Shown piece after piece: positions 1-64,000 of a stretch of DNA of 64,000 nt. The DNA comes from a bacterium 1xD42-67 (GTDB taxonomy: Bacteria; Bacillota; Clostridia; Oscillospirales; Oscillospiraceae), in NCBI GenBank assembly GCA_003612335.1, contig RAYO01000001.1:62001-126000 (forward strand), given 5' to 3'. Made by a program: the position numbers and the translations under genes. Position 1 is the stretch's first letter. Every line of letters starts with the position of its first letter. A model generated the notes under the pieces. The model was not told the origin of the DNA. It saw only the letters and a program-made list of their open reading frames with translations, and did not search any database.

Positions 1-2
1 CA

Positions 3-971
3 GAGCGGTACGCCTGTCCCTGCTTCATGATCTGTCTGGAGGGCGGGATGGGCAAGGGCTCCTGCCGCTCCTGGGGCGGTATCGACCTCTTCGAGCTGCT
101 CTCCTCCTGCGCCCATCTGCTGGAGAATTTCGGGGGCCACACACTGGCCGCCGGCTTCACGGTGAAGGAGGAGAACATCCCCGCCCTGGCCCAAGCCCTG
201 CGCCTGCAGGTGGAGACCGCCTGTCAGGGAGAGGCCCTGCCCTCGGTGCTGGAGGTAGACATGGCCGTATCCGCCCAGCACCTGACGGTGGAGGCGGTGG
301 AGGCCCTGGATCTGCTGGAGCCCTGCGGCACCGGCAATCCCCGGCCGGTCTTCCTCCTTCAGGGGGCCCAGGTCCACACCATGACTCAGGTGGGCCGGGG
401 ACGGCATCTGAAGCTGCGGCTTGAGAGCCGGGGGGCCTATCTGGACGCCATCTACTTCTCCAGCCAGGGGGCTGAGCTGGGGCTCTACCCCGGCTGCCGG
501 ACCGATGTGGTCTTTTATCCCCAGATCAACGATTTTCGGGGGCGGCGGGACCTCCAGCTCCAAGTGGTGGATCTGCGGCTGGTCCCCTCTCTGGCCCAGC
601 TGGAGCGGACCGTCTATGACAAATACCGCCAAGGGGCGGACCTGACCCAGGAGGAGGCCCGCCTCCTCCTCCCCTCCCGGGGGGACTTCGTGGGGCTGTG
701 GCGCTGGCTGGAGCGCCAGTCCACCGCCTGCACTGTGGTGGAGGACACCCCCGCCCGGATCGCCCGGGCAGTGTCCCGGGTCACCCGGAAACGGGAGGCC
801 CCCGCCCGGACCCTGCTGTGCCTGGAGGTCATGGAGGAGCGGGGCCTCATCGATGTGAACCGCCGCACCGACCGGATCCAGATCACCCTGCGCCAGGTGG
901 AGCACAAGGTGGACCTGGAGGCGTCTGAGATCATAAAGCGTCTGCGGAAGATCCTGGGGGAGGGGCTATGA
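3..971 (+). CDS. recJ: Single-stranded-DNA-specific exonuclease RecJ, C-terminal part (5' end outside window)
   Basis: The reading frame is open from the first bases of the window, so only the C-terminal ~320 residues are present and the DHH catalytic motifs lie upstream. The fragment opens with the end of the RecJ core (RYACPCFMICLEGG, then RSWGGIDLF), followed by the DHHA1 hallmark NFGGHTLAAGF and the OB-fold region that grips single-stranded DNA. RecJ degrades single-stranded DNA 5' to 3' in RecF-type recombination and mismatch repair. The stop overlaps the next start in an ATGA, so the two genes are probably translationally coupled. The family call is firm; the N-terminus cannot be judged. 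Confidence 0.93.
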   Translation, partial: ERYACPCFMICLEGGMGKGSCRSWGGIDLFELLSSCAHLLENFGGHTLAAGFTVKEENIPALAQALRLQVETACQGEALPSVLEVDMAVSAQHLTVEAVEALDLLEPCGTGNPRPVFLLQGAQVHTMTQVGRGRHLKLRLESRGAYLDAIYFSSQGAELGLYPGCRTDVVFYPQINDFRGRRDLQLQVVDLRLVPSLAQLERTVYDKYRQGADLTQEEARLLLPSRGDFVGLWRWLERQSTACTVVEDTPARIARAVSRVTRKREAPARTLLCLEVMEERGLIDVNRRTDRIQITLRQVEHKVDLEASEIIKRLRKILGEGL

Positions 972-1435
972 AACGATCGGTGAGGCCAGCGGAAACGATC
1001 TTGGAGGACCTGCTGTCTCGGGATCCCCAAAGGATATGGTCTGCCTCCTGTGAGGTCATCCATCTGGGCCAGGAGCGGACGCGGATACTTCCCCTTGTGC
1101 CCTATCTGACGGAGATCGGGCGGGCGGCAGAGCATACTGTGCTGGGAGGCGGACTGGCTCCCAACCGGCGGTTTGTCGATATGGCCCTGCGGACCATCCG
1201 ATTTCACAGGGACAGCGAGGACTGTCCCTGCTGCCTATACCCTCTCCCGGGAGATGACGGGATCTTTGACCCCCAGGAGGAGATGGAACAGGGCTATGTG
1301 CGCATCCTGGATCGTATGCTGGACGAACATCATACCGGAGACTATCTGGTGCAGTGTACCAGGTGCGGCAGAACATTTCAGATCATACAGGAGTGGGGGC
1401 ACTTCGTCTGGTGGCGGTGGACCCCGATCTCTTGA
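968..1435 (+). CDS. Hypothetical protein with two cysteine pairs (possible zinc site)
   Basis: A 155-residue soluble protein that I cannot assign to a named family. It has CPCC near residue 80 and CTRCGRTF near residue 131, a spacing that suggests a zinc ribbon joining two strands. The C-terminus is rich in tryptophan (WGHFVWWRW). There is no signal peptide or membrane segment. It starts inside the recJ stop (ATGA) and lies just upstream of rel, so it is likely co-expressed with them. Function unknown. Confidence 0.75.
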   Translation: MKRSVRPAETILEDLLSRDPQRIWSASCEVIHLGQERTRILPLVPYLTEIGRAAEHTVLGGGLAPNRRFVDMALRTIRFHRDSEDCPCCLYPLPGDDGIFDPQEEMEQGYVRILDRMLDEHHTGDYLVQCTRCGRTFQIIQEWGHFVWWRWTPIS

Positions 1436-1461
1436 ATCTCAACTCACACCGAGGTGATTCT

Positions 1462-3705
1462 ATGGACCCCATTTTGGAACGCTATCACGACCTGGAGAAG
1501 AAGGTCGTGGCGTACATGCCGAATCTGGACACCCAGCGGCTGTTCGACGCCTTCACCTACGCGGATTCCGCCCACCACGGCCAGCTGCGCAAGAGCGGCG
1601 AGCCCTATATCATCCACCCCATCGCTGTGGCGGAGATCGTGGCGGACCTGGAGCTGGACATCGACAGCGTGGTGGCCGCCCTGCTCCACGACTGTATCGA
1701 AGACACCGCCTCCACCCATGAGGAGATCGCCAAGCGCTTCGACCCCACGGTGGCGGAGCTGGTGGAGGGGGTCACCAAGCTGACCAAGATGCAGTTCGTC
1801 ACCAAGGAAGAGGAGCAGATGGAGAATCTGCGCAAGATGCTCATGGCCATGAGCCGGGACATCCGGGTGATCCTCATCAAGGTCTGCGACCGGCTGCACA
1901 ACATGCGCACCATGGAGTATCAGTCTCCCCGGAAACAGCGGGAGAAGAGCCTGGAGACCATGGAGATCTACGCCCCCATCGCCCACCGTCTGGGGATGCA
2001 GAAGGTCAAGTGGGAGCTGGAGGACCTGTCCCTGCGCTATCTGGACCCGGTGGGCTACAAGGAGATCGAGGAAGAGCTGATAGCCCGCTCCGCCGCCCAC
2101 GAGGAGTTCCTGGCGGGCATCCAGCAGCAGATCGCCCAGCGGCTGGACCAGGAGGGGATCCGCTGCACCATCTCCGGCCGGGTGAAGCACATCTACTCCA
2201 TCTATCGCAAGATGTTCGCCCAGAACAAGACCCTGGACGAGATCTTCGATCTGTACGCCTTCCGGGTGATCGTGGGGGACATCCCGGAGTGCTACAACGT
2301 GCTGGGCTGCATCCACGATATGTTCAAGCCGGTGCTGGGCCGGTTCAAGGACTATATCGGCACCCCCAAGCCCAATATGTACCAGTCTCTCCACACCACG
2401 GTGATCGGCCGGGCAGGCATCCCCTTCGAGGTGCAGATCCGCACCTGGGAGATGCACCAGATCGCGGAATACGGAGTGGCCGCCCACTGGAAGTATAAAC
2501 AGGGGATGGCCAACAAGAAGCTGGGCACCGAGCACGAGTTCGAGTGGGTGCGCAAGCTGCTGGAGGGCCAGCAGGACACCGACGCGGAGGAGTTCGTCAG
2601 CACCCTGAAGGTGGACCTCTTCGCCGACGAGGTCTTCGTCTTCACCCCCAACGGCGACGTGAAGAGCCTGCCCCAGGGGGCCACCCCCATCGACTTCGCC
2701 TATAACATCCACTCCGCCGTGGGCAACAGCATGGTGGGGGCCCGGGTCAACGGCCGGATGGTCCCCTATGATCACACCCTGTCCAACGGCGACATCGTGG
2801 AGGTGCTCACCTCCAAGTCCGCCAAGGGCCCCAGCCGGGACTGGCTGAAGCTGTGCAAGTCCAACGAGGCCAGGAACAAGATCCGCCAGTGGTTCAAGAA
2901 GGAGCGGCGGGAGGAGAACATCGCCACCGGCCGGGCCGCCTTTGAGGCGGAGCTGAAGCACGCCAAGATGACCCTGGCCTCCATCACCGGCGAGGAGGTC
3001 CTGCCCCACATCCTCCACAAGCTGCGCTGCGGCACCCTGGACGAGCTCTATGCCGCCATCGGCTACGGGGGGACCACCGCCTCCAAGTCGGTGGCCCGGA
3101 TCCGGGACGAGCTCCAGCGGCTGGGCCGGCTCCAGGCGGAGAAGGCGGCCGCCGCCGCCCGCACCCTGGAGGAGAGCGTGATCATGCCGGGCAGCGCGGG
3201 AGCGGGCAGCGCCGAGGTCCACGGCCCTGTCAAGCCCCGTCATTCCGATTCGGGGATCGTCGTAGAGGGGCTGGGCAACTGCCTGGTGAAGTTCGCCAAA
3301 TGCTGCACCCCCGTCCCCGGCGACCCGGTGATCGGCTTCATCACCCGGGGATACGGGGTATCGGTCCACCGGGCCGACTGCCCCAACGCCGCCCCCGACA
3401 GGCGCAAGCCGGAGGAGGCGGACCGGTGGATCAAGGTCTCCTGGGTGGAGAGCAAGCTGCCCAATTACCGCACCTCCCTGGAGGTCTCCGCCAAGGATCG
3501 GGACGACCTGACCCTGGACGTGGCCATGGCCCTGTCCACCGCGAAGGTGAAGGTGTCCGCCCTGTCCGCCCGCTCCATGCCCGACGGCCACGCCGCCATC
3601 AATATCGTGGTGGAGGTCAAGGACAAGGCCGAGCTGGAGGGGGTCATCCACAGGCTGAACAATATCCAGGGCGTGTATCTCGTGGCGCGGGCGGCGGGGA
3701 AATAG
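1462..3705 (+). CDS. rel: Bifunctional (p)ppGpp synthetase/hydrolase, RelA/SpoT family
   Basis: A 747-residue full-length Rel enzyme, the single long stringent-response protein usual in Firmicutes. The HD hydrolase domain (about residues 25-180) carries HDCIED, an intact metal site. The synthetase domain (about 230-350) contains [12 protein letters not shown] domain (about 390-455, [19 protein letters not shown]) and a C-terminal ACT domain (about 670-745) follow. It makes and degrades (p)ppGpp in response to uncharged tRNA on the ribosome. The ATG at 1462 is chosen because GAGGTG sits 8 bases upstream and the protein then begins with the family's usual N-terminus. dtd follows about 115 bp downstream, the standard Clostridia arrangement. 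Confidence 0.96.
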
Positions 3706-3710
3706 ACGCC

Positions 3711-3785
3711 TGCAGGGGCGGCTATCAGCCACCCTCTGGAAAGACCGAGGCCCCGGAGCAGCGGGCGGATGATATCCGCCCCTGC
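3711..3785. repeat. GC-rich interspersed palindromic repeat (copy A)
   Basis: The gap between rel and dtd is bounded by TGCAGGGGCGG and its inverse CCGCCCCTGC. It contains an inner hairpin GGCGGATGATATCCGCC. The reverse complement shares the opening GCAGGGGCGGATnTCATCCG with the element at 15550-15614, so this is a dispersed REP-like element rather than unique sequence. Confidence 0.6.
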
Positions 3786-3821
3786 GCGCCGGCCGCCAAT
3801 ACCAACAAAGGACGTGATCTC

Positions 3822-4265
3822 ATGCGCGCAGTCGTCACCCGCGTCACCTCCGCCTCCGTCACCATCGGCGGCGAGACGGTGGGCGCCATCGACAGGGGCT
3901 TTTTGGTCCTTTTGGGCGTGGGCCCGGAGGACACCCAGGCCACAGGGGATAAGCTGGCGGAAAAGATATGCAACCTTCGGGTCTTCGAGGATAAGAACGG
4001 CAAGATGAATCTGGACCTGGCCCAGGTGGGGGGATGCCTGCTGGTGATCTCCCAGTTCACCCTGTACGCCGACACCTCCTCCCGCCGCCCCGGCTTCTCC
4101 AAGGCTGCCAAGCCCGAGCTGGCCGTCCAGCTCTACGAGTGGTTCCTGGAGCGGTGCCGGGAGCGGGGCTTCCGGGTGGAGCACGGCCAGTTCGGGGCGG
4201 ATATGCAGGTGGCCTCGGTCAACGACGGCCCGGTGACCATCTTGTTCGACACGGACAAGGCGTAA
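3822..4265 (+). CDS. dtd: D-aminoacyl-tRNA deacylase
   Basis: A 147-residue protein of normal DTD length. It has the two active-site motifs of the family: SQFTLYAD near residue 78 and NDGPVTI near residue 137 (the cross-subunit Gly-cisPro region). DTD is a homodimer that hydrolyses D-amino acids, and mischarged glycine, from tRNA. The ATG at 3822 begins MRAVVTRV, the conserved first strand. The ribosome site is weak (GGACGTGATCTC). It is downstream of rel, separated by a repeat, and upstream of an orphan gene and an MBL hydrolase. Confidence 0.95.
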
Positions 4266-4327
4266 GGGGCGGTCTCCGCCCCGTTCCCCGGCGATACAGA
4301 TGACGGGGCGGCACAGAGGCCGCCCCG
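4266..4327. repeat. GC-rich interspersed palindromic repeat (copy B)
   Basis: The spacer after dtd starts GGGGCGGTCTCCGCCCC and ends GGGGCGGCACAGAGGCCGCCCC, two hairpins side by side. It has the same GGGGCGG/CCGCCCC edges as the repeat at 3711-3785 but a different core. It could also act as a processing hairpin between dtd and the next gene. Confidence 0.5.
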
Positions 4328-4344
4328 ACAGAGGAGGTCGTTCC

Positions 4345-4737
4345 ATGTTTTTCGGCAAACAGGGGCCCGATCCCAGTCAGCCCCGCCCAGACTGGCCCTG
4401 GACCCTCAGCGAGGGCGGGGACGTTCTGCAAAGCTTCACCTGGGAGACCATCGAGCGCGGCCTGACGGAGCTGTATCCGGACAACGACAGCTTCCTCATC
4501 CTGGAGCAGAAGGACCCCAAAGACGACAAGAGATACTGGTACATCCAAAGCGCCATCGCCCTCCAGGGGCCCAACAAGGACGACTACATCGTGGGGGTCG
4601 GCTGGAGCGGGGAGACGGGCCCGGTGCTGAAGGAGCGCTGCTATCACAAGAAGGACCTGGACACGGTGATCGATATGTTCCGGCAGGCATTCCGGCGCAG
4701 GCCCTTGGACCTCGCCGGATATGAGGACTTTTTTTGA
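4345..4737 (+). CDS. Hypothetical protein
   Basis: A 130-residue soluble acidic protein preceded by AGGAGG at good distance from the ATG at 4345. It contains an aromatic-rich centre (KRYWYIQSAIALQG, DYIVGVGWSGETGP) and ends near YEDFF. I recognise no domain. It sits between dtd and an MBL-fold gene on the same strand, so it probably belongs to the same transcript. The well-formed ribosome site and lack of competing frames argue that it is real. Confidence 0.7.
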   Translation: MFFGKQGPDPSQPRPDWPWTLSEGGDVLQSFTWETIERGLTELYPDNDSFLILEQKDPKDDKRYWYIQSAIALQGPNKDDYIVGVGWSGETGPVLKERCYHKKDLDTVIDMFRQAFRRRPLDLAGYEDFF

Positions 4738-4756
4738 CGGAGGAGGAGATGATCCC

Positions 4757-5368
4757 ATGAACGTGAAGATCATGCAGGTGGGCCCCATCGGCACAAACTG
4801 CTATATCCTGGAGGAGGGCGGCAGGATCGCCGTGATCGATCCCGGGGACGAGGCGGAGCGGATCTTGTCCGTCCTGGAGGAGACCGGGGGGACAGTGGAC
4901 CATATCCTCCTCACCCACGGCCACTACGACCACACCACCGCCGTGCCCCAGCTGCACGCGGCCCTGCCCGAGGCCAAGATCTATATCCACCAGGCCGACG
5001 CCAACGGGGCGGGCAGCCGCCTCTTCCCTCTGGCCGGGGAGGTGGAGGACCTGCTCCTCTATGACGAGGGGGACGTCCTCTCTCTGGGCGGTCTGACCAT
5101 CGAGGTGATCCACACCCCGGGCCACTCCCCCGGATCCGTCACCCTGAAGGCGGGGGACGTCCTCTTCACCGGAGACACCCTCTTCTGCGGCTCTATGGGC
5201 CGCACCGACCTGCGGGGGGGCAGCTATGAGCAGATCATGGCCTCCCTCAAGCGCCTGGGGGAGCTGGAGGGAGACTTCCGCGTCTGCCCCGGCCACGACC
5301 GCACCTCCACCCTGGAACAGGAGCGGCAGCATAACCCCTTCCTGCTGGAGGCCATGGGGAGGGCGTGA
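4757..5368 (+). CDS. MBL-fold metallo-hydrolase (glyoxalase II-like)
   Basis: A 203-residue metallo-beta-lactamase-fold protein. The metal-binding motif THGHYDH is near residue 54, followed by HTPGHSPGS near 116, GDTLF near 138 and a terminal PGHD near 186, a complete dinuclear metal set. Small single-domain members resemble hydroxyacylglutathione hydrolase, but the substrate is not predictable. The ATG at 4757 is preceded by GGAGGAG. It lies in the rel-dtd-MBL-hemZ neighbourhood common in Clostridia and converges on a small minus-strand gene three bases away. Confidence 0.9.
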   Translation: MNVKIMQVGPIGTNCYILEEGGRIAVIDPGDEAERILSVLEETGGTVDHILLTHGHYDHTTAVPQLHAALPEAKIYIHQADANGAGSRLFPLAGEVEDLLLYDEGDVLSLGGLTIEVIHTPGHSPGSVTLKAGDVLFTGDTLFCGSMGRTDLRGGSYEQIMASLKRLGELEGDFRVCPGHDRTSTLEQERQHNPFLLEAMGRA

Positions 5369-5371
5369 CCC

Positions 5372-5650
5372 TCAGATCCCCTCTTCCCCCGCCAGGCTGC
5401 GGAGGATCTCCTTCCGCAGTCCCAGGCCGAAGAGGTAGGAGGCGCGGACCTCATAGGACAGATGCTGGGTGACCGCCTCCTCGAAGCGGGCGTACCGCTC
5501 ATGGCCGATGAGCTCCATCAGCTCCTGTGCGGCCCTGTCATATTCCCGTTCCGCCTGGGCATATCCTGGGACAGCATCGCAGAATCTCGCGATCTCAGCG
5601 GGGATCTCCAGGTTGTCAAGGAACAGGGTCTGTAGTATAGTTTGGTCCAT
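5372..5650 (-). CDS. Small hypothetical protein (DUF6809-like)
   Basis: A 92-residue, mostly alpha-helical protein. Its C-terminal half (VRASYLFGLGLRKEIL) resembles the small DUF6809-type proteins frequent in Clostridia, which also end in a helix with a (Y/F)GF/LxLG motif. That likeness is from memory, not a search. It is divergent from the XRE gene at 5722 and the two share a 71-bp promoter region, so it may be controlled by that regulator. It ends three bases from the MBL gene stop. Confidence 0.65.
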   Translation of the reverse strand: MDQTILQTLFLDNLEIPAEIARFCDAVPGYAQAEREYDRAAQELMELIGHERYARFEEAVTQHLSYEVRASYLFGLGLRKEILRSLAGEEGI

Positions 5651-5665
5651 AGGGACTTCCTCCTT

Positions 5666-5695
5666 TCATGCATCTTACTTTCATTATATCATGCA
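5666..5695. promoter_or_regulatory. Direct repeat TCATGCA in divergent promoter region
   Basis: TCATGCA occurs at 5666-5672 and 5689-5695, 23 bp apart. Each copy is followed by a similar ACTT/TTCAT tail, so the longer unit is an imperfect ~19-bp direct repeat. It lies between the divergent small gene and the XRE gene, where an autoregulatory operator would be expected. Confidence 0.4.
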
Positions 5696-5721
5696 AGACT
5701 TATTCATGTCAAGGGGTTTTT

Positions 5722-5943
5722 ATGGCTACTTTAGGTGAACGACTGAGATCGCTCCGCAAGGAGAAACGAATGACACAGTCTGAACTTGCAGGACTGCTGG
5801 AGCAGTCCGTGCGAGCATATCAGTATTATGAATCAGGACAGCATGTTCCCGAGTTCCCGAATCTGATCGCCCTGGCCGACTTCTACGATGTCAGCCTGGA
5901 CTACTTGGTGGGCCGCAGTGAGACGAGGGAGCGCCAGCCGTGA
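5722..5943 (+). CDS. XRE-family helix-turn-helix transcriptional regulator
   Basis: A 73-residue protein that is little more than one Cro/CI-type helix-turn-helix: LGERLRSLRKEKRMTQSELA, then YQYYESGQHVPEF and DFYDVSLDYLVGRSE, a complete five-helix XRE fold. The ATG at 5722 has AAGGGG upstream; an earlier in-frame ATG at 5668 would add a non-homologous leader. Its TGA overlaps the GTG start of hemZ (GTGA), which couples the two, an odd partner for a heme gene. DNA target unknown; the TCATGCA repeats upstream are the obvious candidates. Confidence 0.88.
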   Translation: MATLGERLRSLRKEKRMTQSELAGLLEQSVRAYQYYESGQHVPEFPNLIALADFYDVSLDYLVGRSETRERQP

Positions 5944-7445
5944 AGCTGTATTTTGAGACCTCCAACTTCCCCTGGTCGCCGGAGCGGTATCGGTATGCGG
6001 CGGAGCAGATGATGCTCACCCTCTTCCCGGAGGAGCGGCCCGAGTACCCGGAGGGGCCCCTCCCCGGGGACATGATCTGCGAAAAGGACGCGGCCGTCTT
6101 CACCCTCCACCGGGGGCGCGCGCGGACCGATCTCAGCGTCCTGGTCTTCCGTCCCCAGGGATATCATAACGGTGTGGCCCGTTTCCCCTCCCAGGAGCTG
6201 GACCGCTCCCCCGAGGAGGTCTACCACACCGTCCAGCACGCGCTGAAGCTGGCCTTCTACCGGGCGGGCACCGCCCTGCTGGGCCGGGAGCCCCCCTGGG
6301 GGGCCCTCACCGGGGTCCGGCCCGTGAAACTGCCAACCCGGGCCCTCCTGGCCGGTTCCACGCCGGAGCAGGCCCAAAAGGAGCTGGAACAGGAGTACCG
6401 CGTCTCCCCCCAGCGGGCCAAACTGGCTGTGGACTGCGCCCGGGCCAGCGTGGAGGCCCTGCGGTCCCTCAGGCCCGGCGAGGTCTCCCTTTACATCGGC
6501 ATCCCCTTCTGCCCCACTCGATGCGCCTACTGCTCCTTCGTCTCCGCCGACGTGGGCCGCACCCTCAAGCTGGTGGAGCCCTATCTGGAGGGGCTGCTCC
6601 AGGAGGTGGAGGAGACAGGCCGGACACTGGAGGAGCTGGGGCTGACGATCCGCTCCTTCTATATGGGGGGCGGCACCCCCACCACCCTGACCGCCGGCCA
6701 GATGGACCGGCTGCTGGCCAAGTGCCAGGAGGTCCTGCCCCTGTCGGGCTGCACCGAGCGCACCGTGGAGGCGGGACGGCCCGATACCATCACCCGGGAA
6801 AAGCTGGAGGTGCTGAGGGCACGCTCCGTCGGCCGCATCTCCATCAACCCCCAGACCCTCCGGGCGGAGGTGCTGGAGGCGATCGGCCGGGGGCACAGCG
6901 CCGGGGACATCCGGACGGCGTACGCCCTGGCCCGGGATGTGGGGTTCGACTGCATCAACATGGATCTGATCGCCGGCCTGCCCCGGGATTCCTTCGCCGG
7001 CTTCCGGGATTCCCTGGAGGGCGTGCTGGCGATGGGCCCGGAGAACGTCACCGTCCACACCCTGGCCCTGAAAAAGGGTTCCCGGCTGATGGAGGACGGC
7101 GGGGCCCTCCCCGACGGGGATGAGGTGGCCAAAATGCTGGACTGGTCCCGGCAGGTCCTCACGGCCCACGGTCATCTCCCCTACTACCTGTACCGGCAGA
7201 AATATATGTCCGGCTCCCTGGAGAATGTGGGCTGGGCCAGGCCCGGGACCGAGAGCCTGTACAACATCGTCATGATGGAGGAGCTGCACACCGTCATCTC
7301 CCTGGGGGCAGGCGGAGTCACCAAGCTGATCGCTCCAGGGAAGATCCTCCGCCTGGCCAACCCCAAGTTCCCCCAGGACTACCTGTCCGGTCTGGATAAG
7401 GTGCTGGGGCAGAAACAAGATATCAAGACCTTTTATCAGCAATAG
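5940..7445 (+). CDS. hemZ: Oxygen-independent coproporphyrinogen III dehydrogenase HemZ (radical SAM)
   Basis: A 501-residue protein of HemZ length. The radical-SAM cluster motif is in YIGIPFCPTRCAYCSF near residue 190 (C-x3-C-x2-C). It is followed by the SAM-binding GGGTPTTL and the HemN/HemZ-type INPQTLRAEVLEAIGRGH. The ~165-residue N-terminal extension is typical of HemZ and absent from HemN. The product would decarboxylate coproporphyrinogen III anaerobically, although HemZ members are poorly characterised and could act on a related substrate. It starts with GTG overlapping the preceding stop. A kinase-like gene follows 15 bp downstream. Confidence 0.92.
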   Translation: MKLYFETSNFPWSPERYRYAAEQMMLTLFPEERPEYPEGPLPGDMICEKDAAVFTLHRGRARTDLSVLVFRPQGYHNGVARFPSQELDRSPEEVYHTVQHALKLAFYRAGTALLGREPPWGALTGVRPVKLPTRALLAGSTPEQAQKELEQEYRVSPQRAKLAVDCARASVEALRSLRPGEVSLYIGIPFCPTRCAYCSFVSADVGRTLKLVEPYLEGLLQEVEETGRTLEELGLTIRSFYMGGGTPTTLTAGQMDRLLAKCQEVLPLSGCTERTVEAGRPDTITREKLEVLRARSVGRISINPQTLRAEVLEAIGRGHSAGDIRTAYALARDVGFDCINMDLIAGLPRDSFAGFRDSLEGVLAMGPENVTVHTLALKKGSRLMEDGGALPDGDEVAKMLDWSRQVLTAHGHLPYYLYRQKYMSGSLENVGWARPGTESLYNIVMMEELHTVISLGAGGVTKLIAPGKILRLANPKFPQDYLSGLDKVLGQKQDIKTFYQQ

Positions 7446-7459
7446 GAGGGAACATATCT

Positions 7460-8398
7460 ATGGCCTACCAACTACAGGAGATCGGCCGGCGGATCCAGAG
7501 CGATGTGAGGGAGTTTTTGGCCGAATGCGATGAGAACTACGCCCAGCGGGTCTCCCTGGCGGCGGACCGGATCCTGTCCAATCTGGAGCGCAGCCCCATC
7601 GTGCTCCTGTCCGGCCCCTCCGGCTCCGGCAAGACCACCACAGCCATGAAGATCGCCGAGGAGCTGCGCCGCCGGGGCGTGGGCTCCCATGCGGTGGCCA
7701 TGGACAATTACTTCCTCACCCCTGACCCTAAGACCGCGCCCCGCACCCCGGAGGGCTCCATCGACTACGAATCCCCCCTGTGCCTGGACATGGAGCTGCT
7801 CAGCCAGCATTTTGCGGCCCTGAGCCGGGGGGAGGAGATCCTGATCCCCAAGTTCGAGTTCGCCCGGCAGATGCGCAACGACAGCTTGGGCGTCCCCCTG
7901 AAGCTGGAAAAGAACGAGATCGTCATCTTCGAGGGGATCCACGCCCTCAATGACCAGATCGCCGGCCGGCACCCGGAGGCCGCCAAGCTGTATATCTCCG
8001 CCCGGTCCAACGTGAACGAGGGGGCGGTCCTGCGCTTCAAGGGCACCTGGATGCGCCTGACCCGCCGGGCCGTCCGAGACTACAGCTTCCGGGGCACCGG
8101 CGTGGCCCAGACGTTGGAGATGTGGGCCAACGTCCGCCGGGGGGAGAAGCTGTATATCTCCCCCTTCAAGAACAAGGCGGATATCGTGTTCGACTCCTCC
8201 CTGCCCTATGAGGTGCCGGTGATGAAGAACTATGCCCTCCCGATCCTCCAGAGCGTCCCCAAGGACAACGAGCGCCACGATGAGCTGCTGGACCTGATCC
8301 GCGGCTTCGACCACTTCCAGGCCATCGACCCCGCACTGGTGGCCAAGGACTCCCTCCTGCGGGAGTTCATCGGCGGCGGGAGCTATCAGTACCATTGA
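7460..8398 (+). CDS. Uridine kinase-like nucleoside kinase
   Basis: A 312-residue P-loop kinase. The Walker A motif GPSGSGKTTT lies near residue 51, AMDNYFLTP near 80 gives the nucleoside-binding DxxxF/Y loop, and VIFEGIHALND near 155 gives the Walker B/acceptor strand. This arrangement belongs to the uridine kinase/phosphoribulokinase superfamily. The ~45-residue N-terminal helix and the C-terminal extension make it longer than Udk (~210 residues), so it is the Clostridia 'nucleoside kinase' variant. AGGAGG precedes the ATG, 15 bp after hemZ. Substrate not assignable. Confidence 0.88.
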   Translation: MAYQLQEIGRRIQSDVREFLAECDENYAQRVSLAADRILSNLERSPIVLLSGPSGSGKTTTAMKIAEELRRRGVGSHAVAMDNYFLTPDPKTAPRTPEGSIDYESPLCLDMELLSQHFAALSRGEEILIPKFEFARQMRNDSLGVPLKLEKNEIVIFEGIHALNDQIAGRHPEAAKLYISARSNVNEGAVLRFKGTWMRLTRRAVRDYSFRGTGVAQTLEMWANVRRGEKLYISPFKNKADIVFDSSLPYEVPVMKNYALPILQSVPKDNERHDELLDLIRGFDHFQAIDPALVAKDSLLREFIGGGSYQYH

Positions 8399-8460
8399 CG
8401 CCCCACAGGGGCAGATAAGAGGTTCCCCGCCCCACAGATCCTATACTCGGAGTGATTCCC

Positions 8461-10308
8461 ATGCCATATATGCCCACCTACGATCCCCGAGATCCCCGGT
8501 ACAAGGCGCCCTATGGGGCGGCGGCCTCGGGGACGCAGGTACGATTCACCCTCCGTCCTCCCCGGATGGAAGGCTACTCCCACGCCAGCATGCACGCCCG
8601 GTTCGAGAGCTGGAACGACCAGATCCTGATCATGAAGATGCCCTGGCAGGGCTTTGAAGAGGGCCACGACCTCTTCGAGGCCGAGCTGGACACCGCCGGC
8701 TATATAGGACTGATCTGGTACTCCTTCCGGCTGGAGAAGATAGACGGCCGCACCCAGGACCTGGGCCCCTATCAGCTCACCGTCTATGACGGGATGGAGG
8801 AGGTCCCCGCCTGGTTCGGCGAGGGGGTCACCTATCAGATCTTCCCCGACCGCTTCCGGCGCAGCCGGATCCCCGATCCGGCGGGCATGGTGGGAGGGCG
8901 CACCGTCCACCAGAGCTGGGAGGAGTTCCCCGAGTTCCGTCCCAACGAGCTGGGCGAGATCCGCAACCGGGATTTCTTCGGCGGCGATCTCCAGGGCGTG
9001 ATCGACAAGCTGGACTATCTGAAGGGGCTGGGGGTGGAGACCCTCTATTTCAATCCCATCTTCGAGGCGGCGGAGAACCACCGCTACGGTACCGCCGACT
9101 ACGACCGGGTAGACCCTATGCTGGGCACCAACGAAGACTTCTCCCGCCTGTGCCGGGAGGCCCACCGCCGGGGGATGCGGGTGATGCTGGACGGGGTGTT
9201 CAACCACACCGGCTACGTCAGCCGCTACTTCAACGGGGACGAGTCTTACCCCGACCAAGGGGCCAGCCAGAGCCAGGATTCCCCCTGCTACTCCTGGTTC
9301 AGCTTCGCCCAGTGGCCCCGGAAATATGACAGCTGGTGGGGGATCTACTCCCTGCCCGCCGTCAACGAGAACGACCCCTCCTATCGGGACTTCATCTTCG
9401 GCAGTGAGGACAGTGTGGTCCGCCGGTGGCTCCGAGCCGGGGCGGACGGCTGGCGGCTGGATGTGGCTGACGAGCTGCCCGACGACTTCGTGGCCGGGAT
9501 CCACGCCGCCGCCCGGGCGGAGAAACCCGACGCCGTTGTCATCGGCGAGGTGTGGGAGGACGGCTCCACCAAGATCGCCTACGGGGTGCGCCGCAAGCAC
9601 ATCCTGGGGGGACACTGCGACGGTCTGATGAACTACCCCCTGCGCTCCGCGATCCTGTCCTACTTCCAGGGGGGCGGGGCGGAGGTCTTCGTGGAGGAGA
9701 TGGAGACCATCCGGGAGAACTACCCCCCCTTCGCCTTCTGGTCCGCCATGAACTCTCTGGACACCCACGACACCCCCAGGATCCTCACCCTCCTGGGGGC
9801 GGGGGGAGACTACCGGGACAAGAGCAAGGAGTGGCGCGCCCGGTTCAAGCTGTCCTCCAAGCAGCGGCGCAAGGGCAAGGCCCTGTTCCGGGCGGCGGCC
9901 CTGCTGCTGTTCTGCTTCCCCGGCTCCCCCACGGTGTACTACGGGGACGAGGCCGGGATGGAGGGATTTGAAGACCCCTTCAACCGCCAGACCTACCCCT
10001 GGGGCTATGAGGACCAGGAGCTCCTGGACTGGTATCGTGCCCTGGGCCGGCTGCGCAGGCGTCACCCCGCCCTGCGCCGGGGGAGCATCCGCTACGTCCA
10101 GGGGCGGGGGCCCCTGCTGGCTTTCCTGCGGGAGACGGAACAGGAGCGGCTGCTGTGCGCCTTCAACACCGGGGAGGAGGGACGCGCCTTCTCCACCGAG
10201 GAGGGCAGGCCCCGCCTCCTCCTGGGCCAGGCGGAGCTCTCCTCTGAGGACGGCCTCCATACGATCCTCCTCCCCCCCAGGTCCGGCGCGGTCTTCTCCC
10301 TAAAATGA
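8461..10308 (+). CDS. Glycoside hydrolase family 13 (neopullulanase/alpha-glycosidase-like)
   Basis: A 615-residue cytoplasmic GH13 enzyme without signal peptide. All four conserved regions are present in order: DGVFNHTG (about residue 245), GWRLDVADE (about 330, nucleophile Asp), GEVWED (about 361, acid/base Glu) and SLDTHDTPR (about 437). The N-terminal ~115 residues form the beta domain seen in neopullulanases and maltodextrin glucosidases, and a short beta domain closes the C-terminus. It likely trims intracellular maltodextrins, working with MalQ and GlgP at 27-31 kb. The ATG at 8461 is preferred over a GTG nine bases earlier because GGAG lies at proper distance from it. Confidence 0.93.
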   Translation: MPYMPTYDPRDPRYKAPYGAAASGTQVRFTLRPPRMEGYSHASMHARFESWNDQILIMKMPWQGFEEGHDLFEAELDTAGYIGLIWYSFRLEKIDGRTQDLGPYQLTVYDGMEEVPAWFGEGVTYQIFPDRFRRSRIPDPAGMVGGRTVHQSWEEFPEFRPNELGEIRNRDFFGGDLQGVIDKLDYLKGLGVETLYFNPIFEAAENHRYGTADYDRVDPMLGTNEDFSRLCREAHRRGMRVMLDGVFNHTGYVSRYFNGDESYPDQGASQSQDSPCYSWFSFAQWPRKYDSWWGIYSLPAVNENDPSYRDFIFGSEDSVVRRWLRAGADGWRLDVADELPDDFVAGIHAAARAEKPDAVVIGEVWEDGSTKIAYGVRRKHILGGHCDGLMNYPLRSAILSYFQGGGAEVFVEEMETIRENYPPFAFWSAMNSLDTHDTPRILTLLGAGGDYRDKSKEWRARFKLSSKQRRKGKALFRAAALLLFCFPGSPTVYYGDEAGMEGFEDPFNRQTYPWGYEDQELLDWYRALGRLRRRHPALRRGSIRYVQGRGPLLAFLRETEQERLLCAFNTGEEGRAFSTEEGRPRLLLGQAELSSEDGLHTILLPPRSGAVFSLK

Positions 10309-10311
10309 ATG

Positions 10312-10343
10312 AAAAAGGATGGCTCAGTCAGCCATCCTTTTTT
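10312..10343. terminator. Bidirectional terminator shared by convergent genes
   Basis: AAAAAGGATGGCT and AGCCATCCTTTTTT form a perfect hairpin with a 5-base loop and U-runs in both directions. It ends the GH13 transcript and the minus-strand RHH transcript. The RHH stop codon (10324-10326) lies inside it. Confidence 0.9.
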
Positions 10344-10494
10344 CGTACTTTTTCAGGAGATCTTCCACTGCCTCGTCCAATAATCTGGATTTTGGGATCC
10401 TGGTCTCCTGCGCCAAGGAATCGAGCCCCTTGGCCAAACCATTTTTCAATGAGGATGTGAATCTGGTCCGATTCACTAAGATAGACTCTGCCAT
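10324..10494 (-). CDS. Small ribbon-helix-helix (Arc/CopG-type) DNA-binding protein
   Basis: A 56-residue protein read on the minus strand from the ATG at 10494: MAESILVNRTRFTSSLKNGL, AKGLDSLAQETRIPKSRLLD, EAVEDLLKKYEKRMAD. It has the ribbon-helix-helix layout: a basic strand (NRTRFTSSL), a helix with LxxLAxETxxPKSRLL (the alternating hydrophobics and PKS turn), and a final helix. RHH repressors bind as dimers or tetramers to short palindromes. A 28-bp dyad (10508-10535) lies just upstream of its start, between it and a divergent Cys-rich gene, so autoregulation and control of that gene are likely. Confidence 0.8.
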   Translation of the reverse strand: MAESILVNRTRFTSSLKNGLAKGLDSLAQETRIPKSRLLDEAVEDLLKKYEKRMAD

Positions 10495-10507
10495 GCCCTG
10501 CACCGCC

Positions 10508-10535
10508 TTACACTATTCTATGCTATCTAGTGTAA
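10508..10535. promoter_or_regulatory. Candidate RHH operator, dyad TTACACTA-N12-TAGTGTAA
   Basis: TTACACTA and TAGTGTAA are perfect inverted 8-mers separated by 12 bp. The spacer continues a 5-bp period (CTATT, CTATG, CTATC). Position between the RHH gene and the divergent Cys-rich gene, and next to the latter's promoter, fits an operator. Confidence 0.6.
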
Positions 10536-10561
10536 CCAACCATCCCCCAGAAAACAAGTGG

Positions 10562-10603
10562 TTGCATTTTGATGAAATAGGTGTATAATGATGTAAGGAG
10601 GTG
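10562..10603 (+). promoter_or_regulatory. Sigma-A promoter and ribosome site of the Cys-rich small protein gene
   Basis: TTGCAT (10562-10567), a 16-bp spacer and a perfect TATAAT (10584-10589). A strong AAGGAGGTG ribosome site (10595-10603) comes before the ATG at 10609, so the 5' leader is very short. Confidence 0.8.
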
Positions 10604-10608
10604 CTATT

Positions 10609-10791
10609 ATGGAGATAGAGAAAGGACACATCTGTCAAAACTGTATCCATTTTCGCCAGCACTATGTGAAGTGGGGAGAGGACCTCTACTGGCCGTGCGG
10701 TTCCGGACACTGCGTCTATCCCCGGTGCAAGCCCCGGTATAACGATACGAAAGCCTGCCAGTACTATGTCCCCAAAGACTACGCCCCCTGA
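10609..10791 (+). CDS. Small cysteine-rich protein (possible zinc-binding)
   Basis: A 60-residue protein with six cysteines: ICQNCIHF near residue 9 (CxxC), WPCGSGHCVYPRCKP (three Cys) and ACQYY near 50. This layout could bind one or two zinc ions or an iron-sulfur cluster. There is no membrane segment. The near-consensus promoter and AAGGAGGTG site suggest high expression when not repressed. The divergent RHH gene and intervening dyad suggest repression by that protein. I do not recognise a named family. Confidence 0.75.
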   Translation: MEIEKGHICQNCIHFRQHYVKWGEDLYWPCGSGHCVYPRCKPRYNDTKACQYYVPKDYAP

Positions 10792-10819
10792 ACAGCAGCA
10801 ACAGGACAGAGAGCACCAA

Positions 10820-10847
10820 AAGCCTCCTTTTCCCCGCAAGGAGGCTT
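10820..10847. terminator. Hairpin after the Cys-rich gene
   Basis: AAGCCTCCTT and AAGGAGGCTT pair across an 8-base loop. No U-run follows on the plus strand, while TTTT follows on the minus strand. It may be a weak terminator for the small gene or part of the repeat block that begins just after it. Confidence 0.4.
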
Positions 10848-10862
10848 GGAGACGGGGGGAAC

Positions 10863-10990
10863 GCCCTCTCAGTCTGGCCTGCGGCCAGCCAGCTCCCCCA
10901 AAGGGGGAGCCAAGACGCAGACCTTACCGCATCCGCCCTTGCCTCCCCCTTTGGGGGAGGTGGCATCCGCGCAGCGGATGACGGAGAGGG
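10863..10990. repeat. Inverted pair of interspersed hairpin repeats (CTCCCCCTTTGGGGGAG type)
   Basis: Left half: GCCCTCTCAGTC, then the hairpin CTGGCCTGCGGCCAG, then CTCCCCCAAAGGGGGAG. Right half is in opposite orientation: CTCCCCCTTTGGGGGAGGTG, then CATCCGCGCAGCGGATG, then ACGGAGAGGG. Related copies lie at 18847-18940 and 26943-27043. This hairpin class is widespread in Oscillospiraceae genomes (general knowledge). The 280 bp between 10792 and 11075 hold no gene. Confidence 0.75.
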
Positions 10991-11075
10991 GAAAAGGAGC
11001 CTTGCCCGCTGCGGCGGAGACGGGAGTTTTTGGAGGTGCCGGGCCCCTGGGAGAGGGGGGCGTCTCCTGGGGACT

Positions 11076-11669
11076 TCAGCCGTTGAACTTCCCCATCCCC
11101 CGGTCGATCCCCTCGGCCAGGATGCACTCGATGGCGTCGGCGGCCCGCTTGACGGCGGCTGTGATGGTCTTCTTGTCCTCTCCGGTGAACTTCCCCAGCA
11201 CCCAGTCGGCCATATCGTAGTCTGGGTGAGGCTTTTCCCCCACCCCCACCCGCAGGCGGGGGAACTGGTCGGTGCCCAGGTGCTGGATGATGCTCTTCAG
11301 CCCGTTGTGGCCCCCAGCGGAGCCCTTGGTGCGGATCCGCAGCCGGCCCACGGGCAGGGCAGTGTCGTCGGACACCACCAGCACGTGGTCGGGGGGGATC
11401 TTGTAAAAATCCGCCGCCGGGCGCACCGCCTCGCCGGACAGGTTCATATAGGTGATGGGCTCCATCACCAGCACCTTCTCTCCGGCGATGGTGAGGATAT
11501 TGGTCAGCGCCTTGAAGCGCAGCCGCTGGATGGGCGCGTTCCGGCGCTCGGCCACCTCGTCGGCCACCATGAAGCCCACGTTGTGCCGGGTGCCCTCATA
11601 CTTGTCCCCCGGGTTGCCCAGGCAGACCAGCAGCCAGCTCACGCCGCCTGCGTCCTTTTTGAAAAACAT
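11076..11669 (-). CDS. pth: Peptidyl-tRNA hydrolase
   Basis: A 197-residue Pth of normal length. Motifs: LLVCLGNPGDKYEGTRHNVG (substrate loop and catalytic His of TRHNVGF), EPITYMNLSG, VVSDDTALPVGRLR (catalytic Asp), and KGSAGGHNGLKSII. It frees stalled peptidyl-tRNA. The ATG at 11669 has GAGGTG six bases upstream; an in-frame GTG three codons earlier lies in that ribosome site. It follows prs and the GlmU-like gene on the minus strand, a truncated form of the usual glmU-prs-pth cluster. Confidence 0.95.
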   Translation of the reverse strand: MFFKKDAGGVSWLLVCLGNPGDKYEGTRHNVGFMVADEVAERRNAPIQRLRFKALTNILTIAGEKVLVMEPITYMNLSGEAVRPAADFYKIPPDHVLVVSDDTALPVGRLRIRTKGSAGGHNGLKSIIQHLGTDQFPRLRVGVGEKPHPDYDMADWVLGKFTGEDKKTITAAVKRAADAIECILAEGIDRGMGKFNG

Positions 11670-11725
11670 GGCATCCACCTCATAAAAACGAGGCGGGCCA
11701 AGGCCCGCCCCGCCGGATCGCGGCT

Positions 11726-12709
11726 TTACAGGAACAGGGGAGACACGGAGGTCTCCATATAGATGTGGCTGATGGCCTCGGCGAAGAGGTGGGCCACAGA
11801 GATGTAGCGGATCTTGTCACAGCGGACGTCGGGCTTGGGGGGGATCGTGTTGAGGAAGATCACTTCGTCCAGCACACTGTCCTGGATCCGCTGGACGGCG
11901 GGGCCGGAGAGGATCCCGTGGGTGGCGCAGGCGGTGACGTCCTTGGCGCCGCCGATATCCACCAGAGCCTTGGCGGCGTGGCACAGGGAGCCGCCGGTGT
12001 CCACCATGTCGTCCAGGAGGATGACCCGCTTGCCCCGCACGTCGCCGATGATGTTCATCACCTCAGAGGAGTTGGCCTTCTGCCGCCGCTTGTCCACGAT
12101 GGCCAGGGGCATGTTCAGCTTCTGGGCGAAGGCCCGGGCCCGGGCCACCGAGCCCACGTCGGGAGAGACCACCATGGTATCCTCCCGGTCGTCCTTGAAC
12201 TTGCGCTTGAAATAGTCCACGAAGATGGGGGAGCCCAGCATATTGTCCACTGGGATGTCGAAGAAACCCTGGATCTGGTTGGCGTGGAGATCCATGGTCA
12301 GCACCCGGTCAGCGCCGGCGGTGGTGATCAGGTTGGCCACCAGCTTGGCGGAGATGGGATCCCGGGGCTTGGTCTTGCGGTCCTGGCGGGCATAGCCGAA
12401 ATAGGGGATCACGGCGGTGATCCGGCCGGCGGAGGCCCGCTTCAGGGCATCGATCATGATGAGGAGCTCCATCAGCGCGTCGTTCACCGAGCTCACCTTG
12501 CCGTCCTTGACGAAGGAGCAGGTGGACTGGACCACGAAGACGTCGGAGCCGCGGACCGTCTCATAGATGGAGACGAAGTTCTCCCCGTCGGAGAACGCGC
12601 CCACCTCGGAGTTGCCCAGAGGGGCGCCCAGCTCTTTGCAGATGTCCCGAGCCAGTCCGGGGTTGGAGTTGCCTGTGATGACCTTGATGTCCTTCCCGTG
12701 TGCTATCAT
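11726..12709 (-). CDS. prs: Ribose-phosphate pyrophosphokinase (PRPP synthase)
   Basis: A 327-residue PRPP synthase. It has the FSDGENFVSIYETVRG ATP-loop region, PYFGYARQDRKTKPRDPISA (the basic flexible loop), TMDLHANQIQGFFDIPVDN and the PRPP-binding VILLDDMVDTGGSL. It makes PRPP for nucleotides, His, Trp and NAD. The ATG at 12709 has GGAGGATG upstream. It lies 83 bp after the GlmU-like gene and 56 bp before pth on the same strand. Confidence 0.95.
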   Translation of the reverse strand: MIAHGKDIKVITGNSNPGLARDICKELGAPLGNSEVGAFSDGENFVSIYETVRGSDVFVVQSTCSFVKDGKVSSVNDALMELLIMIDALKRASAGRITAVIPYFGYARQDRKTKPRDPISAKLVANLITTAGADRVLTMDLHANQIQGFFDIPVDNMLGSPIFVDYFKRKFKDDREDTMVVSPDVGSVARARAFAQKLNMPLAIVDKRRQKANSSEVMNIIGDVRGKRVILLDDMVDTGGSLCHAAKALVDIGGAKDVTACATHGILSGPAVQRIQDSVLDEVIFLNTIPPKPDVRCDKIRYISVAHLFAEAISHIYMETSVSPLFL

Positions 12710-12792
12710 ATGACTTTCATCCTCCCGTTTTCTCAGCCGGCTTTGGGTCCGGCTGTTTATCTCCTGTCTATCATCTCCTGTGAGGCCGCCCC

Positions 12793-13476
12793 TCACTTCT
12801 TCTCTTTCTTCTGCCGGTTCTCCTCGGCCCAGCCCTCCTTGACCTCCTGCCGGGCCCGTCCGATGACCATGGCATCCTCCGGGACGTCCTGGGTCACGGT
12901 GGTGCCTGCGGCGATGAAGGCGCCGTCTCCGATCTGGACGGGGGGGACGAAGTTGGTGTTGCAGCCCACGAACACATGGCTGCCGATGGTGGTGCGGTGC
13001 TTCCTGAAGCCGTCGTAGTTGCAGGTGACCGTACCGCAGCCGAAGTTGCAGTCCTCCCCCACGTCGCTGTCCCCCACATAGGTCAGGTGGGCCATCTTGG
13101 TCCCCCTGCCTAGGGTGCAGTTCTTCAGCTGGACGAAGGCTCCGATCTTAGAGCCCTCCCCCACCATGCAGTGGGGCCGGATGTGGGCATAGGGGCCAAT
13201 CTGACAGCCCGCCTGGATGGTGCTCTCCTCACACTGGGAGGCGTTGACGGTGCAGCCGTCTCCCACAGTGCAGCTGGTGAGCATGGCCTGGGGGCCGATG
13301 CAGCAGTCCCTGCCGATCCTGGTGTCCCCCCGCAGGATCGTGCCGGGCAGGAGCATGGTCCCCGCCTCTACGGTGACCCCCTCCTCCACATAGACGGCGG
13401 CGGGGTCCATCATCAGGACGCCGGCTTGGAGCAGCTGCTCCCGTTTGGCCTGGAACTGGGTGGGATCGTCTTTCAT
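12793..13476 (-). CDS. Stand-alone GlmU-type left-handed beta-helix acetyltransferase (no uridyltransferase domain)
   Basis: A 227-residue hexapeptide-repeat protein that matches only the C-terminal half of GlmU. After a short helix (about residues 1-30, like the GlmU linker) come beta-helix coils with IGPYAHIRPHCMVGEGSKIG, the GlmU signature KMAHLTYVGDSDVG and NFGCGTVTCNYDGFRKHRT. In full GlmU (~455 residues) this half acetylates glucosamine-1-P and the N-terminal half makes UDP-GlcNAc. The pyrophosphorylase half is absent here, so it must be encoded elsewhere or the substrate differs. The ATG at 13476 follows AAGGAGG. It heads the prs-pth cluster, the usual place of glmU. Confidence 0.88.
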   Translation of the reverse strand: MKDDPTQFQAKREQLLQAGVLMMDPAAVYVEEGVTVEAGTMLLPGTILRGDTRIGRDCCIGPQAMLTSCTVGDGCTVNASQCEESTIQAGCQIGPYAHIRPHCMVGEGSKIGAFVQLKNCTLGRGTKMAHLTYVGDSDVGEDCNFGCGTVTCNYDGFRKHRTTIGSHVFVGCNTNFVPPVQIGDGAFIAAGTTVTQDVPEDAMVIGRARQEVKEGWAEENRQKKEKK

Positions 13477-13614
13477 GATTTCCTCCTTATCGAGACGCAA
13501 GGTGCAGTGCGGCTATTATATCACATGATCTGCCAGATTTCCACCATCAGGAAGTTTTTTTCAAAAAGTTTCAGATCGCAGATCTTTCATCATATGTATT
13601 CCAAAACCGACAAA

Positions 13615-13646
13615 GACCGCCCCCCTGATCCACAGGGAGGGCGGTC
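13615..13646 (-). terminator. Terminator of the HD-domain gene
   Basis: GACCGCCC and GGGCGGTC pair, with imperfect pairing inside the arms. On the minus strand a TTT-containing stretch follows. It sits 12 bp past the HD gene stop. Confidence 0.6.
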
Positions 13647-13658
13647 CATATCGTTCTG

Positions 13659-14168
13659 TCAGCAAGTGGGCAGCAGGGGGCGCACGCCCAGCCGCTCCCG
13701 CAGGCGGGAGGGCCGGCAGATCCGGGAGACCTCCAGTCCGGCGCAGATGGTGTCCACCAGGTCCACCATCCATGCTTCCAAAGACCGGGGCAGAGCGCCC
13801 CCCAAGGGCCACATGTGGGAGAGGATGATGTTCTTCTCCTTGGGGCTGAGGGGGGTGAGGGCGGCGGCGTTCCGGGCTGCGAACCGGGGGTGGTCGAAGC
13901 ACTGGTTCCCCGGGTGGGCGGACTTGTCCTTGGAATCGTAGAGATACAGGTCGTGGAGCAGGGCCCCCCGGACAGCGGCGCGCACGTCCAGACGGAGCCT
14001 GCGGGCGATTCGGTAGGTGCTGAAGGCCACGAACAGGGAGTGATCCAAAGTGGTCACCGGGCCATGGTGCTTCCACCGGCCCATCATCCGCACTTGGTCG
14101 GAGTCCAGCAGCTCCCGGGTCAGATCCAAAAACTCCCGCTCCCGCAGCTTACGGCTCAAATAGCTCAT
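13659..14168 (-). CDS. HD-domain phosphohydrolase-like protein
   Basis: A 169-residue protein with an HD fold. DHSLFVAFSTYRIA gives the first His, ALLHDLYLYD near residue 69 gives the HD pair, and NIILSHMWPLGG gives a later His. Small HD proteins of this type in Clostridia are often called hydrolases without a known substrate. The ATG at 14168 is used because AGAAAGGA lies at better distance from it than from the ATG three codons upstream. It has its own terminator and stands alone between the GlmU-like gene and proA. Confidence 0.8.
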   Translation of the reverse strand: MSYLSRKLREREFLDLTRELLDSDQVRMMGRWKHHGPVTTLDHSLFVAFSTYRIARRLRLDVRAAVRGALLHDLYLYDSKDKSAHPGNQCFDHPRFAARNAAALTPLSPKEKNIILSHMWPLGGALPRSLEAWMVDLVDTICAGLEVSRICRPSRLRERLGVRPLLPTC

Positions 14169-14276
14169 TGGGATCATTCCTTTCTTCGTTGTTGCGAAGT
14201 ATCCTTCGCGCAAGATCGTCCTGCCCACATCATACACTATCCCGAAAAAAATGTCACCTGGGAAATTTTTACGATC

Positions 14277-15527
14277 TTACCGGGTCTGTCCCGTCCCCTT
14301 TATCACGAATTTGAAAGAACACAGCTCCGCCAGGCCCAAAGGCCCCCTTGCGTGCAGCTTTTGGGTGGAGATCCCCATCTCACAGCCCAGGCCGAACTCC
14401 CCGCCGTCGGTGAACCGGGTGGAGGCGTTCCAATAGACGGCGGCGCTGTCTACCTGGGCCAGGAAGGCCTGAGCGGCCCGCTCGTCCCCGGTGACGACGG
14501 CCTCGGAGTGGCCGGTAGAGTGGGCAGCGATGTGGTCCACCGCCTCTTCCAGGCCGTCCACCACCTTGACGGCCAGGATGTAGTCCAAAAACTCGGTGTC
14601 GAAGTCGGCCGGACCGGCGGGGACGCCGTCCACGATCCCGGCCGCTCTCTCGTCCAGCCGCAGCTGGACCGGGCGGCCGAACTTGTTATGCTCCAGCCGG
14701 TCTTTCAGCCTGGGCAGGATGTCTTGGGCGATGTCCCGATGGACCAGACACACTTCGGCGGCGTTGCACACGCTGGGCCGGGAGCACTTGGCGTTCTCGA
14801 TGATGTCCAGGGCCATGTCCTGATCGGCCCATTTGTCCACATAGATGTGGCAGATACCGGTGCCCGTCTCCAATACAGGGACAGCGGCATTGTCCACACA
14901 GGCCCGGATCAGCCCTGCTCCCCCCCGGGGGATCAGCAGGTCCACCAGTCCCCGGGCGGCCATCAGCTCGTTGGCAGAGGCCCGGGAGGTGTCCTCCACC
15001 AGCTGGAGGGCCTCCTGGGGCAGGCCGGCGGAGGCCAGCCCCTCCTTCAGGGCAGCCACGATGGCGGCGGCGGAGCGGTGGGCCTCCTTGCCGCAGCGCA
15101 GGACGCAGGCAGAGCCGGCTTTCAGGGCCAGGGCGGCGGCGTCACTGGTGACGTTGGGCCTGCTCTCGTAGATGATGGCGATCACCCCCATGGGGACGGC
15201 GGTCTTCTCGATCGTCAGGCCGTTGGGCCGCTCCACCCGGCTGAGGATCCGCCCCACCGGGTCGGGCAGCTCCTCCACCTCCCGGATGCCCGTCCCCATG
15301 GCGGCGATCCGCTCGGGGCTGAGGGCCAGCCGGTCCAGCATCACGTCAGAGATGGTCCCACGGGCCGCCTCCAGGTCCAGGGCATTCGCCGCCAGGATCT
15401 CCTCCTGATGGCGCTCCAGGGCGTCCGCCATCGCCAGCAGGGCCCGGTCCTTGGTCTGTGTGTCTGCCAGGGCCATGGCCCCCTTGGCGGCTCTGGCCTT
15501 TTGGAGCAGTTCCAATGTCATCATCAT
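14277..15527 (-). CDS. proA: Gamma-glutamyl phosphate reductase
   Basis: A 416-residue ProA. Signature regions: [20 protein letters not shown], the catalytic cysteine in [15 protein letters not shown], and [20 protein letters not shown]. It reduces gamma-glutamyl phosphate to glutamate semialdehyde with NADPH, the second step of proline synthesis. It starts with a run of ATG codons after GAGGTGA; which one is used is uncertain. It is separated from proB and proC (18-19.7 kb, same strand) by a LysE gene, an opposing LysR gene and a PARG-like gene, unlike the compact proBA operons of most bacteria. Confidence 0.95.
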
Positions 15528-15549
15528 CAGTCACCTCGAATTTTGATAA

Positions 15550-15614
15550 GGGCGGATACCGTCCGCCGTCGTGAAGGGCCGGCGCCGCAGAGACGGATGA
15601 CATCCGCCCCTGCA
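15550..15614. repeat. GC-rich interspersed palindromic repeat (copy C)
   Basis: This spacer between proA and the LysE gene contains GGCGGATACCGTCCGCC and CGGATGACATCCG followed by CCCCTGCA. Read in reverse it begins GCAGGGGCGGATGTCATCCG, matching the reverse of copy A at 3711-3785. Confidence 0.55.
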
Positions 15615-15619
15615 CGCCC

Positions 15620-16213
15620 TCAATGGGGCCACACCAGGCTCACCGCGCACAGGGCCAGAGAGGCGGCCATCACCATGTCCACCGCCCGGCGGTGGCCGGT
15701 GAACACCTTTTGCAGGGAGGCCCCAGCAAAGAGCCACACTAGGTTGCACACCGGACCGGTGAAGGGGAGGAAGGCCCCCGCCGCCAGCAGGGCCAGGGGG
15801 GAGCGAGCGTAGGGCAGGACGTAGCTGCTCAGGGCGGTGATACAGAAGACGATCACCTTCACATTGGTGATCTGGACCAGCAGCCCGACGCGGAAGGAGG
15901 GGACTGCCGGATCTCGGTCCGGGTCCGCGCCGCCGGAGCGGACCATGTGCCAGGCCATCCACAGCAGATAGGCCGCGCCCGCCCAGGACAGCGCCCCCAC
16001 ATAGCTGTCCAGCGCCGCTCCCAGCAGCCAGGTCACCGCCACCGCCCCCATGGCGTCCAGGAAAAAGCCGCAGAACAGGCCCCGCCACTGCCGCAGGGCG
16101 GGCCCCCGGCCATACCGCAGGGCGGCGGACAGGGAGCACAGGTTGGCGGGACCGGGGGTGATGCCCCCCACGAAGCAGTAGAGCAGAAAGCTGGGGATCA
16201 GTGAGACCGGCAT
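15620..16213 (-). CDS. LysE-family amino-acid exporter
   Basis: A 197-residue membrane protein of LysE/RhtB size with about six helices. The N-terminal SFLLYCFVGGITPGPANL contains the family's G-x-TPGPxN signature, and QWRGLFCGFFLDAMGAVAV follows. Later helices include LLVQITNVKVIVFCITALSS. LysE proteins export amino acids such as Lys, Arg, Thr or homoserine. The ATG at 16213 has GGAAGG upstream. It is divergent from a LysR regulator, the classic exporter-regulator pair, and lies between proA and proB, so excess proline or a precursor is an inferred substrate. Confidence 0.88.
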   Translation of the reverse strand: MPVSLIPSFLLYCFVGGITPGPANLCSLSAALRYGRGPALRQWRGLFCGFFLDAMGAVAVTWLLGAALDSYVGALSWAGAAYLLWMAWHMVRSGGADPDRDPAVPSFRVGLLVQITNVKVIVFCITALSSYVLPYARSPLALLAAGAFLPFTGPVCNLVWLFAGASLQKVFTGHRRAVDMVMAASLALCAVSLVWPH

Positions 16214-16258
16214 AGCAGCCACCTTCCTTCCTTGGGTGGCGCTATTGTACCAAAAAAG

Positions 16259-16309
16259 AAAACATTTGAAAAGCGAATGTTTTTGAAGTATGATATCGGT
16301 GATACCGAT
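16259..16309. promoter_or_regulatory. LysR/LysE divergent control region: promoter and two dyads
   Basis: AAAACATT (16259-16266) and AATGTTTT (16276-16283) form a perfect dyad with 9 bp between. ATCGGT-GAT-ACCGAT (16295-16309) is a second perfect dyad. A plus-strand promoter for the LysR gene reads TTGAAA (16266-16271), 17 bp, TATGAT (16289-16294). Both dyads are plausible LysR-type binding sites. Confidence 0.6.
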
Positions 16310-16331
16310 CGATCGGAGAGGAGGAATCCGG

Positions 16332-17381
16332 ATGGAGCTGAAGAACCTGCGCACCTTCCAGGCGGTGGTGGACCGGGGGAGCTATCAGCGGGCGGCGGAG
16401 GCCCTGGGATATGCCCAGTCCACCATCACCGCCCAGATCCAGCAGCTGGAGGAGGAGCTGGGGGTCCCCCTGTTCCAGCGGGCGGGCCGGCGGATGGTCC
16501 TCACCCGAGTGGGGGAGCAGGTCCTGGTCCAGGCCAGGGAGCTGCTCCGGGCGGCGGACCGCCTCCTCCAGCTGGGCCGGGAGGGACAGGGCCTCTCGGG
16601 CTCTCTGCGGGCAGACATGGCAGAGACCCTGCTGTGCTACCAGATGCAGCCGGTGATCCGGCGGTTCCGCCGGCTGGCCCCCCAGGTGCGGCTGATCATC
16701 CAGAGCCGGAACTGCCAGCAGATCGCGGAGAACGTGCGCTCCGGCGCCTGCGACCTGGGGGTGGGGTATGATATGGACTGGTGCCGGGAGGCCCTGGAGG
16801 TGGAGCAGCTGGGGGAGTATGAGGTGATCCTCCTGGCCTCCCCGGAGTTCCGCCACCCGGACTTCATCACCTCCGGCCAGCGCAAGCCGGTGTCTCTGGT
16901 CACCGACGAGCCGGACAGCATCTTCCGCCGCCGGCTGGAGGACTACCTCCGGGCCCGGGACATCATCCTGGACCACACCCTGGAGCTGTGGAGCATCGAG
17001 ACGATCAAGCGGTGCGTCATGTCCGACCTGGGCTTCACCTATCTGCCCCGATTCGCTGCCCAGGAGGAGCTGGCCAGCGGCCGGCTGATCGAGCTGGAGG
17101 CCCCGATCTCCGGCGTCCGCTTCCCCGCGCTGTGCGCCCGGCGCAGGGACCGCTGGGTCTCCCCGGCCATGGAGCTGTTCATGGAGCTGCTGCGGGAGGA
17201 GCTGTGCTGGGATCAGCCGAACCGCCGGCGGAAGGGGACGATGTTGCCGTCTCTGCCGGGCCGCTCCAGGATGGAGAAGGAGACCTGCTCGAAGAGCCGG
17301 CCCCAGCCCGACCCCTCCAGCAGCTCCTGCCAGGAGCGGGCCACGTCCTCCGGGTCGTTGCGGAATACCCCGCAGCCGTAG
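16332..17381 (+). CDS. LysR-family transcriptional regulator with run-on C-terminus
   Basis: A 349-residue LysR protein. The N-terminal winged helix reads LKNLRTFQAVVDRGSYQRAA and EALGYAQSTITAQIQQLEEE, with a standard effector-binding domain to about residue 297 (ending near EELCWD). The last ~50 residues are Arg/Ser/Pro-rich and are simply the antisense of the PARG-like gene, so the two genes overlap tail to tail by 169 bp. Most LysR proteins are ~300 residues, so this one probably lost its original stop. AGAGGAGG precedes the ATG at 16332. It likely controls the divergent LysE exporter. Confidence 0.88.
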   Translation: MELKNLRTFQAVVDRGSYQRAAEALGYAQSTITAQIQQLEEELGVPLFQRAGRRMVLTRVGEQVLVQARELLRAADRLLQLGREGQGLSGSLRADMAETLLCYQMQPVIRRFRRLAPQVRLIIQSRNCQQIAENVRSGACDLGVGYDMDWCREALEVEQLGEYEVILLASPEFRHPDFITSGQRKPVSLVTDEPDSIFRRRLEDYLRARDIILDHTLELWSIETIKRCVMSDLGFTYLPRFAAQEELASGRLIELEAPISGVRFPALCARRRDRWVSPAMELFMELLREELCWDQPNRRRKGTMLPSLPGRSRMEKETCSKSRPQPDPSSSSCQERATSSGSLRNTPQP

Positions 17382-18037
17382 GCCCCCAGCACCAGCCGGG
17401 TGCAGCCCCACCCGGCGAACAGGGCCAGGATCTTCTCCATCCGCCCCTTCATCACCTGTTTGGCCCGGTCCACGCTGTCCCCGTTGCGGACCACGATGCC
17501 CATATTGACGGCGGGGGCGGTGATCGCCGGGCAGGTGACAGGGGCGGCCGTCAGGGAAAAGCCGCTGGTGCGGAAGAAGGTCACATCGCCGATGAGCATG
17601 GTGTCGGTATACACCGGGTCCCGGACGGCCCGGTTGATCTCATAATACCTGGGCCCCTGGCCGGTGGTCTGGGTCTGGTAGAGATCGGAGCAGAAGGCCA
17701 GACACTCCTCCTGGGCCACCGAGCCGTTGAGGAAGCCGCCCCCGGGGTTCTTGGCGGAGGCGAAGTTGAGCACCCCCAGCTCGGGGCACAGGCGCGCTCC
17801 GCCGGACAGGCGGAAGATGGCGTCCACCGTCCCCTCTCCCCGGACCTCGATGGCGGCGGAGGGGCCCTCCGCCGGCAGCTCCGTCTCTTGGACCAGCCGG
17901 TCCAGCTCTTCGGCGGTCCAGAGCTCGGTGGGCCGGACGGCGTCCAGCTGGATGACCTGGCCGTCCACGGTGTAGCGTCCCGCCCGGCCGATCTCCACCG
18001 TCTCCTGGGCCAGGGCTCTCAGCCGTTCCCGATCCAT
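17213..18037 (-). CDS. TIGR02452/DUF2263 family protein, microbial PARG-like (ADP-ribose hydrolase candidate)
   Basis: A 274-residue protein. The central sequence NFASAKNPGGGFLNGSVA, then QEECLAFCSDLYQT, carries the bacterial-type poly(ADP-ribose) glycohydrolase signature GGG-x(6-8)-QEE, here GGG-x7-QEE with both catalytic glutamates present. A macrodomain-like core follows (CPAITAPAVNMGIV, RLVLGAYGCGVFRNDPEDVA). Enzymes of this type remove ADP-ribose from macromolecules. Its ATG lies inside proB (19-bp overlap), so it is translated with proline genes, and its 3' end overlaps the opposing LysR gene. No ADP-ribosyltransferase is visible nearby. Confidence 0.85.
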   Translation of the reverse strand: MDRERLRALAQETVEIGRAGRYTVDGQVIQLDAVRPTELWTAEELDRLVQETELPAEGPSAAIEVRGEGTVDAIFRLSGGARLCPELGVLNFASAKNPGGGFLNGSVAQEECLAFCSDLYQTQTTGQGPRYYEINRAVRDPVYTDTMLIGDVTFFRTSGFSLTAAPVTCPAITAPAVNMGIVVRNGDSVDRAKQVMKGRMEKILALFAGWGCTRLVLGAYGCGVFRNDPEDVARSWQELLEGSGWGRLFEQVSFSILERPGRDGNIVPFRRRFG

Positions 18038-18810
18038 GTCCGTACCCCCAGGAACCGGGTGCCCACCGCCTTGCCCTCGGCGATGTCATAGAGCCGCTCG
18101 GGATGCTGGCCGTTGGTGATCACCATGTCGCAGCCCCGCTCAGTGACCATCTTGGCCGCCCGGAGCTTGGTCTCCATGCCGCCGGTGGCCAGGTCGCTGC
18201 CCTTCCCTCCCGCCAGGGCCTCGATCTCCGGGGTCACCGCTCCCACTGTGGGGATCAGGCGGGCGTCGGGGTCCTTCCGGGGATCGGCGGTGTACAGTCC
18301 CTCGATGTCGCTGAGGAGGACCAGCAGGTCGGCCCCCACCGAACAGGCCACGATGGCCCCCAGGGTGTCGTTGTCCCCCACCTTGATCTCGGCGGTGGCC
18401 ACCGTGTCGTTCTCATTGATGACGGGCAGGGCTCCCAGCTCCAGCAGCCGGGCCATGGTGTTCTCAAAGTTGCGCCGCCGGTCCTCATGGTCCACATCGT
18501 CGCCAGTGAGGAGGATCTGGGCCACCGTGTGGTTGTATTGAGAGAAGAGCTTGTCATAGGTATACATCAGCTCGCACTGGCCCACGGCGGCGGCGGCCTG
18601 CTTGGTGGGCATATCAGAGGGCTTGCCCGGCAGGTTCAGCTTGCCCACCCCCATGCCGATGGCGCCCGAGGACACCAGGATCACCTCGTGCCCCGCGTTC
18701 TTCAGGTCGGACAGCACCTTCACCAGCTCCTCCACATGGCGGATGTTCAGCCGCCCGGTGGGATGGGCCAGGGTGGAGGTGCCTACTTTTACTACGATAC
18801 GCATGGTCAT
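18019..18810 (-). CDS. proB: Glutamate 5-kinase (kinase domain only, no PUA domain)
   Basis: A 263-residue glutamate 5-kinase. It has the amino-acid kinase fold: VVKVGTSTLAHPTGRLN, LVSSGAIGMGVGKL, PVINENDTVATAEIKVGDND and GLYTADPRKDPDA, and GGKGSDLATGGMETKLRAAK closes the active site. ProB phosphorylates glutamate, the committed and usually proline-inhibited step. The ~100-residue C-terminal PUA domain of E. coli ProB is missing, as in several Firmicutes. It lies downstream of proC with a repeat between them and overlaps the PARG-like gene. Confidence 0.95.
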   Translation of the reverse strand: MTMRIVVKVGTSTLAHPTGRLNIRHVEELVKVLSDLKNAGHEVILVSSGAIGMGVGKLNLPGKPSDMPTKQAAAAVGQCELMYTYDKLFSQYNHTVAQILLTGDDVDHEDRRRNFENTMARLLELGALPVINENDTVATAEIKVGDNDTLGAIVACSVGADLLVLLSDIEGLYTADPRKDPDARLIPTVGAVTPEIEALAGGKGSDLATGGMETKLRAAKMVTERGCDMVITNGQHPERLYDIAEGKAVGTRFLGVRTWIGNG

Positions 18811-18846
18811 ATTCTCCTCTTATATTACGATCTTTGCGGCATTTCG

Positions 18847-18940
18847 CCCTCGGCCCCCCCTTGTGGGGGAGCTGTCAGCCGAAGGCTGACTGAGGGGGGC
18901 ATCCCCCTCCGGGCCACCTCCCCCCATAAAGGGGGAGGCC
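18847..18940. repeat. Interspersed hairpin repeat between proB and proC
   Basis: It contains CCCCCCCTTGTGGGGGAG, CAGCCGAAGGCTG, TGAGGGGGGCATCCCCCT and CCTCCCCCCATAAAGGGGGAGG, a chain of hairpins. It shares the CTCCCCC...GGGGGAG arms with the block at 10863-10990. No gene is present. Confidence 0.65.
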
Positions 18941-18943
18941 GTT

Positions 18944-19747
18944 TCACCGCAGCTTCAAAGTCTTCTCATAGGCGGCGATCACCGCGTCCATAGCGGCGGC
19001 CCGGAAGCCCCGCTCTTCCAACGCGCGGACCCCCTGGATGGTGGTGCCCCCGGGGGAGCAGACCGCGTCCTTCAATGCGCCGGGGTGCTGGCCGCTCTCC
19101 AGGACCATGCGGGCGGCCCCCTCCACCATCTGGGCGGCATAGGCCTGGGCCTTGGCCCGGGGCAGGCCGCAGGCCACCCCGCCGTCGGCCAGGGCCTCGA
19201 TCATCAGGTAGACGAACGCGGGCCCGCAGCCGGATACGGCGCTGGCCGCGTCGATGGATCCCTCGGACACCAGGTCCACCAGTCCGGCGGGGGCGATCAG
19301 GGCGGCAAAGCTGTCCAACTCATCCATGGTCGCCCTCTGGCCGCAGTATTGGACCACGCCCTTCCCGATGGCGGCGGGGGTGTTGGGCATCATGCGGATG
19401 ACGGGGCAGTCCAGCCCGGCCATGTCCAGGATCCGGCGGCAGGTCAGCCCGGCGGCCATGGTCACCAAAAGGAACCGGTCGGTCCGTTCCTCCAGCGCCG
19501 GGGCGATCTGCTCCAGCACGCTGGCCATCATCTGGGGCTTGACCCCCAGGAAGATCAGCTTGGCGGTGTGGGCGATCTCTTCGTTGGTAGACAGGGCCGC
19601 CCCGGGCAGCTCGGCCGCCAGGGCCTCCGCCTTGGCGGGGGTGCGGTTGGCCAGCAGGATGGTCTGGGCCAGCCCGCTCCGGGCCGCCGCCCAGGCCACG
19701 GCGGAGCCCATATTGCCGGTGCCGATAAAGCCGATGGTATGATACAT
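18944..19747 (-). CDS. proC: Pyrroline-5-carboxylate reductase
   Basis: A 267-residue ProC. The N-terminal Rossmann motif is IGFIGTGNMGSAVAWAAARS. PVIRMMPNTPAAIGKGV, SAVSGCGPAFVYLMIEALAD and the C-terminal signature LKDAVCSPGGTTIQGVRALE follow. It reduces pyrroline-5-carboxylate to proline. An extended -10 (TGCTATAAT, reading minus, 19785-19793) lies upstream. It is the first of the minus-strand proline genes. Confidence 0.96.
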   Translation of the reverse strand: MYHTIGFIGTGNMGSAVAWAAARSGLAQTILLANRTPAKAEALAAELPGAALSTNEEIAHTAKLIFLGVKPQMMASVLEQIAPALEERTDRFLLVTMAAGLTCRRILDMAGLDCPVIRMMPNTPAAIGKGVVQYCGQRATMDELDSFAALIAPAGLVDLVSEGSIDAASAVSGCGPAFVYLMIEALADGGVACGLPRAKAQAYAAQMVEGAARMVLESGQHPGALKDAVCSPGGTTIQGVRALEERGFRAAAMDAVIAAYEKTLKLR

Positions 19748-19851
19748 AACAGGTCCTCCTTGTCTGGAGACTTTTTCACTCTCTATTATAGCACGCCCGT
19801 CAAGTGGGGGAGCGGCCCTATGTATTTCAAAAAATCTTAAGGAAACCTTAA

Positions 19852-19897
19852 TTGTATTTCCTTCGGCCCTGTTATATACTGACTGTACTAATACAGT
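19852..19897 (+). promoter_or_regulatory. Promoter and operator of the GntR/ABC operon
   Basis: TTGTAT (19852-19857), 17-bp spacer, TATACT (19875-19880). Directly downstream lies ACTGTA-CTAA-TACAGT (19882-19897), a perfect inverted repeat of the type YtrA-like GntR repressors bind. A further half-site TGATACAGTAT follows. Repressor there would block RNA polymerase at the start site. Confidence 0.75.
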
Positions 19898-19927
19898 TGA
19901 TACAGTATCCGGAAAGGGGGACTTGTC

Positions 19928-20299
19928 ATGCTGAATCTGGACTACCGGGACGCCCGCCCCATCTACGAACAGGTAAAAGACGGACTGCGGCGGCTGATGG
20001 TCACCGGGGTGATCCAGGAGGGGGAGAAGCTGCCCTCGGTGCGCACCATGGCCGGGACGCTGGCCATCAACCCCAACACCATCCAGCGGGCCTATGAGGC
20101 GCTGGAGGCGGAGGGCTACGTCTGCTCGGTGCCGGGCAAGGGCTCCTTCGCCGCCCCCAACACCGGGGTGGACGAAGGGCGGAGACGGGAGCTGCTCCAG
20201 ACCTTCGACCAGACGGCGGGAGAGCTGCTGTTCCTGGGGACGAGCGGAGAGGAGCTGTGGGCCCGGATCCGGGCTTTGGAAGGGGGAAGATCGGAATGA
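19928..20299 (+). CDS. GntR-family transcriptional regulator, YtrA subfamily
   Basis: A 123-residue protein. The winged helix-turn-helix reads PIYEQVKDGLRRLMVTGVIQ, GEKLPSVRTMAGTLAINPNT and IQRAYEALEAEGYVCSVPGK. It is followed only by a short dimerisation tail, the YtrA layout. Such repressors sit first in ABC export operons and control them. The ribosome site is GGAAAGGGGG. The stop overlaps the ATPase start (ATGA). The palindrome at 19882-19897 is the likely operator. Confidence 0.92.
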   Translation: MLNLDYRDARPIYEQVKDGLRRLMVTGVIQEGEKLPSVRTMAGTLAINPNTIQRAYEALEAEGYVCSVPGKGSFAAPNTGVDEGRRRELLQTFDQTAGELLFLGTSGEELWARIRALEGGRSE

Positions 20300-21198
20300 T
20301 CAAGGTGAACAATGTGGTCAAGACCTTCGACGGCTTCCGGGCCCTGGACGGTCTGACCATGACGGCGGAGAAGGGCTCTATCTACGGTCTGGTGGGCCCC
20401 AACGGCGCAGGCAAGTCCACGATCCTGCGGCACATCATGGGCATCTACCGCCCCGACTCCGGCTCTGTGCTGGTGGACGGGGAACAGGTCTATGAGAACC
20501 CGGCGGTGAAAGCCAAGATCGCCGCCATCCCAGACGACCTGTACTATTTCAGCTCCGCCTCCACCAAGGACATGATGCGCTTCTACCGGGGGATATACCC
20601 CCACTTCGATGTGAAGCGGTACGAGGCTTTGAGAGAGGCCTTCCCCGAGGTGGACGAGCGCCAGCCCATCCGCCGGCTGTCCAAGGGGATGCAGAAGCAG
20701 TCCGCTTTCCGGCTGGCCCTGTGCTGCAGTCCGGAAGTGCTGGTGCTGGACGAACCGGTGGACGGCCTGGACCCAGTGATGCGCCGCCAGGTGTGGACCC
20801 TCCTCATGGGGGACGTGGCCCAGCGGGGGACCACGGTCCTGGTGTCCTCCCACAATCTCCGGGAGCTGGAGGACGTGTGTGACCATGTGGGGATCCTGTC
20901 CCACGGCAAGGTCCTGCTGGAGCGGTCTCTCACCGACCTCCAGGACAATGTGGTGAAGCTCCAGCTCGCCTTCGCCGACTCCCGGCTGCCTGAGCTGCCC
21001 AAGGACCTGAACGTGCTCCACACCTCCCAGATCGGGCGGGTGTTCACCCTGATCGTCCGGGGCGATCCGGCGGGGATCAAGACCCGCATGGCGGTGTACA
21101 GCCCCATCCTCATGGAGGCTCTGCCCCTGACCCTGGAGGAGATATTCATCTATGAACTGGGAGGTGAGGACTATGCGGTCCGCGACATCGTACTTTAA
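20296..21198 (+). CDS. ABC transporter ATP-binding protein
   Basis: A 300-residue ATPase. Walker A is VGPNGAGKST near residue 38, the signature is RLSKGMQKQ near 134 (a common exporter variant of LSGGQ), Walker B is VLVLDEPVDGLDP near 153, and the H-loop is SSHNLRE near 189. The extra C-terminal ~90 residues are typical of YtrB/BcrA-type exporters for peptides or antibiotics. It overlaps the regulator upstream and the permease downstream (26 bp), so all three act as one unit. Substrate unknown. Confidence 0.93.
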   Translation: MIKVNNVVKTFDGFRALDGLTMTAEKGSIYGLVGPNGAGKSTILRHIMGIYRPDSGSVLVDGEQVYENPAVKAKIAAIPDDLYYFSSASTKDMMRFYRGIYPHFDVKRYEALREAFPEVDERQPIRRLSKGMQKQSAFRLALCCSPEVLVLDEPVDGLDPVMRRQVWTLLMGDVAQRGTTVLVSSHNLRELEDVCDHVGILSHGKVLLERSLTDLQDNVVKLQLAFADSRLPELPKDLNVLHTSQIGRVFTLIVRGDPAGIKTRMAVYSPILMEALPLTLEEIFIYELGGEDYAVRDIVL

Positions 21199-23107
21199 CG
21201 GCGCCCTGTACCGGAAGACCATGGCCCGCTTCTGGCCCCTGTGGGGGCTCTGGGGACTGGTGTGGATCTTCCTCATCCCTCTGCGCCTGCTCTCCACCTA
21301 CTTCAACGACTTCCGCTGGCGCTCTGTCGGCCCCCAGACGGCCCTGCTGCTGGACGCTCTGGACCTCCCCGCCCTCACAGAGTTCGGGATGGGGGCCGCC
21401 ATCCTCTTCGCCGTGCTGTGCGCTATGGCGGTGTTCGGCTATCTTTACAGCCACCGCTCCGCCTGCTGGACCCACGCCCTGCCCCTGCGGCGGGAGGCCC
21501 TGTTCACCACCCAATACCTGGCGGGGCTGTCCTTCCTGCTCCTGCCCCTGCTGGCTGTGGCCCTCCTCGCCGCCATCGTGGAGGTGTCCTTCCTGCCCGC
21601 CCAAGAGTGGGGCAAGGCCCTGTCCGCCCTGCTCCTCTGGCTCCTGGCCCAGACCGGCGTGTGCCTGTTCTTCTTCTCCTTCGCCGCCTTCTGTGCCATG
21701 TTCACCGGTCACATCCTGGCCCTGCCCGCCTTCTACTTCATCCTCAACGTCCTGGTAGCGGTGGTCTGGTCTCTGCTGGACACCCTGATGACCCAGTTCT
21801 ATTACGGCTATATCTCCATCGGGGGGATCCTCGATGTGGTCGCTTGGCTCACCCCCAGTGAAGCTCTGGCGGGGGCCCTGCGCTGGGACCTCGGCGAGAC
21901 CGGATACCGGTTCCAGAGCCCTGAGACCGTGGCCATATATGCTGCCGTGGGCGTGATCCTGGCCCTGGCTGCTCTGTTCGTCTACCGCCGGCGGCATGTG
22001 GAGACCGCTGGGGACGTGGTGGCCGTCCCTCTGGTGCGGCCCCTGTTCAAATATGGGGTGTCCTTCTGCGCCGGCCTGGCCTTCGGCATATACACCGCCG
22101 CCTTCTTCAACTTCCTCAGCCTGCCCGCCCTCATCCTCTGTATCCTGGTCTGGTCGGTCATCGGCTACTTCGCCGCCGAGATGCTGCTGAAAAAGTCCTT
22201 CCGGGTGCTGAGAGCCTGGAAGGGGGCCGCCGCTATGACCACCGTGCTGCTGGTCCTCAGTCTGGCCTGCCTGGCCGACGTCTTCGGGTTCGTATCCCGG
22301 ATCCCCGATCCCGGCCAGGTGGAGAGTGTCCGTGTCAACTTTGGGATGGGCTATCCCTACGACAGCGGCCGCTCCCTGGACTGCGTCATCACCGCTCCGG
22401 ACCAGATCGAGCGGATCGTCGCCCTCCATCGGGCCATCGTGGACGACCGGGAGCGCACCGGCCGGGAGGGTGACGGCTTCCAGTCCGGAGATGACTACGC
22501 CCGTCTGAATCTGGATTACGTCCTGAAGAACGGCGGGACCTTCAGCCGGTACTACGTCAGCGTCCCCATCTACACCGGCGACCAGGAGATCCCGGGCACC
22601 GTGGCCTATGCCATGGAGCAGCTCACCGGCGACCGGGAGCTGACAGCCCTGGCCTATGGCTTCGAGGGCTTCATAGAGGATGCCCGGCTGACCTCCGTCT
22701 ATCTGGACGGCCTCTACCACGGCGGAGAGATCTTTGGCAGCTATCTCTACCTGGACGACTACCGCCAGGAGCTTTGGGACGCGGTGCAGCAGGACTTCGA
22801 TGAGGGGACCATCGGTGTGCGCTATCTCTTCGACCGCAGCGAGGAGCGGCAGGCCAACACATACCGGGCCGACCTGGTCTTCGAGAGCTTCCGGAACTAC
22901 AGCGGGACCTATTCCGGCCCAGCCGATGCGCCGGACAGCTACAGCGAGACGCGCTCCTATTACGGGAGCCTGACCATCACCCTCACCCCCCAGGCCAAAC
23001 ACACGCTGGCCGTACTGGACGAGGCCGGCGTCTGGGAGAAGGGGTATTCCCTGGTCCCCCAGGACGAGAGCGAGGCTCAGTATCCCAAGACACAGACGGT
23101 CCGCTGA
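21173..23107 (+). CDS. ABC transporter permease (ABC-2-like) with large extracytoplasmic C-terminal region
   Basis: A 644-residue membrane protein. About eight hydrophobic segments lie between residues 15 and 375 (for example FWPLWGLWGLVWIFLIPL, GYLYSHRSACWTHALPLRRE as the linker, LVAVVWSLLDTL). A last helix near TVLLVLSLACLADVFGF comes before a ~260-residue soluble domain rich in Tyr/Asp that is probably outside the cell. The ATG at 21173 has GGAGGTG six bases upstream and lies within the ATPase gene. A two-component exporter with the preceding ATPase is inferred. Confidence 0.88.
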   Translation: MRSATSYFNGALYRKTMARFWPLWGLWGLVWIFLIPLRLLSTYFNDFRWRSVGPQTALLLDALDLPALTEFGMGAAILFAVLCAMAVFGYLYSHRSACWTHALPLRREALFTTQYLAGLSFLLLPLLAVALLAAIVEVSFLPAQEWGKALSALLLWLLAQTGVCLFFFSFAAFCAMFTGHILALPAFYFILNVLVAVVWSLLDTLMTQFYYGYISIGGILDVVAWLTPSEALAGALRWDLGETGYRFQSPETVAIYAAVGVILALAALFVYRRRHVETAGDVVAVPLVRPLFKYGVSFCAGLAFGIYTAAFFNFLSLPALILCILVWSVIGYFAAEMLLKKSFRVLRAWKGAAAMTTVLLVLSLACLADVFGFVSRIPDPGQVESVRVNFGMGYPYDSGRSLDCVITAPDQIERIVALHRAIVDDRERTGREGDGFQSGDDYARLNLDYVLKNGGTFSRYYVSVPIYTGDQEIPGTVAYAMEQLTGDRELTALAYGFEGFIEDARLTSVYLDGLYHGGEIFGSYLYLDDYRQELWDAVQQDFDEGTIGVRYLFDRSEERQANTYRADLVFESFRNYSGTYSGPADAPDSYSETRSYYGSLTITLTPQAKHTLAVLDEAGVWEKGYSLVPQDESEAQYPKTQTVR

Positions 23108-23120
23108 CCCCAACGAAAAA

Positions 23121-23146
23121 GGAGACGCTCATGCGTCTCCTTTTTT
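23121..23146. terminator. Bidirectional terminator between permease and HAD gene
   Basis: GGAGACGC and GCGTCTCC pair across CTCAT-type loop bases, with AAAAA before and TTTTTT after. It serves the plus-strand ABC operon and the minus-strand HAD gene, whose stop lies at its edge. Confidence 0.9.
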
Positions 23147-23943
23147 CACTCCAGACAGCTCAGGACGGCCCAGGCGGCCCCCTCCTGGCTGTTGGGCGGG
23201 GCGATCCGAGCGGCGGCATCCTTCACGGCCTGAGAGGCGTTGCCCATGGCGATGGACATCCCCGCCGCCTGAAGGGCGGCCAGGTCGTTGTCGCTGTCCC
23301 CTACGGCGGCGCACTCCTCCAGGGCGATCTCATACATGGCGGCTAGCTCCCCCAGGGACCGGCCCTTGTCCACCCCTGCCCCCACTACCTCGAAGTCGTG
23401 GTCGTTGGAGGAGGTGAGGGCCAGTCCCTCCAGAGCGGCCAGCTCCGCCAGAGGGAACCCGGCCGGGTCCCCGTCCCCGTGGAGCTTGGTCAGAGGCAGG
23501 CCCTGCTCCCTCAGATAGGCCACGGGGTCCTCCGCTACCTCTGCGTTGTCATGGAAGGGGGGATAGGGGTAGCTGGTCACCAGCGAGGCCTTGGAGAAGG
23601 GGTCTACCACGATCCGCTCCCCGGCAAAGATCATCAGCTCGATCCCCCGGCCCAGGCACAGCTCCAGGGCCCGGCGGGCGGCGGGCTCCGGGATGTCCCA
23701 GCGGCGGATCGTTTTGCCGGTGGCGCTGTCGATCAGCAGTGCGCCCCCCAGGGCGGACACCAGGGCGTCACACCCCGCCTCTTTCACGAACCAGAAGGCT
23801 TCCGGCGCCGGCCGGCCGGTGTTCAGCACCACCTTCGTCCCCGCGGCCCTCGCCTTGGCGATGGCCGCTTTTGCCGCAGAGGTGACCCTTCCGCCGGGGT
23901 CCAGGAGGGTGCCGTCCAGGTCAAGAGAAATGAGTTTTATCAT
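23146..23943 (-). CDS. Cof-type HAD-superfamily hydrolase
   Basis: A 265-residue HAD phosphatase of subfamily IIB. Motif I is SLDLDGTLLD, motif II is the Thr/Ser in VVLNTGRP, and motifs III/IV are VDKGRSLGEL and AVGDSDNDLAALQAAG. The C2 cap between them is about 110 residues. Such enzymes dephosphorylate sugar phosphates or flavin and pyridoxal phosphates; the substrate cannot be read from sequence. It is upstream of no obvious partner, and an SdpI-like gene starts its own minus-strand segment just 5 bp away. Confidence 0.9.
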   Translation of the reverse strand: MIKLISLDLDGTLLDPGGRVTSAAKAAIAKARAAGTKVVLNTGRPAPEAFWFVKEAGCDALVSALGGALLIDSATGKTIRRWDIPEPAARRALELCLGRGIELMIFAGERIVVDPFSKASLVTSYPYPPFHDNAEVAEDPVAYLREQGLPLTKLHGDGDPAGFPLAELAALEGLALTSSNDHDFEVVGAGVDKGRSLGELAAMYEIALEECAAVGDSDNDLAALQAAGMSIAMGNASQAVKDAAARIAPPNSQEGAAWAVLSCLE

Positions 23944-23947
23944 AAGA

Positions 23948-24343
23948 TCAGTCCGTTTCTATCTTTTTTCCGTTTTTGTCAAAGGTTTTCCGCAGGGCGT
24001 GCTCCGTAACTCCGATGGACCCCAGCATCACCACGAGCTGTACCCCGATGACGGCGAGACCGGCCGCACCGACGGTGCCCACATCCTGCCCCAGCACGAG
24101 CAGCAGCGGCAAGACAGAGGGGATCAGCAGCCACCGCCCCGCTTTATACCACGCTCTGCCCATATATTTTTGGGCAAAGTCCCAGGTCAGCTTATTTTTC
24201 ATGGACCGGGAGGTGCGGTAGCCGTAGCCCGGGTCGATCTCGGTGGGCGGATTCTTTTGAAACTCCTTCCCGAAGCCGATCATAGCGCCAGGGATGAGCA
24301 GGTCCATGGCCAGCACAAAGATCCCAAACAGTATTTCGACCAT
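23948..24343 (-). CDS. SdpI-family-like membrane protein
   Basis: A 131-residue protein. One N-terminal hydrophobic segment (EILFGIFVLAMDLLIPGAMI) and two C-terminal ones flank a soluble stretch reading GYRTSRSMKNKLTWDFAQKY, then MGRAW. This G-x-RT..S..N..TW motif is the hallmark of the SdpI/YhfL family. B. subtilis SdpI gives immunity to the SdpC toxin and acts in signalling. No toxin gene is visible here, so a general membrane-stress role is equally possible. It lies between the HAD gene and feoB on the same strand. Confidence 0.72.
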   Translation of the reverse strand: MVEILFGIFVLAMDLLIPGAMIGFGKEFQKNPPTEIDPGYGYRTSRSMKNKLTWDFAQKYMGRAWYKAGRWLLIPSVLPLLLVLGQDVGTVGAAGLAVIGVQLVVMLGSIGVTEHALRKTFDKNGKKIETD

Positions 24344-24445
24344 AATATCCTCCGTTTGAAACAGCCAAAGTCCTTTCGGTCCCTCTCTTTCAAGAAAGGA
24401 ACGCCCCGCCAGCCAGGCGCGGGGTCTGGGGCAGAGCCCCGACCG

Positions 24446-26845
24446 TCACAGGAACAAGTTCCCGATCTGATACACCAGCAGGGACACCACATAGGCACAG
24501 CCCACCTGCCAGGCGATGGAGAACCAGGCCCACTTCCGGCTCTGCATCTCCTTGAAGAGGGTGGACACCGCCGCCACACAGGGGACGTACAGCAGGATGA
24601 ACACCAGCATGGCGAAGGCGGACAGGGGGGAGAAGCCGGTCATAGCGGCGGCCACCTCTCCGCTGGCGGCGGTGAGGGAGAAGCCGTAGAACATGGACAG
24701 GGAGGAGACCACCATCTCCTTGGCGATCAGGCCGGTGAGCAGGGCCACGGCGGCCTGCCACTGTCCAAAGCCGCAGGGGGCGAAAACGGGGGCGATCAGC
24801 CCGCCCAGGGCCCCCAGCATACTGTCGGAGGCGTCCTCCACCATACGCAGGGAGAAGTCGAAGGATTGCAGCAGCCACAGCACCATGGACATGAGGAGGA
24901 TCAGGGTCCCGGCCTTGATGAGGAAGCCCTTCACCTTCTGCCACACATGGGTGAGCATATTGCCCAGGGAGGGCAGGCGGTAGGGGGGCAGCTCCAGCAC
25001 GAAGGGGGCGGGCTCCCCGGCGAAGAGGGTCTTTTTGAAGAAGAGCCCGGAGGCGATGCCCACCAGCATCCCGACGACGTACAGCCCGAAGACCACCAGC
25101 CCCGCCCAGGGGCCGAAGAAGGCGGCGGAGATGAGGCCGTAGACAGGCAGCTTGGCGGAGCAGGACATGAAGGGCACCAGCAGGATGGTCATCCGCCGGT
25201 CCTTCTCGTTCTCCATGGTCCGGGCTCCCATGATGGCGGGGACGGAACAGCCGAAGCCCATGAGCATGGGGATGAAGGCCTTGCCGCTCAGCCCGAACCG
25301 GCGCAGGGCCCGGTCCATGATGAAGGCCGCCCGGGACATGTAGCCCGAATCCTCCAGGAAGGAGAGGAAAAAGAAGAGCAGGGCGATCTGGGGCAGGAAG
25401 GTGAGCACGCCCCCCACCCCGGCGATGATGCCGTCACACACCAGGGAGATGAGGACATGGGATGCCCCGGCCCCGGCCAGAGTGGGGGCCAGCCACTGGG
25501 ACAGGGCGTCCATCCCCGCCCCCACCCCGTCGGACAGCCAGGAGCCGAAGGGGCCGAAGGTGATGACGAACATCACCAGCATGGTACACAGGAACAGAGG
25601 GATGGCCCAGACCCGATGGGTGACCACCCGGTCGATCCTCTCGCTGAAGGTCAGCTCCCCAGGGATGCCCCCCCGGACCACCGACGCCCCCACCACCTTC
25701 TGGATGTACTGGTAGCGGCTGTCGGCGATCAGGGTCTCCCGGTCGCCCAGGTCGCTGGAGTTCTCATACTCCGCCACCAGGACCTCCAGTCTTTCCTCCA
25801 CCTCCCGGGGGAGGTCCAGGGCCTTCTCCACAATGGCGTCCCCCTCCAGCAGCTTGATGGAGGCCCAGTGGGCGGGGAGGTTGGCGGCGTAGGCGTAGTC
25901 GTGGAGGAGCTCGCCCATGCGGTGGTGGATATCGTGGGTATAGTCGTCATAGAGGTCGTCGGGCTCGATGGTCACTCCCAGGTGCATCTGCCGGTGGGCG
26001 GTGTGCATCAGCTCCTCGATGCCCTCGCCGGTGCGGGCGGTGATGGGGATCACCGGCACTCCCAGTTCCTTGGACAGCCGGGCCACATCGATCCGGTCCC
26101 CCCGCTTCTCTACCTCGTCCATGAAGTTGAGGGCCAGCACGGTGGGCCGCTCCAGCTCCAGGAGCTGGACGGTGAGGTATAGGTTGCGCTCCAGGTTGGT
26201 GGCGTCCACGATGTCGATGACGCAGTCCGGGGCCTCTCCGATGATGAAGTCCCGGGCTACGATCTCCTCCATGGAGTAGGGGGACAGGGAGTAGATCCCC
26301 GGCAGGTCCACCACCGTCACCGTCCGGTCGCCGATGCGGGCCTCCCCCTCCTTCTTCTCCACCGTGACCCCCGGCCAGTTGCCCACATACTGGTCGGAGC
26401 CGGTGAGGGCGTTGAACAGGGTGGTCTTGCCGCAGTTGGGGTTGCCCGCCAGGGCGATGCGCATGGTGCGCCTGTCGTGCTCTCTGGGGTCATAGCGGCC
26501 CCCATGGGCCTCCAGCTCGTGCTCGTGGGCCCGGAGCTGGCGGCGGGCGGTCTCCGGGTCGAGGGCCCGGCGGGTCATGGCCCCCCGGGCGGCGCCGGTG
26601 CCCCGGGGACGGGGATGGCCCATGAGGATCTGCCCCGCGTCCTCCTTCCGCAGAGACAGCTCATACCCCCGCAGGCCCACCTCGATGGGGTCCCCCAGGG
26701 GGGCGATCTTGGTCACCTTCACCTCGGTGCCCGGGGTGAGGCCCATATCCACCAGACGGCGCTTTACTGTCTTCGACCGGTTGTCGATGGACAGGATGGT
26801 CCCGCTCTGGCCAGGGGACAGGTCCCCTAAGGTCTGTTTCTCCAT
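24446..26845 (-). CDS. feoB: Ferrous iron transporter, FeoA-FeoB fusion
   Basis: A 799-residue protein. Residues 1-75 form a FeoA SH3-like domain (MEKQTLGDLSPGQSGTILSI, LVDMGLTPGTEVKV) fused to FeoB through a charged linker with GTGAARG and HEHELEAHGG. The GTPase has G1 GNPNCGKTT, G3 VDLPGIYS and G4 NFMDE. Then come two Gate regions (for example LLFFFLSFLEDSGYMSRAAF, CSVPAIMGARTMEN) and a helical C-terminus. It imports Fe2+ driven by GTP. The ATG at 26845 follows GGAGGG. Promoter and a candidate operator lie upstream (26863-26915). Confidence 0.95.
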   Translation of the reverse strand: MEKQTLGDLSPGQSGTILSIDNRSKTVKRRLVDMGLTPGTEVKVTKIAPLGDPIEVGLRGYELSLRKEDAGQILMGHPRPRGTGAARGAMTRRALDPETARRQLRAHEHELEAHGGRYDPREHDRRTMRIALAGNPNCGKTTLFNALTGSDQYVGNWPGVTVEKKEGEARIGDRTVTVVDLPGIYSLSPYSMEEIVARDFIIGEAPDCVIDIVDATNLERNLYLTVQLLELERPTVLALNFMDEVEKRGDRIDVARLSKELGVPVIPITARTGEGIEELMHTAHRQMHLGVTIEPDDLYDDYTHDIHHRMGELLHDYAYAANLPAHWASIKLLEGDAIVEKALDLPREVEERLEVLVAEYENSSDLGDRETLIADSRYQYIQKVVGASVVRGGIPGELTFSERIDRVVTHRVWAIPLFLCTMLVMFVITFGPFGSWLSDGVGAGMDALSQWLAPTLAGAGASHVLISLVCDGIIAGVGGVLTFLPQIALLFFFLSFLEDSGYMSRAAFIMDRALRRFGLSGKAFIPMLMGFGCSVPAIMGARTMENEKDRRMTILLVPFMSCSAKLPVYGLISAAFFGPWAGLVVFGLYVVGMLVGIASGLFFKKTLFAGEPAPFVLELPPYRLPSLGNMLTHVWQKVKGFLIKAGTLILLMSMVLWLLQSFDFSLRMVEDASDSMLGALGGLIAPVFAPCGFGQWQAAVALLTGLIAKEMVVSSLSMFYGFSLTAASGEVAAAMTGFSPLSAFAMLVFILLYVPCVAAVSTLFKEMQSRKWAWFSIAWQVGCAYVVSLLVYQIGNLFL

Positions 26846-26862
26846 AATATATCCCTCCAAGG

Positions 26863-26880
26863 AGTTAGCTGAGACTTACT
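26863..26880. promoter_or_regulatory. Candidate metal-regulator operator upstream of feoAB
   Basis: AGTTAGCTGAGACTTACT is an imperfect inverted repeat (AGTxAG...CTxACT). It lies between the -10 (26887-26892) and the start codon. Its edges resemble DtxR/IdeR-type TTAG-CTAA sites. The assignment is tentative. Confidence 0.4.
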
Positions 26881-26886
26881 TTTCCG

Positions 26887-26915
26887 GTTTTACCACGATT
26901 CGGGGCGGTTGTCAA
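26887..26915 (-). promoter_or_regulatory. feoAB promoter
   Basis: On the minus strand a perfect -35 TTGACA (26910-26915), 17-bp spacer and TAAAAC -10 (26887-26892). It reads toward feoAB. Confidence 0.75.
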
Positions 26916-26942
26916 GAGGATCTTCGCTCGAAGACAGGAAAG

Positions 26943-27043
26943 ATCCCCCCTTCTGAGGGACTGTCTCCCCCTGCCGGAGGGATCCGGCCTGCGGGGAGGA
27001 AGTTTTTTGCTGAGCGCAGCCTCCCTCTAAAAGAGGGAGGCTG
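26943..27043. repeat. Interspersed hairpin repeat between feoAB and malQ
   Basis: It ends in a perfect 12-bp hairpin, CAGCCTCCCTCT (27017-27028) with AGAGGGAGGCTG (27032-27043), and contains CTCCCCCTGCCGGAGGGATCC and GGCCTGCGGGGAGG. Related to the blocks at 10863 and 18847. The 363-bp gap between feoAB and malQ holds this repeat, the two divergent promoters and a dyad, but no gene. Confidence 0.65.
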
Positions 27044-27087
27044 GTCCGTCCTCTGAGGCCGCCGGGCGGGACATTCCAAATTTTCCC

Positions 27088-27116
27088 TTGCGATCTCCCT
27101 GAGAAATGCGTATAAT
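27088..27116 (+). promoter_or_regulatory. malQ-glgP promoter
   Basis: TTGCGA (27088-27093), 17-bp spacer, perfect TATAAT (27111-27116), 94 bp upstream of the malQ start codon. Confidence 0.75.
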
Positions 27117-27147
27117 CAAAGTGTTTTCAGAGGCTTTGCGCGTTCGA

Positions 27148-27172
27148 CCATTCTATTTTATGAATAGGATGG
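27148..27172. promoter_or_regulatory. Dyad in the malQ leader
   Basis: CCATTCTATT (27148-27157) and AATAGGATGG (27163-27172) pair over 10 positions, one as a G-T wobble, with a 5-base loop. It lies about 30 bp past the predicted transcription start. It could be an operator or a 5' RNA hairpin. Confidence 0.4.
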
Positions 27173-27209
27173 GAATAATAGGAAAGACAGTGAGAAAGGC
27201 GGCGGTGTC

Positions 27210-28727
27210 ATGCGGAGAGCGGGGATCCTGATGCCCATCTTCTCTCTGCCCTCCCCCTGGGGCGTGGGGACCATGGGGGCAGAGGCCCGGGCGTTCATCG
27301 ACTTCCTGGCGGCGGGGGGCCAGAGCTGCTGGCAGATCCTGCCAGTCGGTCCCACCGGCTACGGCGACTCCCCCTATCAGTCCTACTCCTCCTTTGCGGG
27401 CAACCCCTATCTCATCGACCTGGATATCCTGGCCGGATGGGGACTGCTGGAGCCCGAAGAATATCAGAGCATAGACTGGGGCCAGGACCCCCAGCGGGTG
27501 GACTATGAGGCCCTCTACCGGAACCGTTTCGATGTCCTGCGTCTGGCCGTCTCCCGGCTGGGACGGGGGGACAAATTCGAGATGCGGGGCACCCTTTGGG
27601 GCGCGGACTGGCTGGAGGACTATGCCCTGTTCATGGCCCTGAAACACAAGTATGGCGGCGTCTCCTGGCTGGAGTGGCCGGAGGAGGTCCGCCTGCGGGA
27701 GCCCGCCGCCCTGAAGGCCGCCCGAGAGGAGCTGGCCGGAGAGATCGACTTCTGGAAATGGGTGCAGCACCTCTTTTACGCCCAGTGGTGGGATCTGAAG
27801 GGATACGCCAACGAGAAGGGGATCTCCATCCTGGGGGACCTGCCCATCTATGTGGCCCTGGACAGCGCCGACGTGTGGGCTGCTCCAGATCAGTTCCAGC
27901 TGGACGAGGCGGGCCGGCCCACCGAGGTGGCCGGCTGTCCTCCCGACGGCTTCACCGCAGACGGCCAGCTGTGGGGCAATCCCCTGTTCGACTGGGAGAA
28001 GATGGCCGAGGACGGCTATTCCTGGTGGCTCAAGCGGATCGCCTGGCAGTTCCAGATCTGTGACACCCTGCGGATCGACCACTTCCGGGGCTTCGACGCC
28101 TATTACGCCATCCCCTACGGAGACGAGACCGCCCGGAACGGCCGCTGGCGCCCCGGCCCGGGGATCGGCTTCTTCCGGGCGGTGGACAAGGTCCTGGGCA
28201 AGCGGGACATCATCGCCGAGGACCTGGGCTTCCTCACCCCTTCGGTGAAGAAGCTCCTGCGGGCCACCGGCTACCCGGGGATGAAGGTGCTGGAGTTCGC
28301 CTTCGACAGCCGGGACACGGGGAGCGACTATCTGCCCCACTGCTACTCCCCCAAGTGCGTGGTCTATGCCGGCACCCACGACAACGACACCATCCAGGGC
28401 TGGATGAAGAGCGCCCCCAAAAAGTCGGTGGCCTACGCCAAGGCCTACCTCCGCCTGTCCCGGCGGGAGGGCTGGCACTGGGGGATGATGCGCGCCGCCT
28501 GGGCCTCCCCCGCCGACCTGGCGGTGATGCAGTTCCAGGACGTCTTGGGCCTGGGCAGCGAGGCCCGGATCAACACCCCCTCCACCCTGGGGGGCAACTG
28601 GCAGTGGCGGGCCCTGCCCGGCAGCTTCGACGAGGCGCTGGCCCAGCGGCTGTATCAGGAGATGCAGGTGTATCAGCGGCTGCCCAAGAGGAAGAGACCG
28701 GCGCCCAGGTCCAAAAAGACCAGATAG
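27210..28727 (+). CDS. malQ: 4-alpha-glucanotransferase (amylomaltase)
   Basis: A 505-residue GH77 enzyme. Characteristic stretches: [73 protein letters not shown] (nucleophile Asp), [20 protein letters not shown] (acid/base Glu) and [13 protein letters not shown]. It transfers glucan segments between maltodextrins. It precedes glgP by 56 bp and shares its promoter. The basic tail ([13 protein letters not shown]) is unusual but harmless. Confidence 0.96.
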
Positions 28728-28783
28728 GGCCGCCCCTGCACATATATCCAACAACGAATCCTACGATAAGGAGATGTTACTCG

Positions 28784-31072
28784 ATGCAACTGAAAGAACG
28801 ACTTTTCCAGACCACTCAGGCCCGATTCGGCTGTGCGCCCGACCAGTGCGACGACCGCCAGCTCTACGAGGCCCTGCTGATCCTGGCCCGGGATATGGCC
28901 CAGGACCGGCCCGCTCCCGCCGGGGAGCGGAAGCTCTATTACTTCTCCGCCGAGTTCCTCATGGGCAAGCTGCTGTCTAACCAACTGCTGGCCCTGGGGA
29001 TCCACGGCCAGGTGGAGGAACTGCTCTCCGACCTGGGCCGGGACCTGGGGGTCATCGAGTCCATGGAGCCCGAACCCTCCCTGGGCAACGGCGGCCTGGG
29101 CCGTCTGGCCGCCTGCTTTTTAGACTCCATCGCCGCCCTGGGCCTGCCCGGCGACGGCGTGGGCCTGAACTATCACTACGGCCTGTTCAAGCAGAAGTTC
29201 GACCGGGGCCGGCAGACCGAGGTCCCCGACCCCTGGATCCAGCCGGACAGCTGGCTGATCCCCACCGGGGTGACCTTCGACGTCCCCTTCGGCGGCTTCG
29301 ACCTGAAAGCGGTGCTCTATGACATCCCCATCCCCGGAGCGGGGAACGGATACGCCGACCGCCTCCACCTCTTCGATGTGGCGGAGCCCGCCGGCGAGCC
29401 CTGGGTGGGCATCGACTTCGACAAGGGAGACATCCCCCACCGGCTCACCTCCTTCCTCTACCCCGACGACAGCGACGAGGCCGGCCGCCTGCTCCGGGTG
29501 TATCAGCAGTACTTCATGGTGTCTGCCGGGGCCCAGCTGATCCTGTCTGAGCTGGAGGCCCGGGGTCATGCCCTGAATGCTCTGGCCGACCACGTGGTGA
29601 TCCAGATCAACGACACCCACCCCTCTATGGTGATCCCCGAGCTGATCCGCCTGCTGACCCAGCGGGGCATGTCCTTCGACGACGCCCTGGATCAGGTCCG
29701 CCGCACCTGCGCTTACACCAACCACACCATCCTGGCCGAGGCCCTGGAGAAGTGGCCCCTGTCCTTCATCGAGAAGGTGGCCCCCCAGATCGTCCCCGTG
29801 ATCCAGGAGCTGGACCGGCGGATGAAGCAGGCCCATCCCGATCCCAAGGTGGCCATCCTGGATGACCAGGGCAGGGTCCACATGGCCCACATGGACATCC
29901 ACTGTGGCTTCTCGGTCAACGGCGTGGCCGCCCTCCACACCGAGATCCTGAAGGATCCCGAGCTCAAGCCCTTCTATGACATCTATCCGGAAAAGTTCAA
30001 CAACAAGACCAACGGCGTCACCTTCCGCCGGTGGCTGGAGGCCTGCGATCCGGAGCTGGCTGCCCTGATCGACAGCTGCATCGGCCCCGATTGGCGCCAG
30101 GACGCCCAAAAGCTGGAGGGGCTGCTGGACTTCCAGCAGGACGAGGCCGTCTTGGACCGGCTGCTGGAGGTGAAGCAGCACAACAAGGACCAGCTGTGCC
30201 GGGTGCTGTGGGCCGAGCAGCGGGTGGAGATCGACCCCCAGTCCGTCTTCGATATCCAGATCAAGCGCCTCCATGAGTATAAGCGCCAGCAGATGAACGC
30301 CCTGTATATCATCCACAAATATCTGGAGATCAAGGCCGGGAAGCTGCCTGAGCGGCCGGTGACCGTCCTCTTCGGGGCCAAGGCGGCCCCCGCCTATGTG
30401 ATGGCCAAGCACATCATCCACCTGATCCTCTCTCTCCAGAAGCTGATCGATCAGGATCCTCAGGTCCGGCCCTGGCTGCGGGTGGCCATGGTGGAGAACT
30501 ACAACGTCACCTGGGCGGAGCGGCTCATCCCCGCCTGCGATATCTCCGAGCAGATCTCGCTGGCCTCCAAGGAGGCCAGCGGCACCGGCAACATGAAGTT
30601 CATGGCCAACGGCGCCGTCACCCTGGGCACCCTGGACGGGGCCAACGTGGAGATCGCCCAGCTGGTGGGGGAGGACAACATCTACACCTTCGGCGCCCAC
30701 AGCGACGCAGTGATCCGCATGTACGCCGGCGAGGAGGACCCCGCTCCCGATGGCCGGAGCTACCGGCCCCTGGAGCACTACCACCGCCCGGCGGTGGAGC
30801 CCCTGGTGGACTTTTTGGTCTCCCCAGAGCTGCTGGCCATCGGCGACCCGGCCAGCCTGTCCGCCCTCTGGAAGGACATGAAGAACAAGGACTGGTTCAT
30901 GGCCCTGCTGGACGTGGAGGAGTATATCGCCGCCAAGGAGCGCTGTATCCGGGACTACGGCGACCGCCGGTCCTGGGCCAGGAAGATGCTGGTCAACATC
31001 GCCAAGTCGGGCTATTTCTCCTCCGACCGGACCATCGCGCAGTACAATGAGGATATCTGGCGCCTGAGATAA
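28784..31072 (+). CDS. glgP: Glycogen/maltodextrin phosphorylase
   Basis: A 762-residue GT35 phosphorylase. Substrate and PLP motifs: [64 protein letters not shown] and the PLP lysine region [20 protein letters not shown]. It releases glucose-1-P from alpha-glucans. The ATG at 28784 follows AAGGAG. It acts with MalQ here and probably the GH13 enzyme at 8461. No glgA or glgC is nearby, so degradation of maltodextrin or stored glycogen cannot be told apart. A terminator follows. Confidence 0.96.
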
Positions 31073-31085
31073 CGGCCTGTATCAC

Positions 31086-31121
31086 AAACGGCGCGCCCCG
31101 AGACACCGGGGCGTGCCGTTT
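31086..31121. terminator. Terminator after glgP
   Basis: AAACGGC-x-CGCCCCG and CGGGGCG-x-GCCGTTT form a long hairpin with a 6-base loop. It also overlaps the 3' end of the opposing RHH gene. Confidence 0.8.
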
Positions 31122-31306
31122 CATCTTATCTCCCATCTCCCTGTCAAAGCCTCCGGCTCGTTTTCCACATACCACAGATAACGCTTCAGTACTTGGCGGA
31201 TATACCCTGGCATGGTCCGGTCTTTGCGCTCCGCCTGTTCCCTGATCTGCTCATACAGCTCCAGCGGCATCAGGACGCCGACGCTTTTCTTGGGGCCCTT
31301 CATCAT
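31121..31306 (-). CDS. Small ribbon-helix-helix DNA-binding protein
   Basis: A 61-residue protein. KKSVGVLMPLELYEQIREQA, ERKDRTMPGYIRQVLKRYLW is a typical RHH: an alternating strand (SVGVLMP), helix A (LELYEQIREQAERK) and helix B after the TMPGYI turn. It is divergent from an XRE gene and a 46-bp inverted repeat lies between them. Its size fits an antitoxin or plasmid-type regulator, but no toxin is adjacent. Confidence 0.78.
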   Translation of the reverse strand: MMKGPKKSVGVLMPLELYEQIREQAERKDRTMPGYIRQVLKRYLWYVENEPEALTGRWEIR

Positions 31307-31327
31307 ATCTGATCACCTCACAGTTAT

Positions 31328-31373
31328 TTTACTACGATCTGTTGTAAAAATCAATACAACAGATCGTGGTAAA
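31328..31373. promoter_or_regulatory. Long inverted repeat between RHH and XRE genes
   Basis: Arms TTTACTACGATCTGTTGTA (31328-31346) and TACAACAGATCGTGGTAAA (31355-31373) match at 18 of 19 positions around an 8-bp spacer. They lie in the centre of the divergent promoter region. A shared operator is the simplest reading; two RHH or XRE dimers could bind. Confidence 0.7.
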
Positions 31374-31397
31374 TATACTTTTGCTGAGGTGAAGGAT

Positions 31398-31616
31398 ATG
31401 TACCAAAGGATACGCGATCTGCGGGAGGATTCTGATATGAATCAAACGGAGATAGCGGCCAAGCTGAATTGTTCTCAGCAGACATACAGCAATTACGAAT
31501 TGGGCCTGCGTACGATCCCTCCGGAGATCCTGATCTCCCTGGCAAAGCTCCACGATACCAGCATCGACTACCTGCTGGGGCTGACAGACGTCCGGGCCCC
31601 TTATCCCAGAACATGA
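31398..31616 (+). CDS. XRE-family helix-turn-helix regulator
   Basis: A 72-residue Cro/CI-type protein. MYQRIRDLREDSDMNQTEIA, KLNCSQQTYSNYELGLRTIP and LAKLHDTSIDYLLGLTD give a full five-helix domain. GAGGTGAAGGAT sits directly before the ATG at 31398. Similar in size and ending (DYLLGLTD) to the XRE protein at 5722 (DYLVGRSE). Divergent from the RHH gene. Confidence 0.88.
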   Translation: MYQRIRDLREDSDMNQTEIAAKLNCSQQTYSNYELGLRTIPPEILISLAKLHDTSIDYLLGLTDVRAPYPRT

Positions 31617-31635
31617 ACAAACGCAGAAATACTTA

Positions 31636-31664
31636 TTGCAATTTGGGCAGATCTCCGATATAAT
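31636..31664 (+). promoter_or_regulatory. Promoter of the thiolase gene
   Basis: TTGCAA (31636-31641), 17-bp spacer, perfect TATAAT (31659-31664). An AGGAGG ribosome site precedes the ATG at 31737. Confidence 0.8.
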
Positions 31665-31736
31665 GGAGCGTAAGAGCGGTCATCCCCGGGCGTCTCCACG
31701 GAGCGCCCCATCAACGATCAGGAGGTAACACACATC

Positions 31737-32993
31737 ATGAGAGAAGTCTATGTCGTCAACTGCTGCCGCACCGCCATCGGTTCCTTCGGCGGGTCCCTGA
31801 AGGACACCCCCGCCGCCGAGCTGGGCGCTGTCGTCATCAAGGAGGCCCTGAGCCGTGCCAACGTGAAGCCCGAGAACGTGGACGAGGTCATGTTCGGCTG
31901 CATCCTCACCGCCGGTCTGGGCCAGAACCCCGCCCGCCAGGCCGCCCTGAAGGCCGGTATCCCCACCGCCGTCCCCGCCTACACTGTGGGCATGGTCTGC
32001 GGCTCCGGCATGAAGTCGGTCATCGAGGCCGGCCGGACCATCGCCTGCGGCGACGCTGAGATCGTCGTGGCCGGCGGCATGGAGAACATGTCCGCCGCTC
32101 CCTACGCCCTCCCCGCCGCCCGCTGGGGCGCCCGCATGGGGGACAACAAGATGGTGGACACCATGATCAAGGACGGTCTGTGGGACGCCTATAACAACTA
32201 CCACATGGGCACCACCGCCGAGAACATCTGCGACGTGTGGGGCATCACCCGTGAGGAGCTGGACGAGTTCGGCTACAACTCCCAGAAGAAGGCCGCCGAC
32301 GCCATGGCCGCTGGCAAGTTCGACGACGAGATCGTTCCTGTGACCATCAAGGTCAAGAAGGAGATGGTCGAGTTCAAGAAGGACGAGTTCCCCCGCCTGT
32401 CCCCCCTGGATAAGCTGGCCAAGCTCCGCGGCGCCTTCCCCTGCGGCCCCGAGGGCGTGGAGGACGAGATCGTCCACACCTTCGAGCTCACCGGTGTCCA
32501 CGAGGCCGACGCCAAGAAGCACGTCCAGCGGGTGACCGCCGGCCAGGCCTCCGGCATCAACGACGGCGCCGCCGCCATCGTCCTGGCCTCCAAGGAGGCC
32601 GTGGAGAAGTACGGCCTGAAGCCCATGGCCAAGCTGGTCAGCTGGGGCCAGGGCGGCGTGGATCCCAAGATCATGGGCGTGGGCCCCGTGCCCGCCTCCC
32701 GTCAGGCCATGGAGAAGGCCGGCCTGAAGATCGAGGATATGGACCTGGTGGAGGCCAACGAGGCGTTCGCCGCCCAGTCCATCGCCGTGGCCCGGGAGCT
32801 GGGCTTCGACATGAGCAAGGTCAACGTCAATGGCGGCGCCATCGCCCTGGGCCACCCCGTGGGCGCTTCCGGCGCGCGGATCATCGTCACCCTGCTCCAT
32901 GAGATGGCCAAGCGGGACGAGGCCAAGAAGGGCCTGGCTACCCTGTGCATCGGCGGCGGCATGGGCGTCGCCACCATCTTCGAGAAGTGCTGA
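31737..32993 (+). CDS. Acetyl-CoA C-acetyltransferase (thiolase) with internal insertion
   Basis: A 418-residue biosynthetic-type thiolase. The acyl-acceptor cysteine is in [12 protein letters not shown] (Cys88), [14 protein letters not shown] and [13 protein letters not shown] give the oxyanion and His motifs, and [11 protein letters not shown] gives the second cysteine. It condenses two acetyl-CoA, the entry to butyrate synthesis in Clostridia. It is ~26 residues longer than ThlA/AtoB. The extra stretch (about 236-265, [31 protein letters not shown]) sits just before the normally invariant TAGNASG, which reads TAGQASG here. Strong codon bias toward GCC/GTC/AAG suggests high expression. It is monocistronic with its own terminator. 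Confidence 0.94.
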
Positions 32994-33027
32994 TCTGACA
33001 CCACCAATCGGATCTGAACCAAATGGG

Positions 33028-33070
33028 AAGGTCCTGCTGTCTGCATCCCGCCGGCGGCAGGACCTTTCTT
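33028..33070 (+). terminator. Terminator after the thiolase gene
   Basis: AAGGTCCTGC (33028-33037) and GCAGGACCTT (33057-33066) pair, followed by TCTT. Confidence 0.8.
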
Positions 33071-33083
33071 CGGTCATGCGGTC

Positions 33084-33350
33084 TTGATGTATCGCACTGT
33101 GTGCTTGGCGGTGACGGGCCGCACCGACATATCGCCCCACGGCCTGCGCCATTCGGCGGCGTCCTGGTGGGTCTCCTGCGGAGTGCCCATGCGGGAGATC
33201 CAAGTCCTGCTGGGACACGCTAGTATCCGAACGACTGAGCGCTATGCCGCCCTTGTCGCCCCCGATATCGCCCCGATCCGCAGCGCGAACGCGGTCATGA
33301 CCCTGGCCTTCGGTCCTCCGGGGCCGGAAGCTCAGACCTGTGCCGTCTGA
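33084..33350 (+). pseudogene. Tyrosine recombinase/integrase remnant, C-terminal fragment
   Basis: An 88-codon frame whose middle reads ISPHGLRHSAASWWVSCGVP, MREIQVLLGHASIRTTERYA. This matches the C-terminal catalytic end of phage-type integrases: the H-x-x-R box (HGLRH), the LGH box and the nucleophile Tyr (ERY). The N-terminal ~200 residues and the first catalytic Arg are missing, and only the thiolase terminator lies upstream. It is therefore a dead fragment of an integrated element. It is 1.2 kb upstream of tRNA-Leu, a possible former target, though no att repeat is visible. Confidence 0.75.
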
Positions 33351-33515
33351 TAGATTCGGGTATCTTCACCTTTGACAGCAAAACGCACGAATATTTTGAG
33401 TGAAGCGGGACGCAAAGTATGGGTACGGAAAGCTGTGGGTGGAGCACCTTGCCGCTGACCAAAGTGCCCTCTCGTCCTTTTACGGGCCGCTTGACGTTTG
33501 AGAGGAGCGATATGG

Positions 33516-34067
33516 ATGGGATTTCTCAAAGCTGTGAAGGACTTTTTCAAGTTTACTGGCGAGCAGACGGGCCTGCCTGCAAGGCATCTGGAGGGTCTGG
33601 AAGGGGTCCTTTACAATACCCGTGTGGGACTGCTTACCGATACAGAAAACAGGCATGTTGCCCTTACCATACATCACCCCCTTAAAAAGGGCGATGAAGT
33701 AAGGATCCTCCCCTTTGACCAGATCGCAGGGGTCGATTTCGTCACGTGGGAGAAGACCTTCCGCCGGGCCCGGAGCCCCTTCAGCGAGGGCCTTGCCGGG
33801 GGTGTGATCGGCGGGGACACTATGGCGGTGATCAGCGCCATGGATGCCGTGGGCCGTACTCGGATCGAGGATGTCAAAGTCGACTTTGCGGTCCAGATCC
33901 GATACCACCCCAAAGGAGATCTTCGAACTGTAAGAAGAATCGTTGTTGGTGATGTTGTGAAAAGTACAGCAAAAAACTGGGCAGATACTCTTTGCTGGCA
34001 TGCCGGTCTCACAAGGGCCCGTTTCATCGAGCCGGAGAGGACGCCAAGGGGGCCGACCTATCTCTGA
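33516..34067 (+). CDS. Hypothetical protein (possible PH-like domain)
   Basis: A 183-residue soluble protein preceded by GAGAGGAG before the ATG at 33516. It starts with an amphipathic helix (GFLKAVKDFFKFTGEQTGL), then strand-rich sequence (HVALTIHHPLKKGDEVRILP), a glycine-rich segment (EGLAGGVIGGDTMAVISAMD) and further strands (VDFAVQIRYHPKGDL, VRRIVVGDV). The pattern of a hydrophobic Gly segment between beta strands resembles small bacterial PH-like proteins. I cannot name the family. It lies in the accessory patch next to the integrase remnant and is less GC-rich than its neighbours. The 165 bp before it hold no clear feature. Confidence 0.65.
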   Translation: MGFLKAVKDFFKFTGEQTGLPARHLEGLEGVLYNTRVGLLTDTENRHVALTIHHPLKKGDEVRILPFDQIAGVDFVTWEKTFRRARSPFSEGLAGGVIGGDTMAVISAMDAVGRTRIEDVKVDFAVQIRYHPKGDLRTVRRIVVGDVVKSTAKNWADTLCWHAGLTRARFIEPERTPRGPTYL

Positions 34068-34073
34068 AGACCC

Positions 34074-34102
34074 TTGCGTATCCTGCTCGATCGTGATAAA
34101 AT
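34074..34102 (+). promoter_or_regulatory. Candidate small-RNA promoter
   Basis: TTGCGT (34074-34079), 17-bp spacer, TAAAAT (34097-34102), in an AT-rich pocket. It starts only 6 bp after the preceding stop codon and would begin transcription near 34109. Confidence 0.5.
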
Positions 34103-34108
34103 AAGTAT

Positions 34109-34211
34109 AATTTAATTAAAGTACCGCCTGTGGATCGGCACAGGATGAAGAGTCGATCGGGACTATGAACTTGGAGGGATATCCTTCAGGTCCATAGTCC
34201 CGTTTTGTTTT
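34109..34211 (+). ncRNA. Candidate small structured RNA
   Basis: Between the promoter at 34074 and a U-run lie two hairpins. CCTGTG/CACAGG (34127-34144) is short. The second (34158-34202) is a ~20-bp, nearly continuous stem with three G-U wobbles and one mismatch, opening CGGGACTATG and closing CATAGTCCCG, followed by TTTTGTTTT. No open frame spans it. It could be a ~100-nt small RNA or merely the terminator of the upstream gene. It does not match a riboswitch I recognise. Confidence 0.45.
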
Positions 34212-34240
34212 CAACTATTTTTGAGAAAGGACCTGAAAGG

Positions 34241-34495
34241 ATGACAGACGAGATCGTAAGACTGAGGATCGGCATCACTGGGGCGACAGAGGCCCAGATA
34301 GCCCGGCTGGAACGGCTGGACCGGGTGGTGGCCTCCCCCTCGATTTGGCCGGTGTGTGTTGACTCGCTCTTGACCGATGTGGCTGTGTCTCTCGATCCTT
34401 CTCTTTCCTACTGTCCAACATGTATCGTGCTCCTACAAGTTCCCGGTCCAAAAAATTTTTTCTGCACTTGCAAAACCGGCGGCTATCGTGTATAA
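34241..34495 (+). CDS. Doubtful small open reading frame
   Basis: An 84-codon frame. The first ~38 residues look coding (MTDEIVRLRIGITGATEAQI, ARLERLDRVVASPS) and GAAAGGACC precedes the ATG. The rest runs through the tRNA-Leu promoter (34468-34496) and has no protein-like pattern. It may be the decayed start of a lost gene from the mobile element. Low confidence that it is expressed. Confidence 0.25.
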   Translation: MTDEIVRLRIGITGATEAQIARLERLDRVVASPSIWPVCVDSLLTDVAVSLDPSLSYCPTCIVLLQVPGPKNFFCTCKTGGYRV

Positions 34496-34496
34496 T
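34468..34496 (+). promoter_or_regulatory. tRNA-Leu promoter
   Basis: TTGCAA (34468-34473), 17-bp spacer, perfect TATAAT (34491-34496), 14 bp before the mature tRNA 5' end. Confidence 0.85.
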
Positions 34497-34509
34497 ATCC
34501 CTCGCACCT

Positions 34510-34596
34510 GCCGGTGTGATGGAATTGGTAGACGTAGTGGACTCAAAATCCACCGCTGGCGACAGCGTACCGGTTCGAGTCCGGTCACCGGCACCA
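34510..34596 (+). tRNA. tRNA-Leu (anticodon CAA)
   Basis: An 87-nt class II tRNA. Acceptor arms GCCGGTG (34510-34516) and CACCGGC (34586-34592) pair fully, followed by discriminator A and an encoded CCA. The anticodon stem GTGGA/TCCAC encloses CTCAAAA with anticodon CAA at 34544-34546. A variable arm (CGCTGGCGACAGCG) marks it as leucine type, and GGTTCGAGTCC is the T-loop. It reads UUG codons. Confidence 0.96.
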
Positions 34597-34630
34597 AGAC
34601 CCTAGAGCTGTAATGGCTCTAGGGTCTTTC
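34597..34630 (+). terminator. Terminator of tRNA-Leu
   Basis: AGACCCTAGAGC (34597-34608) and GCTCTAGGGTCT (34616-34627) form a perfect 12-bp hairpin with a short T-run, starting at the base after CCA. The 150 bp from here to the HAD gene show nothing recognisable. Confidence 0.88.
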
Positions 34631-34781
34631 ACGTCCTCGCTGTGATCTGCGGCGGCGCTGGTCTCCTTGCCGCCGCCCTCCGCAGTGACGGTGCTGTCCA
34701 GTGTCTTGACTTGCTTGACCAGTAGGCCGCTGGGCGTGGGTCCCGACTGGATCGGAGATCCTTCCATGCCGAGGATCATCT

Positions 34782-35432
34782 CTATAAGATATTTGACTCG
34801 ATCGCTCGCTGAGCTGCTTGCAGATCGGGAAAGATCCCTGCACAGCCGGCGCGGATATCCTCTGTTGGCTCGAACAGGTCCGGGATCATGATGGTCACAC
34901 AGCCGGCGGCGATCCCCGCTCGGACGCCGTTGATGCCGTCCTCAAAGACATAGCAGTCTTGGGGGGCACAGCCCAGCCTCTGAGCAGCCAGGAGGAAGAT
35001 ATCCGGGGCGGGCTTTCCCCGGGAGACATCTTCACCGCTGACGATGACATCGAAATATCCGTCGATCCCTGTGCTGCGGAGGTCGTTCATGATCATCTCC
35101 CGGGAGCTGCTGCTGGCCACAGCCGATCTGATATGCTTTGACCGGAAAGACTCTAAGATCTCCCGCACCCCCGGTTTTTCAGGGACCCCCTTTTTCAGGA
35201 TATCAGCTGCGTGGGAGATACAGCTCTCTTGGAAGGCGAAGGGATCCGTTCCTGGGTAGTACCGGAGGATGACCTCCCGCATCCCGGCTCCGCTGGTCCC
35301 GGCTATCGCCGCTGGCAGATCCGGCTGCGGGATCTGTCCGAACCGCTTCGCCGTCTCCGTCCAACTGTCCCGAAAGATCCGCTCTGTGTCGAACAGCAGG
35401 CCGTCCATATCAAAGATCGCCCCTTGTTTCAT
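34782..35432 (-). CDS. HAD-family phosphatase, beta-phosphoglucomutase-like
   Basis: A 216-residue HAD subfamily IA protein. Motif I is IFDMDGLLFDTE, motif II is the Ser in SAVASSSSREMI, motif III is Lys in GEDVSRGKPAPDIFLLAA, and motif IV is CYVFEDGINGVRAG. The helical C1 cap lies between residues 15 and 80. The family includes beta-phosphoglucomutases and sugar-phosphate phosphatases. Its start overlaps the pgi stop (ATGA), making it the last gene of the sorbitol operon. A hexitol-phosphate or hexose-phosphate phosphatase role is inferred. Confidence 0.9.
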   Translation of the reverse strand: MKQGAIFDMDGLLFDTERIFRDSWTETAKRFGQIPQPDLPAAIAGTSGAGMREVILRYYPGTDPFAFQESCISHAADILKKGVPEKPGVREILESFRSKHIRSAVASSSSREMIMNDLRSTGIDGYFDVIVSGEDVSRGKPAPDIFLLAAQRLGCAPQDCYVFEDGINGVRAGIAAGCVTIMIPDLFEPTEDIRAGCAGIFPDLQAAQRAIESNIL

Positions 35433-36772
35433 GACCTTCGATCCTTCAGCCGGGCCTCCAGGGCTTCCCGCAGATCCTCATAGCCGGGCTTGCCCAGCAG
35501 GGCGAACATGTTCTTCTTATAGGCTTCCACCCCTGGCTGATCGAAGGGATCCACTCCGATCATATAGCCGGAGACGGCCAGGCTCTTCCAGAAGAAATAG
35601 ACCAGCTCGCCGAAGGTATAGTCGTCCAGCCGATCCACTGTGATGACCAGGTTGGGCGTGCCCCCGTCCACATGGGCCAGGAGGGTGCCCTTCATGGCCT
35701 GCTCGTTCATCTTCTGGAGAGAGATCCCGGCGGCGAAGTTCAGGCCGTCCGCATCGTCCGGATCCTCCGGGACGCTGAGCGCATGCCGGGTCTGTTCCAC
35801 CCACAGGACGGTCTCGAACATGATCCGGGAGCCGTCCTGGATGAACTGGCCGATGGAGTGGAGGTCGGTGGTGAAGTTGGCGGACACCGGGAAGAGGCCC
35901 TTGCCGTCCTTGCCCTCGGACTCGGCCATGAGCTGCTTGTACCACTCTCCGAACATGGTCAGGGCGGGCTCGTAGCAGGCCAGCAGTTCCACCTGCCTGC
36001 CCTTCATCAGCATGAGGAAGCGCAGCGCGGCATAGAGCATCACGTCGTTGCTCAAAAAGTCCGGATCCTCATAGATCTCGCAGGCGTGGAGGCAGCCCTC
36101 CATCACCTGGTCGATGTCCATGCCCCCCGCCGCCATAGGCAGCAGGCCCACGGCGCTGAGGCAGGAGAACCGTCCGCCGATGCTGTCGGGGACTACGAAG
36201 GTCTCGTATCCCTTCTGCTCCGCCATCCCCCGCAGGGCGCCCCTGGCCTTGTCTGTGGTGGCGTAGATCCGTTCCTGGGCTCCGACCTCTCCATAGCGCC
36301 GCTCCAGCTCCGCCCGGAAGATGCGGAAGGCGGCGGCGGGCTCGGTGGTGGTGCCCGATTTGGAGATCACGTTGACGGAGAAGTCCCGGTCCCCGATGAT
36401 GCTGAGGATATCCCGCATATAGTCGGCGCTGAGGTTACTGCCCGCGAAGTAGACCTCCACGCCTTTTTCACGGAGCTGGTTGCCGAAGGGCCCTTTCACG
36501 AATTCCAGCCCTGCCCGGGCGCCCAGGTAGCTGCCGCCGATGCCGATGACCACCAGCACCTGGCTCTGCTCCTGGATGCGCCTGGCCGCCTCCTTGATCC
36601 GGGCAAACTCCTCCCGGTCATAGGTGTGGGGCAGGTCCAGCCAGCCCAGCATCTCGTGCCCCGGACCGGTGTGCTCGCTGAGGATGCGGAAGGCATTCTC
36701 TGCCAGGGGGCGGACGTACTCCAGCTCATGGCCCCGCAGCCCCGCGTTCTGATGATCCAGCTTGATGGACAT
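35429..36772 (-). CDS. pgi: Glucose-6-phosphate isomerase
   Basis: A 447-residue PGI of the short Firmicute type. It has VVIGIGGSYLGARAGLEF, VISKSGTTTEPAAAFRIF (phosphate-binding SKSGTT), GGRFSCLSAVGLLPMAAGG and a C-terminal QPGVEAYKKNMFALLGKP with the catalytic Lys. It interconverts fructose-6-P and glucose-6-P. It lies 5 bp after srlB inside the sorbitol operon, where its substrate fructose-6-P is formed by SrlD. The ATG at 36772 is preferred to the GTG nine bases upstream because GGAGGA fits it. Confidence 0.95.
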   Translation of the reverse strand: MSIKLDHQNAGLRGHELEYVRPLAENAFRILSEHTGPGHEMLGWLDLPHTYDREEFARIKEAARRIQEQSQVLVVIGIGGSYLGARAGLEFVKGPFGNQLREKGVEVYFAGSNLSADYMRDILSIIGDRDFSVNVISKSGTTTEPAAAFRIFRAELERRYGEVGAQERIYATTDKARGALRGMAEQKGYETFVVPDSIGGRFSCLSAVGLLPMAAGGMDIDQVMEGCLHACEIYEDPDFLSNDVMLYAALRFLMLMKGRQVELLACYEPALTMFGEWYKQLMAESEGKDGKGLFPVSANFTTDLHSIGQFIQDGSRIMFETVLWVEQTRHALSVPEDPDDADGLNFAAGISLQKMNEQAMKGTLLAHVDGGTPNLVITVDRLDDYTFGELVYFFWKSLAVSGYMIGVDPFDQPGVEAYKKNMFALLGKPGYEDLREALEARLKDRRS

Positions 36773-36777
36773 GTCCC

Positions 36778-37143
36778 TCACTCCTCCACGATCTGGAGCA
36801 CCGAGCCCACCTTCAGCTCAGGCATGGCCTTGTGTTCCACATAGATGGTGCCCAGCAGCTCCACCTCGGTCTGGCCGCTGAATTTGAAGGAGCAGTGCCC
36901 CAGTCCGGCCAGGGTGGTGGAGGCCTCGCTGCCCACGGCGGTGATCTTGTAGGACTGGCCGTCTACCTTCAGCGTTTGTCCCGGGGCGATGGTCCCGTGG
37001 ATGGGGGCCACATCCACCCAGTAGCAGAAGTCCTTGATCTCCTCGGGGGCGCTGTCGCCGAAGAGGACGATCATTTGTTCTTCCCGGAACTCCTCGGCAC
37101 ACTCGCCCTTGTCTTTGATGGTATTTTCATAGATGATCTTCAT
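36778..37143 (-). CDS. srlB: PTS glucitol/sorbitol-specific IIA component
   Basis: A 121-residue EIIA(Gut). It begins MKIIYENTIKDKGECAEEFR and carries APIHGTIAPGQTLKVDGQSY, with the His of the family near residue 50, and ends TIYVEHKAMPELKVGSVLQI. It accepts phosphate from HPr and passes it to IIB. AGGAGG precedes the ATG. The G+C-rich hairpin at 37170-37205 lies between it and srlE. Confidence 0.93.
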   Translation of the reverse strand: MKIIYENTIKDKGECAEEFREEQMIVLFGDSAPEEIKDFCYWVDVAPIHGTIAPGQTLKVDGQSYKITAVGSEASTTLAGLGHCSFKFSGQTEVELLGTIYVEHKAMPELKVGSVLQIVEE

Positions 37144-37169
37144 ATCAGAACCTCCTGTTTGTGATGGGA

Positions 37170-37205
37170 CATCCCCCCCGCTGCAGCGTGGGCGGGGAGG
37201 GGATG
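37170..37205 (-). promoter_or_regulatory. Intercistronic hairpin between srlE and srlB
   Basis: CATCCCCCCCGC and GCGGGGAGGGGATG pair with a bulge. It may stabilise or process the mRNA and so set relative levels of the PTS subunits. It does not carry a U-run. Confidence 0.4.
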
Positions 37206-37225
37206 CCAAAGGGAAGGAGATACGC

Positions 37226-38227
37226 TCAAGTGTACAGGCCGAAGCTGGCGGCATAGGCCAGCAGCACCCGGAGCCAGCCGGTGGCGAAGCGGGAGTACAT
37301 GACGGACACCACGCCCACCTCGATGGTCTCGGTCTCGGCCTCAGCCAGGCCGAGGCCCACGGGGATGAAGTCACAGGCGCCCTGACAGTTGATGGCGAAC
37401 AGGGCGGGGAGGGCCAGCTGGGGCGCGATATTGCCCTTGCCGATCTCAGCGCCCACCAGGGTGCCGATGATCTGGGCTATCACGGCGCCGGGGCCCAGCA
37501 GGGCGGACAGGCCGGGGATGGAGCAGATCAGGCCCAGGGCCACCAGGCCGAAGATATTGCCGGCCAGGGGGGTGAGGATCTGGGCGAAGGCGTCGCCGAA
37601 GCCGGAGCCGTTGATGATGCCGATGAGCATGGACACGAAGGCCATGAAGGGGAGCAGGGTGGTGATGCAGGTCTGGATGGCGTCTCGGGCGGCCTGATAG
37701 AAGGTGTTGACCACCTTGCCGGCCCCCAAGCCGATCTTGGTGACCAGGGACTTGTTCTCCTGCTTGGCCAGGGTCTCGGAGACCTTCTGATCGGCGGTGA
37801 ACCTGGGCGACTCCTGTTTAGCCTCCGCCCTGGGGGCGGGAGCGGGGGAGCCGTCCGCCGGGGAGACCTGCTCGCTGGTGACGGCGGAGACATAGATCTC
37901 CGGCGTGATGTACTGAGCCATGGGGCCGGACTTGCCCACGGGCATGACGTTGACCGTGGGGATGCCCTTCTTGGGGTAGATGCCGCAGCGCAGCGTGCCG
38001 CCGCAGTCGATGATGGCCAGTGCGATCTCCTCCTCGGGGCACTTGGTCTTGAAGCCGTTCACCGGGGTCAGGCCGGTGAGCTCCACGATCTTGGCCAGGC
38101 ACTCCGGCTCGGCCCCGCCGCCGGTGATGTACATGACCTTGTTTTTCTCCGCGGTGGGGGCGATGGTCAGCGGACCGCCGAAGCCGCCGGGGCCCCGCTG
38201 GATCCGGATGGAACGATAGTCAGCCAT
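37226..38227 (-). CDS. srlE: PTS glucitol/sorbitol-specific IIB (IIBC2) component
   Basis: A 333-residue protein. The IIB part (about 1-115) has [20 protein letters not shown] with the phosphorylated cysteine of the family and [21 protein letters not shown] Pro/Ala linker follows, and the C-terminal ~185 residues form a membrane region ([40 protein letters not shown]). Together with SrlA it forms the sorbitol channel and phosphorylates the sugar on entry. Confidence 0.94.
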
Positions 38228-38240
38228 TTTTCTCTCCTCC

Positions 38241-38792
38241 TTACTTCCCGGTCCTGAACTCGCGGCTCAGGGTGACGCCCTGCTGCTTCTCTACCATCCT
38301 GGTGGTGAACTCAGTGGTCCATCCGGAGATGAAGTTGGCTGCCAGGCCCACCAGGAGATACCGCACGGCCAGGGGGGTGGTATCCAGGCCCAGGGCGGTG
38401 ATCCCGTTGGCGATGCCCAGCCAGATGAACAGCTCGGAGGCGTTGATGTGGGGGAACAGACCATTGTTGGTATGGCAGTGGTAGGTGACGGAGGCGTAGA
38501 AACAGGGCTTGTAGAACTCAGGCATGAACTTGCCCATAGACAGGGCCATGGGGTTGCCCAGCATAAAGGCGCTGACAAAGGGGAGCACTGCGTACCGCAG
38601 GACCGGGTTGCCGGTGCAGACGGTGGCCAGCTTTGTGACCGTCTTCTCTCCTGCGATGGCCATGATCGCGTTCATCAGCACCAGGAGCATGACGATGGTG
38701 GGGATGATGCCGGTGACCCAGCTCATGAACTGCTGTCCGCCCAAGGTGAACAGGTTCATGAAGCCAGCGGCTAGATCAACGATAAAGTCCAT
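38241..38792 (-). CDS. srlA: PTS glucitol/sorbitol-specific IIC component
   Basis: A 183-residue membrane protein of SrlA/GutA size. It has [40 protein letters not shown], and [20 protein letters not shown], the family's highly conserved centre. About four helices are visible. It works with the membrane part of SrlE, encoded 13 bp downstream. Confidence 0.94.
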
Positions 38793-38810
38793 AGAAATCC
38801 GCCTTTCGTG

Positions 38811-39248
38811 TCAGATCTTGACTGCGCCGGCCAGGGCCCGGCCCGCCCGCTGGAAGGGGGAGGGGGGCTCGGGGATGACCTCGCCGGCCATGGATTTGTT
38901 GTAAGTATCGCTGGCGTCCAAGACCGCCTTGCGCAGGTTCTTGCCGTATCTGGGCAGGTCGGCCTGGGTGAGCCCGCCCACATATCTCCCCTCGAAGCCG
39001 GGGAGGTCGGTCACCCGGGCAAAGCAGGTGACGCCCATCAGCTTTTTGCCCTCTTGGATGATCCCATCTCCGTCGATCAGGAACATCACGATGGCCCCGG
39101 CGTGGAAGCCGCCGGACTTCCGTCCGCAGGCCACTTTGCCCCGGCGGCGCAGTTTGATGAACTCCTTGGAGAAGTGCCGCATCTGGATGACGCTGAGGAC
39201 CCCTTGCAGCAGGAACATGGCCCCCAGCAGCAGAACGAATCGAAACAT
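38811..39248 (-). CDS. gutM: Glucitol operon activator GutM
   Basis: A 145-residue protein with one N-terminal membrane helix (FRFVLLLGAMFLLQGVLSVI), then a basic stretch (HFSKEFIKLRRRGKVACGRK) and the GutM core GGFHAGAIVMFLIDGDGIIQ. GutM is an activator of sorbitol genes in enteric bacteria and is retained beside gutR in Firmicutes. The ATG at 39248 has AGGGAGG upstream. It lies between the PRD regulator and srlA. Confidence 0.88.
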   Translation of the reverse strand: MFRFVLLLGAMFLLQGVLSVIQMRHFSKEFIKLRRRGKVACGRKSGGFHAGAIVMFLIDGDGIIQEGKKLMGVTCFARVTDLPGFEGRYVGGLTQADLPRYGKNLRKAVLDASDTYNKSMAGEVIPEPPSPFQRAGRALAGAVKI

Positions 39249-39331
39249 GATATGACCTCCCTTTGACAGGGCGCGGCGGCTCGCCGCGCCGGGATAGGAA
39301 CGATCGGACAGAGCGGGCGCGCCCTGCAGGG

Positions 39332-41239
39332 TCACGCCTGGCGGTACAGCGCCCGGAGCAAAGCCGGGAAGCTGTCTGCACGCGCGATCTCGTCCAGCAA
39401 TCGTTTGTCTTTGATGATGCTGATGATCTCCTCATAGACCCGGACCAGCAGGGCATCCTGTCCGGCGTCTCTGGGCAGGCCCATCAGGAAGATGGTGCGG
39501 ACCTCCCGCTCCCCCTGCCGCACTGGCCGGGGGCAGACGCCAACGGCCAGCACCAGCTTGTCTCCGGCGCACTGCACCGTGTGGGGGATGGCCACCTGAT
39601 CGTCGAAGACGGTGGAGCCGATCGCCTCCCTGGCCCGAAGACGGGAGAGGAACTTTGGGTCTGCCTGCCCCTGGGCGATCAGGGATGAAGCCATCCGCTC
39701 CAGAGCGCGGTCATAGGTATCCACATCGTCCAAGACGAAGAAGCGGCTCTCGTCCAGCAGGCCGACCATGACGAACCAGTTGTTGTCCAGCATGGGGACG
39801 TCTACCTGGTCCCAATACCTGGCCTTCTCGATCTTGTGGCGCAGCTCCTGTTCGTTGAAGACCTCCCGGATGTGGATCACAGGCCGTTCTGTCCTGCAGG
39901 GCAGCTCCACTGTGGTGAATATCAGGTCGAAGCCGTCCAGCAGCTCCGGGGCGACCTTTTCCCGAGACAGCAGGATCAGCTCTGAGGAGCTGTCCAGCAC
40001 CCGGCGCAGCTGGGCGGCTGCCAGCCGGGCGGTCACCCGGCCGGTCCCGCACACGACCGCCGCCCGGAAGGGCGCCCCGCCGCCTCCCTGCTCCTCCAGA
40101 AAGACGCTGAAATAGGAGGCAAGGTAGCTGTGCTCGTCTTCGGTGACCTCCAGGCCGCAGTCCTCCCGGACCACCCGGGCGGCGATGGAGGCCATCCGCC
40201 AGGCCAGCGGGTATTTCTCCCGCATCTCGGTCACGATGGGGCTCTTCAGCTGCACCCGGAAGCGCAGGCGGTTGAGCATGAACATCAGATGATAGAGGAA
40301 TTCCTCTCTCAGGTCTGGAGCGTGGATCCGCAGCTCCATCTCCAGCCGGATCTGCCGGAAGATCTTGTCCTGGAGCGGCCCCATGGCCGGGTCCAGCTGG
40401 ATGGAGCGCATCTCCTCCGCATCTGACGGGGTGCGCATCCCGATCACGGGAAGGAGGACGAACAGCTGCTCCTCCACGGGGATGTCGGTATGGAGGGAGT
40501 CGCCGATCCGCTCCATCAGGGCATGGACGGTCTCGAACTCCGGGCGGATGGTCAGGCGATAGAACGCGGGGGACAGCTCCCCGATGGGGTGGTCGGTGAG
40601 GGAGCGGTCCAGCATGACCGTGAGGGAGCGTTCGAATCGCTGCTGTGTGCTGTATCCGATGGGGCTGGCGGCGAAGGCCTCCCTCACCAGCTCGATGAGA
40701 TCCTCATCCAGCGGGCGGTCCCGGTAGAGCGAGTCGTAGCACCGTTCCAATATGTACTGCCGGATGTCCTGCTCCCGCCCTTGGAGGGTCAGTCCCTGGC
40801 TGGTCCTGCCCTGGATGGACAGGCCGTAAGGCTCGAGGGCGGCCCGCAGGCGCTTCAGATCGCTGACCAGGGTGCTGCGCCCCATGTTCATCTCATAGGC
40901 CAGCTCATCGGTGAGCACAGGGGCCTGGGACCGGGCCAGCCGGCCGAACACATAGTCCATCCGTCCGCCGAGAGAGTTGAATCCGCTCTCCTCTGCCAGG
41001 AGCCTTGCCCGGACAGCCTGGAACCTGGCCGCATCGAAGACGTGCAGGACGTATCTGCCCTGATCGTTTCGGATGGTGGCACAGTCCCTCAGCTCCGCTT
41101 CCAGCTGCTTCACATCGTTCGAGACCGTCCGCTCGCTCACCTGGAGCTTTTTCGCCAGGGCGCTGGAGGAGATCGCCGGCGTTCGGCACAGAGCCAGCAG
41201 GATATACGCCGATCGGTTGTCACCAAAGGTGTTGTCCAC
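39332..41239 (-). CDS. gutR: PRD-containing BglG/MtlR-type sorbitol operon activator
   Basis: A 635-residue regulator. Two N-terminal winged helices (ALAKKLQVSERTVSNDVKQL; AYEMNMGRSTLVSDLKRLRA) precede two PTS regulation domains (His in the FLYHLMFMLNRLRF region). An EIIB-like domain has its Cys in VVCGTGRVTARL. The C-terminal EIIA-like domain has the His in VAIPHTVQCAG. Phosphorylation by HPr and the sorbitol EII would tune DNA binding. This layout matches MtlR/GutR-type DNA-binding activators rather than RNA-binding antiterminators. It lies between srlD and gutM. The likely operator is upstream of srlD. Confidence 0.92.
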   Translation of the reverse strand: MDNTFGDNRSAYILLALCRTPAISSSALAKKLQVSERTVSNDVKQLEAELRDCATIRNDQGRYVLHVFDAARFQAVRARLLAEESGFNSLGGRMDYVFGRLARSQAPVLTDELAYEMNMGRSTLVSDLKRLRAALEPYGLSIQGRTSQGLTLQGREQDIRQYILERCYDSLYRDRPLDEDLIELVREAFAASPIGYSTQQRFERSLTVMLDRSLTDHPIGELSPAFYRLTIRPEFETVHALMERIGDSLHTDIPVEEQLFVLLPVIGMRTPSDAEEMRSIQLDPAMGPLQDKIFRQIRLEMELRIHAPDLREEFLYHLMFMLNRLRFRVQLKSPIVTEMREKYPLAWRMASIAARVVREDCGLEVTEDEHSYLASYFSVFLEEQGGGGAPFRAAVVCGTGRVTARLAAAQLRRVLDSSSELILLSREKVAPELLDGFDLIFTTVELPCRTERPVIHIREVFNEQELRHKIEKARYWDQVDVPMLDNNWFVMVGLLDESRFFVLDDVDTYDRALERMASSLIAQGQADPKFLSRLRAREAIGSTVFDDQVAIPHTVQCAGDKLVLAVGVCPRPVRQGEREVRTIFLMGLPRDAGQDALLVRVYEEIISIIKDKRLLDEIARADSFPALLRALYRQA

Positions 41240-41310
41240 AGCGGTCCCCCTCTTTCCTGCGTTGTTGTCCTCTCCCTGCCTCCGGCGGAGAGAGGAGGAT
41301 CACGGGCCTG

Positions 41311-42111
41311 TTACCCTCTGGACTTGCCGCCCGAGATGTTCAGTGTGGTGCCGGCGATGTAGCTGGCCCGGTCGGAGACCAGGAACGCGACCAGATCGCC
41401 CACTTCGTCCAGCTTGCCGTCCCGGCCCAGGGGGATCACTTTGCTGTAGTCGGTGGAGAGCTCCTCCGGCTTGCAGCCCCGAGTGTAGGCCAGCGCGTCG
41501 TTGTAGGCCGGGGAGCGCAGGCCGGTGGCCTCCATGATGCCGGGAGCACAGGCCACCACCCGGATGTTGTGTTTGCCCAGCTCCTTGGCCCAGGAGCGGG
41601 TGAAGCTGTCCACCGCCCCCTTGGTGGCGGAGTAGGCGCTCTGGCCCTGGGAGCCCTCCTTGCCCGACTCGGAGGACATGTTCACGATCACGCCGCCCCC
41701 CTGCTCCAGCATCTGCCGGGCACAGGCCTGGGCACAAAGGAAAACGCCCTTTACGTTGATGTCGAACATCTTGCCGAAGGAAGCCTCATCGAGCTCGTAC
41801 TCGGGCCGCTCGCCGGCGGCGTCCACCAGCAGCCGGGGCATGTTGATTCCGGCGTTGTTCACCAGAGCGTCGATCCTGCCGTACTTGGCCACCACGGCGT
41901 CCGCCATAGCCCGGACGCTGTCGGGACTGGTCACGTCGCACTTGACGCAGTAAGCGCCGTCCAGCTCGCTGCCGGTCTCCACCGTCATGTCGGCCACCAC
42001 AGCCTGGGCTCCCGCCGCCGCCAGGGCCTGCACCACATGCTTGCCGATCCCAGAGGCGCCTCCCGTGACGATGATCACATGGCCCTCCAGACCCAGCCAA
42101 CCTTTTTCCAT
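41311..42111 (-). CDS. srlD: Sorbitol-6-phosphate 2-dehydrogenase (SDR)
   Basis: A 266-residue short-chain dehydrogenase. The NAD motif VTGGASGIGKHVVQALAAAG starts near residue 16, NNAG lies near 95, the catalytic Ser is in VNMSSESGKEG and the Tyr-Lys pair is in SAYSATKGAVDSF. It converts sorbitol-6-P to fructose-6-P. The ATG at 42111 follows AGGAGGAG. First gene of the minus-strand sorbitol operon; 266 residues fits Clostridium SrlD. Confidence 0.93.
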   Translation of the reverse strand: MEKGWLGLEGHVIIVTGGASGIGKHVVQALAAAGAQAVVADMTVETGSELDGAYCVKCDVTSPDSVRAMADAVVAKYGRIDALVNNAGINMPRLLVDAAGERPEYELDEASFGKMFDINVKGVFLCAQACARQMLEQGGGVIVNMSSESGKEGSQGQSAYSATKGAVDSFTRSWAKELGKHNIRVVACAPGIMEATGLRSPAYNDALAYTRGCKPEELSTDYSKVIPLGRDGKLDEVGDLVAFLVSDRASYIAGTTLNISGGKSRG

Positions 42112-42191
42112 AACGATCTCCTCCTTTTTCTGCTTTGAATCGCCGTTCAAAGCTGCCTATAGGCCTATTGTAGGAAAAAAGAGGTTTGGCG

Positions 42192-42228
42192 TTAATACGG
42201 ACTTTTTCCAGGCTGCGGAAAAGTATTA
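42192..42228. promoter_or_regulatory. Candidate GutR binding site upstream of srlD
   Basis: Imperfect inverted repeat: TTAATACGGACTTTTTCC, seven bases, then GGAAAAGTATTA. It lies 80-115 bp upstream of the srlD start, upstream of a weak -10 (TACAAT, minus strand), which is where an activator would bind. Confidence 0.45.
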
Positions 42229-42265
42229 GGCCAGCTTTTTTCCGAAGGCCAGAAAAAAGCTGGCC
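42229..42265. promoter_or_regulatory. Perfect 14-bp inverted repeat in the srlD-ROK intergenic region
   Basis: GGCCAGCTTTTTTC (42229-42242) and GAAAAAAGCTGGCC (42252-42265) are exact inverses around a 9-bp loop. It could be a terminator-like hairpin or a second regulator site. Confidence 0.55.
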
Positions 42266-42320
42266 GATGTGTCGGTGCTGCACAATATTGAAGGGCTGAT
42301 CTTGTGCAAAACAGATACAG

Positions 42321-42347
42321 TTTTAATTAAATAAAATATTTTATTAA
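42321..42347. promoter_or_regulatory. 27-bp pure A+T island with a palindrome
   Basis: All 27 bases are A or T. The core AATAAAATATTTTATT (42330-42345) is a perfect 16-bp palindrome. In a GC-rich chromosome this stands out as an UP-element, bending site or operator between the divergent srlD and ROK genes. Confidence 0.55.
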
Positions 42348-42413
42348 AGCGATTATGATTATAGGAGGACCCTGCCGATTTGTCAAGGATACATTCCTCA
42401 CAAAAAGATCGGA

Positions 42414-42464
42414 TTGATTTTTGTCAGATCGCCTGATATACTTTGATAAAACATTTTTGTAAAG
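42414..42464 (+). promoter_or_regulatory. ROK gene promoter and overlapping dyad
   Basis: TTGATT (42414-42419), 17-bp spacer, TATACT (42437-42442). A dyad CTTT-N3-AAAA-N2-TTTT-N3-AAAG (42441-42464) overlaps the end of the -10, the place for autorepression by a ROK protein. Confidence 0.65.
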
Positions 42465-42475
42465 CGGGTGTGGAA

Positions 42476-43528
42476 ATGGCACAGACCATCCAGGAGCGCA
42501 TCTTTCGGCTGATGCTGGGCGGACGGGCTATGACCCGGCAGGACATCGCGGACAGGCTGTCCTTGAGCATGCCTACGGTCCTCCAGAACGTGACCCAGCT
42601 CATGGGAGCAGGTATTTTGGAGGAATGCGGCGCGACGCGGTCCAGCGGAGGCCGAAAGGCGAAGATGCTCCGCCTTTGCCCGGAGGCAGGCTGTGTCCTG
42701 GGGATCGACATCGGGATCCGTCAGGTGGGATTCGTGACGGCCGACCTGCTGGGAGATCTTCGGCAGTCCGGCTCTGTGGAGCTTCCGTTCCGGGACACGC
42801 CGGATTGGTATGCCCGGTTCCAGTGTGCCTTGCTGGAGCACCTTGACCGATCCCAGACCGATCCCAGCCAGATCCTGGGGGCGGGGATATCCTTCCCCGG
42901 CATCATCGACAGCCGGAGGGATCAGGTCGTCCGCTCTCATATCCTTGGGGTGGAGCACATGGGACTGGAACGGTTCCAAAAAGTCCTCCCGTTCCCCGTC
43001 GTCGTCCACAATGACGCCAACTGTGCCTGTTTTGCCGAACGGAGGGAGAGACAGGGCAGCTATATCTATCTCTCCCTCAACGGATCCATCGGGGGAGGGG
43101 TCATGCTGGAGGACAGGCTCTGGATGGGGGACACCTTCCAGGCCGGTGAGCTGGGGCACATGGTCCTGATCCCCGGAGGACGGCGCTGCTATTGCGGGAA
43201 ACAGGGCTGCGCGGACGCCTATCTGTCTCCCCAGGCCCTGGAACGGGACGGCGAGGAGGTCTATTTGGACCATCTCGCCCTGTTCGTATCCGATCTTCGG
43301 ATGCTGCTGGATATAGACTTGGTGATCGGCGGGCAGGTCGGGAGCAAGATCGGGCCGCAGTTGGATGCTTTGCGGGAAAAAACGGCTCGATACGATCGAT
43401 TTACACGGGACATCGACTATATCCTCCCCTGCAGCCAGCAGGAGCACGCCTGCGCCTTAGGGGCCGCCAGATTTGGGCTGGAAGCGTTTGGGAGCCGGCT
43501 TCTGCTCAGATCAGAAAAAACAGATTGA
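42476..43528 (+). CDS. ROK-family transcriptional repressor
   Basis: A 350-residue NagC/XylR-type protein. The N-terminal winged helix is TIQERIFRLMLGGRAMTRQD, IADRLSLSMPTVLQNVTQLM. The ROK domain follows, with the zinc motif CYCGKQGCADAYLS and the general-base region VVVHNDANCACFAE. The phosphate-binding loops are degenerate (VLGIDIGIRQVGF, LNGSIGGGVML), so kinase activity is unlikely and it should act as a sugar-responsive repressor. It is divergent from the sorbitol operon and may repress it or itself. No strong ribosome site; GTG at 42470 is an alternative start. Confidence 0.9.
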   Translation: MAQTIQERIFRLMLGGRAMTRQDIADRLSLSMPTVLQNVTQLMGAGILEECGATRSSGGRKAKMLRLCPEAGCVLGIDIGIRQVGFVTADLLGDLRQSGSVELPFRDTPDWYARFQCALLEHLDRSQTDPSQILGAGISFPGIIDSRRDQVVRSHILGVEHMGLERFQKVLPFPVVVHNDANCACFAERRERQGSYIYLSLNGSIGGGVMLEDRLWMGDTFQAGELGHMVLIPGGRRCYCGKQGCADAYLSPQALERDGEEVYLDHLALFVSDLRMLLDIDLVIGGQVGSKIGPQLDALREKTARYDRFTRDIDYILPCSQQEHACALGAARFGLEAFGSRLLLRSEKTD

Positions 43529-43662
43529 CTTTTTACGTCCCATATGCTATCGTTAGTTGAGTAAGATATCAGCCGCCGGGCAGCGTCTGTTTCCATTCCG
43601 TTAGGCCATAGAAGGGATGGAGAGCAGGCGTTTATTTTTTGGATGGATCGGGGGACAAGATC

Positions 43663-44166
43663 ATGTTTCGTGAGATGCGCCGTAAAAAGCAATCACTTGC
43701 TCTGGAAGAGAGCGCCGCAGTGCTGATGCGTGGGACATCGGGCGTGCTGGCTGTGCTGGGGGATGACGGCTATCCGTATGCGGTCCCGATCAGCTATGTC
43801 TATGATGGCACGCATATCTATTTCCACTGTGCGAAGGCTGGGCATAAGCTGGATGCGATCCGGCGGGACGCTCGCGCGTCATTTTGCGTCATCGACAAGG
43901 ATGAGGTGGTCCCGGAAGAATATACGTCTTATTTCAGGAGCGTGATCGCGTTCGGGACCGTCCGTATCATCGAGGACGAAGGGGAAAAGCGGGATGCCAT
44001 GGAAAAACTGGCTCTGAAATATGCGCCCGACGATACCGCTGAACACCGCAGGGTGGCCATCGACCAGGAATGGGGGCCGCTTTGTATGCTGGAGATGACG
44101 ATAGAGCACCTGACTGGCAAGGAAGCCATCGAACTGGTACAGGCAAAGGATGTGCCTGGGAAATAG
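43663..44166 (+). CDS. Pyridoxamine 5'-phosphate oxidase-like flavin-binding protein (NimA type)
   Basis: A 167-residue split-barrel protein. MFREMRRKKQSLALEESAAV, LGDDGYPYAVPISYVYDGTH, IYFHCAKAGHKLDAIRRDAR and VCFCV-like ASFCVIDKDEVVPEEYTSYF match the FMN-binding PPOX/NimA family common in Clostridia. Members bind FMN as dimers; some reduce nitroimidazoles. A promoter (TTGACT, 17 bp, TATCGT) overlaps the end of the ROK gene region. The next gene has its own promoter. Confidence 0.88.
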   Translation: MFREMRRKKQSLALEESAAVLMRGTSGVLAVLGDDGYPYAVPISYVYDGTHIYFHCAKAGHKLDAIRRDARASFCVIDKDEVVPEEYTSYFRSVIAFGTVRIIEDEGEKRDAMEKLALKYAPDDTAEHRRVAIDQEWGPLCMLEMTIEHLTGKEAIELVQAKDVPGK

Positions 44167-44283
44167 ATCTGGGATCCGCTGGAGGATCCAGGCGAGGCAG
44201 GTCAGTGCAGCGGCATTGGCCTGCCTCAGCATATCGGGGGCGGGACGCCTGCCGGGAGCTGAGGACTTTCTGTCTGCGGCTGG

Positions 44284-44312
44284 TTGTGCGGATGGGGATC
44301 TAGATGTATAAT
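44284..44312 (+). promoter_or_regulatory. Promoter of the Imm17-like/MoxR/VWA cassette
   Basis: TTGTGC (44284-44289), 17-bp spacer, perfect TATAAT (44307-44312). The first ATG is at 44370. The 200 bp between the PPOX stop and this cassette contain no gene. Confidence 0.75.
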
Positions 44313-44369
44313 AGGACAGATCCATGCGGTCGATGCGCGCTTCGTCAGACAGGGATAGGGGGACCAGAG

Positions 44370-44600
44370 ATGGACAGCGAAAGGATCATGGCATTCGTAC
44401 AGGAGCATCGGGAGCTCCTTTCGATGGCAGCCGGCGCAGCGATCGCCGCAGGGGCGGCGCTGGACTGGGACTGGCTGTGCGGCCCCGCCGGCGCGCCCCG
44501 GTCCCACCGCTATGGCAGGGGCGCCCGCCGGGCGATCTTCTTCCTGGGGGGCGTGGTGCTGATGGTCGTGAGCGTCTGGAGCCTGGCGCTGGCCGGATAG
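44370..44600 (+). CDS. Small membrane protein, Imm17-like
   Basis: A 76-residue protein with two hydrophobic segments: LLSMAAGAAIAAGAALDWDW (residues 18-37) and RAIFFLGGVVLMVVSVWSLA. A short polar Gly/Arg loop (RSHRYGRGARR) separates them. The ALDWDW motif after the first helix and the GRGARRxxxxLGG start of the second are what I recall of the small membrane immunity family Imm17. This is a likeness, not a search result. AGGGGGACC precedes the ATG. First gene of a cassette with an AAA+ ATPase and a VWA protein, 56 bp before the ATPase. Confidence 0.6.
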   Translation: MDSERIMAFVQEHRELLSMAAGAAIAAGAALDWDWLCGPAGAPRSHRYGRGARRAIFFLGGVVLMVVSVWSLALAG

Positions 44601-44656
44601 CTGCGGCCGGCGCGGACAGGACTGGTTGGAATCGCTTCGAAAGGGGGATACGTTTT

Positions 44657-45715
44657 ATGGATCTCACAGTGACCGTCGATCACAAGCAGCTATTAGACGT
44701 CCTGCTGAACGTGGGACTCATCCGGCCGGTGTTCATCTGGGGGGCGCCGGGGATCGGAAAATCCGCCATCGTCCAGGAGTTCGCCGACGCGCTGGGCCTG
44801 GAGTGCGTCTCCCTCCTGGGCAGCCAGCTGGCCCCGGAGGACATCATCGGGGTGCCCCAGATCCGGGACGGCTTCAGCCAATTCTGCCCGCCCCGGACCA
44901 TCGCCCGGGAGGAGCCCTATGTCCTGTTCCTGGACGAGCTGAACGCCTGCTCCTCCGAGGTGCAGAAGGCCTTCTATTCCCTCATCCACGAGCGGAGGAT
45001 CGGGGAGTACCATCTGCCCCAGGGCTCCATCGTGGTGGGGGCGGGCAACCGGGCCCAGGACAACGCGATCACCCGGTCCATGTCCTCCGCCCTGATAAAT
45101 CGGATGTTCCATGTGGAGCTCACCGCCAGCCCCCGGCTGTGGCTGGAGTGGGCGGCCCAGAACGGGATCCACCCCTATATCTACGACTATATCTCCAGCC
45201 GCCCCGATCACCTGTGGGCCAAGCCCCCCAAGAGCGAGGAACCCTTCTCCACCCCGCGGTCCTGGCACATGCTCAGCGACGCCATCCGCAGCTACGGGCC
45301 GGATATCGGAGAGGACGCCCTGCGTATCCTGGCGGCGGGATCCCTCAGCCCCCGGCACGCCACCCAATTCATAGCCTACATCCGCCAGGTGCGCAGCCAG
45401 TACGCCCTGGACAAGATCCTCTCCGGAGAGCAGCCCTGGCCCGGCAAGCCGGAGGAGCGGGACGTGCTCTACTTCCTGGCCCAGTCCCTCCGGGCCCGGC
45501 TGGTGAAGGAGCTGCCCCCGGAGCGGAGCAAGCTGAGCCATGACAGCCGCGCCCTGGTCCTCCAGGCCAAGGACCGCATCACTGAGCTGGCTGACCTCAG
45601 CCTGGAGATCGCCCGGATGGCGGTGTCCCCGGAGGACGGCAAAGAGCTGCCCGACTGGTTCGTGGTGGAGCTGTTCCGGGACCTGCCCCGTCTGGCCGAC
45701 AAGCGGAACGGATGA
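44657..45715 (+). CDS. MoxR-type AAA+ ATPase
   Basis: A 352-residue AAA+ protein. Walker A is IWGAPGIGKSAIVQEF near residue 28, the substrate loop is LAPEDIIGVPQIRDG, Walker B is YVLFLDELNACSSEVQ near 92, sensor 1 is VGAGNRAQDNAIT, and the arginine finger region is SSALINRMFHVEL. This is the MoxR layout, whose members work as chaperones with VWA partners. The stop overlaps the VWA gene start (ATGA). The ~120-residue C-terminal part is helical and probably contacts the partner. Confidence 0.92.
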   Translation: MDLTVTVDHKQLLDVLLNVGLIRPVFIWGAPGIGKSAIVQEFADALGLECVSLLGSQLAPEDIIGVPQIRDGFSQFCPPRTIAREEPYVLFLDELNACSSEVQKAFYSLIHERRIGEYHLPQGSIVVGAGNRAQDNAITRSMSSALINRMFHVELTASPRLWLEWAAQNGIHPYIYDYISSRPDHLWAKPPKSEEPFSTPRSWHMLSDAIRSYGPDIGEDALRILAAGSLSPRHATQFIAYIRQVRSQYALDKILSGEQPWPGKPEERDVLYFLAQSLRARLVKELPPERSKLSHDSRALVLQAKDRITELADLSLEIARMAVSPEDGKELPDWFVVELFRDLPRLADKRNG

Positions 45716-47484
45716 AGGGGAAACAGAAGAGGCCCGACCCGGCGCAGGAGGCCTTTCGCGCCGGGGAGGGGCTGGTGAAACAGGACCCGGTGCTGCGCTC
45801 TCTGATGGAACGGGCCGTGACCCACTTTGACGACAGCTATCCGATGGCCAGGGAGGATTGGGCCTGGGTGGCCTCCAACGGGCAGATCTACGCCAACAGC
45901 CACCGCCGGGCCGCCCCTCAGGAGTGGGCCTATGTGCTGGCCCACTGCCTGCTCCATCTGGCCTTGGGGCACATCCGGGAGGACCGGGAGGGGGACCTCC
46001 TGTGGAACGCCGCCTGTGACTGCGTGGCCGCCCGGTATCTGGCCGACCTGCGGATCGGCGCGCCCCCGGGGGAGCTGGATGGTCCACTGCCCCCCAACGC
46101 CCGGGAGGAGGAGAAGCTGTACCAGTGGCTGAAGGAGCACCAGGACCCCTCCTATCTCCGCTCCTCCACCATGAGCGGGGGGCGGGCGGACATGGTCTGG
46201 AGAGGGGAGCGTCCGGTCGACTGGTGGTATGGCTCTACCGACTGGCAAAAGCTCTTTGCCGAGAGCCTGCGGGATGCCCTGCGCGTCGCCGTGGACTATG
46301 CGGGGGGCGTCCGGACTGAGCCAGGCAAAAAAATAGGCCCCATCCGGCGGGCCCAGGAGTGGTTCCTGTCCAGCTATCCCCTGCTGGGAGGCGTCGCCTC
46401 CGGGTTCCGGCTGGTGGACGACCATGTGACCGTCCAGCGGATGGGCATCTCCATCGCCGCCATCTCGGTCCAGATGCAGGAGATCTATGTTGACCCTGCC
46501 GCCCGCCTCACCGAACAGGAGTGGCGGTTCGTCCTGGCCCACGAGTACCTCCACGCCGCCCTGTGCCACGAGCAGCGGCTGGGCAAACGGGACCCTGAGC
46601 TGTGGAACGTGGCCTGCGACTATGTGATCAACCAGTGGCTGCGGGACATGGAGGTGGGCCAGATGCCCGAGGGCCTGCTCTTCGACCCGGAGCTGAACGG
46701 TCTGTCGGCGGAGAGCATCTATGACATGCTGGCCGCCGACCTGCGCAGATACCGGCGCATGGCCCAGCACGACATCCTCTTTGGTCCCCCGGACTGGCGG
46801 GGGTCTAAGGACTATGTGGATCTGGACAGCTGGTGCCGCTCCGCCATCCAGCGGGGGCTGGACTATCACCAGAGCCATGAGCGGGGCTATCTCCCTGCCG
46901 GACTGGTGGAGGAGATCCGCGCTCTGTCCCAGCCCCCGATCCCCTGGGACGTGGAGCTGGCCCGGTGGTTCGACGAGCGGTTCGAACCTCTGGAAAAGCA
47001 CCGGACCTACGCCCGCCTCAGCCGGCGGCAGTCCTCTACCCCCGACATCCCCCGCCCCTCCTGGCGGTATGAGGAGCAGGCCCAGGCGGGCCGGACCTTT
47101 GGGGTGCTGCTGGACACCTCGGGCTCTATGGACCGCTCGCTGCTGGCCGCCGCTCTGGGGGCCATCGCCAGCTACAGCGCGGCCCGGGACGTGAAACAGG
47201 TGCGGGTGGTCTTCTGTGATGCCGTCCCCTATGATCAGGGGTATATGGAGGCAGCGGATATCGCAGGGAGCGTCAAGGTCCGGGGCCGGGGCGGGACGGT
47301 CCTCCAGCCCGGGGCGGAGCTGCTGGAGCGGGCCCAGGACTTCCCCAAGGAGGCGCCCCTGCTGATCATCACAGACTGTGAGTGCGACCGCCTGAACCTC
47401 TTCGGCCGGGACCACGCCTTTCTGGTGCCCCGCGGGAGGAGCCTGCCCTTTCCGCCAAAGGGGCCCGTGTTCTATCTGGAGTAG
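45712..47484 (+). CDS. VWA-like protein with duplicated metallopeptidase-like region (DUF2201 type)
   Basis: A 590-residue protein. Residues 70-112 and 269-312 are repeats of the same unit: EWAYVLAHCLLHLALGHI then LWNAACDCVAARYL, against EWRFVLAHEYLHAALCHEQR then LWNVACDYVINQWL. Copy 2 has an intact zinc-peptidase motif HEYLH (277-281). Copy 1 reads HCLLH (78-82) and has lost the catalytic Glu. The C-terminal third is a VWA-like domain with the metal site DTSGS (468-472) and later RGRGGTVLQPG. It matches the DUF2201_N plus DUF2201 architecture. It is translationally coupled to the MoxR ATPase and is the last gene before a terminator. Confidence 0.9.
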   Translation: MKGKQKRPDPAQEAFRAGEGLVKQDPVLRSLMERAVTHFDDSYPMAREDWAWVASNGQIYANSHRRAAPQEWAYVLAHCLLHLALGHIREDREGDLLWNAACDCVAARYLADLRIGAPPGELDGPLPPNAREEEKLYQWLKEHQDPSYLRSSTMSGGRADMVWRGERPVDWWYGSTDWQKLFAESLRDALRVAVDYAGGVRTEPGKKIGPIRRAQEWFLSSYPLLGGVASGFRLVDDHVTVQRMGISIAAISVQMQEIYVDPAARLTEQEWRFVLAHEYLHAALCHEQRLGKRDPELWNVACDYVINQWLRDMEVGQMPEGLLFDPELNGLSAESIYDMLAADLRRYRRMAQHDILFGPPDWRGSKDYVDLDSWCRSAIQRGLDYHQSHERGYLPAGLVEEIRALSQPPIPWDVELARWFDERFEPLEKHRTYARLSRRQSSTPDIPRPSWRYEEQAQAGRTFGVLLDTSGSMDRSLLAAALGAIASYSAARDVKQVRVVFCDAVPYDQGYMEAADIAGSVKVRGRGGTVLQPGAELLERAQDFPKEAPLLIITDCECDRLNLFGRDHAFLVPRGRSLPFPPKGPVFYLE

Positions 47485-47579
47485 GCCGAGCCCCCTCGAG
47501 CCTGCGGGCCCTCCGGCGGACAGCGCCAGCCGATGGGGTGCTGAAGGCGGAGAGCGGGGCCTGAGGATGAACAGAAAAA

Positions 47580-47611
47580 AGACCTCCGATCTCTGTGGAG
47601 ATCGGAGGTCT
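47580..47611. terminator. Bidirectional terminator between the VWA cassette and the DegV-kinase operon
   Basis: AGACCTCCGATCTC and GAGATCGGAGGTCT form a perfect 14-bp stem around TGTG, with AAAAAA before and TTTTTT shortly after. Confidence 0.88.
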
Positions 47612-47637
47612 CTCATATTTTTTGGATGTGAGCCTGC

Positions 47638-50361
47638 TCATGCCGCTCCATCCTGATCTGCTGTTTTGTGGACGAACGCTGATGCATCATCTTTTCTCAT
47701 GAACAGCAGGCCGAAGGAACCCGGACCACAGTTGCTGGCGATGGCGGAAGAGGCTTTTTGCAGATAGACCCGCTCGAATGGACAGTGCTGTTGGACCAGA
47801 TCTTGGATATATTGGAGCTTTTCCGCGTCCAGACCGGAATATGTGATGAACAGGATGCGCCGGTCGATGGTCCTGGTCTCCTGGAGCACCCTCCGGATGT
47901 ACTTTTTCGCGACGTTCGCAAAGCCGCCTACCTCCACGCCGCCCACCACCATCTTGCTTTTTCTCAGTACGAGGATCGGGTGCAGCAGCAATGCGTCGCA
48001 AAGGACCTGTACCCGTTTTGAGATCCGGCCGGATCGGCACATCATATGGGTGTTATCGATGATGAAGGCGGAGGAGATAAGGCGTTCTGCCCGTTTCACA
48101 AACGCAGCGATCTCAGCCTTTGAAGCGTGGTGCTCCGCCAGGTGGGCCGCGTACAGCACCGACAGGCCCATACTGCTGGAGAGGTGTCCGGAATCGATCA
48201 CAGTGACGTTATCGAAAGCTCTGGCCGCTTCAAGGGCATTTTGATAGCCGTTGCTGACGTGCTTTGCCATCGTGATGTGGATCACGTTCTGCGCCTCGGT
48301 CAGCTTCTCCGCGAAGAACCGTTCATAGTCCTCCACTTCGGGCGGCTGGGAATATCCTTTCCGGCCTTTGGCGATATGCGCCAGCAGCTCATCCGGGCTC
48401 AGCTCCTGGCCGTCCAGGAATCGGCCCTCATCCGTACAGACGTAGTAGGGGCAGACCGAGATGCCGCAGGCCTTTATGAGGGATCCCGGGAGGTCGCATA
48501 CACTGTCCGTCGTGACCAGGATGGAGCGCCGCTTGGCCCGCTCGAAGATCAGGATATCCTTTTCCAGATCGGACTGTCCGGGATCCTCACACTGCCGCAC
48601 CAGCTCCTTGGGCAGGATGTTCAGCACGGCCGCCTCCAGCAGTGCGCCGCTGACCGGCTTGGCCAGATAGCCGCTGAACCCCTCCTTCCGGTAGAGCATC
48701 TGGTTATCGCTGCCCGCGTTGGCTGTCAGGGCCACCACAGGTACATCCTGACACAATCCGCCCGGCTGCACCCGCAGTGCGTGGAGGCACTCGATCCCGT
48801 CCATCTCCGGCATCAGATGGTCCATCAGGATACAGTCATAGTGGTGGTCCCGAGTCAGGGCCAGGCATCCCATCCCGCTGGACGCAGTGTCGATCTGGAT
48901 CTTCGTGGCCGCAAGCAGTTTCGTCACTACCATCAGGTTCATGTCGTTGTCGTCCACCACCAGGATATGTGCGTCCGGGGCCTCGAAGCTCTGCTGATAC
49001 GTCCCTCCGTCATGCAGCTTTGCCCGGGAGGCCAGTGTGAACGTCCCCAGCTCTTTCTCGTCCACGATATCCTGCTCCAGCGTGACGATGAACTTGGAGC
49101 CCTTGGTATAGACGCTGTTCACGCTGATCTCGCCGCCCATCAGCTCCACCAGCTGCTTGACGATGCTCAGCCCCAGCCCGGTCCCCTCGATATGGCGGTT
49201 CTTCTCCTCGTCCACCCGCCGGAACGCATTGAACAGATAGGGGATGTTCTCCTTCTTCACCCCCTGACCGGTATCCTCTACGGAATACCAGACGAGCACC
49301 CGGTTGACATCCTGGCGCTCACAGCGGACGGAGAGGGTGACAGAGCCCTCGCTGGTGTATTTCACCGCGTTGTTCAGCAGGTTGATCAGGATCTGCTTGA
49401 TGCGCACCTCGTCTCCGCAGAGCATGCTCGGGATGGATGGGTCGATATGGAGCTTGAATTCCAGCCCCTTCTCTTTGGCCTTGATCCAGATCATGTTGAC
49501 GATCTCAGAAAAGAGGGTCCCTGTCTCATAGGATGTGTTGATGATCTCCATCTTTCCCGACTTGATCTTGGAGATATCCAGGATGTCGTTGATCAGGGTG
49601 AGCAGCAGCTTGCTGGCCCCCTGGATATTCCTGGCGTTCTCCGCCACGTCCTCCGGGATATCGCCCCGCAGGGTGATCTCGTTCAGTCCTATGATCGTGT
49701 TGATAGGGGTGCGGATCTCGTGGCTCATGCTGGAGAAGAAGTGGTTCTCCGCCTGATTCAGCTCTTCGATCTCCTTTTTCTGCTGCTGGGTGAGGGCGTT
49801 CTCCTCCTCATACATCCGGTTCAGGAACATGAGCAGCACGCTGGTGAGCAGTCCCACCATGACCATGGAGAAAGCGGAGTCGAAAAAGGAGCGCTGCTGG
49901 GAGTTCAGGGCGGCCAGCTCTGGGAAATAGAAAGCGATGCCGTAGCACAGCAGGGTCTCCGCCGCACACAGCACGAAGAATGCAGTCATGCGTTTCCCCT
50001 GCAAGGTGATGCAGACGTAGATGAAGCAGAGGACGAACCACTCAGGCACGCCGCTGTAGAACCCGCCCGCGGTGAAGAACGTGAAAGGGAACAGCGCGAG
50101 CAGCAGCACCACGATGGCTGTGGCCCCCGCCTGCACGCGCCCTTTTCGGATGCTGATGCGTACGATCGCCGCGATGACCGCCAAGCTTACCGCCAGGATG
50201 ACGAGATTCAGGATGCTCCTGCCCATCGGCAGGGTGAATATCAGCGCGATCATGCAGATCGCTGTGGCGATGCGGAACATACGCTCGCTCAGGCTGATCT
50301 TGTGGTCAGAGATGATATCGAACCATTTTTTTATCACACAGATCCCCGCTCCTTCCAACAT
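47638..50361 (-). CDS. Membrane histidine kinase-receiver-DegV fusion protein
   Basis: A 907-residue protein with an unusual architecture. Five or six membrane helices lie at about 30-180. The HisKA domain has its His at 214 (SSMSHEIRTP). The HATPase domain has NLLNNAVKY, DTGQG and GTGLGLSIVK. A receiver (464-580) has Asp514 (ILMDHLMPEMDG). A DegV/FakB-type fatty-acid-binding domain occupies 613-895 (LVTTDSVCDLP, YSQPPEVEDYERFF, VIDSGHLSSSMGLS, CRSGRISKRV). The DegV lipid-site motif usually reading LSGT is VSNG here. It is the last gene of the receiver/hybrid-kinase operon. The ATG at 50361 lacks a good ribosome site; a GTG at 50337 follows GGAAGGAG and may be used. Confidence 0.9.
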   Translation of the reverse strand: MLEGAGICVIKKWFDIISDHKISLSERMFRIATAICMIALIFTLPMGRSILNLVILAVSLAVIAAIVRISIRKGRVQAGATAIVVLLLALFPFTFFTAGGFYSGVPEWFVLCFIYVCITLQGKRMTAFFVLCAAETLLCYGIAFYFPELAALNSQQRSFFDSAFSMVMVGLLTSVLLMFLNRMYEEENALTQQQKKEIEELNQAENHFFSSMSHEIRTPINTIIGLNEITLRGDIPEDVAENARNIQGASKLLLTLINDILDISKIKSGKMEIINTSYETGTLFSEIVNMIWIKAKEKGLEFKLHIDPSIPSMLCGDEVRIKQILINLLNNAVKYTSEGSVTLSVRCERQDVNRVLVWYSVEDTGQGVKKENIPYLFNAFRRVDEEKNRHIEGTGLGLSIVKQLVELMGGEISVNSVYTKGSKFIVTLEQDIVDEKELGTFTLASRAKLHDGGTYQQSFEAPDAHILVVDDNDMNLMVVTKLLAATKIQIDTASSGMGCLALTRDHHYDCILMDHLMPEMDGIECLHALRVQPGGLCQDVPVVALTANAGSDNQMLYRKEGFSGYLAKPVSGALLEAAVLNILPKELVRQCEDPGQSDLEKDILIFERAKRRSILVTTDSVCDLPGSLIKACGISVCPYYVCTDEGRFLDGQELSPDELLAHIAKGRKGYSQPPEVEDYERFFAEKLTEAQNVIHITMAKHVSNGYQNALEAARAFDNVTVIDSGHLSSSMGLSVLYAAHLAEHHASKAEIAAFVKRAERLISSAFIIDNTHMMCRSGRISKRVQVLCDALLLHPILVLRKSKMVVGGVEVGGFANVAKKYIRRVLQETRTIDRRILFITYSGLDAEKLQYIQDLVQQHCPFERVYLQKASSAIASNCGPGSFGLLFMRKDDASAFVHKTADQDGAA

Positions 50362-50388
50362 GGGTCCCAGAAAAAACGCTGGAACATA

Positions 50389-52953
50389 TCATATCCCGGC
50401 GAGTCGGGCGCAGACCTCGTCATAGGCGCGCAGCAGCGCGGCGTGCCGCGCCAGGATGAAGTCCACATCCCCCCGCTTCCCCGCCAGCTCCAGCTCCTTT
50501 GCCTGTGCGGAAAGGGCTGTTGCGCCGATGGTGAGCGCCGTGCTCTTGAGCGCGTGGACCTTGATCGCATAATCCGTCCAGTCGGCGGCCTCATACAGGG
50601 AGACGATCTCCGCCTTTTTGCTCCCGCTCTGGGCGCAGAACATCCGCAGCATCTCCCGGAAGAAGCCCTCGTCTCCGGCGCAGTAGTCCAGTCCCAGGGC
50701 CGTATCGATCCCCGCCCGGGCCAGCCGGTCGTAGGGGAGCCCGGAGCCGACGGCGGGGGGCACCGCAGGCTCGGCCGCCTCCGCAGCCTCTGTACGCTCC
50801 GCCGGCACGGGGACGCTGTCGGGCGCACGGGGCCCATCCTCTGCCGGAACGGCCGGCTCCTCGTCCTCCGGCATATCTCTTTCCGGAGGGTCTTCGCCGT
50901 ATTGGATCGAGCGGTCAGGCAGCACCTTGCGCAGCACACGCTCCAGGACGGTCCGCTCGATAGGCTTGGGGACGAATTCCGTGAAGCCTTCGCTGCGGAA
51001 CATCTCCCGGGCCCCGCTGACAGTATTCGCGGTGAGCGCGATCACCGGCAGGTCCTGATAGGCCCCGCTCAGGAGCTCCCGGATCTTCTTCAGGGTCTGC
51101 ACGCCGTCGAATCCCGGCATCATGTGGTCCAGGAAGATGATGTCATAGGGGATGGCCTCGCACCGCGCCACAGCTTCCTTCCCGCTCAGGCAGGTATCCA
51201 CCTCGATCCCATAGCTCCCCAGCACGCCCTTGGCCACCACCAGGTTCATCTCCTCGTCATCCACCGCCAGCGCCCGCACGCCGGTGCAGGTGAACGGCTT
51301 CCGCCCGGCGGCCTGAGACTCCGCGAAGCCGCGCGCCTCCAGGTCTCCATTCAGCAGGTTTGCGACGGAGAGGGCAGAAAAGGGCTTGTGCATGATGAGC
51401 AGCTTGCTCCCGCTGTCCAAAGTGAACTCCTTCTCTGCGATCACGACGACACGGAGCGTATCGGCCAGTCCTTCGTAATATGCCCGGTCCTCTTCATACT
51501 CCGACTGGGCGATGAACACATGGGTCAGGCTGTGGCTGCGCTGCAGCTTGAACAATCCTTCCAGGTCGTGGGTCTGATAGCCGTTGATGCCAAGCCCCCT
51601 CAGCAGGTTCAGGATCAGGCTGTCATAATACCCCCGGACCTCGTCGCAGCTGTACCGTTCCGGTCTGAAATAGCATGCGACGCACACCTGATCGGCATGG
51701 TCGAGGACGATGCACGGCTGGTCGTCCGCTACCCCCTGGGGGATCACGATATGAGCGTGCAGGCCCTGATGTCCCTTGCTCTCGAAGTGGATGAAGCCGC
51801 CCATAGCGTTCAAAAGCCCCCGAGCGATCGGGAGCCCCAGTCCGAGCCCGCCCACCAGACGGCTGCTCCCGGAGTCTGCCTGGTAAAAGTCGTCATACAT
51901 CTGCGTCATCTGGGAGTCCGTCATGCCGATCCCCGTGTCGCAGATATCGATGATCAGATTGATACCATAGTGCTCCGGTCGGTATCCGATGCGGACGTTC
52001 ACGCCGCCCTCCTCGGTGAATTTGATGGAGTTCTCCACCAGGATCTTGAGCACATGGGAGATCTTCTCCGCGTCGCCGATGAGGACCGCGGGCACCTTCG
52101 GGTCGATATCGAACACGATCTCCAGATGATTCCGGTTGCTTTGCAGAGCGGTCATCGTGATCACATCGTTCAGCACGGATGTGATCATATATTCCTCCCG
52201 CTCCGGCTTCAGGGTGCCCTCTACGATCTCGGTGTAGTCGAGCATATTGTTGATCTGGCTGGACAGGCGCTTCCCGGCCAGCTGGATCGATGTCATATCC
52301 GCCTGGATGTCTGGGCGGAGCTCCTTCCCCAGCGCCACCTCACTGAGCCCGATCACCATATTGATCGGCGTGCGGAGCTCATGGGACACGTTGGATAAAA
52401 AAACAGCGTTCTGCCTTCCGGACGCTTCCAGCTCGGCGAAGACATGGTCATACCATTTCCGCTGGATGCTCCGCTGCTTGATCCAATAACCCGCCAGCGC
52501 CACCCCGCAAAAGGTCACGACCGCCCCAAGCCCCAGGCGGAGCCCATCCTGGAAGCCGATATCACGGGAGATCGTATGGAGGATCAGGGCATGGTATACC
52601 AGCACCAGGACATAGAGCGCCGCAAGTACGTACAAGATCCACTTTTTGTTCAGTGAGAACAGCGCGAGGATGATGATACAGGCCACTGCAGGGATGTCGA
52701 AAAGGCTGGACCTATGTACGCCGAAGAAAAAGAACTGCAGCAGGATCAGCCCGGCGCAGAGATCTTCATAAAAGATATCTGGACCGAGCTTTGCGATGTG
52801 CAGTGACCACACGCTGAAGCACCCGGCTGCCATCAAAGGGAGCGTCCAAAGCTCCCACCCCATCGCCACAGTGATCAGGCCCAGCATCCCGCTGGATACC
52901 GTGGTGATGATGGCCAGCAGCAGATGCCTGCTCGTCTGTTCCCGCGCCCTCAT
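50389..52953 (-). CDS. BarA-like hybrid sensor histidine kinase with two receiver regions and Hpt
   Basis: An 854-residue protein. About six N-terminal membrane helices (10-155) carry no large outside loop. HisKA His191 is in LSNVSHELRTPINMVIG, and the HATPase has ENSIKF, DTGIGM and GGLGLGLPIA. Residues 413-540 look like a degenerate receiver without the Asp. A real receiver (about 560-675) has Asp609 (FLDHMMPGFDG). A Pro/Glu-rich linker leads to an Hpt domain with His800 (VHALKSTALTIGA). A full phosphorelay in one chain. Its start overlaps the stop of the receiver gene upstream (ATGA), and the DegV-kinase starts 27 bp downstream. Confidence 0.93.
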   Translation of the reverse strand: MRAREQTSRHLLLAIITTVSSGMLGLITVAMGWELWTLPLMAAGCFSVWSLHIAKLGPDIFYEDLCAGLILLQFFFFGVHRSSLFDIPAVACIIILALFSLNKKWILYVLAALYVLVLVYHALILHTISRDIGFQDGLRLGLGAVVTFCGVALAGYWIKQRSIQRKWYDHVFAELEASGRQNAVFLSNVSHELRTPINMVIGLSEVALGKELRPDIQADMTSIQLAGKRLSSQINNMLDYTEIVEGTLKPEREEYMITSVLNDVITMTALQSNRNHLEIVFDIDPKVPAVLIGDAEKISHVLKILVENSIKFTEEGGVNVRIGYRPEHYGINLIIDICDTGIGMTDSQMTQMYDDFYQADSGSSRLVGGLGLGLPIARGLLNAMGGFIHFESKGHQGLHAHIVIPQGVADDQPCIVLDHADQVCVACYFRPERYSCDEVRGYYDSLILNLLRGLGINGYQTHDLEGLFKLQRSHSLTHVFIAQSEYEEDRAYYEGLADTLRVVVIAEKEFTLDSGSKLLIMHKPFSALSVANLLNGDLEARGFAESQAAGRKPFTCTGVRALAVDDEEMNLVVAKGVLGSYGIEVDTCLSGKEAVARCEAIPYDIIFLDHMMPGFDGVQTLKKIRELLSGAYQDLPVIALTANTVSGAREMFRSEGFTEFVPKPIERTVLERVLRKVLPDRSIQYGEDPPERDMPEDEEPAVPAEDGPRAPDSVPVPAERTEAAEAAEPAVPPAVGSGLPYDRLARAGIDTALGLDYCAGDEGFFREMLRMFCAQSGSKKAEIVSLYEAADWTDYAIKVHALKSTALTIGATALSAQAKELELAGKRGDVDFILARHAALLRAYDEVCARLAGI

Positions 52954-53312
52954 CTCTTATCGAACTCCTGCGCTACCCGCTTGATGAGCTCCTGCGGCCG
53001 GTAGGGCTTTTTCAGATAGTCCACCGCCCCCAGCAGGAGCGCGCCGACCACATCCTCCACCTCGCCCGAGGCCGTCAGGAAAATGACAGGGATATCCGCA
53101 GCGAACTCTTTCATATGTTCGAAGGTCTCCATCCCGTTCATCAAAGGCATGTCGATATCCAGGAGGACCAGGTCTATCTTCTGGTCCCTCAATATGTGCA
53201 GCGCCCGTATCCCGGAATCCGCCAGTACCACATCATAGTCTTCTCCCAGGATGATCTGCGTCCGCATCAGATTCATTTGGTCATCATCCACTACTAAGAT
53301 ACGCTTCTGCAT
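52950..53312 (-). CDS. Stand-alone response-regulator receiver domain (CheY-like)
   Basis: A 120-residue single receiver. VDDDQMN holds the acidic pocket, LVLLDIDMPLMNG the phosphorylated Asp (near residue 53), FLTASGE the Thr and YLKKPYRPQEL the Lys. There is no output domain, so it is either a phosphate shuttle for the two kinases below it or acts on protein targets. First gene of the three-gene phosphorelay operon, overlapping the next by 4 bp. Confidence 0.93.
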   Translation of the reverse strand: MQKRILVVDDDQMNLMRTQIILGEDYDVVLADSGIRALHILRDQKIDLVLLDIDMPLMNGMETFEHMKEFAADIPVIFLTASGEVEDVVGALLLGAVDYLKKPYRPQELIKRVAQEFDKR

Positions 53313-53363
53313 ATGAGTTCTCCTCCCATTCCATCATCCAGCCGCTCACGACCTGTGTGCTTT

Positions 53364-53392
53364 ATTCTATAGGAAGACCATCGGAAAATCAA
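53364..53392 (-). promoter_or_regulatory. Promoter of the receiver/hybrid-kinase/DegV-kinase operon
   Basis: On the minus strand TTGATT (53387-53392), 17-bp spacer, TAGAAT (53364-53369), about 50 bp before the receiver gene start. Confidence 0.7.
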
Positions 53393-53470
53393 GGTCGATC
53401 GGAAAACTTTTTGCCTGGAGACAGGTCGGCTGCACCGTTGCAGCGCTCGATGCGGCCGGCCGCAGAAGGA

Positions 53471-53500
53471 GACCGGCACGGTCCTGTGGCCGTGCCGGTC
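53471..53500 (-). terminator. Hairpin downstream of the RpiR gene
   Basis: GACCGGCACGG (53471-53481) and CCGTGCCGGTC (53490-53500) form a perfect 11-bp stem. No U-run follows, so it may be a weak terminator. The 287-bp gap between the receiver and RpiR genes contains only this and the promoter at 53364. Confidence 0.45.
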
Positions 53501-53599
53501 TGGTCTGTGCCGGTCTGCTCCTCACATCCCCGCGGTCTGACGGCGCCTCACCGGCGGCCGGATCCGGCCGGGTATCGCGGGGCGTCAGGGCGGTGAGGT

Positions 53600-54463
53600 T
53601 CAGAACAGGCCGGTCTGGGAGGTGTACTCGTCGATCCGTTTCAGGACGTCCCGGTTGGAGCCGTTGGTCATGCGGGCCAGGTAGACGCACAGCAGCTCGG
53701 CCACCAGCATAGGGGCGACATAGGAATTGTGGAAGCTGCTGCTCTCGCAGCGGGCCAGCAGGAGGACGTCGGCATAGGGCGCCAGGACGCTGGTGGGCTT
53801 GTCCGTGATGACGACGATCTTTGCCCCCTGTTTTTTGGCCATCTCGGTGGCCAGCAGGGTGAGGCGGGAGTAGCGGGGGAAGGAGATGGCGATCGCGCAG
53901 TCGCCCTCGCCGATATCGCTGACGAAATCGAAGATGTTCTGGCCCCGGTCTACGAAATGATGGACATGAGGGATGGTCTGCCGCAGGATGATGTTGAGGA
54001 AATCCGCGATGCTGTCACAGGCGCGGGAGGACAGGATGAATTTGGAATCGCTCTCCAGCAGGAGCCTCCCCGCCTGTTCCAGCAGCTTCTCAGAGCAGTC
54101 AGCCAGGGTCATCTGTATGTTGGAGAGGACGTATCGGGCGACAGAATCCATCGTGGACATCTCTTTGCTGCACTTGTTGACCTCGTCGAGCCGCTCCACC
54201 GGGATCACGATGGATTCATTGATGATCCCCTTGCTGCCGATATAGATGTCCCGCAGGAACCTTTGGAACTCCGGATAGCCGGAGAAGCCCAGCTGCTGGG
54301 TGAAACGGATGACGGTGGAGTAGCTGATCCCCAGCGTCTCCGCCAGCTCCAGAGAGGAGAGGAAGCAGCAGGTCTGGAGATGGTCCACGACGTAATCCGC
54401 AACGATCTTCAGCTTGGGGGACAGGGCGTGCTCGGTCAGTAATTTGTTCAGCTGTTCATTCAT
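53600..54463 (-). CDS. MurR/RpiR-family transcriptional regulator
   Basis: A 287-residue regulator. The N-terminal helix-turn-helix includes SLELAETLGISYSTVIRFTQ, QLGFSGYPEFQRFLRD. The C-terminal SIS domain follows (SKFILSSRACDSIADFLNII, AIAISFPRYSRLTLLATEMA, KIVVITDKPTSVLAPYAD). SIS domains in this family bind phosphosugars or other small acids. The ATG at 54463 gives the usual family length. It is divergent from the symporter-aminotransferase-aldolase operon and should control it, perhaps through the palindrome at 54658-54675. Confidence 0.9.
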   Translation of the reverse strand: MNEQLNKLLTEHALSPKLKIVADYVVDHLQTCCFLSSLELAETLGISYSTVIRFTQQLGFSGYPEFQRFLRDIYIGSKGIINESIVIPVERLDEVNKCSKEMSTMDSVARYVLSNIQMTLADCSEKLLEQAGRLLLESDSKFILSSRACDSIADFLNIILRQTIPHVHHFVDRGQNIFDFVSDIGEGDCAIAISFPRYSRLTLLATEMAKKQGAKIVVITDKPTSVLAPYADVLLLARCESSSFHNSYVAPMLVAELLCVYLARMTNGSNRDVLKRIDEYTSQTGLF

Positions 54464-54618
54464 GGTCGTCCCCAGATCCTTTGTTAGAGCTTTGTATGCG
54501 GCGCCTTTGGGCCACAATTTATCCATTATACTGTATCTGAACAAGAGAATCAAGATACCTGGCCGGCATTTCGTCAAAAGTGCATAAAATGCCGGGAGAT
54601 CTTTTGCAAAAATGTCAA

Positions 54619-54647
54619 TTTACAAATAGAGCGGATCTCGGTAAAAT
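54619..54647 (+). promoter_or_regulatory. Promoter of the symporter-aminotransferase-RraA operon
   Basis: TTTACA (54619-54624), 17-bp spacer, TAAAAT (54642-54647). Confidence 0.7.
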
Positions 54648-54657
54648 GCGGGTGAAG

Positions 54658-54675
54658 GATAAAAATGTTTTTATC
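54658..54675. promoter_or_regulatory. Candidate RpiR operator GATAAAAA-TG-TTTTTATC
   Basis: Perfect 8-bp inverted arms around two bases, placed 10 bp after the -10 element. A repressor bound here would block transcription. Confidence 0.65.
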
Positions 54676-54721
54676 TATTGTTACAAGAACTAAAATATCT
54701 TTATCTTTAGGAGGGCCTGTC

Positions 54722-55951
54722 ATGAAAAAACTTTCCCTGGGCGTGAAGATCCTGATCGGCATCGCGGTCGGCCTTTCGATCGGATTCGTCTCGCCGGAGG
54801 CGGCCAGCCTCCTGTCCCCGATCGGAAAGATATTCCTTCGGATGCTGAAGATGCTCATCGTCCCCTTGGTGTTCTTCAGCATCACCAACGGCGTGTGCAA
54901 GATGGGCGACGCGAAACAGCTGCGTACGGTCGGCCTGCGGTTCGTACTGTACATCGTCGTCACCTCCGGGATCTGCTCCGCCATCGGTATCGCCGCGGCG
55001 GCGGCCGTGGGCCTGGGCAAAGGGACCACCGAGTTCCTGGACCCCTCCGCTCAGGTGGACAGCGTGAGCTATAACTTCATCGACAATGTGATCTCCTGGT
55101 TCCCAGAAAACATCGTGGACGCCATGGTCAATGCGAACATGCTCCAGATCATCGTGTTCTCCCTCTTCCTGGGCGTGGCCCTGCTGTATTTGGGCGAGCG
55201 GGTGGCCCGGTTGGTCATGCTCATCGATGAGGCCACCGAGACCATGCTGAAGATCACGGAGTTCGTCATGGCCTTCTCCCCCTTCGGCATCGCCTCTCTG
55301 ATGGCCACAATGGTCAGCACCATCAGCGGAGCCACCATGAAGGAGGTCATCAGCTTCCTGATCGCCGACAACGTCTGCGCTATCGCGATCCTCTTCATTG
55401 GCTATCCTCTGATGATCCAGGTGATGACCAAACTCAGCGGCGTCCGCTTCATGAAGAACATCGCGGAGCCCATGATCGTGGCCATCTCCACCACCTCCTC
55501 CGCCGCCACCCTGCCCGTCTCCATCCGCACTGCGGAAGACAAGCTGGGGGTCCCCGAGAACATCTACGGCTTCACCCTCCCCCTGGGCAACACCTGCGGC
55601 ATGAACGGCTTTGCCCTGTTCATCGGCCTGTTCTGCATCTTCTCTTCCCATCTGTACGGCTTCGACATCACCCCCAGCCGGATCCTCCAGTTCGTCTTCC
55701 TGGGCATCATCCTCTCCGTCGGCGCCGCGGGCGTCAAGGGCGCGGGCGTGGTCATGTCCACCGTCCTGTTGGAGGCCCTGGGGATGCCCCTGACCATGGT
55801 GCCCATCCTGGCCGCGATCTGGCCCGTCATCGACCCCGCCCACACCGTACTGAACAATGTCAGCGACCTGACCGGCACCACCATCATCGCCAGCCAGCTC
55901 AAGAAGCTGGACCGGACCGTGTTCAACAGCGCTGCTGAGAAAGGAGCATGA
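54722..55951 (+). CDS. Dicarboxylate/amino acid:cation symporter (DAACS family)
   Basis: A 409-residue GltP/DctA-type transporter. The N-terminus is VKILIGIAVGLSIGF, followed by several helices and the reentrant loop STTSSAATLPVSIRTAEDKL (the serine-rich HP1 motif). The next motif reads PLGNTCGMNGFALFIG, where glutamate and dicarboxylate carriers have GATxNMDG. This shift in the cation/substrate site suggests a non-standard substrate. AGGAGGG precedes the ATG at 54722. First gene of an operon with an aminotransferase and an aldolase. Confidence 0.92.
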   Translation: MKKLSLGVKILIGIAVGLSIGFVSPEAASLLSPIGKIFLRMLKMLIVPLVFFSITNGVCKMGDAKQLRTVGLRFVLYIVVTSGICSAIGIAAAAAVGLGKGTTEFLDPSAQVDSVSYNFIDNVISWFPENIVDAMVNANMLQIIVFSLFLGVALLYLGERVARLVMLIDEATETMLKITEFVMAFSPFGIASLMATMVSTISGATMKEVISFLIADNVCAIAILFIGYPLMIQVMTKLSGVRFMKNIAEPMIVAISTTSSAATLPVSIRTAEDKLGVPENIYGFTLPLGNTCGMNGFALFIGLFCIFSSHLYGFDITPSRILQFVFLGIILSVGAAGVKGAGVVMSTVLLEALGMPLTMVPILAAIWPVIDPAHTVLNNVSDLTGTTIIASQLKKLDRTVFNSAAEKGA

Positions 55952-55953
55952 TC

Positions 55954-57126
55954 ATGCTGGGATTCAACCGTGAGATCCTGGGGCTCCAGCCCTCTCGTTC
56001 CATGACCTTCATGGCCAAGGCCAAGCAGCTCCGGGCCCAGGACCCGGAGGTGGTGGACCTCTCCGGGGGCGAGCCCGACTTCGACACCCCCCAGAAGATC
56101 CGGGACGAGCTGTACCGCCAGGTGGCGGCGGGCTATACCCACTATACCGTGGGCGCCGGCCTGCCTGAGCTGCGGGAACGGATCGTAAAGAAGCTGAAGG
56201 AGGAGAACGGCTGTGACTATCCCGCCGAAGGCATCGTAGTCACCCCCGGCGGCAAGTTCGCCATCTATCTGGCGGTCCGCACCTTCGTCGATGCCGGGGA
56301 TGAGGTCATGTACTTGGAGCCGGCCTGGGTCTCTTATCCCTCCATCATCGAGGCCTCCGGCGGCAGGCCCGTGCCTGTGCGCCTCTCCCACAGCGACAAC
56401 TACCGCATCACCCTGGAACAGCTGGAGCAGCATGTCACGGACAGGACCAAGATGCTCATCATCAACTACCCTAACAATCCCACGGGGCGCGCCCTGAGCC
56501 GGGTGGAGGCCGATGCCCTGGAGCAGTTCCTGCTGCGCCACCCCGGCCTGATGCTCCTGTCCGACGAGGTCTACGAGCGGATCCTATACACAGGGAACGA
56601 GAACATCAGCATGGGCTCCTACGCCTCTGTCGCCAGCCGGGTCATCACGATGAACGGCTTTTCCAAGAGCGTGGCCATGACCGGCTGGCGCGTGGGCTAT
56701 CTGGCTACCACACCGGAGATCGGGGCGGTCATGTATAAGCTGTTCCAGCATACCATCACCTGCGTCAGCGGATTCATCCAGAAGGCGGCCACTGTAGCCC
56801 TGGACTGCACCGAGGAGATCGAGGAGATGCGCAGGCGCTATGAGCGCCGCCGGGATATGTTCGTCGAAGGGCTCAATGCCATCGACGGTGTCCACTGCGC
56901 GCTCCCACAAGGGGCCTTCTATGCCTGGGTGAGATTCGATATCCCCGGGATGGGCTCTGAGGCGGTGTGTGACTACATCCTGAAGGAGGCGAAGGTGGTG
57001 GGCGTCCCCGGCGTGGCCTACGGCACTGACGACAGCTGTGTCCGATTCTCCTTCGCTACGGCCGAGGAGGATCTGGAGCGGGCCCTGATTCAAATCAGGG
57101 CAGCGATGGAACGAGTAAAAAAATGA
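55954..57126 (+). CDS. Class I/II pyridoxal-phosphate aminotransferase (aspartate aminotransferase-like)
   Basis: A 390-residue fold-type I aminotransferase. It has DLSGGEPDFDTPQKI, VVTPGGKFAIYLAVRTF, NYPNNPTGRALS (PLP and carboxylate contacts), LLSDEVYERILY (Asp/Tyr) and NGFSKSVAMTGWRVGYL with the PLP-lysine in the SKS motif. The C-terminal Arg region is CVRFSFATAEEDLERA. Donor and acceptor cannot be fixed. AAGGAG lies seven bases before the ATG at 55954; an ATG at 55948 overlaps the symporter stop. Likely acts on the amino acid imported by the symporter. Confidence 0.92.
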   Translation: MLGFNREILGLQPSRSMTFMAKAKQLRAQDPEVVDLSGGEPDFDTPQKIRDELYRQVAAGYTHYTVGAGLPELRERIVKKLKEENGCDYPAEGIVVTPGGKFAIYLAVRTFVDAGDEVMYLEPAWVSYPSIIEASGGRPVPVRLSHSDNYRITLEQLEQHVTDRTKMLIINYPNNPTGRALSRVEADALEQFLLRHPGLMLLSDEVYERILYTGNENISMGSYASVASRVITMNGFSKSVAMTGWRVGYLATTPEIGAVMYKLFQHTITCVSGFIQKAATVALDCTEEIEEMRRRYERRRDMFVEGLNAIDGVHCALPQGAFYAWVRFDIPGMGSEAVCDYILKEAKVVGVPGVAYGTDDSCVRFSFATAEEDLERALIQIRAAMERVKK

Positions 57127-57144
57127 TTTTGAGAGGTGGATATC

Positions 57145-57825
57145 ATGAGCAAAGGAAATAAGATCGTCGAGAACTTCCAGCGCCCAGATAAGGAGCTGGT
57201 ACAGCGATTTTCCCGAATCCCTGTGGCGAATATCGACGATTGCGTGGGCAGGACTGGGGCGATGAACGACCGGATTCGCCCCATGAACCGCAGCAGGCTC
57301 CTGGGGACCGCCTTCACCATCAAGGTCCCAGAGGGTGATAATCTGATGTTCCACAAGGCGATGGACATGGCTCAGCCCGGCGATGTGTTCGTCATCGACG
57401 CCGGCGGGAGCTCCAGCCGTTCCATCTTTGGAGAGCTGATGGTGAACTATTGCCGCATACGCGGTATAGCTGGGATCGTAGTGGACGGCAGCATCCGCGA
57501 CTCTGACGCCATCGGACAGATGGAGGACTTCCCGGTCTATGCCATCGGTGTGACCCCGAACGGGCCCTATAAGAACGGCCCCGGTGAGATCAATACGCCG
57601 GTCGCCGTGGGCGGGATCGTGGTCCGCCCTGGAGATATCCTGGTGGGCGATGCGGACGGTGTTATCGTCATCCGCCCGGAGGATGCGGAGAGCATCGCGG
57701 ATGCCGCAGAGGCGGTGATCGAAAAAGAGGAACAGATCATGAAGGATATTTTGGAGAAGTGTTCCTATGTCCGCCCCTGGGTGGACCAGAAGATCCAGGA
57801 GCTGGGTACAGAGATCATAAAATGA
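57145..57825 (+). CDS. RraA-family aldolase (4-hydroxy-4-methyl-2-oxoglutarate aldolase-like)
   Basis: A 226-residue RraA/HMG-aldolase family protein. The start has RIPVANIDDCVGRTGAMNDR, the metal/pyruvate site is GGSSSRSIFGELM with GIVVDGSIRDSDAIGQ (the R-D of the class II pyruvate aldolase site), and the end has VVRPGDILVGDADGVIVI. Catalytic members cleave 4-hydroxy-4-methyl-2-oxoglutarate or 4-carboxy-4-hydroxy-2-oxoadipate to pyruvate and can decarboxylate oxaloacetate; RraA itself inhibits RNase E. Coupling with an aminotransferase favours the enzyme role. GAGAGGTGG precedes the ATG at 57145. Confidence 0.9.
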   Translation: MSKGNKIVENFQRPDKELVQRFSRIPVANIDDCVGRTGAMNDRIRPMNRSRLLGTAFTIKVPEGDNLMFHKAMDMAQPGDVFVIDAGGSSSRSIFGELMVNYCRIRGIAGIVVDGSIRDSDAIGQMEDFPVYAIGVTPNGPYKNGPGEINTPVAVGGIVVRPGDILVGDADGVIVIRPEDAESIADAAEAVIEKEEQIMKDILEKCSYVRPWVDQKIQELGTEIIK

Positions 57826-57848
57826 TGGGGATGTCCCCATGATAAGAT

Positions 57849-57877
57849 AAAAAGAGGGCGCGACGCGCCCTCTTTTT
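57849..57877 (+). terminator. Terminator of the symporter-aminotransferase-RraA operon
   Basis: AAAAAGAGGGCGC (57849-57861) and GCGCCCTCTTTTT (57865-57877) are perfect inverses around a 3-base loop, with U-run. Confidence 0.93.
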
Positions 57878-57975
57878 CGTTGGATATAGGAAGATATAGG
57901 AAATGTCCGCTCAACGCCGGTCAGATCTGAAGCATCCCTCTGTCCCGTTTTTCGGCTGGATAGGCCGGTCTGCCT

Positions 57976-58419
57976 CTAGTGGGCCGTGTCTACGATCGCG
58001 ATGCTGGAATCTCCATGGTACGCCTGCTCCAAGACCGCGCGGGCCAGGATCTGGAAGGAGGCGTGGGAGGAGGACGCCCCTGCGATCGCGTCGATGCTGC
58101 CCTCGCCCTGTCCCTCCAGGAGCTGGCTGGCGTAATATCGGGTATACTCGTTGGGATAGGTGCCGTTGGAATGGAGCATGTTCTGCATATATGCGTTGTC
58201 CCAGCTCTTGATGAAGCCGCTGGCATTCTCCGCATTATACTCGACCGAGACGATGCTCCCGCCCTTTACCAGGATCGTGATATATTCCTTCCAGCCGTGA
58301 CTGAACTCGGATGCCTGGGCGGTATAGTATCCGTCCTGGAGCCCCCCGCGGCCTCCGCAGGCCGCCAGCAGGGACGCTGTCAGCAGCAGGGCTGAGAGCA
58401 TGGCAAAGATCCGTTTCAT
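57976..58419 (-). CDS. FMN-binding-domain-like lipoprotein
   Basis: A 147-residue secreted protein. The signal peptide is basic and hydrophobic (MKRIFAMLSALLLTASLLAA) and ends at a lipobox LAAC, so it is a lipoprotein. The mature part has GYYTAQASEFSHGWKEYITI, VKGGSIVSVEYNAENASGFI and DAIAGASSSHASF, the layout of small FMN-binding domains that carry SGATxTS before the helix. The threonine used for covalent FMN is replaced by a Ser-rich stretch. It starts inside the 3' end of the chemoreceptor gene, so it may be an outside partner of that receptor. GTG at 58428 is an alternative start. Confidence 0.82.
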   Translation of the reverse strand: MKRIFAMLSALLLTASLLAACGGRGGLQDGYYTAQASEFSHGWKEYITILVKGGSIVSVEYNAENASGFIKSWDNAYMQNMLHSNGTYPNEYTRYYASQLLEGQGEGSIDAIAGASSSHASFQILARAVLEQAYHGDSSIAIVDTAH

Positions 58420-60446
58420 CTGCTGCACGTCTCCTTCAAAACAAATTTTTTCACCTGGGCCTGAAGCGCCTCGGCCTCCTTTGCCAGCGAGCCGCTGGAC
58501 TGCTCCGTCTCCCCCGCGTTCTGCAGGTTGCGGTCGGTGATGGAGGAGATGGTGGCGATCCGCTCCTCCATCACGGTCAGGGCGAGCTCCTGGCCATGCA
58601 CCGCCGCCGCCAGCTGGTCTGAGATCGTGCTGATCTGCGCAGAGACCTGGGAGATCGTCCGGAGGGAGCCGGCGGTATCTGCGGTCAGCACCACGCCGGT
58701 CTGGATGATCGCCTTGGTGTTGTTGACGATCTCTGTAGCGCTCTGCGCGGCCTCGGCGCTCTTGGCGGCCAGCTGCTTCACCTCGTTGGCCACGACGGCG
58801 AAGCCTTTCCCGGCGGCTCCAGCCCGGGCCGCCTCCACAGAGGCGTTGAGGGACAGGATATTGGTCTGGAACGCGATATCTTCGATATCCTTTGCGATCT
58901 TTGTGATCTGCTGGGCGTTGGCGCTGATATCATCCATCGCGGAGGACAGAGCGTCCATCTGCACATTGGCGTTCTGGATGCGCCGGGTGATCTCCTCCGT
59001 CTGGGAGCGGGTCTGACCGCTGCTCTCCGCAACGTCGGTCAGCTGTACCTTCACACGGGCCACCTCTTGGACCAGCTCTTCGGCGGACCGGTCCTGCTCC
59101 AGAGAGGCCTGGTGGAGCTGGACAGACTGTCCGTTCAGCTGCTCTGCCATAGCGGTGAGCCGGTCTGCGGCGGCACGGAACCCGAGGAGGGTCTCGTTCA
59201 TGGACTCTGTGATCGTACACAGGCTGCTGCGGATCAGGACGAAATCGCCCTTGTAGTCCACCTGGGGCCCGGTGCGCAGGTCGCCGCCGGCGACGTGGGC
59301 CAGCACCTGCTGGATATCGGATATGTATCGGTTCATGCACTCCAGCGTGGTGTCCAGGGTCTGCGTCATGACCTCCAGCTCGTCCCCGGTGCTGACGGGG
59401 AGCACCTCGGTGTGCAGATCGCCGTTGGAGAGGGCCACCATCCGGTCCGTCACCCGCTTCACCGGGCGGGAGATGGACCGGGCGAACCGGAGGATCAGCA
59501 GCACAGAGATCGTGAGCCCGGCCAGAGTGGCCAGGACAGAGATCAGCATGGCTCCGTTGATGAAGTGGCCGTAATCAGACTTGGGGATCTGGATGACCAG
59601 CGACCATTGGGTCCCCCGGATGGGGGAGAACGCCATCAGCATCTTCTCCCCGTCGATGGGGACCTCTGCCGCCCCTGTCTCACCGGTGGTGACCCGCTCC
59701 ACTGCGGTCCCGCCGCCGCTGAGCTGGGCCAGCGAGCTCTGGCCGAGGGCGAGGGACTGGTCTGGGTGGCCGGTCACGACGCCGTCCCGGTCCACCATAT
59801 AGGCCATGCCGCTCCTGCCCAGGTTGATGCTGCTGATGACATCGTCGAGCAGATCGTACTTATATACGCATACCACATAGAGAGCGGTCTCGCCGTCCTC
59901 CTTCACGGGCATCCCCATGGTGATGCCCAGCCTGCCTTGGAAGATGGTGGAGGGATCGGTGGTCAGATTGTCTGTCTCCTTCAAGAGGGCAAAAAAGCCG
60001 CTGTCCAGAGCTTCCGGGGCGCCGCCGATCCCCTGCACCAGCCGCCCGTCCAGGTCATACAGGGCGATCGTATAGAGCTCGTAGATCTCCGCCGATTCTT
60101 CCAGCACGGCTCTGCGGTTTTGGGCGGTCGCCGCAGCGTTGGGGCGGGCCGCCCCCGTCTCATCCGGACCGGCCGTCACCGAATCCATCCGAGGGTCGGC
60201 GGCAATGGTCATCATGCGGTCTGCCAGCATGTGGATGTTGGCCTCCACCGTCTTAGCCGACTGCCGGGCCATGGGCTGAAGGCTGTCCAACAGTATGTTG
60301 TTGGCAAGGGACTGTAGGGAAAGAGCCATGATCACACAGCATACGACTACTAAGATCAGGATATTGAGGGTCGTGTTCCTCAAGATCCGCCTGTTCAGAC
60401 TCCATTTCGTCCCCCGCGCGGTGAGGGAGCCCGCTCGCTTTCCCAT
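58416..60446 (-). CDS. Methyl-accepting chemotaxis protein with dCache-type sensor
   Basis: A 676-residue chemoreceptor. A membrane helix (NILILVVVCCVIMALSLQSL) is followed by a ~290-residue extracellular sensor with two Cache-like parts (IALYDLDGRLVQG; MAYMVDRDGVVTGHPDQSL; WSLVIQIPKSDYG). A second helix (ISVLATLAGLTISVLLIL), HAMP and a cytoplasmic signalling coil come next, with the hairpin tip DIAFQTNILSLNASVEAARA, then GKGFAVVANEVKQLAAKSA. No chemotaxis or flagellar genes are in the window. GTG at 60449 is an alternative start. The lipoprotein gene overlaps its stop. Confidence 0.94.
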   Translation of the reverse strand: MGKRAGSLTARGTKWSLNRRILRNTTLNILILVVVCCVIMALSLQSLANNILLDSLQPMARQSAKTVEANIHMLADRMMTIAADPRMDSVTAGPDETGAARPNAAATAQNRRAVLEESAEIYELYTIALYDLDGRLVQGIGGAPEALDSGFFALLKETDNLTTDPSTIFQGRLGITMGMPVKEDGETALYVVCVYKYDLLDDVISSINLGRSGMAYMVDRDGVVTGHPDQSLALGQSSLAQLSGGGTAVERVTTGETGAAEVPIDGEKMLMAFSPIRGTQWSLVIQIPKSDYGHFINGAMLISVLATLAGLTISVLLILRFARSISRPVKRVTDRMVALSNGDLHTEVLPVSTGDELEVMTQTLDTTLECMNRYISDIQQVLAHVAGGDLRTGPQVDYKGDFVLIRSSLCTITESMNETLLGFRAAADRLTAMAEQLNGQSVQLHQASLEQDRSAEELVQEVARVKVQLTDVAESSGQTRSQTEEITRRIQNANVQMDALSSAMDDISANAQQITKIAKDIEDIAFQTNILSLNASVEAARAGAAGKGFAVVANEVKQLAAKSAEAAQSATEIVNNTKAIIQTGVVLTADTAGSLRTISQVSAQISTISDQLAAAVHGQELALTVMEERIATISSITDRNLQNAGETEQSSGSLAKEAEALQAQVKKFVLKETCSR

Positions 60447-60803
60447 CACGTTCTGGTCGCTCCTTTTCTGGATGATCTTTGTCCACAGACAGAAGAAAAG
60501 CTGCTCGATCCGCCCGTCGAAGCGCATGTGCTGCGCCGGACGGGTGGGTGACAGACTTTGTGGATAGTATAGCACAGATCTCCTGGGAAGGGAAGGGGTT
60601 TTTTATCCGAGACTGCCGCTGTTTTCTCATGTTGATCGTTGACACGATCGGGGGACGCATGATATCATAACGGGGATTCTCTGGTCTCCGCGGGAGACCG
60701 AGAGGACGAAGGGGAAGGCAGTATCCCAACGCAGTGCGTCCCGGTCCGTGGGGCCCTCCGTGGCGGCGGCCGCCGGGATGCTGTCTGAATGGAGGACAGG
60801 CAT
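60447..60803. other. Intergenic region between divergent chemoreceptor and hybrid-kinase genes
   Basis: 357 bp with no gene on either strand. It holds a plus-strand promoter (60639-60668) and a possible minus-strand -10 TATACT near 60566-60571 for the chemoreceptor. ATGATATCAT at 60659-60668 is a 10-bp palindrome. I see no riboswitch. Confidence 0.5.
60639..60668 (+). promoter_or_regulatory. Promoter of the GAF/PAS hybrid kinase gene
   Basis: Perfect TTGACA (60639-60644), 18-bp spacer, TATCAT (60663-60668). The -10 lies within the palindrome ATGATATCAT. Confidence 0.6.
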
Positions 60804-63431
60804 ATGGATCATCCAGGGAGATCGTTTGAACGGGCTGGAGAAGGCGCTCCAGCCGCTGAGGTCCGCGAGCGGTACCGTGAGATGCAGAGCGTCCAGGACC
60901 TGGAGGCGGTCATCAACGAGGGCCTTCGCGCCGCTCTGTTGGAGGAGACGCCGGACCAGTCGCTGGAGGTGCTGCTGGAGCATTTGGGGAAGGCGCTGGA
61001 TGGGGAACGGACCTATATCTTCGAACAGAACAGCTCCGGCGGAGACGACAACACCTATGAGTGGACAGCCGACGGGGTGGAGCCGGAAAAGGAGAACCTC
61101 CAGGACGTCCCTGCGGAGGTATGCGCCAGCTGGTATCGGAACTTCAGGGTCGGCAAGCATATCGTCATCGAGGATATGGAGGACATCCGGGAGACCGACC
61201 CCCTCCAGTATGAGAACCTGAAGCGGCAGGGCATCCGCTCCCTCGTGGTGGTCCCCCTCTATGACGGAGAGAGGATCGTCGGCTTTTACGGTGTGGACGA
61301 CCCCCACGTGAGGTCGCTGGAATACGCCTCGAATATGCTCCAGACCGCGGCATATTTTATCGTGTCCTCCCTGAAGCGGCGCGATCTGCTCCGGGAGCTC
61401 CAAAAGCGGAGCTATGATGTGCTCCATGCCCTCAGCGTAGACTATCTGGGCATCTATCAGGTGGACCTCGATACAGGCGAGTGTGAGATCTATCGGAACA
61501 GCGAAGGGATAGGGCTGGATTGGGCGGTCCACTTCAAGGACGGCTATCAGACGGCTATGGAGCGGTATATCTCCAAGTGCGTGGTCCCCCAGGACCAGGA
61601 GATGCTGCGCGCCATGACGAAGAAAGACTATGTGCTGGCCCAGCTCAGAGAGAAGAAGAAATTCTCTGTCCGGTACCAGGTGAAGGATGACCGTTCGGGG
61701 CTGAGATACCTGGAGATCCATTTTTCCGCCACAGAGCGGGCGCGGACAGAGAACTGCGCGATCTTTGCGCAGCGGGACGTGAACGCTGTGGTGGAGCAGG
61801 AGGAGAAGTATAAGCTGGAGGCCCGGCAGAGCCTGGAGGACATCCTGGAGGGGGCCAGGACCGGTATCTGGACGATCGAGCTGGAGGAGGGCTGCCAGCC
61901 CAGGATGTATGCCGACCGGACCATGCGGATCCTCCTGGGCCTGCCGGGGGAGATCGGGCCGGAGGAGTGCTACCGCCACTGGTTCGAGCGCATCGAGCCC
62001 GACTACATCGAGATGGTGCAGGAGGCGGTCCGGGAGATGCTGGAGATGGGGCGCGCCGAGGTGATCTACCCCTGGGACCATCCGGCCCTGGGGAAGATCT
62101 ATGTCCGCTGCGGCGGTGTGCCGGACAAGACCTTCCAAAAGCCGGGCGCCTGCATGAACGGATACCATCAGGACATCACCGAGACCATGGTGACGAGGAA
62201 GAAGCAGGAGCAGTCCATCATGGAGCTCCTGGAGCGGGTGAGGCGGGCGAATTCGGCCAAGAGCGAATTCCTCTCCCATATGTCCCACGACCTACGCACG
62301 CCCCTCAACGGGATCCTGGGGATGCTGGCCATCCTGGAGAAGAGCGGAGACGACCCGGAGCGGCAGAGAGAGTGCCGGAAGAAGATCCGCGTGTCGGCGG
62401 AGCATCTGCTCTCTCTGGTGAACGACGTCCTCCAGGTGAGCAAGCTGGAGAGCGGCCGGCCGGCGGCGGCCGAGGAGCCCTTCGACCTGTGTTCCGCGCT
62501 GGAGGACTGCGTCACGGTCCTGTCCTTCCAGGCGGAGGAGCGGGGGATCCGTCTGGAGCTGGAGGAGCCCCGGCTGCGCCACAGCAGAGTGATCGGGGAT
62601 CCCCTGCATTTGAAGCAGATCCTGATGAGCGTCATCGACAACGCGCTGAAATATAACCGGCCCCATGGCTCGGTATTCGTCCGGGCGGAGGAGACCGCCT
62701 TCCAGGACGGCACGGCCAGCTATCGCTTCACGGTGGAGGATACCGGGGTCGGGATCGGAGAGGACTTCAAGGAGCACATCTTCGAGCCCTTCACCCAGGA
62801 GGACCAGGGGGCGAGGACCCACTATAACGGCGCTGGGCTGGGCATGTCTATCGTGAAGAAGCTGGTGGACCAGATGAAGGGGACCGTGGAGATAGACAGC
62901 CGGGTCGGCAGGGGGAGCGTGGTCCAGATCCTCCTCCCTGTCCGGGTGGACGAGGCGTGGAGCGGACAGTCTGAGGACGGGGACCAGGATGCCCAGAGCG
63001 ATGTCGCAGGGATGCGCGTCCTGCTGGTGGAGGACAACGAGATCAACTGTGAGATCGTAGAATACATCCTCCGGGAGGCAGGGGCGAAGGTGGTGACCGC
63101 CAACGACGGGAAGGCCGCTGTGGAAGCCTTCCGGGCCTCTCCTCCGGAGTCCTTCGACTGTATCCTCATGGATCTGATGATGCCGGTGATGAGCGGATAT
63201 GAGGCGGCGCGTGTGATCCGCGGTCTGGACCGGACGGACGCGGGGATAGTGCCCATCATAGCGCTGTCAGCGAATGCCTTCGAGGAGGATGTCGCCCTGG
63301 CCAAGGACGCCGGGATGGACGAGCATCTGGCGAAGCCGGTGGATATGCGCAAGATGCTGCGGGTCATGAGCCAGTTCAGGCGCCGCCGTCCGGGCGGGAC
63401 AAGGACAGCTCACAGACGGTGCGAATGTTGA
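60804..63431 (+). CDS. Cytoplasmic hybrid histidine kinase with GAF and PAS-like sensors
   Basis: An 875-residue protein without membrane helices. A GAF-like domain (about 30-190; ERTYIFEQNSSGGDDNTYEW, SLVVVPLYDGERIVGFYGVD) is followed by two PAS-like regions (about 200-330 and 340-460). The HisKA His (about 495) is in FLSHMSHDLRTPLNG. The HATPase has DNALKYN, DTGVGIG and GAGLGMSIVK. A C-terminal receiver has its Asp in ILMDLMMPVMSGYE. There is no Hpt. The ATG at 60804 follows GGAGG by eight bases. It is 22 bp upstream of a membrane sensor gene that it may serve. Confidence 0.93.
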   Translation: MDHPGRSFERAGEGAPAAEVRERYREMQSVQDLEAVINEGLRAALLEETPDQSLEVLLEHLGKALDGERTYIFEQNSSGGDDNTYEWTADGVEPEKENLQDVPAEVCASWYRNFRVGKHIVIEDMEDIRETDPLQYENLKRQGIRSLVVVPLYDGERIVGFYGVDDPHVRSLEYASNMLQTAAYFIVSSLKRRDLLRELQKRSYDVLHALSVDYLGIYQVDLDTGECEIYRNSEGIGLDWAVHFKDGYQTAMERYISKCVVPQDQEMLRAMTKKDYVLAQLREKKKFSVRYQVKDDRSGLRYLEIHFSATERARTENCAIFAQRDVNAVVEQEEKYKLEARQSLEDILEGARTGIWTIELEEGCQPRMYADRTMRILLGLPGEIGPEECYRHWFERIEPDYIEMVQEAVREMLEMGRAEVIYPWDHPALGKIYVRCGGVPDKTFQKPGACMNGYHQDITETMVTRKKQEQSIMELLERVRRANSAKSEFLSHMSHDLRTPLNGILGMLAILEKSGDDPERQRECRKKIRVSAEHLLSLVNDVLQVSKLESGRPAAAEEPFDLCSALEDCVTVLSFQAEERGIRLELEEPRLRHSRVIGDPLHLKQILMSVIDNALKYNRPHGSVFVRAEETAFQDGTASYRFTVEDTGVGIGEDFKEHIFEPFTQEDQGARTHYNGAGLGMSIVKKLVDQMKGTVEIDSRVGRGSVVQILLPVRVDEAWSGQSEDGDQDAQSDVAGMRVLLVEDNEINCEIVEYILREAGAKVVTANDGKAAVEAFRASPPESFDCILMDLMMPVMSGYEAARVIRGLDRTDAGIVPIIALSANAFEEDVALAKDAGMDEHLAKPVDMRKMLRVMSQFRRRRPGGTRTAHRRCEC

Positions 63432-63453
63432 AAACTGTGGAGATGGAAAAAGT

Positions 63454-64000
63454 ATGGAACACATAGCGTTGCCGCGGTCGTTCAAGGTCAGTGTAGCGGT
63501 GATCATCTGCCTGACCGTCATCGTGTTCTCCCTCCTTGGGAAGTCCATCCGCGATAGGAGCGAGGATGCGATCGAGGAGATAGGCACTGCTTATATGGCG
63601 GGGATGAACGAGCAGGTGTCATTGCACTTTGAAACGATCATCGATCTCCGCCTGACGATGGCAGAGTCCATCGCACATATCGCGGCGGGGGACGGGAGCT
63701 CGGGCTATGGGTCGAGAGAGGAGATAGAATACGGCGCGAGGGCAAGACACTTTCTATGCGCCGCCCTGTATTCTTCGGACGGAGAGATCGAGATGATCTT
63801 CGGCGACCCCGTGGCCCTCAACCACCCGGAGACCTTTTTAGAGAGCCTGAAGGACGGGGAGCGCAGAGCGGCCTCCGCCGCCGGCAGCAGCGGAGACGGC
63901 GTGATCTTGTTCGGCGTCCCCTGTGAGTATCCTATGTCTGATGGGGAGCAGAGCCTTGCCATAGTCGTGGGGCTCTCTACCAAATATATGGGCAAGGTCC
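63454..64000 (+). CDS. Membrane-anchored sensor protein, N-terminal part (continues past window)
   Basis: The frame stays open from the ATG at 63454 to the end of the window (182 codons). A signal-anchor helix (VSVAVIICLTVIVFSLLG, residues 12-29) precedes an extracytoplasmic domain beginning DRSEDAIEEIGTAYMAGMNE, EQVSLHFETIIDLRLTMAES and containing HFLCAALYSSDGEIEMIFGD and LAIVVGLSTKYMG. The layout resembles Cache-like sensors that lead into a kinase or GGDEF domain. The output domain lies outside the window. It follows the hybrid kinase by 22 bp on the same strand. Confidence 0.75.
   Translation, partial: MEHIALPRSFKVSVAVIICLTVIVFSLLGKSIRDRSEDAIEEIGTAYMAGMNEQVSLHFETIIDLRLTMAESIAHIAAGDGSSGYGSREEIEYGARARHFLCAALYSSDGEIEMIFGDPVALNHPETFLESLKDGERRAASAAGSSGDGVILFGVPCEYPMSDGEQSLAIVVGLSTKYMGKV

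Follow-up and report, generated by a model that had tools for sequence, protein, structure and literature searches.

Domain Organization of the Kinase-Receiver-DegV Protein

Analysis of the window, a 64,000-nucleotide stretch of DNA from a bacterium of the Oscillospiraceae, revealed a protein in which a hybrid histidine kinase and a complete DegV domain are joined in one polypeptide chain. This kinase-receiver-DegV architecture is real and widespread and is best placed as a variant among the hybrid-kinase phosphorelays. In the reading that we favor, and to which we give about an even chance, the protein would be one of two hybrid kinases in a multistep phosphorelay, with the DegV domain as the input for a lipid-like or carboxylate ligand that is sensed, not delivered.

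The gene lies on the minus strand (47638–50361, stop codon included in the span) and encodes 907 amino acids with no internal stop across the frame. The N-terminal membrane region (residues 1–190; 49792–50361), in which no Pfam match was found, contains six partly overlapping hydrophobic segments within residues 28–180 in a hydropathy scan. It is followed by a HisKA domain with the phospho-acceptor His214 (residues 206–269; 49555–49746; PF00512, E = 9e-15), a HATPase_c domain (residues 316–430; 49072–49416; PF02518, E = 4.6e-27), a receiver with Asp514 (Response_reg, residues 466–579; 48625–48966; PF00072, E = 1.8e-21), and the DegV domain (residues 614–889; 47695–48522; PF02645, E = 2.1e-42). 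All four Pfam matches are above the curated cut-offs. The DegV match spans positions 2–279 of the 280 in the profile, so that by sequence alone this is a full-length domain of DegV fold, and it scores 156.4 bits against a cut-off of 99.7 with the NCBIfam DegV model (TIGR00762). The coordinates and domain list of the first-pass annotation, including a complete C-terminal DegV domain, agree with Pfam; the strand, which it did not state, is minus. The two phospho-acceptors that it named also hold, with His214 being His in 79 of 81 aligned window-type sequences (2 gaps) and Asp514 being Asp in 80 of 81 (1 gap). HisKA, HATPase, and receiver are thus all present with their phospho-acceptors, as in a hybrid histidine kinase. 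The kinase core (49066–49764, residues 200–432) is nearly constant among relatives, with dN of 0.013–0.064 as compared with 0.060–0.185 for the membrane part in 11 comparisons.

The Fusion Is Genuine and Under Selection

The single chain was borne out in other genomes, since the DegV protein is fused to the kinase in all 80 loci retrieved from relatives (the best 80 of 109 confirmed, found in genome contigs with the DegV part as query). A frameshift or an assembly join of two genes is excluded by these 80 loci, and the wider alternative, in which the fusion is either such an artifact or carries a decaying passenger domain lacking function, has next to no probability. What speaks for it is L127, 1 of 49 further loci, where the kinase-receiver and DegV parts lie in two overlapping frames (8178–10860), as a frameshift or an error in sequencing would produce. 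Against it, besides the 80 intact fusions, the dN/dS of the DegV domain is 0.055–0.169 in 11 comparisons with hand-chosen relatives and lower than that of the linker in every one, the ratios being rough at dS values of up to 2.45. The DegV domain is held by purifying selection. Moreover, a fully supported branch parts the fused DegV domains (65) from stand-alone DegV proteins (25) in a quick tree that has some unsure long branches and includes 16 of the 81 window-type sequences. As the fused domains all fall on one side of this branch, the tree fits a single origin of the DegV-kinase fusion. Within an open-access literature collection that omits most subscription papers, no description of a fused DegV-kinase turned up; two papers (PMC12688256 and PMC3146951) treat DegV and the kinase apart, as different genes or different topics.

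Distribution among Clostridia

Within the genus of the window, 14 of the 64 genomes gave a match to the fused DegV profile (E ≤ 1e-182), with 12 of the 14 matches lying in open frames of 892 residues or more and an additional 75-residue piece at a contig start beyond these. Carriers of the gene include culturable gut commensals such as Schaedlerella arabinosiphila and Sporofaciens musculi. In even draws of genomes, DegV matched within an open frame of 700 residues or more in 9/391 genomes of the class and 3/398 of the phylum, all three of the latter from the class of the window. Two families carry it more often, with matches in 47/299 (f51) and 67/115 (f66) genomes at E ≤ 1e-85, a threshold that falls between the fusions and the top stand-alone match of the phylum search (1e-77); among the matches listed, 6/61 and 4/67, respectively, are in open frames shorter than 700 residues, and fusion status was examined in L127 alone.

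A tree of 82 sequences (the window, the 80 loci, and L122) contains 30 from Lachnospiraceae, 29 from Oscillospiraceae, 4 from other families, and 19 without family, going by record titles, and the two main family labels need 3 and 4 changes on this quick tree, which has some unsure long branches. There are hints, although not proof, of transfer between Lachnospiraceae and Oscillospiraceae, many of the records being metagenome bins. A mobile element as the carrier was rejected on plasmid, phage, and viral-contig searches: none of the best-scoring 5000 plasmid matches carried 80% of the protein at a single location, the 39 phage records matching the DegV part were all below 60% identity (26–33% in the 8 rows inspected), and a scan of viral contigs found no carrier of the kinase-receiver-DegV protein.

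A Three-gene Module

The fusion gene is the third of an operon. A lone receiver protein of 120 residues with Asp52 (52950–53312, minus strand; PF00072, E = 3.2e-29) comes first and overlaps by 4 bases with the gene of a partner hybrid kinase (50389–52953, minus strand), which is separated by 27 bases from that of the DegV kinase. The 854-residue partner comprises HisKA (185–243), HATPase (293–406), receiver (562–673), and HPt (767–832) domains by Pfam; the HPt match (31.1 bits, cut-off 24.6) places an HPt within the same system. Order and strand of the three genes are kept in 73 of the 80 loci (best 80 of 109), and the 7 without a recognized triad include several at contig ends, L068 without a recognized receiver, and L054 with shortened frames. 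Clustering of neighboring genes revealed no further family in more than 5 of the 80 loci; an extra conserved neighbor as the output was rejected on this count, and the triad is therefore the unit. The first-pass annotation, which considered a single protein, was right about the fusion but missed both this module and the c-di-GMP regulators of its relatives described below.

The phosphorelay residues of the neighbors are also highly conserved. Across 77 partner kinases, the phospho-acceptor His is kept in 75, the receiver Asp in 76, and the HPt His in 76, being replaced by Arg in the remaining one, and the Asp of the lone receiver is kept in 74/74. The regulator of the window is a receiver alone, with neither GGDEF nor HD-GYP by Pfam, while c-di-GMP enzymes are encoded elsewhere in the genome (7 GGDEF and 5 HD_5 matches), as are two FakA-type Dak2 matches and four stand-alone DegV proteins. 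On the plus strand, two frames of 463 and 590 residues (44324–47484) converge on the end of the operon; by eye they resemble the pairing of a MoxR-type ATPase with a partner of VWA type.

Related Modules Vary the Regulator and the Site of the HPt

A second set of 49 fusion loci, of which 9 came from the class search and 40 were hand-picked from the 128 listed family-search matches, is not a random sample, and two of its members (L120 and L121) fall in the window clade on a tree of 77 fusions. Both kinases recur in these loci, together with a variable regulator: a single protein combines GGDEF with HD-GYP in 18, HD-GYP occurs in 8, and GGDEF in 10, where it is part of the receiver protein or encoded by a gene of its own on the same strand; 9 have a receiver only, and no regulator was seen in 4. 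Accordingly, a GGDEF and/or HD-GYP protein is found in 36 of the 49 loci of this non-random sample, with intact motifs in 29/30 GGDEF and 25/27 HD-GYP frames. A minimum of 13 changes in output is required among the 73 labeled members of the 77-fusion tree, a quick tree with some unsure long branches. On it, 31 window-type sequences form one branch with a lone receiver, a label assigned as a block to the window and 28 of the window-type rows and including L068 and L099, in which no receiver was seen; the sister, L122, has a receiver-HD-GYP protein. Outside its own clade, and among the frames of the 49 loci, the lone receiver is closest to the receivers of receiver-HD-GYP proteins (47% identity to L125, followed by L102, L124, and L122). 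Together with the state of the sister, this suggests that the version in the window has probably lost the enzyme end of its regulator.

The HPt also changes its location. It is located on the partner kinase in 40 of the 49 loci, behind the DegV domain in 4 (L107, L133, L135, and L138), and on a separate receiver-HPt protein in another 4 (L109, L126, L128, and L134); it was not seen in L101, a locus near a contig start. That each core module has a single HPt position, filled by one of three alternative proteins, fits a shared relay. Additional HPt proteins are found nearby in L134 and L135 and in six loci from a single genus (L149 and L151–L155), where an extra gene for a kinase-receiver-HPt protein, located upstream of the GGDEF/HD-GYP regulator, brings the cluster to four genes.

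Modules without DegV were also seen, each of two genes, at L111 (3906–7194), L112 (5257–8545), L062 (2311–5636), and L074 (7998–11257). They comprise a 7TM-PAS hybrid kinase with an HPt, plus a receiver (domains from L111, where the HPt is below Pfam's cut-off), and their kinase core is ∼40–42% identical to that of the window protein; in L062 and L074 such a module sits immediately downstream of the DegV kinase. A 580-residue protein in L110 (4320–6059, minus strand) carries DegV at residues 302–577 behind ∼300 residues that have no Pfam match (E ≤ 0.001).

The Putative DegV Ligand Site

The FakB proteins, which carry fatty acids to FakA, are the best studied DegV proteins, and FakB1 was used as the reference for the ligand site. 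According to two papers (PMC8892158 and PMC9136124), Thr62, Ser95, Ser171, and His270 of FakB1 contact the fatty-acid carboxylate, Arg173 acts in catalysis and as a latch and is required in the FakA kinase reaction, and Arg205 serves in binding to FakA and the membrane. We fixed the register with HMMER alignments to FakB1 and B. subtilis DegV and then with a joint alignment including intermediates. The compared sets were 81 window-type sequences, the 49 other fusions (two of them window-type), and 24 stand-alone controls, 4 from the genome of the window and 20 hand-picked from the phylum search with the fusion profile, which biases this set toward fusion-like proteins.

The alignment changed one earlier assignment. 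The SQPP motif had been described as kept and LSGT as replaced by VSNG, which misread the register: Ser671 of the SQPP in the window aligns to the second threonine of TTSQP (Thr62 of FakB1), and the LSGT serine (Ser95 of FakB1) is kept as Ser703 within VSNG. Pairing SQPP with SQPP was rejected after alignment through the intermediates and B. subtilis DegV. With this register, the two hydroxyl positions that contact the carboxylate in FakB1 are occupied by Ser671 and Ser703 in 81/81 window-type sequences. The Thr62 position is Ser or Thr in 25/49 other fusions and 23/24 stand-alone proteins, and the Ser95 position is Ser in 15/49 and 24/24, respectively. His270 is replaced by Asn877 in all 81 window-type sequences and by Asn in 46/49 other fusions (His in 1/49), as compared with His in 21/24 stand-alone proteins. 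Arg205 is replaced by Val811 in the window, with Arg in 0/81, 1/49, and 21/24, and Arg173 (Arg779 in the window) is Arg in 55/81, 9/49, and 24/24. A fusion-typical histidine, His726, is present in 81/81 window-type sequences and 39/49 other fusions but in 0/24 stand-alone proteins, and Ser671, Ser703, His726, Asn877, and Cys878 are all invariant in the window type (81/81).

Because both hydroxyl positions are Ser throughout the window type, the window-type DegV domain may bind a carboxylate-type ligand. Hand-over of a lipid to FakA, which the first-pass annotation had named as the role of DegV/FakB proteins, is unlikely given the loss of the FakA- and membrane-docking Arg205 in all 81 window-type sequences and 48/49 other fusions; Arg173 is also non-Arg in 26/81 and 40/49, and His270 is Asn in 81/81. 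The lipid-sensing role that the annotation proposed has partial support: the fusion is real, its DegV domain is selected, and the hydroxyls are Ser in 81/81, although hand-over falls away and the Ser95 position is kept in only 15/49 other fusions. The strongest case against a plain fatty acid is the change of His270 to Asn, together with the drift of the site in the other fusions. Judged by the examined residues, the DegV part is no FakB carrier but may still bind an acid in a similar manner; its putative FakA-docking side is gone, and the headgroup hydroxyls remain in the window clade and are often lost elsewhere.

Input, Output, or Docking Module

The position of DegV at the C terminus behind a receiver, where an output domain usually sits, raises the alternative that it is the effector, with phosphorylation of the receiver opening or closing the pocket and thereby governing whether lipid is bound, released, or supplied to FakA. 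In its favor, no other output domain occurs in the window-type module, and the genome does hold FakA-type Dak2 genes (2 matches) and four stand-alone DegV proteins. We nevertheless regard this as improbable, with Arg205 lost in 81/81, Arg173 not kept in 26/81, and the HPt following DegV in four relatives. The strongest case against it is that another gene carries the changing output in most examined relatives, an enzymatic c-di-GMP output in 36/49, while DegV stays. It is also unlikely, at a somewhat similar level, that DegV is a ligand-free protein-docking module, for example for a stand-alone FakB or another protein of EDD fold. The drift of the headgroup residues in other fusions would agree with docking, as would the binding of FakB by the C-terminal domain of FakA (FakA_C), as reported in PMC9136124. 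The five residues invariant in the window type, however, resemble a kept site.

We thus return to the reading of DegV as an input to the relay, for which several lines of evidence can be named. The triad keeps its order in 73/80 loci (best 80 of 109) with no other shared family in more than 5/80, the phosphorelay residues are kept in both kinases and the lone receiver, the regulator changes beside an unchanging pair of kinases, and each core module has one HPt place on three alternative proteins. The DegV domain is selected, sits on a single fusion branch, and has lost Arg205 yet kept the carboxylate hydroxyls in the window clade. There is also a precedent in SaeRS, a two-component system on which fatty acids act (PMC5539427). 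The reading is weakened by Asn at His270 in 81/81, by a site not conserved across the family (Ser95 in 15/49, a hydroxyl at Thr62 in 25/49), by the lack of an output domain on the regulator of the window, by Arg in place of the HPt histidine in 1/77 partner kinases, and by regulators that are receivers only in 9/49 loci or not seen in 4/49.

Proposed Mechanism

Two kinases with membrane-type N termini, three intact receivers, and one HPt are encoded together. In the proposed relay, phosphate would pass from the receivers of the kinases to the single HPt and on to the lone receiver, which would act on a target elsewhere. The DegV domain would be a regulatory input and not an output: binding of a small lipid-like or carboxylate ligand would shift the kinase/phosphatase balance of the joined receiver, and with FakA docking given up, DegV would sense rather than deliver. 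In most of the related modules examined, the regulator slot is occupied by enzymes for making and degrading c-di-GMP. A broader and more tentative proposal, which we hold as possible but doubtful, is that one DegV fusion gave rise to a Clostridia kinase family whose bound ligand, a fatty acid or lipid-like acid, controls c-di-GMP levels by way of a shared HPt, with the lineage of the window signaling through a free receiver instead.

Collectively, these data place a DegV fold inside a signaling-kinase chain, with the FakA-docking arginine dropped, under selection in many gut Clostridia. If a ligand is bound, the protein would be a direct sensor of the pool of a fatty acid or related acid and would, in related operons, connect that acid pool directly to c-di-GMP.

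Comparison with Known Systems

Three known systems are the closest in kind. To our knowledge, SaeS, the kinase of one of them, has no DegV domain. With the FakB/DegV family (PF02645, TIGR00762; S. aureus FakB1, B. subtilis DegV), the window protein shares a complete DegV domain above both curated cut-offs and the hydroxyl residues at the Thr62 and Ser95 positions of FakB1 (81/81 window-type). It differs from FakB in that the domain is within a kinase chain, Arg205 is lost, Arg173 is relaxed, His270 is Asn, and a fusion-specific His726 is present. In S. aureus, SaeRS and the fatty-acid kinase offer a two-component system that answers to a FakA-controlled fatty-acid pool, although there the fatty-acid kinase acts indirectly by lowering that pool (PMC5539427). 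The HisKA-HATPase-receiver core is shared with hybrid kinases of the BarA/TorS kind, and the best NCBIfam matches are to the models of TorS and BarA, at scores well short of the respective cut-offs; unlike these kinases, the window protein ends in DegV and relies for its HPt on a partner protein.
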